A stretch of 64,000 bases of DNA from Echinarachnius parma (Eukaryota; Echinodermata; Echinoidea; Clypeasteroida; Echinarachniidae): assembly GCA_037951105.1 (NCBI GenBank), contig JBAMJV010008313.1, positions 81,757-145,756 of the forward strand. Direction: 5' to 3'. Shown here in pieces: positions 1-64,000 of this stretch. The position numbers were made by a program, and so were the translations under genes. Below the pieces are notes generated by a model. The model worked only from the letters and a program-made list of their open reading frames with translations. It did not search any database and was not told the origin of the DNA. How positions within the stretch are numbered: the first letter of the stretch is position 1; each line of letters opens with the position of its first letter.

Positions 1-1598
1 CTTAAAAGAGCTGCAAAAATAGGTTTTCATAACATTTTCTTTCAGTGTTGGTAAGAACATTACTTCAATTTATCAGATAAATATCTATTTCGGCATTTTC
101 GCTCTTTGTTCTGCTTCAGTGACTGTTTCATTTATAGTCATCTATATGTCACGCTGTTACCCTAAAAACAGGTATTTTTAATATTTCTGGAAAAATATCA
201 ATGGGAATGAAATTATTTTTTGTTTCTTCTTCATTCACCCATAGAGCTATATTATGGATGCTAAATAGCAGCATTATCTTTTACCACTAATAAATCTAAG
301 CAATATCAATTTGGTCACGCTGTTACTTTTTGGGTAACAGCGTGACGCAACCTACTCTTTTTTTGCAATATCTCAAGAATCGTTGGATGGATTCTGTTCA
401 AACCTTGTACAAGACATGTATTCAGAGGTATGGATTATCTGATACATTTTGGGGCCATGAGGTCAAAGGTCTAAGGTCACAGCTAATTAATATGCAAAAA
501 ATATATTATTCTCAAGATATTTCAAGAATCCTTGAAGGATGACATGATAATTAATACTGGTATGCGTTCAGTGAAGTAGATGACCTGATTATAGAATTTG
601 GTCATGGGGTCAAAGGTCAACAGGTCAAATTATTGTAGTTTATTTTTTATCTCACAAAAAAATGCCAGAATTAATGTTAGAAAGAGTACTGTAGATAAAA
701 GAAAATTCTATGAAAATGTTTGGAGCACAGGTCAAAGGTCACTCGGATAATTACCAATTCAAACACAAAAACTTACTGACATTGAAATCATGTTACATGT
801 AACAAATCACTTGTAGATATGCACTGTGCCGACATAAAATTAAACATTTGTATGCTAATTTGAGAAATAAGGTCAAAGGTCAGATGTCAAAGGTCTAATA
901 TTTCATTGTTGCAATTAAGTTTGTATTTTGGGTTTGATATTTGATGGTTCCTCAAACTAAATTCTGAAAAAGATAGAATTTCAGTTTTGTCCAAAAACAT
1001 TTTTGATCAATAGAGGGCGCTAGGCTGCAAATTTGTGTCATGCGAACCATCATTTCAGAGCATCTGGGTTATATTACCCATTCATCTAGTTCTGTATAGA
1101 TTCTGGATGACTACATCAAAATTATATAATCTTATTCATCTCATCAATATCTCCCATATATATAACATGTACAATTCAGAGGTCACGCTGTTACCGTCAC
1201 GATGTTACCGTGCACAGATACGTTTATGATATCATATTTACTATGAACATTGGATTTTTTCTACATTTTTATTTGGATGTTCTAGCTTGATGTCTAGTAC
1301 AAAGAATCAATGTGACAAAATTGCAAAATGTTCCTGTAGTTCACAGAGTTTGCTTAGTTCCTTACCATGTAAGAAACCCATGTCTTTTTGCCGTCACACT
1401 GTTACCGCAGATATTGATATTCATAATTCATAATTTAGTGGGAATTTTGATTTTCTTTCCTATTGTAAATAATTGGTAGGATAGTGGGAACAGATGCATA
1501 TCAAAATTTGGTTCTGGACATTTTTATTTTGTGAGTTATTTAGACTTTCATCGTGAGAAACACCCTCCGACCGTCACGCTGTTACCTTGGAATTGCCC
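1..1598. mobile_element. Right part of non-autonomous DNA transposon 'element A' with a GTCACGCTGTTACC array
   Basis: This AT-rich non-coding block ends in GGAATTGCCC at 1589-1598, the same end as the complete element at 49149-49935. Bases 1-83 also match 49361-49446 inside that element, so the left end probably lies outside the window. It carries seven copies of a 13-14 bp motif GTCACGCTGTTAC(C), at 149, 314, 333 (inverted), 1182, 1196, 1393 and 1573. Two copies differ in the core (GAT, ACT). The last copy abuts the inverted end. There is no protein-coding potential. Classification as a DNA transposon is inference from ends and relatives. Confidence 0.6.
313..346. repeat. Inverted pair of the GTCACGCTGTTACC motif (hairpin)
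   Basis: GGTCACGCTGTTAC is followed within about 6 bases by GGTAACAGCGTGAC, giving a 13-bp stem made from two oppositely oriented copies of the element A motif. Confidence 0.85.
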
Positions 1599-1851
1599 TA
1601 CATGTATCTTTATCAAAATTGAAAGTGACATAGAGAGAGAGTACATAAAGAAACATATAAGGATGACTTTGAATGAAATTTCAGTCCACAAAGACCACAG
1701 CTAGTCAGAAATACACTGTATGACAGTTCTACGATTGACTATAATTTTGTCAACAACTTACTAATAAGGTATTTAGAACATTTTTTTTAATGAGACAAAT
1801 AGATGTTAAAAGATGTGCTACTGTACAGAAAATACAATTTAATCTTTAAAA

Positions 1852-2868
1852 CTAGATGGATCTTCGATTGCGCGCAATCGAAAATTATGCCTCCGCTATC
1901 ACACGATTTTTAATATCAAGCCCAAATTAACATGCACTGAATTAATTTTTGACCATATGACCCCAATCTTTGATTGTTCTTTAAAAAACATTCAGGCACC
2001 AAGTTTGAATGAATTCTGACATTTAGTTCTTGGGATTTTGGCATTACAAGCTTTTTTACATGTATAATGAGTCCCGTGACCTTGACCTCAACCTCATGAC
2101 CCCAACATTTATGGGTACGTTGACTCCTTATGATACATTCAGGTACCAAGTTTAATTGAAATCTGACATTCAGTTCTTGAAATTTTGCCATTACAAGCCA
2201 TTTTCGCACACATATTGAGTCCTGTGACCGTAACCTTTGACCTCATGACCCCCCAAATCTAATCAGATCATTGGCACCCCGAAATGTACACTCATACCAA
2301 GTTTGAAATTGATCCGTCAACCAGTGCTTCAGATATCGCAAGAATGAGGCATATTTGCACATACATTGCGTCCTGTGACCTTGAACTTTGACCTCATGAA
2401 CCCCAAAATCTAATCAGATCATTGCCTCCTCAATATCTACACTAATACCAAGTTTGAATTTGATCCGTCAACCAGTTCTTGAGATATCGAGAGAACGAGG
2501 CATTTTTGCATTTATATTGAGTCCTGTCACCTTGAACTTTGACCTCATGATCCCTAAAATCTAATCAGATCATTGTCACCCCAATATGTACACTCATACC
2601 AAGTTTGAATTTGATCCGTCAACCAGTTCTTGAGATATCGAGAGAACGAGGCATTTTTGCATTTATATTGAGTCCTGTCACCTTGAACTTTGACCTCATG
2701 ATCCCTAAAATCTAATCAGATCATTGTCACCCCAATATGTACACTCATACCAAGTTTGAATTTGATCCCTCAACCAGTTCTTGAGATATTGCGAGAACGA
2801 AAACGGGACGGACGGACGTACGAACAACCCGAAAACATAATGCCTCCGGCAACTTCGTTGGCGGAGGC
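1852..2868 (-). repeat. Dispersed TGACCT-type repeat with internal tandem units
   Basis: The block starts near GATGGATCTTCGATTGCGCG and ends in a CGGACGGACG stretch followed by an inverted TGCCTCCG/CGGAGGC pair. In between are several units of about 120-130 bp, each with TGACCTCATGAC-type sequence and an AGTTTGAATTTGATCCGTCA core. Relatives in this window lie at 20195-21045, 31965-32582 and 54220-54425. No coding capacity is seen. Confidence 0.8.
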
Positions 2869-3102
2869 TTACAAATTGACAATTATAGATTAGCATTAAA
2901 TCTACATGTAATAGAGGGGCAAAGTTTAAACATAGCACTACATTGCTAGTACTGTGTACATCACCTCAGAGATGTTAAGTATTTTATTGCCAGATCATGT
3001 GGCCCAAAATAGTTCCCTTAGTCTTTTATTGTAAACAGTATGCCTTCACACGATAAATGCATGAACTATGAAATGAGGCTTATATGAATCCTGTCTGCAA
3101 AA

Positions 3103-3870
3103 GGGCCATTCTTTGAAAAGTGAAACTTTTTCGGAAAAATTGAAGTTTTATTTTTCTGTAGTTTTGTTCCATTTTTGGAATGATCCATGTGTAAAGTTTC
3201 ATGAAATACATGATTTGAAGTTTAAAATGAAACTTTTTTACTCATTTGCATAAATTTACATATTTCAATATGTTTCTAATAATCATAATTCAGAAAATAA
3301 TCAAGATATCAAAAGGATAATTAGCAAGCTCATTCTTCTCACTTTCCTGTACAGGTTGATACCAACTTTGTAAAAATTCAACCTTTCATTCTTTTCTAAA
3401 CCCGATATTATAAAATTCCCATTTTTCCATTCATATTGTACATGTCACACACGTGACCACCCCAAAATGTCACACACGTGACCAGACGTTGCCACATAAT
3501 TAAGTACTATAAAAAACAACGGTTTGATATAATTCTCATTCATTGCTATTGTTGTACTTACAAATGTATAGTACTTCTCTGGTAATAAGATGAACATTAT
3601 AGCTATTCATATTTTAAAGAATTTTCCAAATGAAATTTAGTTATGAAAAAAGCGCTCCGTGCGAAGTCACACACGTGACCCATGCCATTTGACCTCTGAC
3701 ATTGAGTTACGTAATCCTTATAAAATCTTTTGTGTTAAGTTTCAAAGACTACACCATATTCAAGTCACATATGAAGTAAAAATCATTATAGTCTCATACT
3801 TACTGAAATATAAGCATCCCATTTCAAAATTTGTCATGTTTTGGGTCACACACGTGACCAAGAATGGCCC
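3103..3870. mobile_element. Complete non-autonomous DNA transposon 'element B' with a GTCACACACGTGACC array
   Basis: Inverted ends are GGGCCATTCTT (3103-3113) and AAGAATGGCCC (3860-3870). They are flanked by AAAA on both sides (3099-3102 and 3871-3874), a candidate 4-bp target duplication. Four copies of GTCACACACGTGACC(A) lie at 3444, 3469, 3666 and 3845, the last touching the right end. Length (768 bp) and layout match the element at 49149-49935, but the motif core differs. The AAAA duplication alone is weak because the flanks are A-rich. Confidence 0.65.
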
Positions 3871-3951
3871 AAAAAATGTTCCCGATTCAAGTATTTCAGC
3901 AAACATAACGTAAATGCCGCCGAGTCAATAAGCCAGTTCGTAGTTACAATC

Positions 3952-3963
3952 TGCGCATGCGCG
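3952..3963. promoter_or_regulatory. NRF-1-like palindrome TGCGCATGCGCG
   Basis: An exact match to the core NRF-1 consensus (GCGCATGCGC) sits in a CpG-rich pocket just inside the TIR element. No coding exon was recognised beside it, so promoter function is only a possibility. Confidence 0.3.
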
Positions 3964-4570
3964 TAATTACTGCTCTCTACGGCCAGATTCCATCGATCGC
4001 GAGAATCAAAGGAGCCACACGTGCAATTGAATGCGAATTATTTGTTTACGTTTTTTTAATCTGGATCAGGATCAAAATCAGCCCATCGTTTTTGTATTCA
4101 CCCCATCCAAGGTTAATAGCATAATATGTACTATTTCATAGAACAAGAACCGGTTTGATAGAATGTGTTATTCATGTGTAATGATATTTATTGATCAATA
4201 ATTTCACCGAGCCTTGCTCGACCTGGCTATATAGCACGCGCGTATTAGCACGCACGTATTATCGTATTCCGCTTAATGCTGCACTATCCAACGCAAAAAC
4301 AGTTTTTGCCGACTGATTTCTCTCTCCATTTATTAGCAAATGCAAACAAAATTTTGTTTATGTGATCCACAATGTATATAAATTGATAATGATTACCGAC
4401 TTTCTTGTTTTGAAGACCGCTACATGTAGAAAGAAATATTATATCCCGTCTGTTTTCCTTCCGATTGCGTCCTAAAACATATGCGTTCAATTATATAATA
4501 TAGATACTGCATGATTTAGATACAATAGCTGGATATATAATTATATAGATAGATATAGATTAGATTAGAT

Positions 4571-4717
<147 letters not shown>

Positions 4718-5206
4718 ATATTTTAAACGGTACATTGTACGAATGGGCGGTATGCTTATCGCCCGCCTTGTAGCATTATTGCGTGTAAATGATTCACCTG
4801 GATTTTTCACAAGAAAGTTGATATGGGGAAAAATCGGTAAATTCTTGAATATACTTTACAACAAATGTGTTCTTTATGAGTTTATGCAGCTGCTCGTATT
4901 TTTTCCACTTTGATTGTATGCATCTAATGTTTGTTTTCTGCTGTCAAACTAAACTTATCCGGTAATATGACATGATACCATACACTTAACTGTACGTTGA
5001 TGCCCGTTGATCTGAGTTGATGGAACATCGGACTACGCCCTCAGCGTCACCCAAGCTCCTTGGTCTAATTACGAACTGGCTTATATCCCCACCATTCCCA
5101 GAAAAGTGCCATACACTGATATACAAAATACTGCAATCATTTGTCAATGTGCAAGTGTGGAGAGATTATCGAGCTGGAGGCATGACATCTGAATAAGTGA
5201 TCTTAA

Positions 5207-5634
5207 AGGGTACCACCACCCAAAAATAATATTCTTATTATAGAAAGGTAACTGTACTATTCCATTCCTTCAACAAGTTCACAAAAATATGTTTTCAGAA
5301 AAAATATATAATTGGAAAACGCATCACCATTCTCAACCATGCGTTCATGCGGTCTGAATTGCGAAGACTATAATGTGTGCACAGCCAGAGCGCTCTGTGC
5401 AGAGCGAATGAATCATCCGGGATTATATTGACGTACGCGTGAATAGCATTGGCGCACTCGCAAATGCTTGGCCCGTATGGAACCAGGAAATAGCAGTGGT
5501 TCCGTAAGTGGTGGAAATTAATTGCTTTGTTTATGAATTACACAACCCTTTGCAAAATGTCGGGTATCTATTTGATATCACAAAACGGTACCAAAACATA
5601 TAATAATGTGTTTTCCTTTGCCTGGTGGTCCCCT
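5207..5634. mobile_element. TTAA-flanked MITE, family T1, copy 1
   Basis: AGGGTACCACCACCC at the left and GCCTGGTGGTCCCCT at the right form imperfect inverted ends, with TTAA immediately outside each (5203-5206, 5635-5638). The 428-bp interior is non-coding. Copies lie at 6790-7195, 53217-53654 and 56773-57148, with a fragment at 53693-53777. TTAA targets are known for piggyBac and Kolobok superfamilies; which one applies is not resolved. Confidence 0.8.
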
Positions 5635-6329
5635 TTAAAGCCAGTGGAAAAAATACACAGGGGCTCAGGGCAATTAGAAGCAATTGGAAATCTGTAGAAA
5701 ACATACATGAACAATGTTTTATTGGCCTAATTGATATTGTTGAAAATCTGAATCTTAAAATTAAACACATAAAAATAAGCCGGAAGTTCCATGTATAAAT
5801 GTCAGTGCTGCTGAGACTGTATGCCTGCATCCTCCCAGCTAGGTGTGTGTGACTACACACTCAAGATGACTGGGCATCACCTTTCCTTACATACTGTACA
5901 AATGTATGCTTTATTTTAAGTGCAGATAGATTAATTTTGTATACATACCCGACTATATTTAGGCATTCTTCTGCCAACACATCACCTTCGCAGATGAAAT
6001 ATATATATCTTTCACTTTGAAGGCAATGAAAGCAAATATATCACAGTTCTTGTAAACTTGAGGGGTTTTCTAAGGCTGTTATTTTGTATTATATCAGGGT
6101 CACCTCTCTCCATGAATTCTATGACAGGTGAATGGGAGCACCCGAGGTGGAGGGTTAATTTTTAAGTGCACTGTTGTTGTCACTAACACTGTTGCCATGG
6201 TGAAATATTTTAGATTGGTGCAATTAAATGCATGTGTAATTATGAGCTCCCATCATACCTCACACCAAGGACATATACATGTATTATGCAACGCATTAGG
6301 CAGGCACACGTCTAGATTCTTCTGAGTGC

Positions 6330-7260
6330 AATGTACTTACTACTACGTACTTTGTAGAGGCTCTACGAACAGGATTATTGATTAATTGTGAAGAGTTTTA
6401 ATGCATGTTCCCTTCCACAATCACATCCTCTCATATAAAAACATACATGACACAGCCATACATTTGCCCACAAGTTGATGCTGTGTTTCTTGTGAACTTG
6501 ATCCCTCTAAGTCCCTCCTTAATGGGATAAGAAATGAATTATTGATTAATTGTGAAGGGCTTTAATGCACATTCCTTCCACTTAATACCCACCCATACAT
6601 GATTGTGGCTCAAACATGACACTACCTTTACATATTTATCAGTTTTATAGATTTCTTGAAGATCGAACCTGTTCCTTCTACCTCTAAGTAAGTCCCTCCT
6701 TAATCGACTAGGAAAGGGATTATTGATTCACTGTGAAGAGTTTTAATGCATGTTCTTTTCCACTTTAATATAAACATGGAATCAAAAAAAGGGTACCACC
6801 ACTCAAAAAGAATATTCTTATTATATATAAAAGGTAATATTTTTATGTCCATTCCACCAAAAAGTTCAGAAAAATTATATAATTGGAAAACGCATCACCA
6901 TACTACAACATGTGTTCATGGGTCTGCATACGAAGACTTTTTTTGTCTAGGATGAACGCATCGTCCGTGATTCTACTGTCTCAAAACTTACGCGTGAATA
7001 CAATTGGCGCCACTCGAAGACGTTTAGCGCATACGGAACCATGAGGCCATAATGGTTCCGTAAGTGGTGGTAATTAATTGCACTGTTTAAGAATTACACA
7101 ACCCTTTGGAAAGTGCTGAGCATAGATATAATTTGATATCACACAACGGTATCAAAACATATAATTATGTGTGGTTCTTTGCCTGGTGGTCCCCTTTATC
7201 CTATTAAAAGGTTTTAACATTTCCCCCAGTAGATAACACCTGATCCCTCCAAGTCCCTCA
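6330..7260. repeat. Degenerate tandem repeat of about 170-180 bp, interrupted by a MITE
   Basis: The phrase TTATTGATTAATTGTGAAG followed by TTTTAATGCATG recurs near 6375, 6540 and 6720, and AAGTCCCTCCTTAAT recurs near 6509, 6690 and 7250. The third unit is split by the T1 MITE at 6790-7195. No gene is seen. Confidence 0.6.
6790..7195. mobile_element. TTAA-type MITE, family T1, copy 2
   Basis: Same ends and orientation as copy 1 (GGGTACCACCAC...GCCTGGTGGTCCCCT). The flanking TTAA is degraded. It is inserted in the third unit of the local tandem repeat. Confidence 0.75.
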
Positions 7261-8575
7261 TTAATCGGTTGTTCAATGGCAGAAATTCAGATGACAAATT
7301 TGACTAATCAATGCAAATTTCATAAATGATCTCACTGAAAAATTGTTCAACTACAAGAGAAAAATCAAAATTTGCATCTATAGGCAAGTCATTTTTCTGT
7401 TGGGGCAAGTAAAATGAGAAGATTTATGATTTTACTTGCGTGAAGGGGCCAGTACATCTGAAAAGTAAGTGTAGAGGCTTGGCTAGATGGTTTAGAAGCA
7501 TAAGTTAGATCAACTTAATTTAAAACCTGGATATGAGTCACAATTTCGCTTATTTAATCACTTAATTATTATTATTAGATCATATTCTTTACAAAAGTAC
7601 ATGGCAAGTATTACATAATTCTGAGATCATTTTTATCTATATTCTGTTATAAAACTTCCAGAAAAAATATCTCAAAATATCTCATAATGTCTAAAAAAAA
7701 ATACTATGTCTACATCTATAGTAGATCATATTATAGGTAAAAGTTCTGCTCGCGCTTTGCGTGCTACTACGATTTGGCGTCCTTGGAGACGCCTTTTGTA
7801 TTTGTTGATGCATAATTATAAATTAAAATGAGTCAGTTTGACAAAGGCCTATGGCTGAAATATTACCGGGTAAAAAATTCATGGAGTATTAACTTTCGTT
7901 GTTTTCTTATATAGTAGATCATAGTTTCTCTGTCAACATACAAGAGCTCTCATGTAAAATCCGACCTCGGTTATCTGGCCATCATTTATGATCAAACCCG
8001 TTATGTTCGCTATTTTTTGTTTGTTTTTTTACTTCACGTACACCTTAAAATGTTTCTCGAACCTCAGTCAAAACTCAAAAGTCATGAAATGTAAGTTTAC
8101 ACAAAACTTGTGCGATGTATGTTAGGTGTTACACAAAACTTGACTAATTTACAATTGGTACATGGCTAACATGGCTATCACATGCTGATGTGAATTGGAT
8201 GTGCTTGCCTTCGTCACTGAACGTGTTGCTGCATGCTATGATTATGAACAAAATGTTGAACATGCGATGTTTTGAATGTTTGTTGAATGTGCGTTGCACG
8301 CTCATCACGTCACACATCAATTGCCCATCCACCCATACATTATCATAATCATGAGCTAGTAAATAGGCATCAAAATTAGTGATTGATTTTCTGACAAATC
8401 ATCAAATGATCACATTTCACAGCACAAACAAAACAGATAAAGTGGTCTTCCTTTGTGTTAGAGGAAATCTGAATTAAGTTGATTCATCATCGGAGATGTA
8501 GGTCTCATACAATTACAAACATTCCTCTGTCCTCTGCCCTATTCCCAACCTGATCTTGATTCTATTCATGGATAT
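7260..8575. other. AT-rich intergenic DNA, nothing recognised
   Basis: There is no exon-like frame with splice sites, no RNA gene and no clear repeat boundary. A short CG-rich hairpin (GGCGTC...GACGCC, near 7777-7796) is the only local structure noticed. Confidence 0.5.
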
Positions 8576-8579
8576 TTCA

Positions 8580-8880
8580 GCCGTCCCGGTCCCTGAACCG
8601 ATTTTGATCAAACAAAGTTAATTTTGTCATTAAATTGTGTGCTCTTCCAAATTTTACACTCCAAATTTTACACTCTTTTTTACACAATTTTGTATGAAAG
8701 ATGGTTGAAACCAATGACATGTCAATGATCTTTTAGAGAACGCCAACTTGTGTTTTTACGGCCATTTTCAAATGATAACCAGGTTTTTACTTAGTTGTTT
8801 GTAATTTTCTATACCTTTCGAGCATGGTGGAGATATAACTATTAGTTTGTACTGTAATGGTGCAGGTTTTGGTTAATACA
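8580..8880. repeat. Dispersed repeat family F, partial copy
   Basis: It shares GAACCGATTTTGATCAAA and the TTTCGAGCATGGTGGAGATA stretch with 39640-40190, 58690-59160, 60700-60970 and 63257-63949. The full-length member has TTAA-type outer ends near AAAGGGGAATGGTTAAG. It is non-coding. Confidence 0.6.
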
Positions 8881-9084
8881 AATCAGTTTGACAAATGAAA
8901 AAAAAATGTACTTTAAAGTTTAACAAATGAACAAAAATTTAAAAAACAAGTGAGAGTGGAGACTGTGTCCGTGCAGGCATTAGAGAGTAATTTACCCATC
9001 TACTCACACTTGTCAGGATATCATTAACTAAATTTAATTTACCTGGCTCCTGAAATATCTTCTGAATATGAATGATTGTCAGTG

Positions 9085-9570
9085 TTTCGAACTGATCAGT
9101 TTGATCAGCTGGCGATGGCTTCAGACGTCAGTCCGGGTACCGGAGAGTTGTGGGTCAAGGCGCAGGCAAAGAGCGCCTAGCCTACTGCTGCGATGATTCT
9201 GAGTGAGTGTTAGTGAATTTCCAATATCGAGATCCGAGACAACACCAACGGTACTGGTGTGAACAATTCTTGACTCTTTAATGATTTTAAAGTCTCAAAC
9301 TCCACGATGCATGAAACTTGTTAAAAACTCCAGGGAAATAGCTTCTGCTTTGTGGAATTTGTAGCTGGATTCGATGGCGCTCAAGCCTCCAACTTCGTCG
9401 GATATGCGAGTACGTACCGTACGCTCCTTGCGAATTGCATGCGCGCACTGTATGTTTTTTCGCACACAAACGAACCGTAAAGGTACCGTACCACACGGTC
9501 GCAGCTAGCTAGGTAGCGATAGAAGGGTCATTTGATGAGAAGCCAGCGGGCTGCGCCTGGCTGCAATGAC
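9085..9570. other. CpG-rich pocket, possible promoter or first exon, unproven
   Basis: GC and CpG content rise sharply against the AT-rich surroundings. At 9114 an ATG with good context opens a 22-codon frame (MASDVSPGTGELWVKAQ...), and GCATGCGCGC near 9437 is NRF-1-like. No downstream exon continues it convincingly. It lies about 2 kb upstream of TRMT1 and could be a distal promoter or an unrelated relic. Confidence 0.2.
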
Positions 9571-9952
9571 CGGTACGGTAGCGCTGGCCGACTCACACTG
9601 CACAGAGCATGATCAAAAGTCTGTGGTCTAGGCAATTAAAGTTGAGAGCAAATTAAATTGATTTACCGAGTTAATGCTTACCATGTGATGATTCTAAATA
9701 TTTATGTTGAAATATTCTATAATTTTGTGGAATTTATCAAAGTGTAAATATAGTTTAAACTTCAAAAATATTTCCAATTAAAATTATATTTTGATTGGCA
9801 ACAAAGATGGCAGCGCCCTGTGCACATTGACATTGTGTATCATGTGCATGTGGTGGAAGATTTGGACCCTCTTTCAATGAACTTCGTCTTCGACTTCGTA
9901 CATCTGTTACGACATCCCGTATCCTTTTCTTCTGTGGTTATGTGTGTGTGTG

Positions 9953-9971
9953 TGGGGGGGGGGGGGGGGGG
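9953..9971. repeat. Poly-G tract after a (TG)n run
   Basis: A (TG) run passes directly into a run of about 19 G. Similar tracts recur at 11827 (C), 19618, 41175, 41505, 41598, 41690, 42480, 42830 and 63311. Confidence 0.9.
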
Positions 9972-10286
9972 TATACAATGTGTTTGATTTGAAGTATTAA
10001 TAAATATCCACTGAAAGTGAAATGCTGAACTTGTCTTGAAATTGTATTAAAGTTTTAAACTACTATTACTAGTATGGTATTGGGTCCTATTACCGGATAC
10101 CATTTCTTTATGCCATGAAAACGATCAACATGAAGAACAGAGATTTGAATAAACCACAAATAAGTGATCTATATATTCTCAAGATAAAGAATTGATAACT
10201 TATTTCGTAGAAAAAAGCGGCAAACTTACGCAAATTGAACTTTTACGGCACCCTTTCAAGAAAGCAGAATTTTTTGTAGCGCACAA

Positions 10287-10548
10287 ACCGGGTTGTATTA
10301 ACCGGACGCACCAAACGTGAATGTTTTGCATGGGAATGTCATTGACATGCGCGCTGCCACTGGTGCGCGGCAAAACGTGCGTATAACGCCTCGGGGCGCT
10401 TATTTTCTTTGAGAAATGGTGGAAAATGTTTGCTAAACATCCATTTATTATCCTCCGTTAATGCCGACTTTCAAATTCAACTTTCAAAATTCGAACGTTT
10501 TTCCTATTGGAATTTGCATGTACGGTAATACAACCCGTTCGGTATTGC
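10287..10548. mobile_element. Short TIR element
   Basis: ACCGGGTTGTATTAACCGG at the left is matched inversely by CCGTTCGG/GGTAATACAACCC at the right (about 10526-10545). The interior is non-coding and CpG-rich, with a TGCGCGGC stretch. Confidence 0.45.
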
Positions 10549-11642
10549 AACCCCTTGCTATACTTTTATTTATTAAGACTAGTCAGTAAAAAGACTTAGT
10601 CTGATTCTGAATTCAATTTAGTTGATCACAGATCAGTGAGAAATAATACTGAGTTAGTGTAAGTTTAATACTATTGTATGGTCAGGGCATCGCATCTAAG
10701 TTTGCGCGGCATTCAAGTGCGCACGGCATTCCTAATTGACTTTGCGCGTGCTTGAAAATGCTTGTAAACTATGGTCTATGCTGTAAAATGCATAAAAGAA
10801 AGCTTGCGCGCGAACTTCGATCCGATGCCCCTTTCTTTTTACCGATTAAAATGAAAGGGTTTCGAAAACCGGACTAAATATAGATCGAATACATTATTGA
10901 GCAATCACAAACTAAGTCAAAACGAAAACATGTTCATTATTATGGCTGCTACAAAATATTCTGAATAACCTGGTATGAGAATCATAATTAACATCGGGGT
11001 ATTTCTTTCCAAAATGTTGCGTTAAAAGTTATGTGTGCGAACTTCGATGCCCCCATCATACATGAAGTAAGTTAGATTGTCACTTGTGTCTGATTTTGAA
11101 TTTGAGTTTGAGTTTGACTGACTGCATCAATGTTTGAGTCTGAGACACCTATTTCTGTATTTTGTATTTGTATACATTTTTGTGTCATCACGTAATGCAT
11201 ACCTTGACCTTGCAACTGTAACTGTAAGGCACTAGTTTCAATTTGGAGAGTTTTTAAAGAGGCAAGACTTCGCCTCATCAAAATTAAATAATTGCTAAAA
11301 TGTTTACAAATTAAAAAAACATTACGTCAAACAGTTTACAAATGTTTACACTAATACAGATAAATAGAGTCAACAACACTCGCAACTAGCATGCATTTGC
11401 AATTTTGCATGTCATGGAACTTTTTTTAGTTTAATAAAATTTATTAGATCAATCAAAAACTTATTGCATCTTGCTGTAATGTTTTGTCTTTTTGCATTTT
11501 TGCAGGCCTACGGACCTATACAAATATATAAATATGAACCTGTATTTTGAAACCTTAACATAAATATCAAATCTTCAGCATTCATTGTTAAATCGTAGCA
11601 TGCAGCCAAGCATTTCTATGGTGATGTTTAGATCAGCAGGAC

Positions 11643-11747
11643 ATGATCAGATTTAAGTTACTGCAGAGACTGATCAGTTTCCCAGCTTCATACGGACAGC
11701 ACTTCAGAAACATTTCTCCCATATCCGCTTGTAAAGTTCTTCAAAAG
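11643..11747 (+). CDS. TRMT1: TRMT1 exon 1: probable mitochondrial presequence
   Basis: The ATG follows an in-frame TGA at 11622 and opens 35 codons ([18 protein letters not shown]...) rich in R/K/S and free of acidic residues, ending at AAAG|GTAAAT. Joining to an acceptor after TAG at 12167 gives 13 further non-acidic residues and then Met49 in frame. Known TRM1 enzymes are dual-targeted through alternative starts, which fits. The acceptor choice is inferred; other AGs nearby (12184, 12187, 12192) break the frame. Confidence 0.6.
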
Positions 11748-14700
11748 GTAAATTGGTTATTGAAGGCTCTGCATTAAACAAATGTAAAATGTATGTTTTC
11801 AGTTCAATATATCTTACTCCTTATAGCCCCCCCCCCCCCCCACATTGTTGAGAATTGCACAGAATTTCTCACATCTCAAATGTGCAGACATTACTTTTTT
11901 ATCAGAGGAAGGATGGGGGGGGGGGAGGGGGAGGGAAACAATTCTTCACCTCTCCCTGAAGCCTGAACAAAATAATTCATTCACAAATCCACATCAATGT
12001 TCATGGCTGGTAAATTAAATTCCTAAAAGTTTTTAGATTAATTAGTTCGCATCAATAGCCAATTTGAAATTTAATTTCTTATATTATTATTGTTTGAGCA
12101 AGATCTGTCTCTGAATGTTAAGTCAAACGTCTTCTTTTCTCCTTGCATATATGATCCTTATAAATAGAGATTGTTGCATGCAAGTAGTCAAGCGTATCTA
12201 CCCAACATGGCTGATGAGGAGGATAAGGCAAGCGAGCCGGCTATCGTTGAGGAAGGCAAGGCAAAGATCGTCTTCCCAAATCCCAATGAAGTGTTCTACA
12301 ATCCAGCACAAGTGGTCAACAGAGATCTCAGGTAAACCAGGGCTTAAAAGATATTGGCCCAGATTCACAATGAAGGTTTGTACAAACCATGGTTTATCCA
12401 TGGTCTACATCTATGGAGTGCCATTTGTAAACTGATGGAGAAAGAATGTAAACTCCTTACTTGTTAACAATGTTGATGGTACACATTTACAAAATGCACC
12501 AAATAAATGTTTGTCTTCTCACATGGTGAAATTTGCTGGTTAGCAAGCACTAACAGTCATATCATTAGAAATTAGAAATTGTTTTATTTGTATACGAGCA
12601 GCACTCCATAGATGTAGACCATGGATAAAGTTTAAACCATGGTTTGTACAAACCTCCTACAAACCTGCTTTGTGAATCCGGGTCCGGCCACATATTATCG
12701 TTTTGCAAGCACCCTCAAGTTCAGTAAAACATTCCGTAAACCACAGGGATACTACGTATATCAAGTTATTGGAAGTTCACAGTGATAATAAGGATTAAAA
12801 AGATGCAATAAAATCAATCCCTTTGTAGTCTAACTCTCAGACTCAGTCTTATTTCCTTTCTATTCTGAATCTATGTTTTATGGATAATTTTTTTATCATT
12901 TAACCAAGTTAAAAGACAAATCACGATGTTATATATCACATATCTGTTTGGTGTGTAAACAAAATATACAATAAATGATATCTGCAGTTGCCAGATTAAT
13001 TCAGCAGTTGTAACGGTTGTTAAATATTTTGAACTTTAAAATTGAATATATGTATATTAATATAAGCCCCCAGGTGCCCCCACCCGAAAAAAGTATGAAA
13101 AGTCAAGGCCATCACAAAACAAAATTAGTGGCCTTGGTCATTGGATCATATGCCCCCATGTTCTGATAGTAGAACTAATCCAGCTAGTTGCGACATCATT
13201 GATAAAAGGGTATCTAACCTTGGGTTCGTGAGAGAAATTGAATTGTCATTTCTTTTCTTTCTCTTTTTCACAGCCTTGCTGTACTTGGATTGTATGCAGA
13301 GGACTTTGTGAAAGACAAAGGAATAAAGTGTAAGAAAGTGTACCTAATATCACATAATACCACTACCAGAAAGACAATTGGATTTGAATAAAAACAAAAC
13401 AACTACAGTGAAACCTCGTTATAATGAACACATTTGGTCTATTACCTTTTTACCTCGTATCAGATATATTTTGTTGTATCGGGGCTTAAAAACAATAAAA
13501 TTACATTGAAAATGGACATGTTAGCCTCTAAAATGTGAACAATCTTGAATTAACTAGCCCAGCTGGGCCACAAAGAAAATGAAGTAAATTTCTTGCATTA
13601 CATTTATTATATTACTTCATTCAGATTCATTTTTTCAAATATTTTCAAAGATTCAATAACAAAAAGTCAAAAAGATAAACTTCTTTAAAAAATAAGTTTC
13701 AATTATAATGGCATGTTTTTTTTTTTTTTTTTTTTTTTTTAATATTCATTATTAATTTTCCTTTCCAGTGTCTTACCAGTATCTAGAAGATGGAGAAGGA
13801 GAAACTGCTAAAGTGCCCGATGAAGCAGAAAAGATGGAAACATCTCAAGAAAGAATGTATCACCCTGGACAGAAATGTGAGGTAAGCTCACATAAACTAC
13901 ATTTATTTTTGTTACCAAGACAAACTACTGAATCAGCTGGATGTTGTGATTGATGTTCGGTCGATTTTAAAGACTTTTAAGATTTATAATCTTCAAGTTC
14001 AAGCATCTCAATTTAAAGTAAGGCATGACATTGACATGTGTTTGTGTTCTTGTCCAAATCGTATCACCTTCAATGATAGAAATTAACCCTTTCCCTTGGG
14101 TGGCCCAGGCGAGTAAAATAAAGATTTCTCAAGTTTAAGTGGCCCAAATACTTAATGTGATGGCCCCAAACAAATAAATAATCCATTAAAAAGTCTTGTT
14201 ATATTTCGATTGCCCATTCAGGCAAGTCAAATTAGGATGTACATGAAATTTAGGTGGCCCAGAGCCAGCGAGCCTGTGCCAATTTTGACAACCTTGGATT
14301 TTGCATAATGTTCGTAATTGTTTATGACCTTTGTATCATTCCGCAGGAGGGCATCACATTCTTGGAGGCTCTATCCGCCTCTGGGCTGAGGTCCGTCAGG
14401 ATTGCCAAGGAAGTCCCGGGAATCAAGAGAGTGGTAGCAAACGACTTCTCAGAGGAGGCCGTCAGGGACATAGAGAGGAATGTGCAGTTCAACAACGTAG
14501 GAGAACTGGTAGAGCCCAGTCAATGTGATGCCTCGTAAGTAGGGAATACATTAGACAACTGTTGGAATGTAGGTCTGTGTTCGTGATCATCACAACTAGA
14601 AAATTGCTAATATCTAGTATAAAACAGTGATGCATAATGATAGACCAGAATTAATTTATGGAAGTACTCCTTGTTGATAACTCCTATCTATTGACCTAGA

Positions 14701-17700
14701 TACTTTTATTTCAGAGTTGAATGGCATATATAACTGAGTATTTCACTCTCTTATAGAATGTTAGCATTTTATCAATATCTCTGTTTTTGTCGAGCCCACC
14801 GAGGTGGAGGTAGACTAAGGGATCCAAATTACATCCGTCTGTCCGTCCGTCGGTCCGTCCGTGACGCTTACAACAAAAATTTGAATAACTTTCTAACCCT
14901 GCATCTGTGTGTAACCAAACTTGATTGGTAGATGCCCTACATTGGCCTCCATGATTTCTTGGGGTCAAAGGTCAAATGAGGGTCATTGTGAAATTTTACC
15001 TGCAAGAGTCTATTAGGGTTGATAACTTTCCAACCCTGCATCCGTTTGTAACGTACCAAACTTGATTGGTAGGTGCCCTATATTGGCCTCCATGATATTC
15101 TGGGGTCAAAGGTCACATAAGTAGGTCAAAGGTCAAATGAGGGTCATTGTGAAATTATACCTGCAAGAGTCTATTAGGGTTGATAACTTTCCAACCCTGC
15201 ATCCGTTTGTAACGTACCAAACTTGATTGGTAGGTGCCCTATATTGGCCTCCATGATATACTGGGGTCAAAGGTCACATAAGTAGGTCAAAGGTCAAATG
15301 AGGGTCAATTGCGCGCAAGTGGGCAAGACACTTTATGGCTATCGCCTTGTTTCTGATTTGGTTCTTCTCTTGTTTATCTAGGTTGTTGATGTACCAGCAT
15401 CGGTTCAAGGATTCCTTCAACGTGGTAGACCTGGATCCCTATGGCAGTGCAGCTCAGTTCTTGGATCCAGCCGTCCAGGCCGTCAGGAATGGTGGACTTC
15501 TGTGTGTGACTTGTACGGACATGGCTGTTCTGTGCGGGAACCATGGACACGCTTGCTTTGCCAAATACGGAGCCATGGCTCTGCGATCAAAGTACTGTCT
15601 TGAAATGGTAAGTCTGCACTCTTCTATTCCCTATATAGGATGCTGAACTATTCTTTGTATTAAATGCTTACTGGCACAGCTGTACAATTAGGGATATGTA
15701 TGCTTTGGAAAGTAGTGAGCTACATGTATGGCTCTGCATAAGGAGCCCATTAAGTGATAACTTTCAAAGACAAATAACTTATTGAGACGTTCTGTTGATG
15801 TGTAGATTCATGGTAGCATATTAAGCTGATAATTAGGAAGTAACAATTTGAGGAGGCTATTCTTAAAATAGTAAGGGTTCTAAGTATGTTGGGGTTCTCT
15901 GTGTGAAATTTGCACTTTATTATCACCCGTCCAGGCTTTGTAGAAGGTTCCATATCTCACAGAGACCTAAGCCAAGGCTCGACACTCACGGTGGCCCGAT
16001 GGCCCGGGGCGAGTAAAAACAGCTGCCGGGCCAGCATATTCTAAAAATAAGTAATCTGGCTGGCCCGATCGGGCCGCTAAATATTCTGTTCAGCTACGAG
16101 TGAAAATGTCATTCATGTTTTGTATTACATCGCACATGTTTTTACTGCATTCGCACTACCAAAATCGGGGAAACAATTAATACAAAAAGTCGGGAGCGCA
16201 TATCAAAACACTCTCTTCAATTATCTACTTCAAAAACAAAATGCTGTTAGTTTTAGCAAACACACACCTTCCCTGGGAGTCTTTGCAACACGTAGAATAG
16301 AGGGAGGGTGTGCGTATCAGCGAAGCCCCTTCAACACATGCCCAGCTACCTGCTTTGCCCGCAATGGCTTTGAAAAAGGGATCAAGGAAAGGATCGAAAA
16401 ATCACATTTGGGAGAAATGAATGGACACCAAAATGATATATATCCATACCAAATATATCAAGCTTATATTTCATAGGTATGTTTGCATTTCATAATGTCT
16501 TTTTGTGACATTTCACATCGTGATTCTGAGAATTTTCGGCAAATTAAATCCACAGAACGAGGCTCCCGCTGGCAAGGTACTATGCCAGGAGTTGTGGCCG
16601 GCGAATGGGCTAGCTGTGGTGTCATCCATGGTGATTGAATTTGAGTTTGAACTTCGATTGAAATCACTTATCCAGTTTTTATTTCAACATCCATAACTTA
16701 TTTCTATCACACCTTTCTTTGCAATAAGTACATCCTTGTATTTCCCTCTATTTGTTTAGCTTTGTTTATCCTGTGAATTTATTTTTATTATCAAGATTTC
16801 AATCCATATTCATGATAATTGTCTTGTTCTTTTTCTCAGCGTAGATTTCATCAACTTCTAACAATTTGTTTGTTTCTGGTTATTGTTGTCTTTGTCGCTG
16901 TGTATTGCTTGCTGTCTTTAATCTCATTATGATGCTAATTCCTCTGAGATATTTACTTTCCATCATCATTATCATCATGATCATATCATTCAAGCGAATT
17001 TGTTATTTTTGTTCTCATCGTAGATTTGGGAGTAGCTCAAGATAGAATGTATCATAAACTAGTTCTAAAGACCTTTTCTGGCTATTGTAGTATTGTCTTT
17101 CTCTAATCCAATCTTTGCTTGCTTTTCCTTTTTGCCTCTTTCTTTTCTTATAATGATGTTGATTCCTTTTAGATTATGACTTCTATTTAATCTTCCTTCA
17201 TACTTGTCTTCTTGTCAAAATATCAAACTTTCAAATGTAAAATAAACTAAAAATGGTAAAAAGTAAACAGGAAAAATATGAAAACAGGCAGTTCGCATTT
17301 ATGTAACAGACTTGAATTAAGTTGTAAAGAAGTGCCTTGTGAATGCTTGGACGTGTAGATTGTAGGACTCTTTGGGAAAGGGAATTATAATTTTCCTTGT
17401 ATATTTCTTTAAATTCTTATATGAAGAAATAAACAGACATAGACACAAGTCATAGATCATAGTATTTGTTTAATTTTATTTCAAGTATATTTCATTTACC
17501 TCACAAAGAAGTAAATTTAGATAACTGTTGTGAGTTCATGACTTACATAAATCAACATACACGAAACTGTAAACATAAAGGAAGAGAGAAAGAAAAGTAG
17601 GCTTCCACAATAAGTTCATTACTACACAGATGTACTAAAACAAATGACAAACTTTACAAAGACTTTGCAAGTGGTTAAATTAGAATAAAATATTTAACAA

Positions 17701-20700
17701 CTTCATATTTGCAGGAAAACATAATATCGACCCCCTTTTTAAGAAAGTAAATGTTTTAATGTTTTTCTTTGTTTTTTCGGGCCAGTAAAATTATTTTCGG
17801 GCCAGTAAAATTTGAAAATTGAAGAATCTACTGGCCCGATAGGGCCAGTAAAAAAAAATGTGAGTGTGGAGCCCTGCCTAAGCAAATCAATGCAATTGGA
17901 ACATACTTCCAGTAATGTGTTTTTCTATGACAAAATCTTACAGAAATGTCTTTTTAACACATTGCTTACAGGAACCTGGTGGGTTGCGTACAAAGTCTAT
18001 GGGATTTCAGAACCTCGAAGGGAAAGGGTTAACCCAAACCTCCACACTAACATTTTGTTCTACTTGCCCGTTCGGGCAAGCAGAATCATGACTTTTCAAC
18101 TTTTACTTGCCCAAACAGAAAACTTACTTGCCAGCTTACTTATAGGTGAGATTTACTCGTACAGAATTACAGTATTCTCTCCTAGTTGAGCAAAAATTCA
18201 GTTGCCCTGTCAGGCAACCAAACTAGACCATTTATGAAATTTTACTTGCCAAACATCAGTTTTTACTTGCCCTGGGCAACAGGGCAAGTGCTAGTGTCGA
18301 GCCCTGGTTAACCCATTGCTTACAGGAACATGGTGGGCTATGTACTCTACAACGTTCATGGGTATTTCCGATTCTGGAAGGGATCAGATTAATATAGTGT
18401 AACTGTCTTTTCATCTTCCCCGTTCCAGGCACTACGGATTGTTCTGCAGTGCATAGAGACCCAGGCGAATCGCTACAACCGCTACATCGTTCCAGTCCTG
18501 TCCGTTGCTCTGGACTTCTATGTCAGGCTGTTTGTCCGAGTCCATGTCAGCCAATCCAAAGTCAAATATTCACCAAGGTGAGATGCAGAGCTTTGATTCT
18601 TTTGGGTGGGGTACGGTCTCTATGCTAATCCCTGGAAGCAAATGATTGAACGATGAAAATAAAGTCTCTATAATCGCTAATCTTTATAATCTTGTCAGTT
18701 GCTGTGGACTTCCATGTCAGGCTGTTTGTCCGAGTCCATGACCCCGTTGCAGAAAGATTTGCAATCGATTGTAAAGTTGCAATTAATTGCAAGTCAGAAA
18801 ATATGCTCATTTGAACCAATCAGATTTGCGCATTTAGTCAGTAGATCTGACTTGCAATTAATTGTAATGTTACAATCGATTGCATCTCTTTCTGCAACGG
18901 GGCCCAGGTCAGCCGATCCAAAGTCAAATATTCACTTAGGTGAATCTCTGATTCTTTAGGGTTGGATTCTATTTGTGATGTATTGCATTATTCTATGATT
19001 CTCTTGGATTCACTATAAAATATTGATGCCACTTGCAAAACTAGATGATTAAATAATTAATGTACAGAAATATTACTGTTCATTACACCTCCAGTATAAA
19101 TGAATGTGGTTAAGCATGGTATATGTTTTTAATGGTACAGACGTACAGTGTGAAGTGGAAAATTGTAATAATTTATTTGCATACTAATTTTATTTATATG
19201 TTGGTTTCTTTAATCATTCTCTTACAGCAAAAAAGCCCTGATATATCACTGCAGTGGATGTGGAAGCTACACCTTGCAAAAACTTGGAAAAGTAACTTTC
19301 AAAGACGGGTAAGATTTCAAACTTTCAATATCTTTTCTAATGAAAACAAATTATAATATTAGATTAAACTTTTTTTTCTTTCTAGTTCCAGATTTTGAAT
19401 TATTAGTTTCTGTCTGTTTGATGATTAAAAAGTAATATACAGTATTCATGTAAACAGAAAAAGAACTGAGTGAAACTTTCCACACTATTGATATCAGACC
19501 CTGGAAATGGACATATATATTTTGTCAGTTGATAACAAGTATTATTTATTCAAAATTTACCTGATGTTTTCTGATGTGCTATGTACAAAGTCTATGGGGA
19601 TTTCACAATCTTGAATGGGGGGGGGGGGGTATTTTTGTTACAATAATAATAATGTATGCAGTTCATGATGTGATGAGTGGTATGTATTTCTGTAGCCTAC
19701 TAAGCCTGTATCCTTTGACTGATATTTACTTTGCACACACTGATTCTTGTAATGTGAAAACTAAGGCTGAGTCGGTTTGGTCGGTCACACCGGATTCCGA
19801 CCGTCACCATCGGGTCCCGGTTTCGTTTTTTCGGAACCGGTGCCCGAATTTTTTTGTTTGTTTTTGTTTTTTATAAAATATCCGTGATGACTCATGCCTA
19901 GTGAAAACTGTCCCTTATTCATACCTCCTTTTCCTCTCAGCAACCCAAATCCCAACTTCCAGCCAGCAACAGGACCCCCTGTGGATCAACGCTGTGAGCA
20001 TTGTGGCTCTGTCTTCCACGTAAGTTGTACACACACACAAAAAAATAGAAAAACACATTTTGTGAAATAAGAAGTAAAAACACATTTTGTGAAAAACAAA
20101 AATAAAGACACATTTTCTTAATCATACATTGTTGACCTCATCCAAACCAAACTCACTTTTTATAAGCCAAATAAATGTTTGCTAAGTTAGAGGTCTTTTA
20201 TTATGCCTCCGTAACGAAGTTGCCAGAGGCATTATGTTTTCGGGTTGTCCGTTCGTCCGTACATACGTACGTCCGTCCGTCCGTCCGTCCGTCCGTCCGT
20301 ATACATTTTGTCCGTACGTCTCGTTATCGTGATCGCGTTATCTCAAGAATGGATTGACGGATGTTGACCAAACTTGGTACATGTATGTATCTTGGGGAGC
20401 CAATGAACTGATTAGATTTTGGGGTCATGACGTCAAAGGTCACAGGGCTCATTATATATGCAAAAATAGCTTGTGATCGCATTATCTCAAGAACCGATTG
20501 ACAGATTCTGCCCAAACTTGGTACATGTATGTATCTTGGGGAGCCAATAAACTGATTAGATTTTTGGGTCATGAGGTCAAAGGTCACATGGCTCATTATA
20601 TATATGTAAAAATAGCTTGTAATTTGAAATCTCAAGAACTGAATGTCAGATTTCAATCCAACTTGGTACCCGAGTGTATCTTAGGGAGCATTTGTAGTCA

Positions 20701-23700
20701 TTAGATTTTGGGGTCATGATGTCAAAGGTCAAGGTCACAGGACTCATTTTGTAAAAATATCTCAAGAATCAGTTGACCAATAACCATCAAACTTGGTACC
20801 TATAATTTGAATTTTGGGGAGCTAATAAACTAATAAAATGTTGGGGTCATGAGGGCAAAGGTCAAGGTCACTTATATATAGCTCATAATTGTGATATGTC
20901 AAGATCTGATAGACAGATTACCATCAAAATTGAATTGACAGAATTAATTAAGTGTATGTTAATTTGGGCTTGATATATATATAAATCGCGCAATGACGGA
21001 GGCATCATTTTCGACTGTGCGCAGTCGAAGATCCATCTAGTTTATATTTCTTGTTCTCTTTTTCTTATTTTCTATTGTATTTGTATCTGCATTATAAATG
21101 TGCATATTATTATAGTATTCGACTACTTATTCTGATTATTAGTAGTTTTGAATAACTTTGTAGAACTCTTTATTTTTAATGGACCCTGTTGGTCCTTATT
21201 CTCTTTTACTACAATATTTGTTTTCTTTTATTTCAATTTCCTAATTTCCCCATGTGTGCTTGTTTCTCCAAATTTTAGGTAATAATTGATCAAATATTTT
21301 ATTATGTAGTAAGTTTGTTTTGTTTGTTAAATTGTTTTTTTGTTCTGCTTTGCTTGACCAGGTAGGAGGTCCTATATGGGCAGACCCCATCCACGACACC
21401 ACCTTTGTGAAACGCATCATCTCACACATAGACTCCCACCCGGAGAGGTTCAAATATAAAGACAGGATGAAGGGCATGATGACCGTAATAAGTGAGGTGA
21501 GTGCTGACTGTATTACTTGTCGTTAGGTCAGGCAAACCTCTAGTAAAATGTCCCGCTTTCATCAGATTTTGTGAAGCATCTCTTTCTTGCTTATGTACGT
21601 GCACTGTGAGAGGTTCACTTTTTAAGATAAAAATGAAGAACATGATGACCGGTGTTACGTGAGGTGAGTTCTGCATGTATTACTTGTTGCTAGGTTAAGC
21701 AAGCCCATAAGGTGAGGTATAAATCAACTATAGGCAAAAAGCGGTATAAAAGACATCCTCATAGCTGCCAAGTCTCCCTGATTTTGCAGGAGACGCCCTG
21801 AAATTAGACCAAGATTGATGCATGATCAGATTTCATCCCATCAGCCAATCTCCCTGTTTAATGAAATAGTATTGTCCCTAAATCTTCCCGATTGTTGTTG
21901 TATTTCAATGTTGGTAGCTCTGTCAAAGGCCAATCAATGCTTTACAGCAGCTTAAGATTTCAGAGAGCCTTCAGGTACTTGACGACTTCTGCAAAAGGAG
22001 CTGATGCACACGTTTCGTCAAGGATAGAACCTCGTGAAAATATTTTGTTTGTGCTTCTCAGGGGTCGTAATGTAAAGAGTTGCACATTTAAAATTGTTCT
22101 TATTTTTCTTGTTTCTCAGGAGTTGCAAGACTGTCCACTTTATCACATCACAAGCAATCTCTGTCACGTTCTACACTGCGAGTGTCCCTCTCAAGAAAAG
22201 TTTCGGTCAGCCATCTTGAATGCCGGGTACCGCGTCTCCATTTCGCATTCCTCTGCGGAATCCATCAAGACTGATGCCCCACCTAGTGTTATCTGGGATA
22301 TTCTCAGGGAATGGGTAAGTCAAGTTTTCACACTAACTTTTTATCTACTTGCCTGTTTGGGCAAGTAAAATCATTTTCACATTTTACTTTTGTGAAACAA
22401 AAGTTAAATTAATGATGCGAAGTAGCTTGATTTGCCTGACAAATTTCGTACTTGTTTCTAGATGAGATTTATACGTAAGGAATTGCATTTCTGTTGTTCT
22501 TGAATAGAAATATTACTTGCCCAATCTGGCAGCCAAACTAAACTATTTATGATCATTATTTTATTTACTGGACATCATAGAATTTATTTAGTTAATTCGT
22601 TTATGTCTGTTGTGCTTATGAAAGCATCGTTATATTCCCCAACCAGGTGAAGGATCACCCAGTTAGTGAGAAGCTTTTGACAGCCAACAGTCCTGCAGCA
22701 ACCATCCTCGGCAAGAAACCAAGAACCCAGAACTTTTCTAGGGTCCTTTATAGACATTTTGCATGCTAAATTGCCTTGAACCCCTGGTGGTTTTTTTTTC
22801 ACTATTAATTTCTTTGTGACTTTTCTGATTAGGTGAAGGATCACCCAGCGAGTGAGAAGCGTCTTGTCAGCCACTCAGCCAATTAGTCTTGCAGTAAACA
22901 ATCCTTAGCAAGAAGCCAACCATCAAAGTCAACGTCTCAAAGTCTCGCCCCGTCACATATCTTTTGTTTGTATTTAAAAACAGATCAGATCTAATTCTCT
23001 GATAATTGTGACTAGAGTCAACTGTGGCACTCTGAGGGTTAAAGGTTGGTTTTGCTAATATGAAAGTGTTGTTATATTCCCCTACCAGGTGAAGGATCAC
23101 CCAGTGAGTGAGAAGCGTCTGTCGGCCAACAGTCCTGCAGCGACCATCCTCGGCAAGGAACCAACCATCAACGTGAACTTCCCAGTATCACCCTAACTCT
23201 TATAGATTTATTGTTTGCATTTAGGAACAAATCAGCAGATTTAATTCTATGATATTTGTGACATACCGTGCTTATGAAAGCATTGTTATCTTCCCCAATC
23301 AGGTCAAGGATCACCCAGTGAGTGAGAAGTGTCTGTCGGCCAACAGTCCTGCAGCAACCATCCTCAGCAAGGAGCCAACCATCAAAGTCAACTTCTAATC
23401 TCACCCCGACGCAGTCCCCAAGTCCAGGAACCTCGGCCGATTCATGGAGAACCAATACATTTTCTTGTGTCCCTTTTGTATGCTAAATTACAAATTCAAA
23501 TTACAAATTCTATTTGTAACTTTCCCAATCAGGTGAAAGATCACCCAGTGAGTGAGAAGCGTCTGTCGGCCAACAGTCCTGCAGCGACCATCCTCAGCAA
23601 GGAGCCAACCATCAAAGTGAACTTCCAGTCTCACCCCGACGCAGTCCCCAAGTCCAGGAACCTCGTCCGATTCCCGGAGAACCCAGAACCAAACTGGGGG

Positions 23701-26258
23701 CCCAAGGCCAGGGCAAGAATGACGTAAGTAGAATCCATAGTTTAGTCTGAAAGAGATTTTAGTGGGTCCCATTATTATACATATAATTTCAGAAATTGCA
23801 GGATGTTTTCTAGACGCCTTAAGTTTTAATGATTTGTCTTGATAGTCTTGATATCTTGATAAAAATTAGTGTTTGGTGTAGACAAAACTAATACATGAAA
23901 TTGCCTTTTTCTTGTTTTGGGGTGGTATTACTTCCTGATTGTCATTTTTATTTCATGTGGTTTGTAGATTCTGAATTATCCAGTTATGACAATTATTTCA
24001 AATCGCAACCTTTTGGTGGCTTCTGTTCAAACTCTCATTATTTTCTCTTTACATATTATTTGAAGGGCAGGAAATGAAACCCTAGAGGACAAGAGGAAGA
24101 GACTGCAGGGCAAACGAACCAAGAGGAAAGGAGACGGATCAGAAAAAGCCGAAAATAAACAGGTATTGTCCATCATAGCTCCAGGGGTAGTTAGTGCACG
24201 CTCCAATGATGTGGCGGGCGGTACTGGTCGCCTTCGGGGGTCAGTCAAAACAGATGATAGTGGTCTAAAAAACATTGATTATTCTCATTATTACTGATAT
24301 GGAAGAGGAAATAAACAACAATAAACATATTTTCGTCCTATTTTCTTTGATTTCATTCCTTTTATGGTCGATATTTGTCTAAATCAATGCTTTTTATGCA
24401 CTCCCATTGGATTTCACTTATGTAATTTTAGTACAACATGCATTCTTCATAGACTAGGCCGGTTATTTTATAAACCAGGATATGCACCCGATCTGGAACT
24501 GGCACATTTAAAAAGAAAATTGGTGTGTTTTCAAGACCAGAACGTCAATGACGTAGCGCTCATCCGCCATCTCGCAACATCAAATATCGCAAATTTCATG
24601 TGGTACACTTTTCAACTGGTCAAAAAATAAAAATTTGATGCCCTGGAAGGGACATGGGAAAAAATAAAAAAATAAAAAAATAAATTAAAAAAATCAAAAT
24701 AAAAATAAAAATAAATAAAATAAAAAACAAAAACAAACAAAACAAACAAACAAACAAAAAAAAAAAATAAAAAAAAAATAAAAAAATAAAAATAAAAATA
24801 GAAAAATAAATAAAAATTAAATTAAAACAAATTTAAAAAATTAAAAAATTAAAAATTTACCATAATTAATGAATGGAGAAAAATTTCAAAATTCTGTGTA
24901 GCAGTTTAGTGTACCAAAGTTAGCTCTACCAGATAAAGCAAACCAAATCAAAATCGGTCGAGAAATGAAGAAGAAGCATTTTTTGTGATTTCTAATAATT
25001 TGCATAAATTACCATAGATAATGAATTTCATGAATCTGTATAGAAGTTTGAAATCCCCCTCTTAGCCCTATCTTATGAAACCTAGCCCTATTAGATAAAC
25101 CAAACAGAATGAAAATCGGTCGAGAAATGAAGGAGAAGAAGCATTTTTTGTGATTTCTGGAATAAATTTGCATAAATTACCATAATTAATTAATGGAGAA
25201 AAATTTCAAAATTCTGTGTAGAAGTTTAGTGTACCAAAGTTAGCTCTACCAGATAAAGCAAACCAAATCAAAATCGGTCGAGAAATGAAGGAGAAGAAGC
25301 ATTTTTTGTGATTTTTGGAATAAATTTGCATAAATTACCATAATTAATTAATGGAGAAAAATTTCAAAATTCTGTGTAGAAGTTTAGTGTACCAAAGTTA
25401 GCTCTACCAGATAAAGCAAACCAAATCAAAATCGGTCGAGAAATGAAGGAGAAGAAGCATTTTTTGTGATTTTTGGAATAAATTTGCATAAATTACCATA
25501 ATTAATTAATGGAGAAAAATTTCAAAATTCTGTGTAGAAGTTTAGTGTACCAAAGTTAGCTCTACCAGATAAAGCAAACCAAATCAAAATCGGTCGAGAA
25601 ATGAAGGAGAAGAAGCATTTTTTGTGATTTTTGGAATAAATTTCCATAAATTACCATAATTAATTAATGGAGAAAAATTTCAAAATTCTGTGTAGAAGTT
25701 TAGTGTACCAAAGTTAGCTCTACCAGATAAAGCAAACCAAATCAAAATCGGTCAAGAAATGAAGGAGAAGAAGCATTTTTTGTGATTTCGAATAAATTTG
25801 CATAAATTAGCATATATAATGAATTTCACGATTCTGTGTAGAAGTTTTAAATCCCCCTCCTAGCCCTATCTTATGAAACAATCAGAATCAAAATCGGTTG
25901 AAAAATAACGAAGAAGAAGCATTTTGAAAATTGTGGACGGACGGACGCCGGACGCAACGCCATGGCATAAGCTCATCGGGCCCTTCGGGCCGGATGAGCT
26001 AATCATCGGGCCCTTCGGGCCGGATGAGCTAAAAACGCAACCAGGACTCAATAGTGACAATCGGGAACTTGTGTGATCGACCAAACCGACTAGGGCTTAC
26101 AACAACAAAAACAGCGCAGCGAGATTCTGTGAGACAATCCCTGAGCAAGTTAAAGAAGTTTTTTTATTATATGTTTCTCTTATATTTTCCAGATGAAACA
26201 TGAGGAAACATCGGGGGAGGGCATTCAAGTGCAAGAGGATGAGCCTGGAACAAGATGA
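11643..26258 (+). CDS. TRMT1: tRNA (guanine26-N2)-dimethyltransferase, 14 coding exons
   Basis: The enzyme transfers two methyl groups from SAM to N2 of G26 in cytosolic and mitochondrial tRNAs. My exons are 11643-11747, 12168-12331, 13274-13329, 13769-13881, 14347-14534, 15382-15607, 18429-18577, 19228-19308, 19941-20019, 21362-21496, 22120-22314, 23533-23723, 24066-24162 and 26193-26258. All have GT/AG borders and one continuous frame of 614 codons. The SAM-binding motif is [10 protein letters not shown] (about 153-162), the acidic motif II is VVANDF (D179), and the catalytic DPYGS is 227-231. Zinc ligands are C342, C345, C379 and C382, followed by [11 protein letters not shown]. The tail is basic ([13 protein letters not shown]), a likely nuclear signal. 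The cytosolic form would start at Met49 (12207). Exons 3-14 are certain. Exon 1 and its join at 12168 are inferred. The C-terminal CCCH finger of human TRMT1 is absent. The gene converges on RPL10. Confidence 0.95.
12354..12690. mobile_element. Foldback MITE in TRMT1 intron 2
   Basis: The arms GGCCCAGATTCACAATGAAG and GGTTTGTACAAACCATGGTT on the left are mirrored at 12605-12690 by the inverse (GCACTCCATAGATGTAGACC...GAATCCGGGTCCGGCC). It begins only 22 bases after the exon 2 donor. Confidence 0.75.
13409..13480. repeat. Fragment with a CAGTGAAACCTCGTTATAA end
   Basis: TACAGTGAAACCTCGTTATAA resembles the TA-flanked ends at 29114, 29208 and 32939. Only one end is present here. Confidence 0.5.
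14790..15310. repeat. Tandem repeat with AGGTCA direct repeats in TRMT1 intron 5
   Basis: Three to four units of about 120-135 bp share AACTTTCCAACCCTGCATC, AACTTGATTGGTAG and TTGGCCTCCATGAT, preceded by a GTCCGTCC head. Each unit ends in GGGGTCAAAGGTCA or AGGTCAAAGGTCA (exact copies at 15123-15135 and 15284-15296). The array ends about 70 bases before exon 6. Confidence 0.85.
15966..16100. repeat. GGCCCGATCGGGCC-type dispersed repeat, fragment
   Basis: Begins GGCTCGACACTCACGGTGGC and contains GGCCCGATCGGGCC. The second half of the same type lies at 17775-17880 ending GTGGAGCCCTGCC. It looks like one element split by, or enclosing, about 1.7 kb of AT-rich intron. Confidence 0.5.
16110..17770. 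other. TRMT1 intron 6, AT-rich, nothing recognised
   Basis: Several open frames exist, for example at 16120-16476, but they lack splice sites and protein-like character. I see no exon, RNA gene or bounded repeat. Confidence 0.5.
18045..18308. repeat. ACTTGCCCGWTCGGGCAAG-type dispersed repeat
   Basis: It holds repeated TTGCC/GGCAAG inverted pairs and ends GCTAGTGTCGAGCCCTGG. Related pieces occur at 14085-14270, 22340-22560, 26320-26520 and 40950-41100. It is non-coding, and reading frames through it are artefacts. Confidence 0.6.
18690..18945 (+). pseudogene. Decayed tandem copy of TRMT1 exon 7 (3' half), split by a MITE
   Basis: GCTGTGGACTTCCATGTCAG through GTCCGAGTCCATG repeats the 3' half of exon 7 (18429-18577). 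After an insertion the copy resumes with GTCAGCCGATCCAAAGTCAA and even retains a donor-like AGGTGAATCTC. It lies about 110 bases downstream of the true exon and is not needed for the protein. Confidence 0.85.
18742..18902. mobile_element. Foldback MITE inserted in the exon 7 relic
   Basis: Perfect 15-bp inverted ends CCCCGTTGCAGAAAG (18742-18756) and CTTTCTGCAACGGGG (18888-18902). The interior is also self-complementary (GCAATCGATTG, GCAATTAATTGCAAGTC). Relatives with GTTGCAT ends lie at 29635-29764 and 35684-35830, and a half copy at 30515-30600. Confidence 0.85.
20195..21045 (+). repeat. Dispersed TGACCT-type repeat in TRMT1 intron 9
   Basis: Head TATGCCTCCGTAACGAAG with its inverse, then (GTCC)n, then several units of about 120 bp with ACTTGGTACATGTATGTATC and GGTCATGAGGTCAAAGGTCA, ending GCGCAGTCGAAGATCCATC. 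This is the opposite orientation to 1852-2868. Confidence 0.85.
21566..21663 (+). pseudogene. Decayed tandem copy of TRMT1 exon 10 (3' part)
   Basis: TTTTGTGAAGCATCTC through GATGAAGAACATGATGACC...GTGAG followed by GTGAGT repeats the 3' two-thirds of exon 10 (21362-21496), with small deletions. The downstream intron start (GCATGTATTACTTGTTGCTAGG) is duplicated too. A donor remains but the frame is broken. Confidence 0.8.
22647..22731 (+). pseudogene. TRMT1 exon 12 relic copy 1
   Basis: After an intact acceptor (CCAACCAG) the sequence follows exon 12 for about 75 bases, then jumps by an internal deletion from the AAGAAACCA region to AGAACCCAGAAC near the exon end. It cannot encode the segment. 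Confidence 0.85.
22833..22957 (+). pseudogene. TRMT1 exon 12 relic copy 2
   Basis: Starts after TGATTAG with GTGAAGGATCACCCAGCG. Indels give an in-frame TAG after about 17 codons, and the copy degrades through CAAAGTCTCGCCCCGTC. Confidence 0.85.
23089..23195 (+). pseudogene. TRMT1 exon 12 relic copy 3
   Basis: Nearly identical to exon 12 for about 30 codons after a CCTACCAG acceptor. A one-base insertion (TTCCCAG for TTCCAG) then leads to a TAA within five codons. Homology ends there. Confidence 0.85.
23303..23452 (+). pseudogene. TRMT1 exon 12 relic copy 4
   Basis: Closest copy to the functional exon. It is about 150 bases long with an intact acceptor, but the CAG codon after AACTTC reads TAA. 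It continues to GATTCATGGAGAACC and then loses the 3' end and donor. Confidence 0.88.
24652..24860. repeat. A-rich low-complexity tract (AAAAATAAAT)
   Basis: About 200 bases of A with scattered T and C leading into the 158-bp tandem array. Confidence 0.9.
24860..25870. repeat. 158-bp tandem repeat, about six units, in TRMT1 intron 13
   Basis: TTTAGTGTACCAAAGTTAGC recurs at about 24905, 25225, 25383, 25541 and 25699, a 158-bp period. Around 25045 and 25840 a variant unit reads GTTTGAAATCCCCCTC or GTTTTAAATCCCCCTC. Central units are almost identical, so recent homogenisation is likely. Confidence 0.93.
25930..26032. repeat. GGACGGACGC tail with duplicated hairpin
   Basis: CTCATCGGGCCCTTCGGGCC GGATGAGCT occurs twice in a row. 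Each copy can fold (GCTCATC/GATGAGC around a GGGCCC...GGGCC core). It caps the 158-bp array. Confidence 0.8.
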
Positions 26259-26289
26259 CACCACTACAGCATCTCATGTCCAAGGAAGC

Positions 26290-26760
26290 CGCTATAGTCA
26301 TTGGCAAATGCTGGAAGGGTAACTAGCCCGATCGGGCAAAAAGAAAGATCAAGACATTCAAAGCTTGATGGCCCGAAAACTAGAAAAAGGGTGGCCCCAA
26401 ATAAAGCAAAACATTATAAAAATAGCTGGGTTTTGCCAAGTGGGGCAAGTAATAGTTTGTATCGGTGAATATTTGGTGGCCCCAGGCCAGCGGGCCGGTG
26501 TGATTATCGAGCCCAGCGTTTACAACTTTTCTGATGGCTCATACCAAAGACTCGAAGAATGGAACTTAATGCGTTCTAGCCATGTCCCTCAGAATAGTGA
26601 AGTTCAACTTACAGTGCTACCAGAGGACTAACCCTCATAATTGGATGACTCTAAAAATTGGTTGCCTTGTTGCCTGTCGGGCAAGTAGGAACATGACATT
26701 AAAGAGATTTTGGTGGCTTCCTGCCAGCAGGCCAATGCTAACTTGAGCCCAGGAAATTAA
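26290..26760. repeat. CCCGATCGGGC-type dispersed repeat downstream of TRMT1
   Basis: Contains TAGCCCGATCGGGCAAAAAG and GGCCCCAGGCCAGCGGGCC. The open frame at 26365-26631 runs through this repeat and is not a gene. The TRMT1 3' UTR probably overlaps it; I could not place a poly(A) site. Confidence 0.5.
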
Positions 26761-26860
26761 TTCATGTTTATTGTTGATGTACACATAAGAAATGTATGAT
26801 ATCAGTGCAAGTAGCACTTACTAGGTAATGAACTATCACATCTTCAACTGTTCAATTCCC

Positions 26861-27121
26861 AGGCAAAAACTGCACTTCCCCTTTGCACTTATTTGATGGA
26901 GCTGAAAGTAATTTTTTTTTTAGTTTAAGGCTCCCTAAATATCAATGGTTATTGCTTTTCTAGTGCTATTACATTATTGTAATGATACTTTATTGTAAAC
27001 TTAAACTGCACAATTATGTTTAATAGTCACAATATACCAAAGATAATTCTATTATAGACATTATTTTCAGATGGGAAAGAAATTATGTGGTGATTTGAAC
27101 ACCCTAATTGTGAATTTGAGA
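26861..27121. repeat. Tandem duplication, copy 1 (empty site)
   Basis: AAAACTGCACTTCCCC through CCCTAATTGTGAATTTGAG recurs at 27122-27755. Copy 1 lacks the insertion present in copy 2. Confidence 0.9.
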
Positions 27122-27755
27122 AAAACTGTACTTCCCCTTGCACTGATTTGATGGAGCTGAAAGTATTTTGCTAAGTTAAAGGGATCTAGTAACTTTGTTG
27201 ACATGTGCAAAAAATGATGAATGGTTGATGCAATGTATATTATTTGTTATCTTATATGTCCACAGGGTATTGTGTGAAAATTTCAAGTCAAATGGACATT
27301 GCATGGCCAAGAAATGAGCGAAAATGCAAAGTGATATTCAATAACTCACTGCACTCACTTTGTACACAGAAGAAAAACTCGCCCGGAGTTTTTCTTATCT
27401 GAATACTTCGATCGTACATATCTTTGTAACGAAAGGGAAATTTGAAAAACCGAAACCTGTCCCATGATTTTATTGTTAATCCGAATACAACAAGGTATGA
27501 GGGAACCGCTAGAATGAACAATTTATTTTGAGGATTTTGGACAATGTTACTTAATTCCCTTTAAGGCTCCCTAAATATCAATGGTTATTGCTTTTCTAGT
27601 GCTATTACATTATTGTAATGATACTTTGTTGTAAACATAAACTACACAATTATGTTTAATAGTCACAATATACCAAAGATAATTCTATTATAGACATTAT
27701 TTTCAGATGGTAAAGAAATTATATGGTGATTTGAACACCTTAATTGTGAATTTGA
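27122..27755. repeat. Tandem duplication, copy 2 (contains MITE)
   Basis: The same sequence as 26861-27121, divided by the TTAA element at 27180-27560. Confidence 0.9.
27180..27560. mobile_element. TTAA-flanked MITE, family T2
   Basis: Ends AGGGATCTAGTAAC and GTTACTTAATTCCCT are inverse to each other with mismatches, and TTAA stands outside both (27176-27179 and 27561-27564). A related copy in the other orientation starts at 59603. It is 381 bp and non-coding. Confidence 0.88.
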
Positions 27756-28292
27756 GAATTTTTTTTGTTTTAATTAGCATCAAACTTCCATTTTATATGT
27801 ACATTATAACAAAATCATAAACCCAAATTTTAAAAAATTCTTGTAGTTCCTCTGGTACTTTGTTCTTCTTCTGTAATCGTCATTGAAGAGATTGAACATC
27901 AGAAACAGTAGTATGCATCATCATCAGAATCTTTTTAGAAATACAAATACCAGATATTATCCCAAGAGTGGTACATATATTGATGCAGTTTGTGTGAGGG
28001 ATACAGCAACTTGGAACATCTGATAAGATATGGAATAGATTGATTATATTCTAGTCTTAGAATTAAAAAAAAAAACGACCAGAAGGACTTCCAGTAATCA
28101 AGAAATTATGAGATTTCAAGCAACTTTTATTTTTCTTCTTCAGATTTGAATATGCTATATTTGTTGCTGGTTATGTAAAGAAATATAGAGACATGTTTTG
28201 ATAGCAAACTTTTATTTATACCAGAAAACTTCCTTTCTTCACTGTTGTGTGTGTGAGATGAGATGGATCCAAATGTATGTGTTGTATTGGAA

Positions 28293-28857
28293 TGCAATCA
28301 GTCTTCCAATGGTCTATGGGCATGTTTGGTTAACCTACTATTCCCTGCTGGATTTGCCATCCCAGTGGACCCAGCAAGTTCCTATAGTCAATGGGTACAT
28401 GTAATGTAGAATAATTATGCTGGCAAATATAATGTGACTTTTTACTTCATAGTCATCCAAGTAAACATCTTGCCACTGCATGCATCCACTTTTTACAACT
28501 GAATCTACTTTCTACACTCCAATACAAGGTTATTATAGAGTGGTGAAGTGTGACATCATGAATGATTTTATTTTATGCAATCAGTCTTCCAATGGTCTAT
28601 GGGCATGTTTGGTTAACCTACTATTCCCTGCTGGATTTGCCATCCCAGTGGACCCAGCAAGTTCCTATAGTCAATGGGTACATGTAATGTAGAATAATTA
28701 TGCTGGCAAATATAATGTGACTTTTTACTTCATAGTCATCCAAGTAAACATCTTGCCACTGCATGCATCCACTTTTTACAACTGAATCTACTTTCTACAC
28801 TCCAATACAAGGTTATTATAGAGTGGTGAAGTGTGACATCATGAATGATTTTATTTT
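28293..28857. repeat. 282-bp direct duplication, copies indistinguishable by eye
   Basis: TGCAATCAGTCTTCCAATGG starts at 28293 and again at 28575, and the two 282-base units read the same throughout. This is either very recent or an assembly artefact. Confidence 0.93.
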
Positions 28858-28939
28858 ATTTCAATAGGAAATCAAGTGTTATTTTGCTCTAGTTCATGTT
28901 TTGAACCAGAGCAAAATAACACTGATTTCTTATTGAAAT
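28858..28939. repeat. Foldback hairpin with arms of about 37 bp
   Basis: ATTTCAATAGGAAATCAAG...GCTCTAGTTC (28858-28895) is inverse to GAACCAGAGC...TTATTGAAAT (28903-28939), with a 7-base loop and few mismatches. It abuts the 282-bp duplication. Confidence 0.9.
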
Positions 28940-29107
28940 ACAATTCATTCTGATGGGCATATCTCAGCCAATACTTAACATATTCAATTGATTTTAAACA
29001 TTTGGGCATTATTTTGTATGCTTTTTCGGAAAATGAAGTTCAAATTGAGAAATTTTAAAAATAGAGGTTTATGTCACAGCTTCGGTTCTCTATATTTCTC
29101 ATCTTGT

Positions 29108-29335
29108 CATGTACAGTGGAACCTCAATATAAAGAGCTCGTGATATATAACCAAACGCTGTTATAACGAGGTGATTTTGCTGGTCCCAGCCCCTTATACA
29201 GTGGAACCTCTTTATAATGAGCTCTGTTATAACAAGGTAATTTCACAGGTCCAGGTTCTGGATGTATTTCTGACATACAATGCGGTAAATTCAATGGACC
29301 CAACATGCTGGTTATCATGAGGTTTCACTGTACAT
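29108..29335. mobile_element. TA-flanked MITEs with CAGTGGAACCTC ends (pogo/Tc1-like)
   Basis: TACAGTGGAACCTCTTTATAA at 29198 pairs with ATGAGGTTTCACTGTA ending near 29332. A second left end lies at 29114. TA at both borders fits the Tc1/mariner-pogo group. More ends lie near 29541 and 29905. Confidence 0.65.
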
Positions 29336-29634
29336 GTATTCTTTTGTTTGTTTTTTACCCTGATAAAGCAAGGTCATTATCATGGTCCGAATTACTGTAC
29401 CTCATTATAAAGAGTTTCCACTGTAACACCACACCAATATCCATCATCCATCCCCAAGTCGCACATATTTGCCTTATCACACAACACAACACACCACCTA
29501 AAACTACACCAGATTCAGATTGGATACTCATACACGTAATAAAGTGGAACCTCCCTATAAAACCCTCTTTAAAAAGGGCGATTTTACCCGTTCTAGCTCT
29601 TTTTTTAAAACCCTGATATAACAGGATAATTGTC

Positions 29635-29764
29635 CTGGGGGTGTTGCATTGTGATTATTCGCAAGTCAGAAAATGCACCTAAATGCGCAAATCTGATTGG
29701 TTCATGAGCGCGAGTTTTCTGAATTGCAATTAATCGTAACTATTAATGCAACACCCTCCTGGAC
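29635..29764. mobile_element. Foldback MITE with GGGTGTTGCAT ends
   Basis: CCTGGGGGTGTTGCATT and ATGCAACACCCTCCTGG are inverse ends. Inside, GCAAGTCAGAAAATGCACC pairs with the second half. It is related to the MITE inside the TRMT1 exon 7 relic. Confidence 0.8.
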
Positions 29765-30730
29765 CCCATGTACATGTAACAAGGTTCCACAACAGTGGAA
29801 TTGAGACGATGGAAATTACCTAGCTATATAAACAAAAACAATATTTAGAGCTGGGGTCAACAAAATTACCTCATTATAAGAGGGTTCGTCATAAAGCTCT
29901 TTATAATGAGGTTCCACTCTGTACCTCAAATTATAGCTAATACTAGCAGAATGGTCTAAATTCCCATCAGAATGATGAATTTCAAGTCCAGTGACAAAAA
30001 TACACTGGGGCTTGGGGCGAATTCGCCCCCAAAATGCCAAAAAAAGCCCCCGAAAATGTGTATAAAGTTAATTGCAAATCAAATTTTGGAGTGTTATTTT
30101 CATGCAGGCAAACTTGAAAAGTAGCCACCGAAAATTTGTTTTTATTTTTTCAACCCATGGATGAAATTCAACAAACTTTTGCTCATACCAAATTTAATCT
30201 AGAATGGTTGAATTTAGATCATAGACTGGAGAAACTGACATTAGAGAAGAAAAGTTTTATCCAGGGTAAAATTCCCTCTACTGATGAGAATTCAGACCAA
30301 TGATGTAATGTACCATGTAGCGAGTGGGGTATGCCCAAATGAGCGACACTTGGCTCGTCTTTGTGTGCTTCATATTCAGAGATGCCAACACTCCCCTATT
30401 TGTGGAAGATTATTTCCCATTAGGCTGTATGCAATTGAAATAGACTTAATGTCGACACTGCTTAATGTATGTAAATGTTATTTGTGTTGGGTGAACAATG
30501 TATATGTGACTGTGGCCTCGTTGCACAAAGAGTTGTAATCGATTGCAATTAATTGTAAGTCCGAAAATATGCACATTTGAACCCATCAGGTTTGGTCAAA
30601 TGATAAAATCCTACCCTTCAACAAGAATGAAATGTTACCGAATTAGGCGGACACCACTGTAAAAGGAATTTAGGTAGAAAATTAGAATTCTTTATCTGAT
30701 AAATTTCAATTCCATGCATTTTATATGTGG

Positions 30731-31075
30731 CGGTGGGTTAAGCCAAATGCACACAGAGCCGACTCGACCTGATCCAAATTTAGGTAGAATAAGATATCTT
30801 TATCTGATTAATTTCAATTGCATGCATTATGTGGCGGTGGGTTAAGCCAAATGCACACAAAGCCGACTCGTCCCGATCGACTTGTTGTTTTCAGTCAGAT
30901 TGGGTCCGTGTGTATAGCCTCCGGACTCCCATATTGGTAATTGGAAGCCAGTCGAAAGTCAGTCAGGGCCAATTCAACACATTGAATCGACTCCGACTGA
31001 TTGGGCTAGACTCTAGCCCGACTGAAAACCAGTCGGATCAGGTTGAGTTTGCTCTGTGCGCATTGGGCTTTACAT
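30731..31075. mobile_element. TIR element with AAGCCAAATGCACACA ends, plus partial duplicate
   Basis: AAGCCAAATGCACACAAAGC near 30843 is inverse, with mismatches, to GCTCTGTGCGCATTGGGCTT near 31053-31072. A duplicate of the left end lies at 30737-30780. The interior holds GACT/AGTC-rich self-complementary sequence. Confidence 0.65.
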
Positions 31076-31163
31076 TACAACTTCTTCCACTACTCGCTAT
31101 TATTCCAGCACAATAGACACAACACAACATTCCAGACAAGCAGTTATTTGCGATTTATATCAT

Positions 31164-31169
31164 TTTATT
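31164..31169 (-). terminator. Probable RPL10 poly(A) signal (AATAAA on minus strand)
   Basis: TTTATT on the plus strand lies about 250 bases beyond the RPL10 stop codon. It is the nearest good AATAAA downstream of the gene that I noticed. Confidence 0.5.
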
Positions 31170-31418
31170 CAGAATTCATTCTTCTGCTGTGATGTCTCAA
31201 AAGAGAAATGTAAATGGGCATGCGGCAAGTCTGTAATTTCACAATCGCACGATCTTGAAGGATGCCTCGATCTCTTGTCGCTAGTCTCTGGTTGGGTGTT
31301 CTGTATATTTGAGCACTGCGGGCCCTAGTTTGGGCCTTTCAGTAAGTGTGTGGGAACTGTGAAGCGCGTTGAAATGACACACGTAGCTGGTTCTGCAAGT
31401 GACGTCCGAGCGGTCACT

Positions 31419-39170
<7,752 letters not shown>

Positions 39171-39639
39171 TTTCGGTTTCTGAAATGAAGCAGACATAAA
39201 TAATGGTTCAAAATATATACATTTATAAGAATAACATTTTATTAATTCATAAATTTAAAAATAACTGCCATGTCAACGGGAAATAAATACGATTAATTGG
39301 GATTTTGTTTGATAGATTCATCGGTAATATGTACCTTGGTTGAGACGGGCTCACAAAAAAGGCAGATTGATGATGTTTAGTAATTTTCTTAACAAAAATA
39401 AAGCAATGAGTCCATTAATCATATAGATTAATAATTTGAAAAATATTTCTCATTCTTTTGTATATATTTTGTAAGTAATTGATAGGTTATATTATTGAAA
39501 AAATATTGTAATTCTAGCAATAATATGAAAACGGCAGCTTGGCAACAAATGTTGAATGAAATTAGAATCTGAAAAAATAATTCTCTCATGCGAACGTCTA
39601 TGGTGGCGTTCATACAAGCTCGTTGGGGAAAAAAATAAG

Positions 39640-40190
39640 GGGTAGTTCAGTTTTGGTATAGAGGGCGCTGCACGAATTTTTTTTTGGTGAGATATCGAAA
39701 AACTGAGTGTAATAATTGATAGAGCCTACAATTTTAATTTCAGTATAAAATTTATTTGATCAAAATCGGTTCAGAAACGGCTGAAATATCAATAAATATA
39801 TCCGATCATAATAAATCTGGGGCCCAGATATATATTCGATGATTTTTGTATTTATTTTTAAAATGCTTAGGCCTACCGGTACACTTTTTTTTTTTTTTAT
39901 TCAAAGAGGTTTTAAAATAGTTCTTGATGATCTCTCTATTTAATCATTTATTTCAACAAAACATCACATGCATGCTTTTGTATAAAAAATGGTTGAAACC
40001 AAGGCTTTTTTTCAGAGCGCATCTATCAACGCGCTCTGCTTTTTTTTTAGAGCGGCCTCTTGTGTTTAAAGGACTCCTTTTTTTAATGATATTAACAGGA
40101 TTTTTACTTAGTCGTCAGTGTAATTTTCTATACTTTTCGAGCATGGTGGAGTTATAACTATTAGTTTGTAATGTTATTGTGCAGGTTTTG
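39640..40190. repeat. Dispersed repeat family F
   Basis: AGTTTTGGTATAGAGGGCGC head, ATTTGATCAAAATCGGTTCA, and a TTTTCGAGCATGGTGGAGTT stretch shared with the other family F copies. Open frames inside are artefacts. Confidence 0.7.
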
Positions 40191-40489
40191 GTTACTAAAG
40201 CAGTAGGCTAAAGCTCAACCTTACCAAAACTGTAGTACCCCTAACGATTTTTAATTCAATAAAAGCTCGAAAACTAAACAAGACAGTAATGTTGACAATG
40301 AATATATTTGAATATTTTGGTCAGCCGCATATAAAAAATATTTGATGGACCAATATTGATGCTATCTTAAGATTTCAATTGTTGTTAAATTCATTATTAT
40401 ATTGTACATGTATTCGTTTGTTTGTTTTACCTGCTATTCTAGCTTAAATTAAATCATAAGGCTTTTTATATTTGAATATTTTGGTCAGC

Positions 40490-40712
40490 CGCATATAAGG
40501 ACTACCTCCTTTCTGGCTGCTACCAGCCTAAGCAATTTCCTTGTGTTTTTAACCATTTTTTATGCATGTTCTGTAAATGTATTTTGTGTTTTTTTTTGTG
40601 CTTTCCTATGTTAAGTAATTGTAATTGTGTGATACTTTGTATACTGCTTTTTACCATGTATGTATTTTATTGCTTTGGCAAAATAAACTGAACTAAACTG
40701 AATTAAAATACA
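40490..40712 (+). mobile_element. 3' end of a non-LTR retrotransposon (truncated)
   Basis: AT-rich 3' UTR-like sequence ending GGCAAAATAAACTGAACTAA ACTGAA, a short-repeat tail typical of CR1/L2-type elements. No reverse transcriptase sequence remains. Confidence 0.5.
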
Positions 40713-41174
40713 TAACAAGGTCAAAATTATGGAAATCATTAATACATTAAAATACAAATTTGTTATCGCCTATAATAAAGCAAATTGCAATTTAAAAAAC
40801 CAAAGAAATTCAGTAAGAGATATAGCAAATAAATATATAAACGCATACTATTATATTCTATTACATTGTACCTAATATAGGTTATAATACAAAATTTAAC
40901 AGGGTTCTACCAAATTAAAGTGGGAATATGTTAAAACATGATTTGTGTCAGCCTCTGTCTCGATCAGGAAAGTAAAATCATATATTTTTCAATCTTACTA
41001 GCCCTGATACTTCTAGATGAGGAATTACAGTGTTCCCTAGTACATGTATTTTGATCAATTTTGCTGCCCAATCGCCAGTAAGCGGGCAAGCAAAAGCTGC
41101 AAAAAAAGGCTGCAAAATTGTCTGAAGTTATCAGGAAGCCTCACATTGACACGCCAATAATTTGAAGACTAAGA

Positions 41175-42640
41175 GGGGGGGGGGGGGGGGGGGGAGACAG
41201 AAATTGGTTTCAACTGAATGACACCCAGTATACCAGCAAGGGGTATAGGGAGCAGTTGTTAGGGCTGTTTCCAATGGTGCAAGTCTAATTCTATACCAAA
41301 TCCAACATTTTCAAGTCCTGTAGAGTATTTGGATATTAAGTTCCATGTGTTATGATTTGCTTTTAATTGGTAATCTACCCCTTTTGTATCTCCCTTCCCG
41401 TCTCCTCTCCACTTCTCTCCTCTTTTCTCTTTTCTTTCTCTTCCAATCTATTCTTTACATAATGTACTCATTTAGGCGCGCCGAAAGCAGTTTTTGATTG
41501 GGAGGGGGGGGGGGGGGGGGGAGCAAAGACCTTAGGGGGCTCACGCGATTTGTTTTGTGTATAGGGGCCATAGGCGTCGATTTCTTCTCGCATTTGGGGG
41601 GGGGGGGGGGGTGATACGTCATTTTGACCATCTTTGGCGAGGGAGTGAAGCGACAACCCAGCAGCGTGCCCGGGTTTTTATGACTGAGGGGGGGGGGGGG
41701 GGGGGGGGATCGGGGGGATAAGGGGCCCCAAAAGCTTTTGGATTTAGCTGTTTAGAAATCGGAAGATAAATTGCACATTACAAGCATCATTTTATGAGGA
41801 GGGCTTTGTCCAAGTTTTGATGAACTTTAGCCTGATAGATACATAGATTGCAAGCATCCTGATGAAACCCTGAATAGAATCAGTCAAGGGATACCCACAT
41901 TGGGAAGCTTATTGTGGCTTCAGGGGGCGGAGCCCCAGGGAGCTTTGAGATTTGCAATATCCAGAAATGAAGATGTTGTCTATATGTTAATAAAATTGGA
42001 TTTAACTGTTTAGAAATTGGAAGATTATTAAGTGCACATTGCAAGCAGTTATGAGGAGGGCTTTGTCCAAGTATGGATGAAAGCATCCTGATGGAGCCCT
42101 GAATAGAATCAGTCGAGGGATACCCACATTGGGAAGCTTATTGGGGGTCCAGGGGGCGGAGCCCCCGGAAGATGTGGGATATCCAGAAATAAAGATGTTG
42201 TCTATAATAGGAAATAGGAAATACAGTTATCTATTGTATAGTTAGTTATATAGTTAGCTCAATTTTTCAATGAGTACAGGGACGGGACTGGGTCAAATAA
42301 CCTAGTGGATGTTCCAGGGGGCACAGCCCCCGGAAGATTTTGGATTTGGGCAGTTTAGTTTAGCACTATCAACATGTGGTTTAAAGAAGACTATAGTATC
42401 AACTTTCACATTATGAATGAGAGGGGGGCAATGCTCCTTTATTTTAATGTTATTATATATTTTTGAACCCGAAATATTGGGGGGGGGGGGGGGGTAATAA
42501 TACAGACCATCCCCCACCTGAAATATTGGGATGGGGGGGGGGGGGATATCCCCCCACTTCCCCGCCTCCCTCCCCCCCCCCCCCCCCCCCCGGCCCCCGC
42601 CGTGATCGACGCCCATGGTATGGGCTCATGCCCAACCACA
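41175..42640. repeat. G/C-tract-rich dispersed repeats
   Basis: Runs of 12-20 G lie at 41175, 41505, 41598, 41690, 42479 and 42533, with a C run at 42573. Between them, units with GCTGTTTAGAAAT, GCAAGCAT, GGGATACCCACATTGGGAAG and GGGGGCGGAGCCCC occur at least twice (about 41740-41940 and 41990-42170). A relative is at 57230-57560. The proline/glycine-rich frames here are artefacts. Confidence 0.8.
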
Positions 42641-42825
42641 CTCACCCCAGACCATACAACCGTTGAATGCAAACTGAGATAATCTGTTCCCGCGCAAAAT
42701 GGATGTATACATTATTTTTTGAACGTTAGAAATAGCAAGTGTATTGGCTCATACATGTTTATGTTTTCGTTCCCACTCTTCTTCTTCTTGTTTTACATAT
42801 ATATATATATATTTTTTTTTTTTCG

Positions 42826-42880
42826 GGGGGGGGGGGGGCAAAAACTCGTTTTGCCCCCCCCCCCCCCCCCCCCCCACTTC
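42826..42880. repeat. G-run/C-run perfect hairpin
   Basis: About 14 G followed by CAAAAACTCGTTTTG and about 20 C. The arms pair fully, including CAAAA/TTTTG. Confidence 0.9.
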
Positions 42881-43019
42881 CGGCGCCTACTTTGGCATGC
42901 TCTGTTAATATTTTTCCCTAAGTATAATGTTGATTATATTGTTGAGAAGTTATAGGAGACCTACAATTTACGAGCATTGTGCTTTTTAGTAGACCTCCTT
43001 TTTCCAATCTGTATACCCA

Positions 43020-43087
43020 TATTCATTGTGAACTTGTATCTCGTTTGTTGTTGGAAATAAACGATCATTCATTCATTCATTCATTCA
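43020..43087 (+). mobile_element. 3' end of a non-LTR retrotransposon with (CATT)n tail
   Basis: TTGTTGTTGGAAATAAACGA is followed by five CATT units. This is the tail of a truncated non-LTR element. Confidence 0.55.
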
Positions 43088-43189
43088 AATGCAAGATAAA
43101 GTAAAAACAAAAAAAGAGGTACCAGTTTACTGGTGCTGGTGACATGCATGCAAGCGTTCCATACTTCACCTCACTTTTTAAATTTTATT

Positions 43190-43204
43190 ATTACGCATGC
43201 GTGG
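43190..43204. promoter_or_regulatory. NRF-1-like site upstream of the 43235 exon
   Basis: TTACGCATGCGTGGT is a near match to the NRF-1 palindrome, 31-45 bases before the candidate start codon. Confidence 0.35.
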
Positions 43205-43234
43205 TTCGTATTTTTGATACTAATCTGAAAAATA

Positions 43235-43289
43235 ATGGCCTCCCAGTTGGAAGGATTTGTTAATTCTGTGGTTTCTCTATCCACGGATG
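43235..43289 (+). CDS. Candidate first coding exon of an unknown gene (18 codons)
   Basis: The ATG at 43235 opens MASQLEGFVNSVVSLSTD and ends at GATG|GTAAGT, phase 1. About 35 bases upstream, TACGCATGCGTGG is an NRF-1-like palindrome in an otherwise AT-rich region, which fits a TATA-less housekeeping promoter. The residues resemble the start of LSM8-type Sm proteins (short helix, then V-S-x-S-T-D-G), but one residue is missing relative to LSM8 and no second exon was found here, so I do not name it. Confidence 0.4.
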
Positions 43290-43666
43290 GTAAGTTTTAA
43301 AGCTCATTAGTTATTTCAACATCAGCAGTAATGTTTTCTCAGTGTATTCTGTTTCATTTTATCAATTTATATGCAAAAGTTTACGTTGTATATTGTCGTA
43401 ATCATGTGAATGTGTGCCCATATACTGACATCGGTGTACTGTACAATGGAAGTGTTGTACTGATTGTGAATGCAGTGAATAAATACCGGTTTAATTTAAT
43501 TTGCACAGACATTTAATGAGAAATGTTTTGATTAAAATGATAAAATAATACCAGATATCTTGGAGAGTTGATAAAGCCAAATCGTGGTAGTACTATAAGT
43601 AGGCATGTCACTTCATTTTTAAAAGTTAATATAATAATAATCAGACATTACTTAAATCTATGATTA

Positions 43667-44094
43667 GGCATCACCAAATGAAAATGAAAATTGCGCGAAA
43701 TTAATGCAAATTATATTCTATGAGTCGGGACTGACCTGATGTAGATCATTATGCCCTTTAAAATCCAAACAAATACCAATATTTTGCCAAAATATGGTAT
43801 TTTACCCATTTGTTGTGTCACAATTTTCGCCATTCACTTAATGGCGCGCTGCGAGCTTACCTTTCGTGTGCCCGACCGATGTCGCTCGCTTGGTCTCTGG
43901 CTCGCACGCGGCGTGCGCTCCCACTATCTCTGCACGCAATTTGAATACCCGCTCGCGCGACAGCACACGCGGCGGGCCCGCGCCGCGCCGGCGACGACGG
44001 CTAAAATCACCGAATCGAAGCCCCAAAAGCCCCTGTTCGAGCATCAAAATGATTATGTGAGACTGCTTGAGGCGGACAAATCTTCCGAGAATAT
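43667..44094. repeat. Segmental direct repeat, copy 1
   Basis: GGCATCACCAAATGAAAATG through AATCTTCCGAGAATAT recurs at 47754-48665. Copy 1 has about 180 extra bases (GC-rich, 43795-43995) that copy 2 lacks. Confidence 0.9.
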
Positions 44095-44197
44095 TAATGC
44101 TGTAACTGACCTTGATGATCGGATCGTTTGATCGGATCGGCAAAATTTTATCGATCTTCGAAATCGGATCGATGATCGGGATCGGATGATCGGCTAT

Positions 44198-44235
<38 letters not shown>

Positions 44236-45892
44236 TTAATTTGCATCACTTTGCAACAAAACTGGTTCGTTACTTACTGCACATTTTTGTTCTGGTCACT
44301 CGATAGTCCGCCGTAGTATTTTTTATAAACATTAAAGCCATTTGGACGACTTAAATCAATATTTTGGATGCGCCGAGGTTGCTTGCTCGCGCAGGGCTGG
44401 CGCTAGCGTGGCCAACCGGTAGAGATACGGCGGAGAAGCTTAGACCGTCAGCGGATCGCGAGGCTATGCTTTCACGTGCTTGATAACGGCATCGCGGCGC
44501 AGCATGCACGCAGGTAGCACGCGACAGGTGATCTATCTCCGTCCATGTGACCTATTTTTGTTGATGTTGTTGTTATAATTATAGTTACTTAACTTTTGCA
44601 TTTTGTTGTTTTTAGTTTGACGTTTTTTTATGCTGTTGCTGCATGATGCATTTTCAGTCAGATTTTTGCGCATCGCTTGTTTATTTTATCCTGTTTCCTT
44701 AATTGAATTGCAGCTTGATTATTAATATTACTCAGTATAAAATAATAATTAAGAATAAGATATTTTGATTTCTTTGTTGCTGTTTTTCACGACTGATTTT
44801 CTAAAAAATAACTGGAGTTTATTTAACTTTTTTGTTATTCTTTGTTCTCCTTTAGAATCAGTTTAACTCGATCAACAAGTTGGGTACATGATGTATTATA
44901 AGCTACATGCAGTAAATAATTCTGAAAAAACAAAAAACAATAGAAAACATAAAATTAAGGGGACATTTTTTAAATAAACAAAGTAATAGTAATACACAGG
45001 TGTACCCCCAATAATTTTCGTGCCCCCCCCCCCCCCCCCCAACCAGTCCGACCACCTTCGCCACTGGCTACATGTGTTTGTTTGTTTGTTTGTATTTGAT
45101 TAGTGTGTATTGCTTTGTTATTTTGCAACTAGTACATAAGTTTGTTCGCTAATTACTTGTACCAATAGCCCCAATACCGATCCCCACGTCATTCAACAAT
45201 CCGAAATGTTTTAAATGTACTAAAAATAATAGCCCCCGCCCCCAAACTTTCCGTCGTCCGGCGTATAGGCCTACTCAAGAAACAAAGTACCCTCCCCCAG
45301 TCTACTGAGAAGTGAGAAGGCTGCCACCCCCTCCCCGATACAAAACGAGTACCGGGTATTATATTTTAAAATATATAAATTATTGTTATGTACACAGAGT
45401 ATAATAATAATAACAATAATATCGATTTATATAGCGCCTAATATGATTGATAAATGACGGAAATGATGAACTGATGAGGATGACAATGAATGATCATTAT
45501 GAAGATGGCGATGCCAATGATTATTATGATAAAAAAGAGGATGGTAATGATCCATGATGAAGATGAGGATGATGGTGCATGTTTGACTGGTGATGATTAT
45601 AATAATTACTAACATCGAGACGGACAAAGTGCCATTATAATGGAGCTAGGGGCGAAGCAAGAACATTGTAAACTGCGTCGTGGCAACTCCCCGATAAAAT
45701 GTAAGTAGTATATAATTTATTATTATTATTAATTGCGTTACGTACAATTATTGCAATATATGGGGAGGTCCTCAATACAGTGTGACAAAAAAATGAAGAA
45801 AGCGTTAGCCTAATGGCAGTGTGAACGAAATAATTACAGTTCCCCAATTTGCGTGCCCCACCCCCCCCCCCTGAAAAAATACAAAATCACAC

Positions 45893-46765
45893 GGTCGCAC
45901 ATAAACTAAATCATAATCGGGGGCCGCAGAATGTTTTGATTTTGGGGGTGGGGGCTGACCACATTTCAATTGTTATCATAACTATCTTATCATCACCATT
46001 ATTTTCAATTTGACGTTTATATTATGATGTTTTTCATCAAGTATACAATTTCACAAGCCGCCATCCGTCGGAAATAATAAGTATTTATATTTTGAACATC
46101 ATCATGAGTACATACAAATAAAAATCGCCCCGTCGCACATGGAAACTAAATCATAATCAGGGGCCGCATTGATATTGGGGGATGGGGGAGGGGGCTGACC
46201 ACATTGTCCACATTTCAATTGTTATCATGATTATCTTATCATCGCCATTATTTTCAATTTGACGTTTATATTATGATGTTGATCATCAAGTATACAATTT
46301 CACAAGCCGCCATCCATAGAAATAATAGAGTATTTATATTTTGAACATCATCACGAGTACATACAAATTAAAATTGCATGGTCGCACGGAAACTAAATCA
46401 TAATCATGGGCCGCAGAATGTTTTCGGGGTGGGAGGAGGGGGCCGACCACATTTCAATTGTAATCATAATTATCTAATCATCACCATTATTTTCAATTTG
46501 ACATTTATGTTATGATGTTTATCATCAAGTATACACTTTCACGAGCCATCATCCTACTAGAAATAATAAAGTATTTATATCATGAACATCATCATGAGAA
46601 AGAGTACATATGAATTATTAATCATAACAAAAACGCATAGTCGCACTATCCATGGTCGCACGTGAAACTAAATCATAATCAGCGGTCACAGAATTATGTT
46701 TTTGATATTGGGGGGGGGGGGGGGGGGTGGTGGAGTTGGCTGACCACATTTCAATTGCATTATCA
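45893..46765. repeat. Tandem repeat of about 240-270 bp, four units
   Basis: AACTAAATCATAATC, GGCTGACCACATTTCAATTG and AAGTATACAATTTCAC recur in order near 45903, 46144, 46390 and 46668. The units lie inside the hAT-ended segment. Confidence 0.85.
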
Positions 46766-47032
46766 TAAGTATCATTTTAAGTCCCCCATGCTCATGTTTA
46801 TCTCATCTTCCTCGTCATTACATTTATACTCAAAGCGTAAACAAATTATAATTCTTTAAATTGAAAGAAGGATCGGCCGAATGTAGTCCTCGCACGCGCA
46901 ACACAAGTCAAAATTGGAGCGTCCGTCATCTTCCTAAAAAGGAAAGAAAAAAAAAACATGTTATGATTATGTTTATATAGTTAAATTTTGACGCCATTAG
47001 TCAATAACAACATATCAAACAATTTATATACT

Positions 47033-47072
47033 CTCTCGATCTCCCGGAATTCGGGGACCGGGAGATCGAGAG
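47033..47072. repeat. Perfect 15-bp hairpin CTCTCGATCTCCCGG
   Basis: CTCTCGATCTCCCGG (47033-47047) and CCGGGAGATCGAGAG (47058-47072) pair without mismatch around a 10-base loop. The stem is GC-rich in an AT-rich context. Function is unknown. Confidence 0.9.
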
Positions 47073-47753
47073 TGCAAATTTACAGTTTATATTATACATG
47101 TATACTAATATAATTATGTACCAGCTTTCCCCTGAATCTTAGGCCTTGCTGGCGACTATATAGATCAACAAATCGTTTTTATGTCCTCTTCCATAATTTA
47201 TCAGCATTCTCTATCAGTCGGCCGACAGTAAAAGACTGAATTTAACATGTAAAAGAGGATATGAAAACGATAATTCGTTGATCTATAATAGCTTGCGACA
47301 TAGGACACGCATGCCGCCCGCATGCATGCACGGCGCCAGCGCGGCGCCGATCGTGCGCGCGCCGGGTCTGACGGCCTGGAGTCCATGTGAACATCCGTCG
47401 GGAATATCGTTCAAATGACTAGCAATTTTGCGAGTCTTGTTCCGATTTTCGCCTTTCAAAACGAAGTAAACTAACAAAGAGTATCTCGAAAATAACATTT
47501 TTTTCAAGTAAATGATATAGATTGTCCCTTTTTAAAATTTCAATTCCGATATTCTTGCAAAGAAAATGGATGGTTTTCTCCCGGGATTTTTTTTTTTTTC
47601 ACATAAGTCATAACACATAAAAAAAACAAAAACAAAATTTCATCCGATCCGATCTCCGATCTTTTCTGCATGATCGGAAATCGGCAAAAACGGCAAAAAA
47701 GCCATGATCGGATCGGGATCGGCATGCCGATCCGATGATCGGTTACAGCGTTA

Positions 47754-48349
47754 GGCATCACCAAATGAAAATGAAAATTGCACGAAATTAATGCAAATTA
47801 TATTCTATGAGTCGGGACTGACCTAATGTTAGTGCTGTAACTGACCTTGATGATCGGATCGTTTGATCGGATCGGCAACATTTTATCGATCTTCGAAATC
47901 GGATCGATGATCGGGATCGGATGATAGGCTAAAAAAAAAAAAAAAAAAAAAATCTTCTTTTTTTTTTCTTTGGAAAATGATCCCCAAAAAACACATTTTG
48001 GGAATATAAATGAATACCAAAGCAACATATATCCATATTAATAAGCCCAAGGTAATCTTGTACGGGTATGCTTTCATTTCAAACTGATTACCTCTTCTTT
48101 TACAAAATTATACTCACGCCGATTCTGAGCTTAGTCCCATGTGATTAATTTGGCGTAACCTTTCAGAAACACATGGGACTAAGCTCAGAACCGGCGGGAG
48201 TAATTTTGTAAAAGGAGAGGTAATCAGTTTGAAATGAAAGCATACCCATACAAGATTACCTTGGGCTTATTCATATATGGATGTTGCTTTGGTATTCATT
48301 TATATTCCCAAAATATGTTTTTGGGGATCATTTTCCAAAGGAAAAAAAA

Positions 48350-48398
<49 letters not shown>

Positions 48399-48665
48399 CG
48401 ATCCGATCTTCCGATATTTTCTGCATGATCGGAAATCGGCAAAAACGGTCCGATCATGTATGATCGGATCGTGATCGGCATGCCGATCCGATGATCGGTT
48501 ACAGCACTACCTAATGTAGATCATTATGCCCTTTAAAATCCAAACAAATTATACCAATATTTTGCCGACGGCTAAAATCACCGAATCGAAGCCCCAAAAG
48601 CCACTGTTCGAGCATCAAAATGATTATGTGAGACTGCTCGAGGTGGACAAATCTTCCGAGAATAT
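47754..48665. repeat. Segmental direct repeat, copy 2 (interrupted by hAT MITE)
   Basis: The same sequence as 43667-44094, split after GACCTAATGT by the element at 47830-48509. Confidence 0.9.
47830..48509. mobile_element. hAT-type MITE with 8-bp target duplication CCTAATGT
   Basis: Inverted ends TAGTGCTGTAAC / GTTACAGCACTA are flanked by CCTAATGT at 47822-47829 and 48510-48517. Copy 1 of the segmental repeat has the unoccupied site (CCTGATGT). The interior is a long foldback: GGTAATCTTGTACGGGTATG is mirrored by CATACCCATACAAGATTACC, and poly-A/poly-T tracts face each other. End motif and 8-bp duplication fit hAT. Confidence 0.95.
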
Positions 48666-48787
48666 ATCGTAAAAACACCTGAATTTTCCAAAAATGTAAG
48701 TTTCCAAAGTGCGGACTACTGCCGATTGCTCGAAAATTCGAGATTTCAACAAAGTTCACTGCGAAAATGTGGCAAAAAATGACTTAC

Positions 48788-48877
48788 TGAGGTTGAAATT
48801 GATTGAGTTTCTCGATTCAAAACACGAACCGGATCTATGATTGTTGCTAGTACCTCTTGTGTATACTTCACATACAT
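48788..48877 (-). CDS. Candidate orphan exon, 30 codons, unknown product
   Basis: On the minus strand an ATG opens MYVKYTQEVLATIIDPVRVL and nine more residues to a strong donor (TCA|GTAAGT), phase 0. The open frame extends upstream to a CAAACAG acceptor-like site, so it could be an internal exon. Composition looks protein-like, but I recognise no family and found no partner exon on this strand. Confidence 0.25.
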
Positions 48878-49148
48878 AATATGTGGTTCAGTCAGCTGTT
48901 TGACCGCATTACATTTGGAAAAATAGTATCTCCCTCCACCCTTGCAATAGCGAAGTTGCATTGCCCACAGCCAAATATCGCACAAACTACGTGTACAAAA
49001 ATATGGTCCATGCGCGCCATGTAACGCCGAATGACGATGCCTAGTCTAGTTGACAAAACAAAAATGGTAAAAAAGAGAAAATTCAATTTGACCTCAAAAT
49101 TCTGTGCAGTGTTGTCTGAACACCTAAAGACAAAAGACATTGTGATAT

Positions 49149-49935
49149 GGGCAATTCCAAGAGCAAACATTGACATAACCACTGATTTTTCAAATTCGTT
49201 GTACCATAACAAATTTGGTATCAAATGAAACCTAAAAGATTGAACTTTCCAAAAATGCTTTTGTTTTTGAAAAAAAATATTGTAAACTATTATTTTATCG
49301 TTTATATATAGCATGAATTAATTTTCATTTATTTTCACAAAACATTCAATTAAATATTAAGCATAAAAGAACTGCGAAAAGGAGTTTTCATAAAATTTTA
49401 TTTCAGTGTTGATACTGATAGGATCATTGCTTCAATTTATCAGATACCGGTACATCTTTGCAAAAATCTGTGAGTTCTGTGACCTCACAAAGGTGATTTA
49501 GGTATTCAATTATAGACAAGGCAATGATGAATTGAATCCAAGTTGGATTTTGCGAAACGGGCCAGGTATAAGTGATCTAGACAACAAAACGTTGCGTCAC
49601 GGACATTACATTTTCAGCGCCACGGACATTACAGTTTGTCCGGAGGATTTGATTAATTGAAATATATATCTTTAGAGCACTCAAAAGACTGAAATTTTAA
49701 TTTGAAAAGGTACTTTGATTATCAGTCATCAAATTTGGTGTCCCATGTGTGGAGTTTCATGTATGGTTTCCGTTTCTCCTATAAGGAGACACCCGAGAAT
49801 TTAAAAAATCATGTGAACTGAAAGATATAATCAGGATCATGTTGTATGGAAAAATAATCCAGAAAAAATCAATAGGATTTTAAATAGAGCCAATTGTTTT
49901 TTTGAGTTCATGTCCACTTTTTCGTGGAATTGCCC
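49149..49935. mobile_element. Complete non-autonomous DNA transposon 'element D' with GTCACGGACATTACA motifs
   Basis: GGGCAATTCC at 49149-49158 is inverse to GGAATTGCCC at 49926-49935. ATAT flanks both ends (49145-49148, 49936-49939), a candidate 4-bp target duplication. Two motif copies lie at 49595-49610 and 49618-49633. Bases 49361-49446 match 1-83 of element A. It is 787 bp with no gene. The start of the recombinase exon follows 61 bases downstream. Confidence 0.7.
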
Positions 49936-50010
49936 ATATAAATATATATATCACATCAATATTTTCTAAAATGATTGCATTTTCTTCAACACAAAGGTGT
50001 AGCTGACAAG

Positions 50011-52173
50011 ATGAGTTGCCTTCCTTCTTCTGGAGATGCCAGCGTTGGGACACCCTCTGGACTAAAGGTAGAACCACCTGATCCAGTGTCACTGTCACCT
50101 GATCAAGTAGCAACACCTCACAAGAGCAGTTCCATTCATCTATCTGAGGAATCCAGAGATGTTGAGATCCCTGTAGTGAAGATGGAACCACCTGACCCCG
50201 TTTCACATGATCCAGTTGATCCACTGTCACATGACCAAGTGGCATACCAAACTATATCACTGGAGATCAAACCGGAGGATGATGACATGAGAAAAGGTAT
50301 GGTCAAATCACACTTCAGTAATCTGCAAACGTGTCAGAGAGTCAAAGCATCAATTGACATGGGGGAAAATGCAAATATGGAATTCCTGAGCCAGAATGAA
50401 CAGGAGAGCAACACTGAAAAGGAGTGTGTCAAAAAGCAGGGTAAACAAGCAAGAAATGAAAAGGCAGGAGTATCTGAAACTTACAAGAAACCATGCAGAT
50501 TTTGCATATTCTGCAACAAATATCAGTCAAAGTTGTCCGGCCACATTACCAACAAGCATAAGGACAACAACCGTGTACAAAGAGCATTATCACTTCCAAG
50601 AGATGAGAGAATATCTGCTTTCGATGTCTTCAAAAAGGAAGGAATTTTGCATGTAAATAAGCTTCAAGCTAGGCAAGATGATCCAAAATATGAGAGGGAG
50701 AGAAGTGTGCCAAATACTGAGGGAGAGTTGGTAACGTGTGGTGAGTGTCAAGGCTTTTATGCCAAGAAATACATGAAGAGACACAAGAAGGTTTGTCAGA
50801 GAAATACAGAATCGGCAACTATTTCGGCTGATGTGCCAGCCAACCTATTGCAAGCCAAAGATGAATACGGAGATGATTTTGTTCTTAATGTATTATCCAG
50901 GTTCAGGATAAATGATGATGCAGGGAAGCTATGTACTAAAGACCCATGCCTATTAGAAATAGGAAAAAGACTTTGGAGCAAGCAAAAAAAACAACAGGAC
51001 AAGCGGGTGGAGGTGAGAAAATCAGTAATGGCAGACATGCGACGTCTTGCATCATTATATATAGAGCTGAAGAATACTGAAGAAACAGTAGGGAACTTGC
51101 CTGTGAAGAAGGGAAATGTGTCGGATCTCTTTCAGAGATCAAATTTCCGGCACTTGGAAGAAGCAATAGATAAATTGACAACAAGAGGGGAGTCTGATAT
51201 GGGAGTAAAAGCAGGACTCAAACAGGCGTCGTTGTACCTTTTGAAGTCTGCATGCAAGATTGTGAAGGCTTTGTACTTGATGGATGATGATGATGAGGAA
51301 GCAGCTAATATTGACAAGTTCTTGGCTGTACTGGAACTGAGTCAAAATGCCATGTTTGGCGATGCCACTTACCTACTCAATAAGCAACAGCAAGAGAAGC
51401 TTAGACGACCTCAGGAACAACCAGAAGAAGAAGACATTGCAAAATTGAAAGAGCACACAGTAAAGAGGATGAGTGAACTTGCCCAGGATGAATTTTGTTT
51501 TCTTGATTCACATGGCTTCGTGGAATTGCGTGATTGTGTTGTAGCTAGGTTGACGCTATTCAATGCACGTCGAGGAGGGGAACCAAGCAAACTACCCCTT
51601 AGTAGCTGGTTAAATGCTTATAAGGGAGCTTGGCTCGATAAGTATCAGATGGACAACCTAGACCCCCTGGACAAAGCATTAGCCCACAAGCTAAAGGTTG
51701 GGTATCAAGCGGGTAAGGGACTTCACATTGTCCACATCCTCTTCCCTGAAGACACGCACATGGCATTAAGAAAACTTGCATCGAAAGAAGTCCGTCTAAA
51801 TGCTGGAGTGTCGGAAGATAACAACTACCTGTTCCCGGGCACAAATGGGTCGGATGCCCATGTTTCAGGATGGCATGCCGTTCACAGTGTATGCGAACAG
51901 CTAACACTTCTCAACAAGGAAGCTCTTACAGCAACCAAGAACCGACACCGAATTAGTGTGCTGTTTGCCTTGATGGACGTACCAGAGAACGAAAGGTCAT
52001 TCATCTTCAAGCATTTGGGTCACTCAGAGACAACGAATATGAATATCTATCAGGCACCACTGGAGGTGAAGGAGATCACTGTCGTGGGAAGGAGATTGGA
52101 GACAATGGATGCAGGTACAGTACCAGGTACGTTGTCTGATATTACTTGCAATTTTGGATTGCACAAAGCTTGA
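50011..52173 (+). CDS. Crypton-like tyrosine recombinase protein with two zinc fingers and SUMO motifs
   Basis: An intact frame of 720 codons starts at MSCLPSSGD. An acceptor-like ACACAAAG precedes it, and the frame is open upstream. Order: residues 1-95 acidic/proline-rich with three SUMO-consensus sites (LKVE, VKME, IKPE followed by acidic residues); a C2H2 finger at about 165-184 (CIFC...HITNKH); a C2HC finger at about 243-262 (CGEC...HKKVC); a charged linker; and a tyrosine recombinase domain at about 490-690. Catalytic positions visible are R520/521 (FNARRGGE), R645 in box II (T642 replaces the usual His), H671 (LGHS) and nucleophile Y680 (NIYQ). Such domains cut and rejoin DNA through a 3'-phosphotyrosine. 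The last 16 codons may be intron: GCAG|GTACAG (after 52114) and CCAG|GTACGT (after 52126) are donors. It could be a transposon protein or a domesticated gene. Confidence 0.8.
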   Translation: MSCLPSSGDASVGTPSGLKVEPPDPVSLSPDQVATPHKSSSIHLSEESRDVEIPVVKMEPPDPVSHDPVDPLSHDQVAYQTISLEIKPEDDDMRKGMVKSHFSNLQTCQRVKASIDMGENANMEFLSQNEQESNTEKECVKKQGKQARNEKAGVSETYKKPCRFCIFCNKYQSKLSGHITNKHKDNNRVQRALSLPRDERISAFDVFKKEGILHVNKLQARQDDPKYERERSVPNTEGELVTCGECQGFYAKKYMKRHKKVCQRNTESATISADVPANLLQAKDEYGDDFVLNVLSRFRINDDAGKLCTKDPCLLEIGKRLWSKQKKQQDKRVEVRKSVMADMRRLASLYIELKNTEETVGNLPVKKGNVSDLFQRSNFRHLEEAIDKLTTRGESDMGVKAGLKQASLYLLKSACKIVKALYLMDDDDEEAANIDKFLAVLELSQNAMFGDATYLLNKQQQEKLRRPQEQPEEEDIAKLKEHTVKRMSELAQDEFCFLDSHGFVELRDCVVARLTLFNARRGGEPSKLPLSSWLNAYKGAWLDKYQMDNLDPLDKALAHKLKVGYQAGKGLHIVHILFPEDTHMALRKLASKEVRLNAGVSEDNNYLFPGTNGSDAHVSGWHAVHSVCEQLTLLNKEALTATKNRHRISVLFALMDVPENERSFIFKHLGHSETTNMNIYQAPLEVKEITVVGRRLETMDAGTVPGTLSDITCNFGLHKA

Positions 52174-52557
52174 ATGAACACATTGATATTTAAAGGAGAA
52201 TGAAACTGAAGACTTGTAAAATCTAAATGTGCTTTTTTTTATTAACTGGCTAATTAGTAACACAATACATGTATGCATGTTTTATGCATTTTGTTACTAT
52301 CCCTTATTTTCACTCGATGTTGATATTTAACAAATTTCACGAGGGGATATAAATCGTGATTCATACGTACGTGTGTACGTGTATGTCCGTATGTGCTTCA
52401 AAAATTAAAGCCATTCCCAATGATCTACATGTACACTTTCGGTGGGGACTTATATTATGCATCGCTTAATTTACTCATTCATTTGTTTCTATTGAAACCT
52501 GTATAAAGGAACCTGAATCCAAGACCACCTACTTAATGCAAAACACTTTTGGTGTCT

Positions 52558-52721
52558 CACAAAAAAGGTAATTGCGAGGCAGTCTCCAGTTGGGCCATGA
52601 CGATCATGAACAGCTATGTAAATTTTTTTTTCTTGCAAACCTAGAATTTGTATATCGCATGAACTTGTGGATATTACGAAATCTAGGTTTGCGAGAATTG
52701 TCTCGCATTCGCCTTTTTGTG
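52558..52721. repeat. Foldback MITE downstream of the recombinase exon
   Basis: CACAAAAAAGGTAATTGCGAGG is broadly inverse to CTCGCATTCGCCTTTTTGTG, and TCTTGCAAACCTAGAATTTG is inverse to CGAAATCTAGGTTTGCGAGA. It lies in the probable intron before the polyglutamine exon. Confidence 0.75.
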
Positions 52722-53087
52722 ATTTTCTTCTTTCAGGCTTTAATGCATTTCGAGACCCATTTTGCTAGAAATCTGGCGCATTTTGCGTACTTCAGTGTAT
52801 TGCTTTTCAGAAATGCATAAAAAAACAAAAAAACAAAAAAATCCTCACACCATTCTTTTGTTTATTCATACATGTACGGAGGCCTGTTTCAATCAGAATT
52901 ACAGCCTTGCTAAAATAACGATAGGGACATTTTGGATAAATTTCCTATCATCTCAATTACTTTAATGTGGGTTTTAACCTTGCAGAAAAATGTTGTGATC
53001 CACTGAGATGTTAACTGTGTTGAAATGCAATTTATTATTAAATCAAAATTAAAAGTATGTATTCTATGTGCTCCTCTTGCTATGCAG

Positions 53088-53174
53088 GTGGCCTAGGCAC
53101 TGGCTTTGGTGCTCAGCCACAACAACAACAACAACAACAACATCAACAGCAGCAGCAACAGCAGCAGCAGCAAG
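53088..53174 (+). CDS. Polyglutamine exon, phase 1-1
   Basis: CTTGCTATGCAG precedes an 87-nt exon that reads GLGTGFGAQP, then seven Q, one H and about ten Q, and ends at CAAG|GTAACT. Both borders are phase 1. It fits after either donor of the recombinase exon (giving ...MDAG-GLGTGFG or ...TVPG-GLGTGFG) and before the exon at 53852 or the one at 55516. Mixed CAA/CAG codons argue for a coding tract and not simple slippage alone. Confidence 0.6.
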
Positions 53175-53216
53175 GTAACTGTTATACCTCAACAGACATG
53201 CAATAGGCCTTATTAA

Positions 53217-53654
53217 AGGGGCCCACCAGGCAAAGAACAGCACATTATTATATGTTTTGGTACCGTTTTGTGATATCAAATAGATACCCAACATTTTGCA
53301 AAGGGTTGTGTAATTCATAAACAAAGCAATTAATTTCCACCACTTACGGAACCACTGCTATTTCCTGGTTCCATACGGGCCAACCATTTGCGAGTGCGCC
53401 AATGCTATTCACGCGCACGTTTGTAAACAATAGATTCCCGGGCGATTCGTTCGCTCTGCACACATTGCAATTCACCGTACGCATAGCAGTCTGCGTAATT
53501 CAGACCGCATGAACGCATGCTTTAGAATGGTGATGCGTTTCCAATTATTTATTTTTCTTTCTGGAAACATATTTTTGTGAACTTGTTGATGGAATGGAAT
53601 ACTAAAGATGTTACCTTTCTTTACAAGAATATTATTTTTGGGTGGTGGTACCCT
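53217..53654. mobile_element. TTAA-flanked MITE, family T1, copy 3 (inverted)
   Basis: AGGGGCCCACCAGGCAAAG at the left and GGGTGGTGGTACCCT at the right, TTAA outside both. A fragment of the same end lies at 53693-53777. Confidence 0.88.
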
Positions 53655-53865
53655 TTAAGTGCTGATATATGTTCTGGAGACACTTCAACTTTTTTTGGAA
53701 ACATATTTTTGTGAACTTGTTGATGGAATGGAATACCTTTCTTTCATAAGAATATTATTTTTGGGTGGTGGTATCCTTTAAAATTGGACATTCAGATCGT
53801 ATATCACATCAGTGTTTTCTAATATGATTTTGCATTTTCTTCAACACAAAGGTGTAGCTGACAAG

Positions 53866-56507
53866 ATGAGTTGCCTTCCTTCTTCTGGAGATACCAGCGT
53901 TGGGACACCCTCTGGACTAAAGGTAGAACCACCTGATCCAGTGTCACTGTCACCTGATCAAGTAGCAACACCTCACAAGAGCAGTTCCATTCATCTATCT
54001 GAGGAATCCAGAGATGTTGAGATCCCTGTAGTGAAGATGGAACCACCTGATCCACAGTCACATGATCCAGTTGATCCACTGTCACATGACCAAGTGGCAT
54101 ACCAAACTATATCACTGGAGATCAAACAGGAGGATGATGACATGATAGAAGGTATGGTCAAATCACACTTCAGTATTCTGCAAACGTGTCGGTGAAATTT
54201 TGATCAAATTTAAAAACTAGTTTTTATGCCTCCGCCAACGAAGTGGACAGAGGCAAATATGTTTTCCGGTTGTCCGTCCGTCCCATTTTTGTTATCGCGA
54301 TATCTCAAGAACCGATTGACGGATCAATTTAAACTTGGCATATTGCGGTGATAATGATCTGAGTAGATTTTAGATTTTGGCGGACATGAGGTGAGGTCGA
54401 GGTCACAGGGCACACTTATCATACCAAATTCATGTAAGATAATAAAGGGACAACGCAAATATGAATGCTGAAACCTGTATTATGGACTTTTTTGATGGGT
54501 TTAGATGCTTTTGATAGTTGTCCCGATGCTGATAATTGGCTTATCCTCATTTCGGGATGAGGCCTTTACACAGCTGAAGCCTTTATGCCAGGAAGTACAT
54601 TATTCATGTACTTAATTTAAGCCTGAATTTGGTCCATTGATCTTTTACAGGTTCCTTTCATATACTGTATTATTCTATCTTTCTTTCTACCAACAGAACA
54701 CGCCTGACACATTATTTTACAGGTTCCTTTCATATACTGTATTATGCTATCTTTCTTTCTACCCACTGAACACGCCTGACACGTTATTTTACAGGTTCCT
54801 TTCATATGCTGTATTATTCTATCTTTCTTTCTACCAACAGAACACGCCTGACACATTATTTTACAGGTTCCTTTCATATACTGTATTATTCTATCTTTCT
54901 TTCTACCCACCGAACACGCCTGACACGTTATTTTACAGGTTCCTTTCATATGCTGTATTATTCTATCTTTCTTTCTACCCACCGAACACGCCTGACACGT
55001 TATTTTACAGGTTCCTTTCATATACTGTATTATTCTATCTTTCTTTCTACCCACTGAACACGCCTGACACGTTATTTTACTGCGATAAGTTGAAGAAATG
55101 GCTGCCTCATGAGGGGATTGAAAGTGGTCCATAAAATAGATTATTTTCAGATATGATGACATAAATGGTACCCTGGGGTACCAAACGAATATCCGCCATT
55201 TTGTTTAATTCTTTATTTATTTTTTAGGGCTGTACCGGGGTATAGCGTGCATACTTGCGCACGCTGCACTGCATGCACAACGCAATACGGTTATGCTTCG
55301 AGTGGACACAAGATGGCGCTACACAACGCGGTACCCCGGGGTACCGCGTGTGTCATCATATTAGGAATATTCAGGAGGAAATAAATGACAGGAGTTATCC
55401 AGTAAGTCAAAATGCTAGGATTTCATTTCCCTTAGGCTTTAATATAAATGAGTTATGTTGGTTCCTATATATCTTATTATATACAGTTAATTTGCATTCA
55501 CTTGTTCTATTGCAGAAAACCCTGGTCACTGGATAGGTGAAAACAAGACTTTGGCTGGAAGGAGCGCTTCATCTTCAGATGTCGGAGAAGTGACAGGAAG
55601 TGAGTCCCTTCAGGAAGGGGAGACGGGTATAGGTAGCTCAAGAATGCATTGTTGCATAGTTGCTGAGAGTGCAACGGATGCTGACAGACCCTTCAAATGC
55701 ATGCTGTGTTCAGAGACATCCTATGATATGGTGGCTGAGGATCATGAGCGTGCCAAGGATGATGGCAGACCCAAGAAAATTGAAGAATCTTGTTTGACAT
55801 TTGAATCAAGTCGAGTTACTTCAAAGGAAGATGGCAGTTGCACCATTTGTAAAAAGGCTTGCACTCATAAGAGAACTCAAAGTGCTCATCTGAAGGGTCA
55901 GATTAGGACACAGGACAAACCTTTCAGTTGCAGCATTTGTAAAGTGGCTTTCACTCGTAAATCTAATCTGTCAGTACACTCAAGGATACATACAGGTGAA
56001 AAACCTTTCAGCTGCAGCATTTGTCAAAAAGGTTTCTCTCAGAGAAGTTATCTGAATTATCACATAAAAACACATACTGGTGAAAAACCTTTCAGTTGCA
56101 GCATATGTCAAAAGGGTTTCTCTCGCAGAAGTTCTCTGAATTATCACATGAAAACACATAATGGTGATAAACTCTTCAGTTGCAGCATTTGTGAAAAGGC
56201 TTTCTTTAAAAATTGTAATCTCACGGATCACATGAGAACACATACTGGTGAAAAACCTTTCAGTTGCAGCATTTGTAAAAAGGCTTTCTCTATGCAGCAT
56301 CATCTAAAGCATCACATGAATATACATACTGGTGAAAGACCTTTCAGTTGCAGCGTTTGTAAAAAGGCTTTCTCATGTAAAGATTATCTGAAGAGTCACA
56401 TGGCTATACATGCTTATGAAGGACTCATCCAATGCAACATTTGTAAAGAGTATTTTTCTCGGAAGGATCGTCTGAAGGATCACATGCTGACACATACTGG
56501 GGAATAG
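53866..56507 (+). CDS. C2H2 zinc finger protein, two exons
   Basis: Exon 1 (53866-54151, from MSCLPSSGD; exon border likely 53852) is a near-copy of the first 95 codons of the recombinase gene, with SUMO-type sites LKVE, VKME and IKQE. It ends GAAG|GTATGG in phase 1. Exon 2 (55516-56507) follows CTATTGCAG and completes the codon, giving 425 residues. Exon 2 has an atypical Cys/His segment (CMLC), a degenerate finger whose last His is Gln, then seven regular C2H2 fingers (CSIC...H...H) with TGEKPF linkers, most conserved between fingers 2 and 6. It is probably a nuclear sequence-specific regulator, and SUMO sites would favour repression. Exon 1 could instead be an internal exon of one large transcript with the recombinase (both borders phase 1). 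Confidence 0.8.
54220..54425 (+). repeat. Fragment of the TGACCT/GTCCGTCC dispersed repeat
   Basis: TATGCCTCCGCCAACGAAGT head with its inverse, GTCCGTCCGTCC, then one unit with GACATGAGGTGAGGTCGAGG. It lies in the zinc finger gene's intron. Confidence 0.8.
54644..55080. repeat. 72-bp tandem repeat, six units
   Basis: TTTACAGGTTCCTTTCATAT recurs every 72 bases. Because 72 is divisible by 3, both strands show long open frames (YRFLSY..., CQACSVGRKK...) that are artefacts. Each unit contains pyrimidine-rich stretches ending in CAG and a CAGGTT, so decoy splice sites are possible. Confidence 0.93.
55150..55365. mobile_element. Foldback element with GGTACC-rich arms
   Basis: ATATGATGACAT...GGTACCCTGGGGTACC at the left faces GGTACCCCGGGGTACC...GTGTCATCATAT at the right. 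It ends about 150 bases before the zinc finger exon. Confidence 0.75.
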
Positions 56508-56640
56508 CATTTAAGGTCCAGCATTTGTGAACAAGCTTTCACTCCCAGGAGTGATCTTACAACATAATGAGGACACATACATATACTAGTGAAAAACAAT
56601 TCAGTTGCAGCATTTTTTGCAAAGCTTAGGCATTGATTTT
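56508..56640 (+). pseudogene. Decayed extra C2H2 fingers after the stop codon
   Basis: Directly after TAG the frame continues as a finger (SSICEQAFTPRSDLTT), then TAA TGA, then a shifted GEK-like linker and CSI remnant (AGTTGCAGCATTTTTTGC). The array was once at least two fingers longer. Confidence 0.85.
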
Positions 56641-56772
56641 TTTCTCCCCATGGGGGTTTCTGCAAGGTATCAAAGCGACCAACACATCACTGTGCATAAG
56701 ATTTAAATATGGGGGAGGGGGGGGGGGGGGGGGTGGGATGTGGGGCTGGGCACGCAAAGTAGACAAAGTTAA

Positions 56773-57148
56773 AGGGGACCACCCGGCAAAGAACAACACA
56801 TTGATATATATGTTTTGGTACCGTCTTGTGATAATCAAATAGATACCCAATATTTTGCAAAGGGTTGTGTAATTCATACACAAAGCAATTAATTTCCACC
56901 ACGTACGGAACCACTACTATTTCCTGGTTCCATACGGGCCAACCATTCGCGAGTGCGTCAATGCTATTCATGCGTACGTTTGTAGACAAAATTCAGACCG
57001 CATGAACGCATGCTTTAGAATGGTGATGCTTTTTCCAATTAAATTTTTTTTTTCTGGAAACATATTTTTGTGAACTTGTTGATGGAATGGAATAGTAAAG
57101 ATGTTACCTTTCTTTAATAAGAATATTATTTTTGGGTGGTGGTACCCT
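56773..57148. mobile_element. TTAA-flanked MITE, family T1, copy 4 (inverted)
   Basis: AGGGGACCACCCGGCAAAG and GGGTGGTGGTACCCT ends with TTAA on both sides. It is 376 bp. It follows a G-run (about 18 G near 56710). Confidence 0.87.
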
Positions 57149-57229
57149 TTAAACTGAATGCCCCTGAATGACACCGAATGACACAGGCATTATTTGCAGG
57201 TACCACTCTTGGAGATACTTTTCGATAGA

Positions 57230-57560
57230 AAGTCTTAGATGGTTGGGAAAAATTGGCCTGCTAATAGTCCCGGTTGGGGCACAGGGGGCAGGGCCCCTGT
57301 TAGTCGTTTAGATTTAGCTGTTCAGAAATGTTATGATTATTGAGTGCAATTTGCAAGCATACTGATGGAACCCTCAATAGTATTACATGTATATCAAATA
57401 AGGTATACAGTACCCACAGGGGAATCTCAATAGGGGTCCTGGGGTGGTGCCCCCAGAAGCTTTTGGACTTATGATATCCAGAACCATAGATGGTCAATAT
57501 GATGTTGATAGGTAAAATAGTTTGTATCATATAGTAAGTTAAAATGAGAGTCAATATAGG
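57230..57560. repeat. Relative of the 41.7-42.4 kb G-rich repeat
   Basis: Shares GATTTAGCTGTTCAGAAAT, TTTGCAAGCAT, GATGGAACCCTCAATAG, TACCCACA and CCCCAGAAGCTTTTGG with 41740-42170. Confidence 0.7.
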
Positions 57561-57709
57561 GCCTAAATTTTTGATCCTTGCAGAATCTTCTTCAGAGGCT
57601 ATAATAGTAAGTATTATATCCTACATGAATGAAATCCTGTTCAGTGATTGGTCTACATAGCCTCATGTGACCAAACATAGTTATGCCCATGGAGAAAAAT
57701 GTGCTATGC

Positions 57710-57757
57710 ATGACGTCATTCATGGAATAGTAAATGCTATTCCATGAATGACGTCAT
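57710..57757. repeat. Perfect 21-bp palindrome with two CRE cores
   Basis: The arms 57710-57730 and 57737-57757 pair without mismatch around TAAATG. Each contains TGACGTCA (57711-57718, 57749-57756). Confidence 0.95.
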
Positions 57758-58394
57758 AGACGCCGGGTGATCATATTGAGCCCATAGAGATGCGTGTTAT
57801 AAATCTTCCCTGTGAGCAGAGGTATTGTTTTAGCTTGCGAAAGATGCTCGACGAGATTTCTCAAAGAGTTATTTAAAAAGAAATACAGCACATTTTCACC
57901 CGTGAATATCAATAAGTTCAAAAGAATATTCTAGAGATGCATTTCATGTATAACGTAGCGGTATTCGAATTTTAAAATTACGACAATGGTGCACATAGTG
58001 CATCGTTGTCCTTCTGTGGTCGTGACACTAATTCGTCATTTAACAATCGGCCGCGGTGTGCACTGCACTAGCTGTATGCGTAATGTACGAATAACTATTT
58101 TCTCCATACAATTACACGTGTGTAGTATTTAAAGCAGGTTAATTATTCACTTTGATGCGCGCGTTTTGCATTTGGGTGCGCATTAGTTAATGCGCGTAAC
58201 CATGAATGGAAAGATAGCGCAATACGCGCTCTGCGCTAGGTCTATTGCGCAAAGGGGGTCAGTGTCACAAACAGAACATAGTCAGTGCAGTGATGGTTCC
58301 ATGATCAATGTTTTGGTTTTCTTTATATTTTTCTTTAATTTAATTGAAATCATTTATTTTTGCGATGATTATGATTATGCGAAGGATATAAAAC

Positions 58395-58557
58395 AAATAT
58401 ATCATGCACTATTTCGAGCCACTAGTGAAATTATGGATTCCTCGGTGACAGAAAAAGCACTATGTTCTTCCGGTCTACGACCCTCAGAACATAGTGCTTT
58501 TCCTGTCACCTCGGAATCCATAATTTCAACTAGAGGCTCTCAGTGCATGGTATATTT
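58395..58557. repeat. Large foldback, arms of about 72 bp, 17-nt loop
   Basis: GTGAAATTATGGATTCCTCG GTGACAG...AGCACTATGTTCT is mirrored by AGAACATAGTGCT...CTGTCACCTCGGAATCCATA. Only a few mismatches occur. The 174-codon frame crossing it is an artefact. Confidence 0.93.
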
Positions 58558-58689
58558 GTTTAATATAATTATAATTAGCTCAGTTTCAGTGGGCATAGCA
58601 AAAATCCTAAATATGAGTGTACAGGGGACTGGGTCAGATGGCCTTAATAGGAGTTCATTAAGTGTTGAGTATTGGTATTTCCCGAAGTG

Positions 58690-59160
58690 CCACCCGATAT
58701 TTTTTGTGAGATAATGAAAAACTGACTGTCAAATTCGAAAGAATATTCATGTACAATTTTAATGACAGAATAAACTTTATTTGATCAAAATCGGTCAGAA
58801 ACGGCTGAAATATCCATAAATATATTTGTATTCAAAATGTTTTTCACCGGCAATCACTGAGCGATATTTAGACTTTTTAGAAAAATGTCAAAAAATGCTT
58901 GAAGAATACTTTGAAAAAAATCAGAATAGGTTTTCAAAAAGTCGTTGATGATATCTCTATTGAATCATTATTTTAACAAACATTAAATGCACAATTTTGT
59001 ATGAAGAAAGGCTAAAACCAATGTTTTTTTTTAAATAGCACCCTCTTGAGTTGTAAGGGCTCTTTTTGAATGTGTATACTTTTCGAGCATGCATGGTGAA
59101 GTTAGGGTTAGGGTTAGGGTTTTGTACCGTAATGGTACCGGTTTTGGTTACTAAAGTTAA
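58690..59160. repeat. Dispersed repeat family F copy with telomere-like insert
   Basis: GTGAGATAATGAAAAACTGA through TTTTCGAGCATGCATGGTGA and TACCGGTTTTGGTTACTAAA match the other copies. Three TTAGGG units replace part of the consensus at 59102-59119. Confidence 0.75.
59102..59119 (+). repeat. Interstitial (TTAGGG)3
   Basis: Three exact TTAGGG units inside a family F repeat. TTAGGG is the expected telomere unit of echinoderms and vertebrates. Confidence 0.9.
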
Positions 59161-59602
59161 GTTTGACAAATACTCAACTATCCCTTTAAATGCCTCTTCA
59201 TCTGGTTTTCTGTTGGGAAGTCCTCGGATAAAGCAGATAATGGCTCTGAAAATTTAAATTTTCTTTACAATTGCCAATCAGTATTTCTGAACTTAGATTT
59301 CAACAGTGAACCTGTATACTTTGACAAGCTGTGCACAAGTCAATGTGTGTGATTGTCATAATTATTATTAATGTGTTATTTTGGTTCATCGATTTGTCAT
59401 GGAAATTACTGAAAATGGAAATGTTATTGTTTTTCTGAGCACCATTTTTACAGTTTAAAGGTTGACTTTTACTGAATAAAATACAACTTGCACAGCCAGT
59501 GAACTTATTGTGTATGATTTGTCTCTTCGCATGCATTGTTGTGATATTTTCTTTTATTATAGTTTTAATAATAACTACCAAACCAAAGCCAGAAGTTCTT
59601 AA

Positions 59603-59830
59603 AGAGACTTAGTAACATTGTACAAATCCTCAAAATCCAATTGAAATTCTAAAGCGAACCCCTCATAGTATACTTGTTGTATTCTTATTAACAAAAAATG
59701 CATGGGACAGGTTTGGGTTTTTCAAATTTCCCTTTCGTTGAAAAGATATTTACGATTGAAGTGTTCAGATGTTAAATTATCCAATAGACCGTGTACAAAG
59801 TCGATGAGTGCAATGAGTCAAGCTGAAAAG
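59603..59830. mobile_element. TTAA MITE family T2, partial copy
   Basis: TTAA at 59599 then AGAGACTTAGTAACATTGTAC and CATGGGACAGGTTTGGGTTT match the inverse of 27180-27560. The far end is not recognised. Confidence 0.7.
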
Positions 59831-59849
59831 CAATATTTATATCATAATG

Positions 59850-60690
59850 ACAAATTTTGATGGTGGCATTACGGGGACCTTTTCTTTTGCCCGAAATTTG
59901 GCAACATTTTTGCTAAAATTTTGCCAAATTATAAGAATTTGACAAAGTTTGAGCAAAATTTAGGCCAAAATGTCCTTATAATATGCCACTGGTCATACAA
60001 ATATGATGACAAAATATTGCTTTGTGAAACACCTTCCAGGGATCCCGGCTGGTCGAATAATGCAACCCATTAAAGGAACTACAGCGTCTAGATGGCCTAA
60101 TTTTCACAATTCGGCTCTCTATAAGTAATTTTTCCCGAAGAAAAAGAATTTAGCATTCATTTCTCATGAAATCAATCAATTTTGGGGTAATTAGTTAATA
60201 TCTTATTGTCCTGGGAACGCCCCTTTTAAATCGCCAAAATGTGATGTCATCTAAAGACCGGACTAATGAACTAAATTCTGTAGATGACGCGTCATGACGT
60301 AAGCAAATGAATTGTCAATCACACGTCGATCACGCTGCCTATTCCGGACGCTAAATGTGGGTGGGGCGTAAATTGGCTGCTAAGTAAGATTTGGCATCAG
60401 GAAACTAGTCTTAAATCACTACTGTGTTTATTTTCATGGATTTTTCTTCGGCATACCTATGTTTCAAGTCATCAACTATGGAATAAGTGTCAACATACGT
60501 TGTATTCTGTAGGTCCTTCAATAATGTGGAAGGGATTTGACCAATAGTTTCCAGAACACATTAAACGAAGAGACATATATCCACTTCTCTTCATGTAGGC
60601 TACATGCGTTTGCAGTGCTTGTGTCAAGTGTAAAATCAATGATCCCTGGCATATTGATTCAAGTTCAGTTGAGTTTTGGTAAAGAGGGGC
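59850..60690. other. AT-rich intergenic DNA, nothing recognised
   Basis: It includes a short GCAAAATTTTAGC-type palindromic stretch and a CpG-rich patch near 60280-60360, but no exon, RNA gene or bounded repeat that I can support. Confidence 0.45.
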
Positions 60691-61518
60691 ACTTACACAA
60701 AAAAATTGTTGTGAGATAATGAAAACTGACAGTCAAATTTGAAAGAACATACAATTTTAATGACAGAATAAACTTTATTTGATTAAAATCGGTTCAGAAA
60801 CGGCTGAACTATCCATAAATATATTTTTATTCAAAAGTTTCTTCACCAGGGAACATTTTGACTTTTTAGACAAATTTAGACAAATGGTTAGACTACTTTG
60901 AAAACAAATCTAAATAGGTTTTTAAACAGTTGTTGATATCTCTATTGAATCATTATTTTAACAAAACATTCCCAAGTCGAAATTCCCATAGAACCTAAAC
61001 CCATTGAAACCCATAGACCCATAGGCCTATGGGTTTTCAATAGGGAAAATGGAACATGGGACCAATAGAAAACGAAATGGGTTTCTATGGGTTTCTATTG
61101 GACCCATAGAAATTCTCATAGGATTCCCATAGGATTCCCATAGAATTCCCATAGAAATTCCCATAGAATTCCCATAGAATTCCCATAGAAATCTCGCATA
61201 GGAATTTCCCGTTGACACTTCCAATAAAGGTATATCAATTAAATTCTCCTTTAGAGAATCATTAAATGATAATGATAATTCATACTTATATTTTCCTTAT
61301 CAACCTCTTCAGACAGTGCAATAGGGCAAGCAAGGCATTGCCTCTTGTTGAAGAGAGTAAAGAATTGAATTTAAAGCTGAACAATACATTGAGGTATATG
61401 TATTTGCAGTTAAAATACTTTTCCTTGGTTAGTACAATATTCTATCATATTTATATTGTTTTCTGGAAATATTAATTCCCATCTAGGAATTGAAAATGTG
61501 GTGAATAAATTGATTATA

Positions 61519-62834
61519 GGCTCAAAACCACTAATTATGTACAACTGAAAAGTCAGAAAATGTCAAAAATAAAGTTCTTGCTAAACGTTTGATTTTAATG
61601 CCAATCTAAAGTGCATACTTGGTAGTATATACTCCGAGAAAATGAGCACGTAATGTTACTGTGCAAGAAATGTGTGCTTCATTTTGATAAAAAGGTGTAA
61701 CATACGTTACCATCAACATTTCACATGTTAGCTAGTTAGTTTCAAAGTTGTTAACTGAATGTTACAACCATGAAAAAAAAACAATGAAGTGTTAATAAAA
61801 CCACTAAAACATATTTTGTGAACATCCACCTAGTCAGGTGTCCGTTAACGATTTCCAAAGATATGTAATTTGGCCGTAACGTATGTTTCAAATTGGTCAC
61901 GTATGTTACATTTAGTGTTGTTTGAATACAATTTTGGCCTTGAAAATGATTGCTAAGCTCACCCTTAACCACATATAGATGGCGTTAACCAGTTTGCTAT
62001 CAATTTAGATAGTTATTTATCCCACACACATTTTTTTACACCTGGTAACGTATGTTACATCACCTGGTAACGTATGTTACATCACCTGGTAACGTATGTT
62101 ACATCATTTGGTTGATTAAGCGACATTTAGTTGAACTTAATTTTCATTTTTTGTGTGATATCAATCTACTTCATTGGCCTGAACTCCAGTAGAGTAATTT
62201 ACATCATAGTGGTTACCTATATTTAAAATTCGTGGTAACGTATGTTACACCTCTTAAATCTACTATTTTATCCCGTCTCTTTCTTATATTCCCAGTCACA
62301 TTTCTTTTGTATCTTGACTTTTAAATATGTTTTTACTTGTATGCCATGTTCTCATCATTAGAAAAATAAGATAACTGTACAGATGTGAGCATCTAAGCAT
62401 ATCCCTTTATTTAGTAAGATAATGGTAACGTAGGTTTCACTAGATTTGGCGACACATTTCCAATGGCCATCAACATTTTAAATAAAGTGGGATCATAACA
62501 TTTTGTATTATGTTTCATAGAACACTGTGCTGCTGTCGTAAAACCGCACTTATTTTGCTCCTGTGTACTCTTATTTTTTTACAAACCTGGAAAAACTGAA
62601 CGATTTTGTCTTGGGGACATGGGGTTTTTGATACCTCGGCCATATTCTATCCCCTGTCAATTGTTTATTTTACTTTCAATCACTTTGAATTTATGGTTAC
62701 TTTTACGAGAAGGACCCTCACTATCAAGTAAAAGTACAATTTAACTGGTGTAAAGTTAAATCTCTTCTCTAGAGGACCAGGATCACTGGAGACACACTTT
62801 TTCACTAATGGTGCATATTTAGTGGTTTTGGGCC
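61519..62834. mobile_element. Complete non-autonomous DNA transposon 'element C' with a GGTAACGTATGTTACA array
   Basis: GGCTCAAAACCACTAA (61519) is inverse to TTAGTGGTTTTGGGCC (ends 62834) with one mismatch. TATA flanks both sides (61515-61518, 62835-62838). Eight copies of the 16-mer lie at 61696 (inverted), 61875, 61895, 62044, 62066, 62088, 62234 and 62424. Three of these are in tandem with 22-bp spacing. It is AT-rich and non-coding. Confidence 0.8.
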
Positions 62835-62963
62835 TATATATTATTTCAATAAAATACACACCATAAAAAGTGAGTATGCGTGTTAAACAAATAACAAATA
62901 CATAAACATCATATTTTGTTGCATGAATGATATGCATGAGTCTTGCATGAATATGCAAATTTT

Positions 62964-63245
62964 CTATGGGTCTGTTGGTTTCTATGGGTTCTATGGGTCC
63001 TATGGGTTTCTATGGGTCCTATGGGTTTCTATGGGTCCTATACAAGTATCTATGGGTGTGGGTTTCTATGGGTCCTGTGACCTATGGGTCCTATGGGTTT
63101 CTTTGGGTTTCTATGGGTCCTATGGGTTTCTATGGGTCCCATGGGTTTCTATGGGTTTTATTTTCTGGGTTTCTGTTGGTCCCATAGAAACCCATAGGAT
63201 TTTCCTATGGGTTTTCTGTGGGTTTCTATGGGTTTCTATGGGAAT
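62964..63245. repeat. TATGGGTTTC/TATGGGTCC minisatellite
   Basis: About 25 units of 9-11 bases with CTATGGG in common. Glycine/tyrosine-rich frames across it are artefacts. Confidence 0.93.
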
Positions 63246-63256
63246 TTCGACTTGGG

Positions 63257-63949
63257 TTAAATGCACAATTTTGTATGAAAAATGGCTAAGACCAATTATT
63301 TTTTAAGGGGGGGGGGGGTGGGGTTCAAAGCCCCACCCCCTTTTACAAAATTAAATGGGTCTTGTTATCATAACCAATGGTCCTGGCTCCCGAAAACCAA
63401 GTAGCCTTGGTCTCGGCCTCAAATTGTTTGAAGGATCTTGGACTCTGCTTCCAAAAATGTTCACTGACACCCCCCCCCCCCCCCCTCGAAAAATCTTTAC
63501 TGACACCCCCCTCGAACAATCTTCACTGACATTCTCCCCCCCCCCCCCTCAACAAATCTTCACCGACGCCCCCCCCCCCCCCCCCCACAATCTTCACTTA
63601 ACATCCACCTCGAACAATCGTCACCATTACCACTGCCACCTTGAAAATTGTTCACTCCACCCCCTCAAAAATTATGAATGACGAAATAACACCCCCCCCC
63701 CCCCCCTTGAAAAAATCCTGGGTACGCAAGGGATAGTTGCGTTTCGGTCAAATATTAGTGACCCCAAACCTGCACATTACATTACAAACTAATAGTTATA
63801 ACTCAAAATTATCGAATTATTGTGGGACCCCACAATAATTACAAATGCTAATGTTTATGAAATTTGACACTCAGTTTGAATTATCTCACAATCAAATTAT
63901 ATTCTTCTAGCGCCCTCTATTCCAAAACTTAACCATTCCCCTTTAATCT
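63257..63949. repeat. Family F repeat interrupted by a C-run minisatellite
   Basis: TTAAATGCACAATTTTGTATG starts the second half of the host repeat. CCCCACAATAATTACAAATGC to TAGCGCCCTCTATTCCAAAAC and CCCCTTTAA gives its far end near 63949. The region between carries a G run at 63308 and the C-rich array at 63469-63712. Confidence 0.65.
63469..63712. repeat. C-run minisatellite (about 35-45 bp units)
   Basis: Units of 7-18 C followed by TCGAAAAATCTTTACTGAC or close variants. Six runs are seen. The proline-rich frame is an artefact. Confidence 0.88.
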
Positions 63950-64000
63950 GAAAACGAAACCCCATTATTATTTTCATGGGAAGTATGCTGTCATGTTTGT

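Follow-up and report, generated by a model that had tools for sequence, protein, structure and literature searches.

Arrays of subfamily-specific 13-14-bp motifs as probable recognition sites of a DDD-type DNA transposon group in Echinarachnius parma

VANDAL elements are plant elements with a Mutator-like transposase, and Hermes/hAT elements, piggyBat and the P element carry subterminal sites near their ends. For the latter three, internal sites past the terminal inverted repeat (TIR) are described, in the available parts of the reports, as helping transpososome assembly (PMC10368747, PMC11707139, PMC7776569). The VANC proteins of Arabidopsis, as far as the available text goes, bind short motifs that vary from family to family and have multiplied in the non-coding parts of the elements encoding these proteins (PMC5735166). 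Sola elements are presented, in the portion of text available, as metazoan elements with a DDD transposase, a 4-bp target site duplication (TSD), a size of mostly 2-9 kb and variable TIRs from 11 bp (PMC10741241), and the accessible text on KolobokP gives a His-Me nuclease and, at the termini, long direct repeats that measure 450 or 660 bp (PMC9587614). Judged by comparison with these descriptions, the VANC/VANDAL system of Arabidopsis is the closest analogue of the elements reported here.

Four such elements, E1 to E4, lie in the window, i.e. the whole 64,000-nt stretch that was analysed. Their layout is as follows:

1..1598, + strand: E1, cut by the window edge, non-autonomous, family of about 1810 bp, TIR GGGCAATTCCAAG, seven motif sites
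148..160, + strand: E1 motif GTCACGCTGTTAC
314..326, + strand: E1 motif
334..346, - strand: E1 motif
1182..1194, + strand: E1 motif
1196..1208, + strand: E1 motif, one mismatch
1393..1405, + strand: E1 motif, one mismatch
1573..1585, + strand: E1 motif, centred about 20 bp inside the element end
3103..3870, + strand: E2, complete, 768 bp, non-autonomous, TIR GGGCCATTCTT, TSD AAAA
3444..3457, + strand: E2 motif GTCACACACGTGAC
3469..3482, + strand: E2 motif
3666..3679, + strand: E2 motif
3845..3858, + strand: E2 motif
49149..49935, + strand: E3, short copy with one motif doublet left, TIR GGGCAATTCCA, TSD ATAT (self-complementary, ambiguous)
49596..49609, + strand: E3 motif GTCACGGACATTAC
49619..49632, + strand: E3 motif, one mismatch
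61519..62834, + strand: E4, complete, 1316 bp, non-autonomous, TIR GGCTCAAAACCACTAA / TTAGTGGTTTTGGGCC, TSD TATA
61697..61710, - strand: E4 motif GTAACGTATGTTAC, exact
61876..61889, + strand: E4 motif, one mismatch
61896..61909, + strand: E4 motif, one mismatch
62045..62058, + strand: E4 motif, first of a 22-bp triplet
62067..62080, + strand: E4 motif, second of the triplet
62089..62102, + strand: E4 motif, third of the triplet
62235..62248, + strand: E4 motif
62425..62438, + strand: E4 motif, two mismatches

The initial annotation had described eight motif copies in E4, three of them at 22-bp spacing, and the same counts were found here: five copies are exact (including the reverse one at 61697), two have one mismatch and one has two. 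E1 holds five exact copies and two with one mismatch, the four copies in E2 are all exact, and E3 has one exact copy and one with a single mismatch. The proposal that each element has its own motif stood for all four, except that E3 in the window is represented by a doublet only; elsewhere, places with the E3 motif make seven-site arrays (e.g. C58:126149-127425). In the 64 kb, GTNAC-N3-GTNAC occurs seven times and GTNAC-N4-GTNAC ten times, all 17 inside E1, E2 or E4; 100 dinucleotide-shuffled versions of the window average 0.9 such sites and never exceed 4. When the 1.2-Gb assembly was scanned for exact matches on both strands, the E1, E2, E3 and E4 motifs gave 2749, 6021, 5471 and 713 matches, versus 114, 24, 2 and 32, respectively, for the reversed patterns. 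That is, motif clusters are found genome-wide, each motif far above its reversed control, and the count in the window exceeds that in shuffled sequence. The initial observation is confirmed as real, and it is larger than first described: no fewer than nine versions of the motif occur in the genome, six adjoining a recognisable transposase gene and several with comparably spaced sites. Viral and prokaryote collections, scanned for the patterns, contained no match, as expected for an animal genome, and a literature search for the motif strings as literal text returned no paper. Titles and abstract openings on subterminal sites, site spacing, co-evolution and Sola mention no such arrays, which is not proof of absence.

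The E1 copy in the window has lost about 212 bp at the window start, as estimated from site position. Among nine full copies elsewhere in the genome, six measure 1809-1814 bp and the rest 1772, 2011 and 4120 bp; the possibility that the region around 365-900 is a recent insert was considered and dropped, since the window copy plus 212 bp comes to about 1810 bp, like those six. The longest frame of the 4120-bp copy is a single one of 93 aa. E1 and E3 have 83 bp in common at 79.5% identity, and the interiors of E2 and E4 gave no blastn alignment with any other window element.

Several other features were observed in the window. Perfect 23-bp inverted ends (CCCAAGTCGAAATTCCCATAGAA) bound a 2286-bp stretch around E4 (60971-63256), which is perhaps a nested element; tandem repeats of the CCCATAGAA type lie to either side, and no convincing TSD was found for the stretch. 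Repeats of 144-161 bp with AGGTCAAAGGTCA-like words, which are shaped like a nuclear-receptor DR1 site, occur at 365-900, 2199-2800, 14963-15307 and 20329-20871, and E1 includes a piece of this repeat. A foldback (nested inverted repeat) at 47995-48314 is flanked on both sides by GATCGGATCGGCA-like words (47.7-47.9 and 48.4-48.5 kb). Starting about 40 bp after the E3 end, a 732-aa ORF (49975-52173) without Pfam match has its first 300 bp repeated at 53830-54129 with 98% identity, and its C-terminal part presumably resembles a Crypton-type tyrosine recombinase. A 72-bp tandem array (54643-55080) lies near a 318-aa C2H2 zinc-finger ORF (55551-56507; zf-H2C2_2, E 1.3e-44). An Rfam scan of the window gave nothing at the gathering threshold.

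Inverted GGC/GGGC ends had been reported for all four elements; they are present in E2, E3 and E4, and E1 is truncated where the window begins. The 4-bp duplications also reported were ambiguous in the window for TATA and ATAT, because these are self-complementary, and genome copies settled the matter. Copies of each family were drawn from about the first 100 motif matches listed and are thus motif-selected. Their inverted ends begin with GG. Among 20 E2 loci, both ends were found by exact search in 19, and 18 of these have an exact 4-bp duplication of varied sequence. The 15 E1 loci fetched gave ten end pairs, nine with a 4-bp duplication and the tenth with an unrelated left end; one end was not found in the other five. 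For E4-type elements a duplication is present in seven of ten rows (two longer relatives and the window copy included), the rows without TSD being L009, L010 and L011. CATT, ATAG, TATA, TGTG and CGCT are among the duplicated sequences. Ends and 4-bp duplications therefore recur across genome copies of the E1, E2 and E4 types. Of the 16 loci L013-L028, 15 contain sequence that aligns with E4, in pieces 82-97% identical; the exception, L024, has the motif without E4. The copies are young, with about 95% column identity for E2 and more than 97% identity for L010 copies.

The motif-led search led to autonomous-looking relatives of 5.3-6.3 kb (5956 bp for L010, 6342 bp for L080 and 5279 bp for L087) with an uninterrupted DDD-type transposase ORF. 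A 5956-bp element (1113-7068 in L010) recurs at 97.5-99.8% identity in L009-L012, four long loci that carry the E4 motif; its ends GGGTCAAAACCAGTAAAT and GGGTTTGAGCC, located by alignment, resemble those of E4. In L010, 12 motif sites are arranged around an uninterrupted 874-aa ORF, which is broken in L009 and L012. The genome search with the 874-aa protein gave at least 54 matches, 52 of 131 candidates being scored; they include a second subfamily about 38% identical to it with open frames of 843 aa and, among the matches listed, several further open frames at 27-33% identity. Identity between subfamily cores is 24-49%. For this protein neither Pfam, above cut-off, nor the PDB sequences yielded a match, and none of nine transposases scanned matched a Pfam family at E 0.01. 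The core model, built on a nine-sequence core alignment, is that of a DDD transposase with a predicted RNase H-like fold; Foldseek, taken alone, matched the fold weakly, with an Argonaute as top hit, and a single-sequence AF2 model of the 874-aa protein had a pLDDT of 38.9. Searches for a TIR/TSD pair gave none that was believable in L010, L082, L083, L084, L085 and L086, the L084 match being the motif itself, and none in L088. In L080, L081 and L087 the TSD was a search condition, so that it is not independent evidence there. No intact partner of E1, E2 or E3 was found, and we infer their tie to this transposase group from the ends (E1 and E3 with L087) and from the positions of the sites described below. 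At C23:70919-72676 (L044, L066), an E1 copy adjoins fragmentary sequence related to this transposase.

Ten transposase loci were read, i.e. L010, eight matches and a ninth, broken one (L088), and in six of them a private motif forms a clear array. Besides L010, these are L080 (831 aa from the ATG; ACAGATACGTTACC, 11 sites), L084 (GTCCCGGTGTTAC, six sites), L086 (GTAACGGAATTAC, four exact sites and one more), L087 (GTTACGGACGTACA, nine sites with at most two mismatches) and L088 (GTTACGGGTGTTAC, three sites). In the four without a clear array, L082 has only two palindromic pairs of CGTAACATGACA, GTNAC-like words in L083 and L085 are confined to long tandem repeats, and L081, whose ends were found, has no array. 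The flanking repeats that contain these words have a 592-bp period in L083 and periods of about 222 and 273-302 bp in L085, possibly reflecting growth from array to satellite. The autonomous-looking relatives have arrays on both sides of the uninterrupted ORF, and most elements have 4 to 12 sites, with three in L088 and two in the window's E3. The L080 motif has 97 exact genome copies against 2 for its control; 91 of the 97 are no more than 4 kb away from ORFs of that subfamily, which has 14 loci among the matches listed, and the other six (C358, C1640, C3374, C6245) lie away from any transposase match listed. A further locus at 37% identity (C5516) is without the exact L080 motif. Where an array was found, the motif goes with the transposase subfamily. 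The ends of L087 (GGGCAATTCCATAA) have their first 11 bases in common with E1 and E3, yet its motif differs. When motif similarity between subfamilies was set against transposase identity, all motif pairs scored 7.1-11.4, versus 6.7 (sd 0.9) for random 14-mers. The idea that the arms stay alike while the core changes held for the core; the arm differs as well between subfamilies, as in L080.

The positions of the sites follow a largely common ruler with steps of about 150-200 bp, site centres being measured from the element ends (L024, L080, E1 and E2 turned round). In L010 they lie at 198, 557, 579 and 953 on the left and at 403, 594, 750, 764, 1121 and 1143 on the right; in L024, another element, 3.8 kb long, that carries the L010 motif, they lie at 198, 556, 578 and 938 on one arm and at 404, 596, 749, 764, 1117, 1137 and 1227 on the other. 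The corresponding positions are 185, 364, 384, 533, 555 and 577 (left) and 403 and 593 (right) in E4, and 209, 598 and 1012 (left) and 407, 599, 767, 781, 1173 and 1194 (right) in L080. Another branch is formed by L087 (20, 188, 376, 390, 412 and 371, 526, 547, 560), E1 (20, 200, 398, 412 and 366, 532, 552) and E2 (19, 198, 395, 420). Arrays of the E3 motif at C58 and C161 have steps of 179, 189 and 23 bp on one side and 153 and 25 bp on the other; the sites of the window's E3 are off this ruler. Overall, sites reach 1.1-1.5 kb into the elements.

Agreement was compared with random placement, with p values that are descriptive because tolerances were set after the positions had been seen. L010 and L024 agree at 4/4 and 3/3 sites within 4 bp (5e-5 each, the test floor), the right arms of L010 and E4 at 2/2 (7e-4) and those of L010 and L080 at 3/4 within 8 bp (0.002); the left arms of the latter pair are not significant (1/3 within 12 bp, p 0.17). 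E1 and L087 agree at 3/3 within 6 bp on one arm (4e-4) and, on the other, at 3/4 within 8 bp (0.017) or, marginally, 2/4 within 4 bp (0.044). For E1 and E2 the agreement is 3/4 within 4 bp (8e-4), and for E2 and L087 it is not significant (1/4, p 0.35). For L010 versus L024, four of the five spacer pieces have similarity z scores of -0.6 to 1.2 and the fifth has 3.9; the scores are -1.0 and 1.1 for E1 versus E2, 0.8 for E4 versus L024, and 2.05, 7.9 and 2.7 for E4 versus L010, with z 26 for a true family pair as reference. Seven of the 11 pieces are below z 2, so the ruler outlives alignable sequence in several, although not all, comparisons. The common descent suggested in the initial annotation is supported by the ends, the ruler and the transposase.

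Within elements the motifs have sharp edges. In eight elements with 4-12 sites each, the mean majority frequency (raw) is 0.95-1.00 in the motif versus 0.42-0.62 in the 14-bp flanks. Exceptions are local doublets and triplets of 14-25 bp, among them the 22-bp unit of E4, whose number varies from one to three between E4 copies. Another exception is a pair of L080 sites with the same flanks, which shows that longer units are sometimes copied. Since similarity usually ends at the motif edges, the sites mostly do not resemble copies of a longer unit, and the concerted spread of a site within each element, which had been offered as an explanation, is mostly not borne out. Within families, conservation of the motif is only weakly above background. 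In 20 motif-chosen E2 copies it is 0.987 versus 0.951 for the rest (0.95 for the first site); in 13 E4 copies the seven sites are at 0.95-1.00 apart from a variable one at 0.65, so that the motif mean (0.932) falls below the rest (0.955) because one site varies.

These data suggest that the arrays are probably cis-acting recognition sites of a DDD-type DNA transposon group, read by a protein of the element itself. The sites are putative binding sites for such a protein because their position is conserved while the spacers are free, their edges are sharp and each motif is associated with one subfamily. Going by sequence, the reader is probably the transposase, changing together with its sites, and its variable basic N-terminal region would be the part most likely to read them. 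A dimeric binding protein that co-diversifies with each subfamily had been postulated; the association between motif and transposase favours it, with binding predicted from sequence, and the reader may be a dimer because several motifs are near-palindromic. Protein bound along several hundred base pairs from each end could bring both ends into one assembly, and a step near the nucleosome repeat could place sites in linkers or on loops. E1-E4 would retain both sites and ruler because recognition must happen in trans, private wording would stop subfamilies from mobilising one another, and the dispersed sites would follow when protein specificity shifts. More tentatively, and with the balance somewhat against it, the address may have two layers, i.e. 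a conserved ruler with marks about one nucleosome apart, legible in outline to every member of the group, and a private 13-14-bp word at each mark, read by the element's own transposase only.

By its DDD transposase, its 4-bp duplication (18/19, 9/10 and 7/10) and its element size (5279-6342 bp), the group would fit in Sola as described in the available text, which says nothing of motif arrays on a ruler (PMC10741241). With VANDAL/VANC it has in common many-copy short motifs in non-coding parts with family-specific wording (arrays in six of ten loci) and a likely element-encoded reader. In contrast, VANC motifs multiply in tandem repeats and, according to the available text, act on DNA methylation (PMC5735166), whereas the sites here are mostly dispersed on a ruler, with the transposase as likely reader. 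Unlike those of Hermes, piggyBat and the P element, the sites here extend about 1 kb from the element end, one every 150-200 bp or so, with up to 12 copies and subfamily-private wording. Kolobok and KolobokP resemble the group in marine invertebrate hosts, 5'-RR ends and short TIRs, and KolobokP also in a 3-5-bp TSD, as far as the text goes (PMC9587614); Kolobok proper and piggyBac differ in their TTAA duplication, TSDs being varied here. KolobokP, considered for its habitat and TSD length, was set aside, there being no Pfam nuclease in the transposase ORFs and no such arrays in the available description.

The main alternative, a rather unlikely one, is that an element protein opens chromatin from the dispersed motifs, as VANC does in VANDAL, and the arrays serve regulation or anti-silencing instead of end assembly. 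Usual subterminal transposase sites lie nearer the ends than the 1.1-1.5 kb reached here, which suits this explanation, as do the tandem gain and loss of the 22-bp unit of E4 and the difference in wording between related elements, which is also reported, in the available text, for VANC targets (PMC5735166). However, the L010 element holds no other frame above 149 aa (stop-to-stop listing, from 90 aa), no Pfam family, and so no VANC-type domain, was recognised in the nine transposases scanned, and both the run of the ruler from the ends and the retention of sites in non-coding relatives fit recognition for mobilisation. A second element protein besides the transposase may exist; for L080 the listing covered ATG frames of at least 300 aa only. 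Host DNA-binding proteins, such as expanding zinc-finger proteins, are very doubtful readers: the window does contain a C2H2 zinc-finger ORF (55551-56507), and quickly changing motifs would suit an arms race that made the wording private, but site loss would then be expected, yet many exact copies are kept, with up to 12 sites on a ruler. It is highly improbable that the arrays are selfish nuclease sites or a recombination signal, as proposed for the KolobokP His-Me endonuclease. KolobokP does occur in echinoderms and other marine phyla with a 3-5-bp TSD and short inverted ends, and I-PpoI-type sites are semi-palindromic (PMC9587614, available text); the transposase ORFs, however, gave no Pfam hit above cut-off, whether to a nuclease or to any other family, and such arrays were not found in the accessible description of KolobokP (PMC9587614). 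Just as improbable is that the motifs are ordinary functionless sequence copied along with young elements (E2 about 95% column identity, L010 above 97%), as barely raised within-family conservation might suggest, given that repeats inside one element have mostly unrelated flanks, that positions are equal in elements with mostly unalignable spacers and that the motif is associated with a transposase subfamily.

In this group the wording changes with each subfamily while the row spacing is often kept. How a DNA-binding enzyme with many sites changes its specificity is an open question, and recognition of the arrays by the element's own transposase would make them a natural series in which the residues that read each base could be mapped and in which one could ask whether nucleosomes set the site spacing. 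If the two-layer address is true, sub-lineages would speciate by rewording all marks while keeping the ruler, families in one genome would be mutually insulated, and the transpososome would wrap or thread roughly 1 kb of linker DNA at each end. As a practical handle, thousands of non-coding repeats could be sorted by the transposase able to move them.
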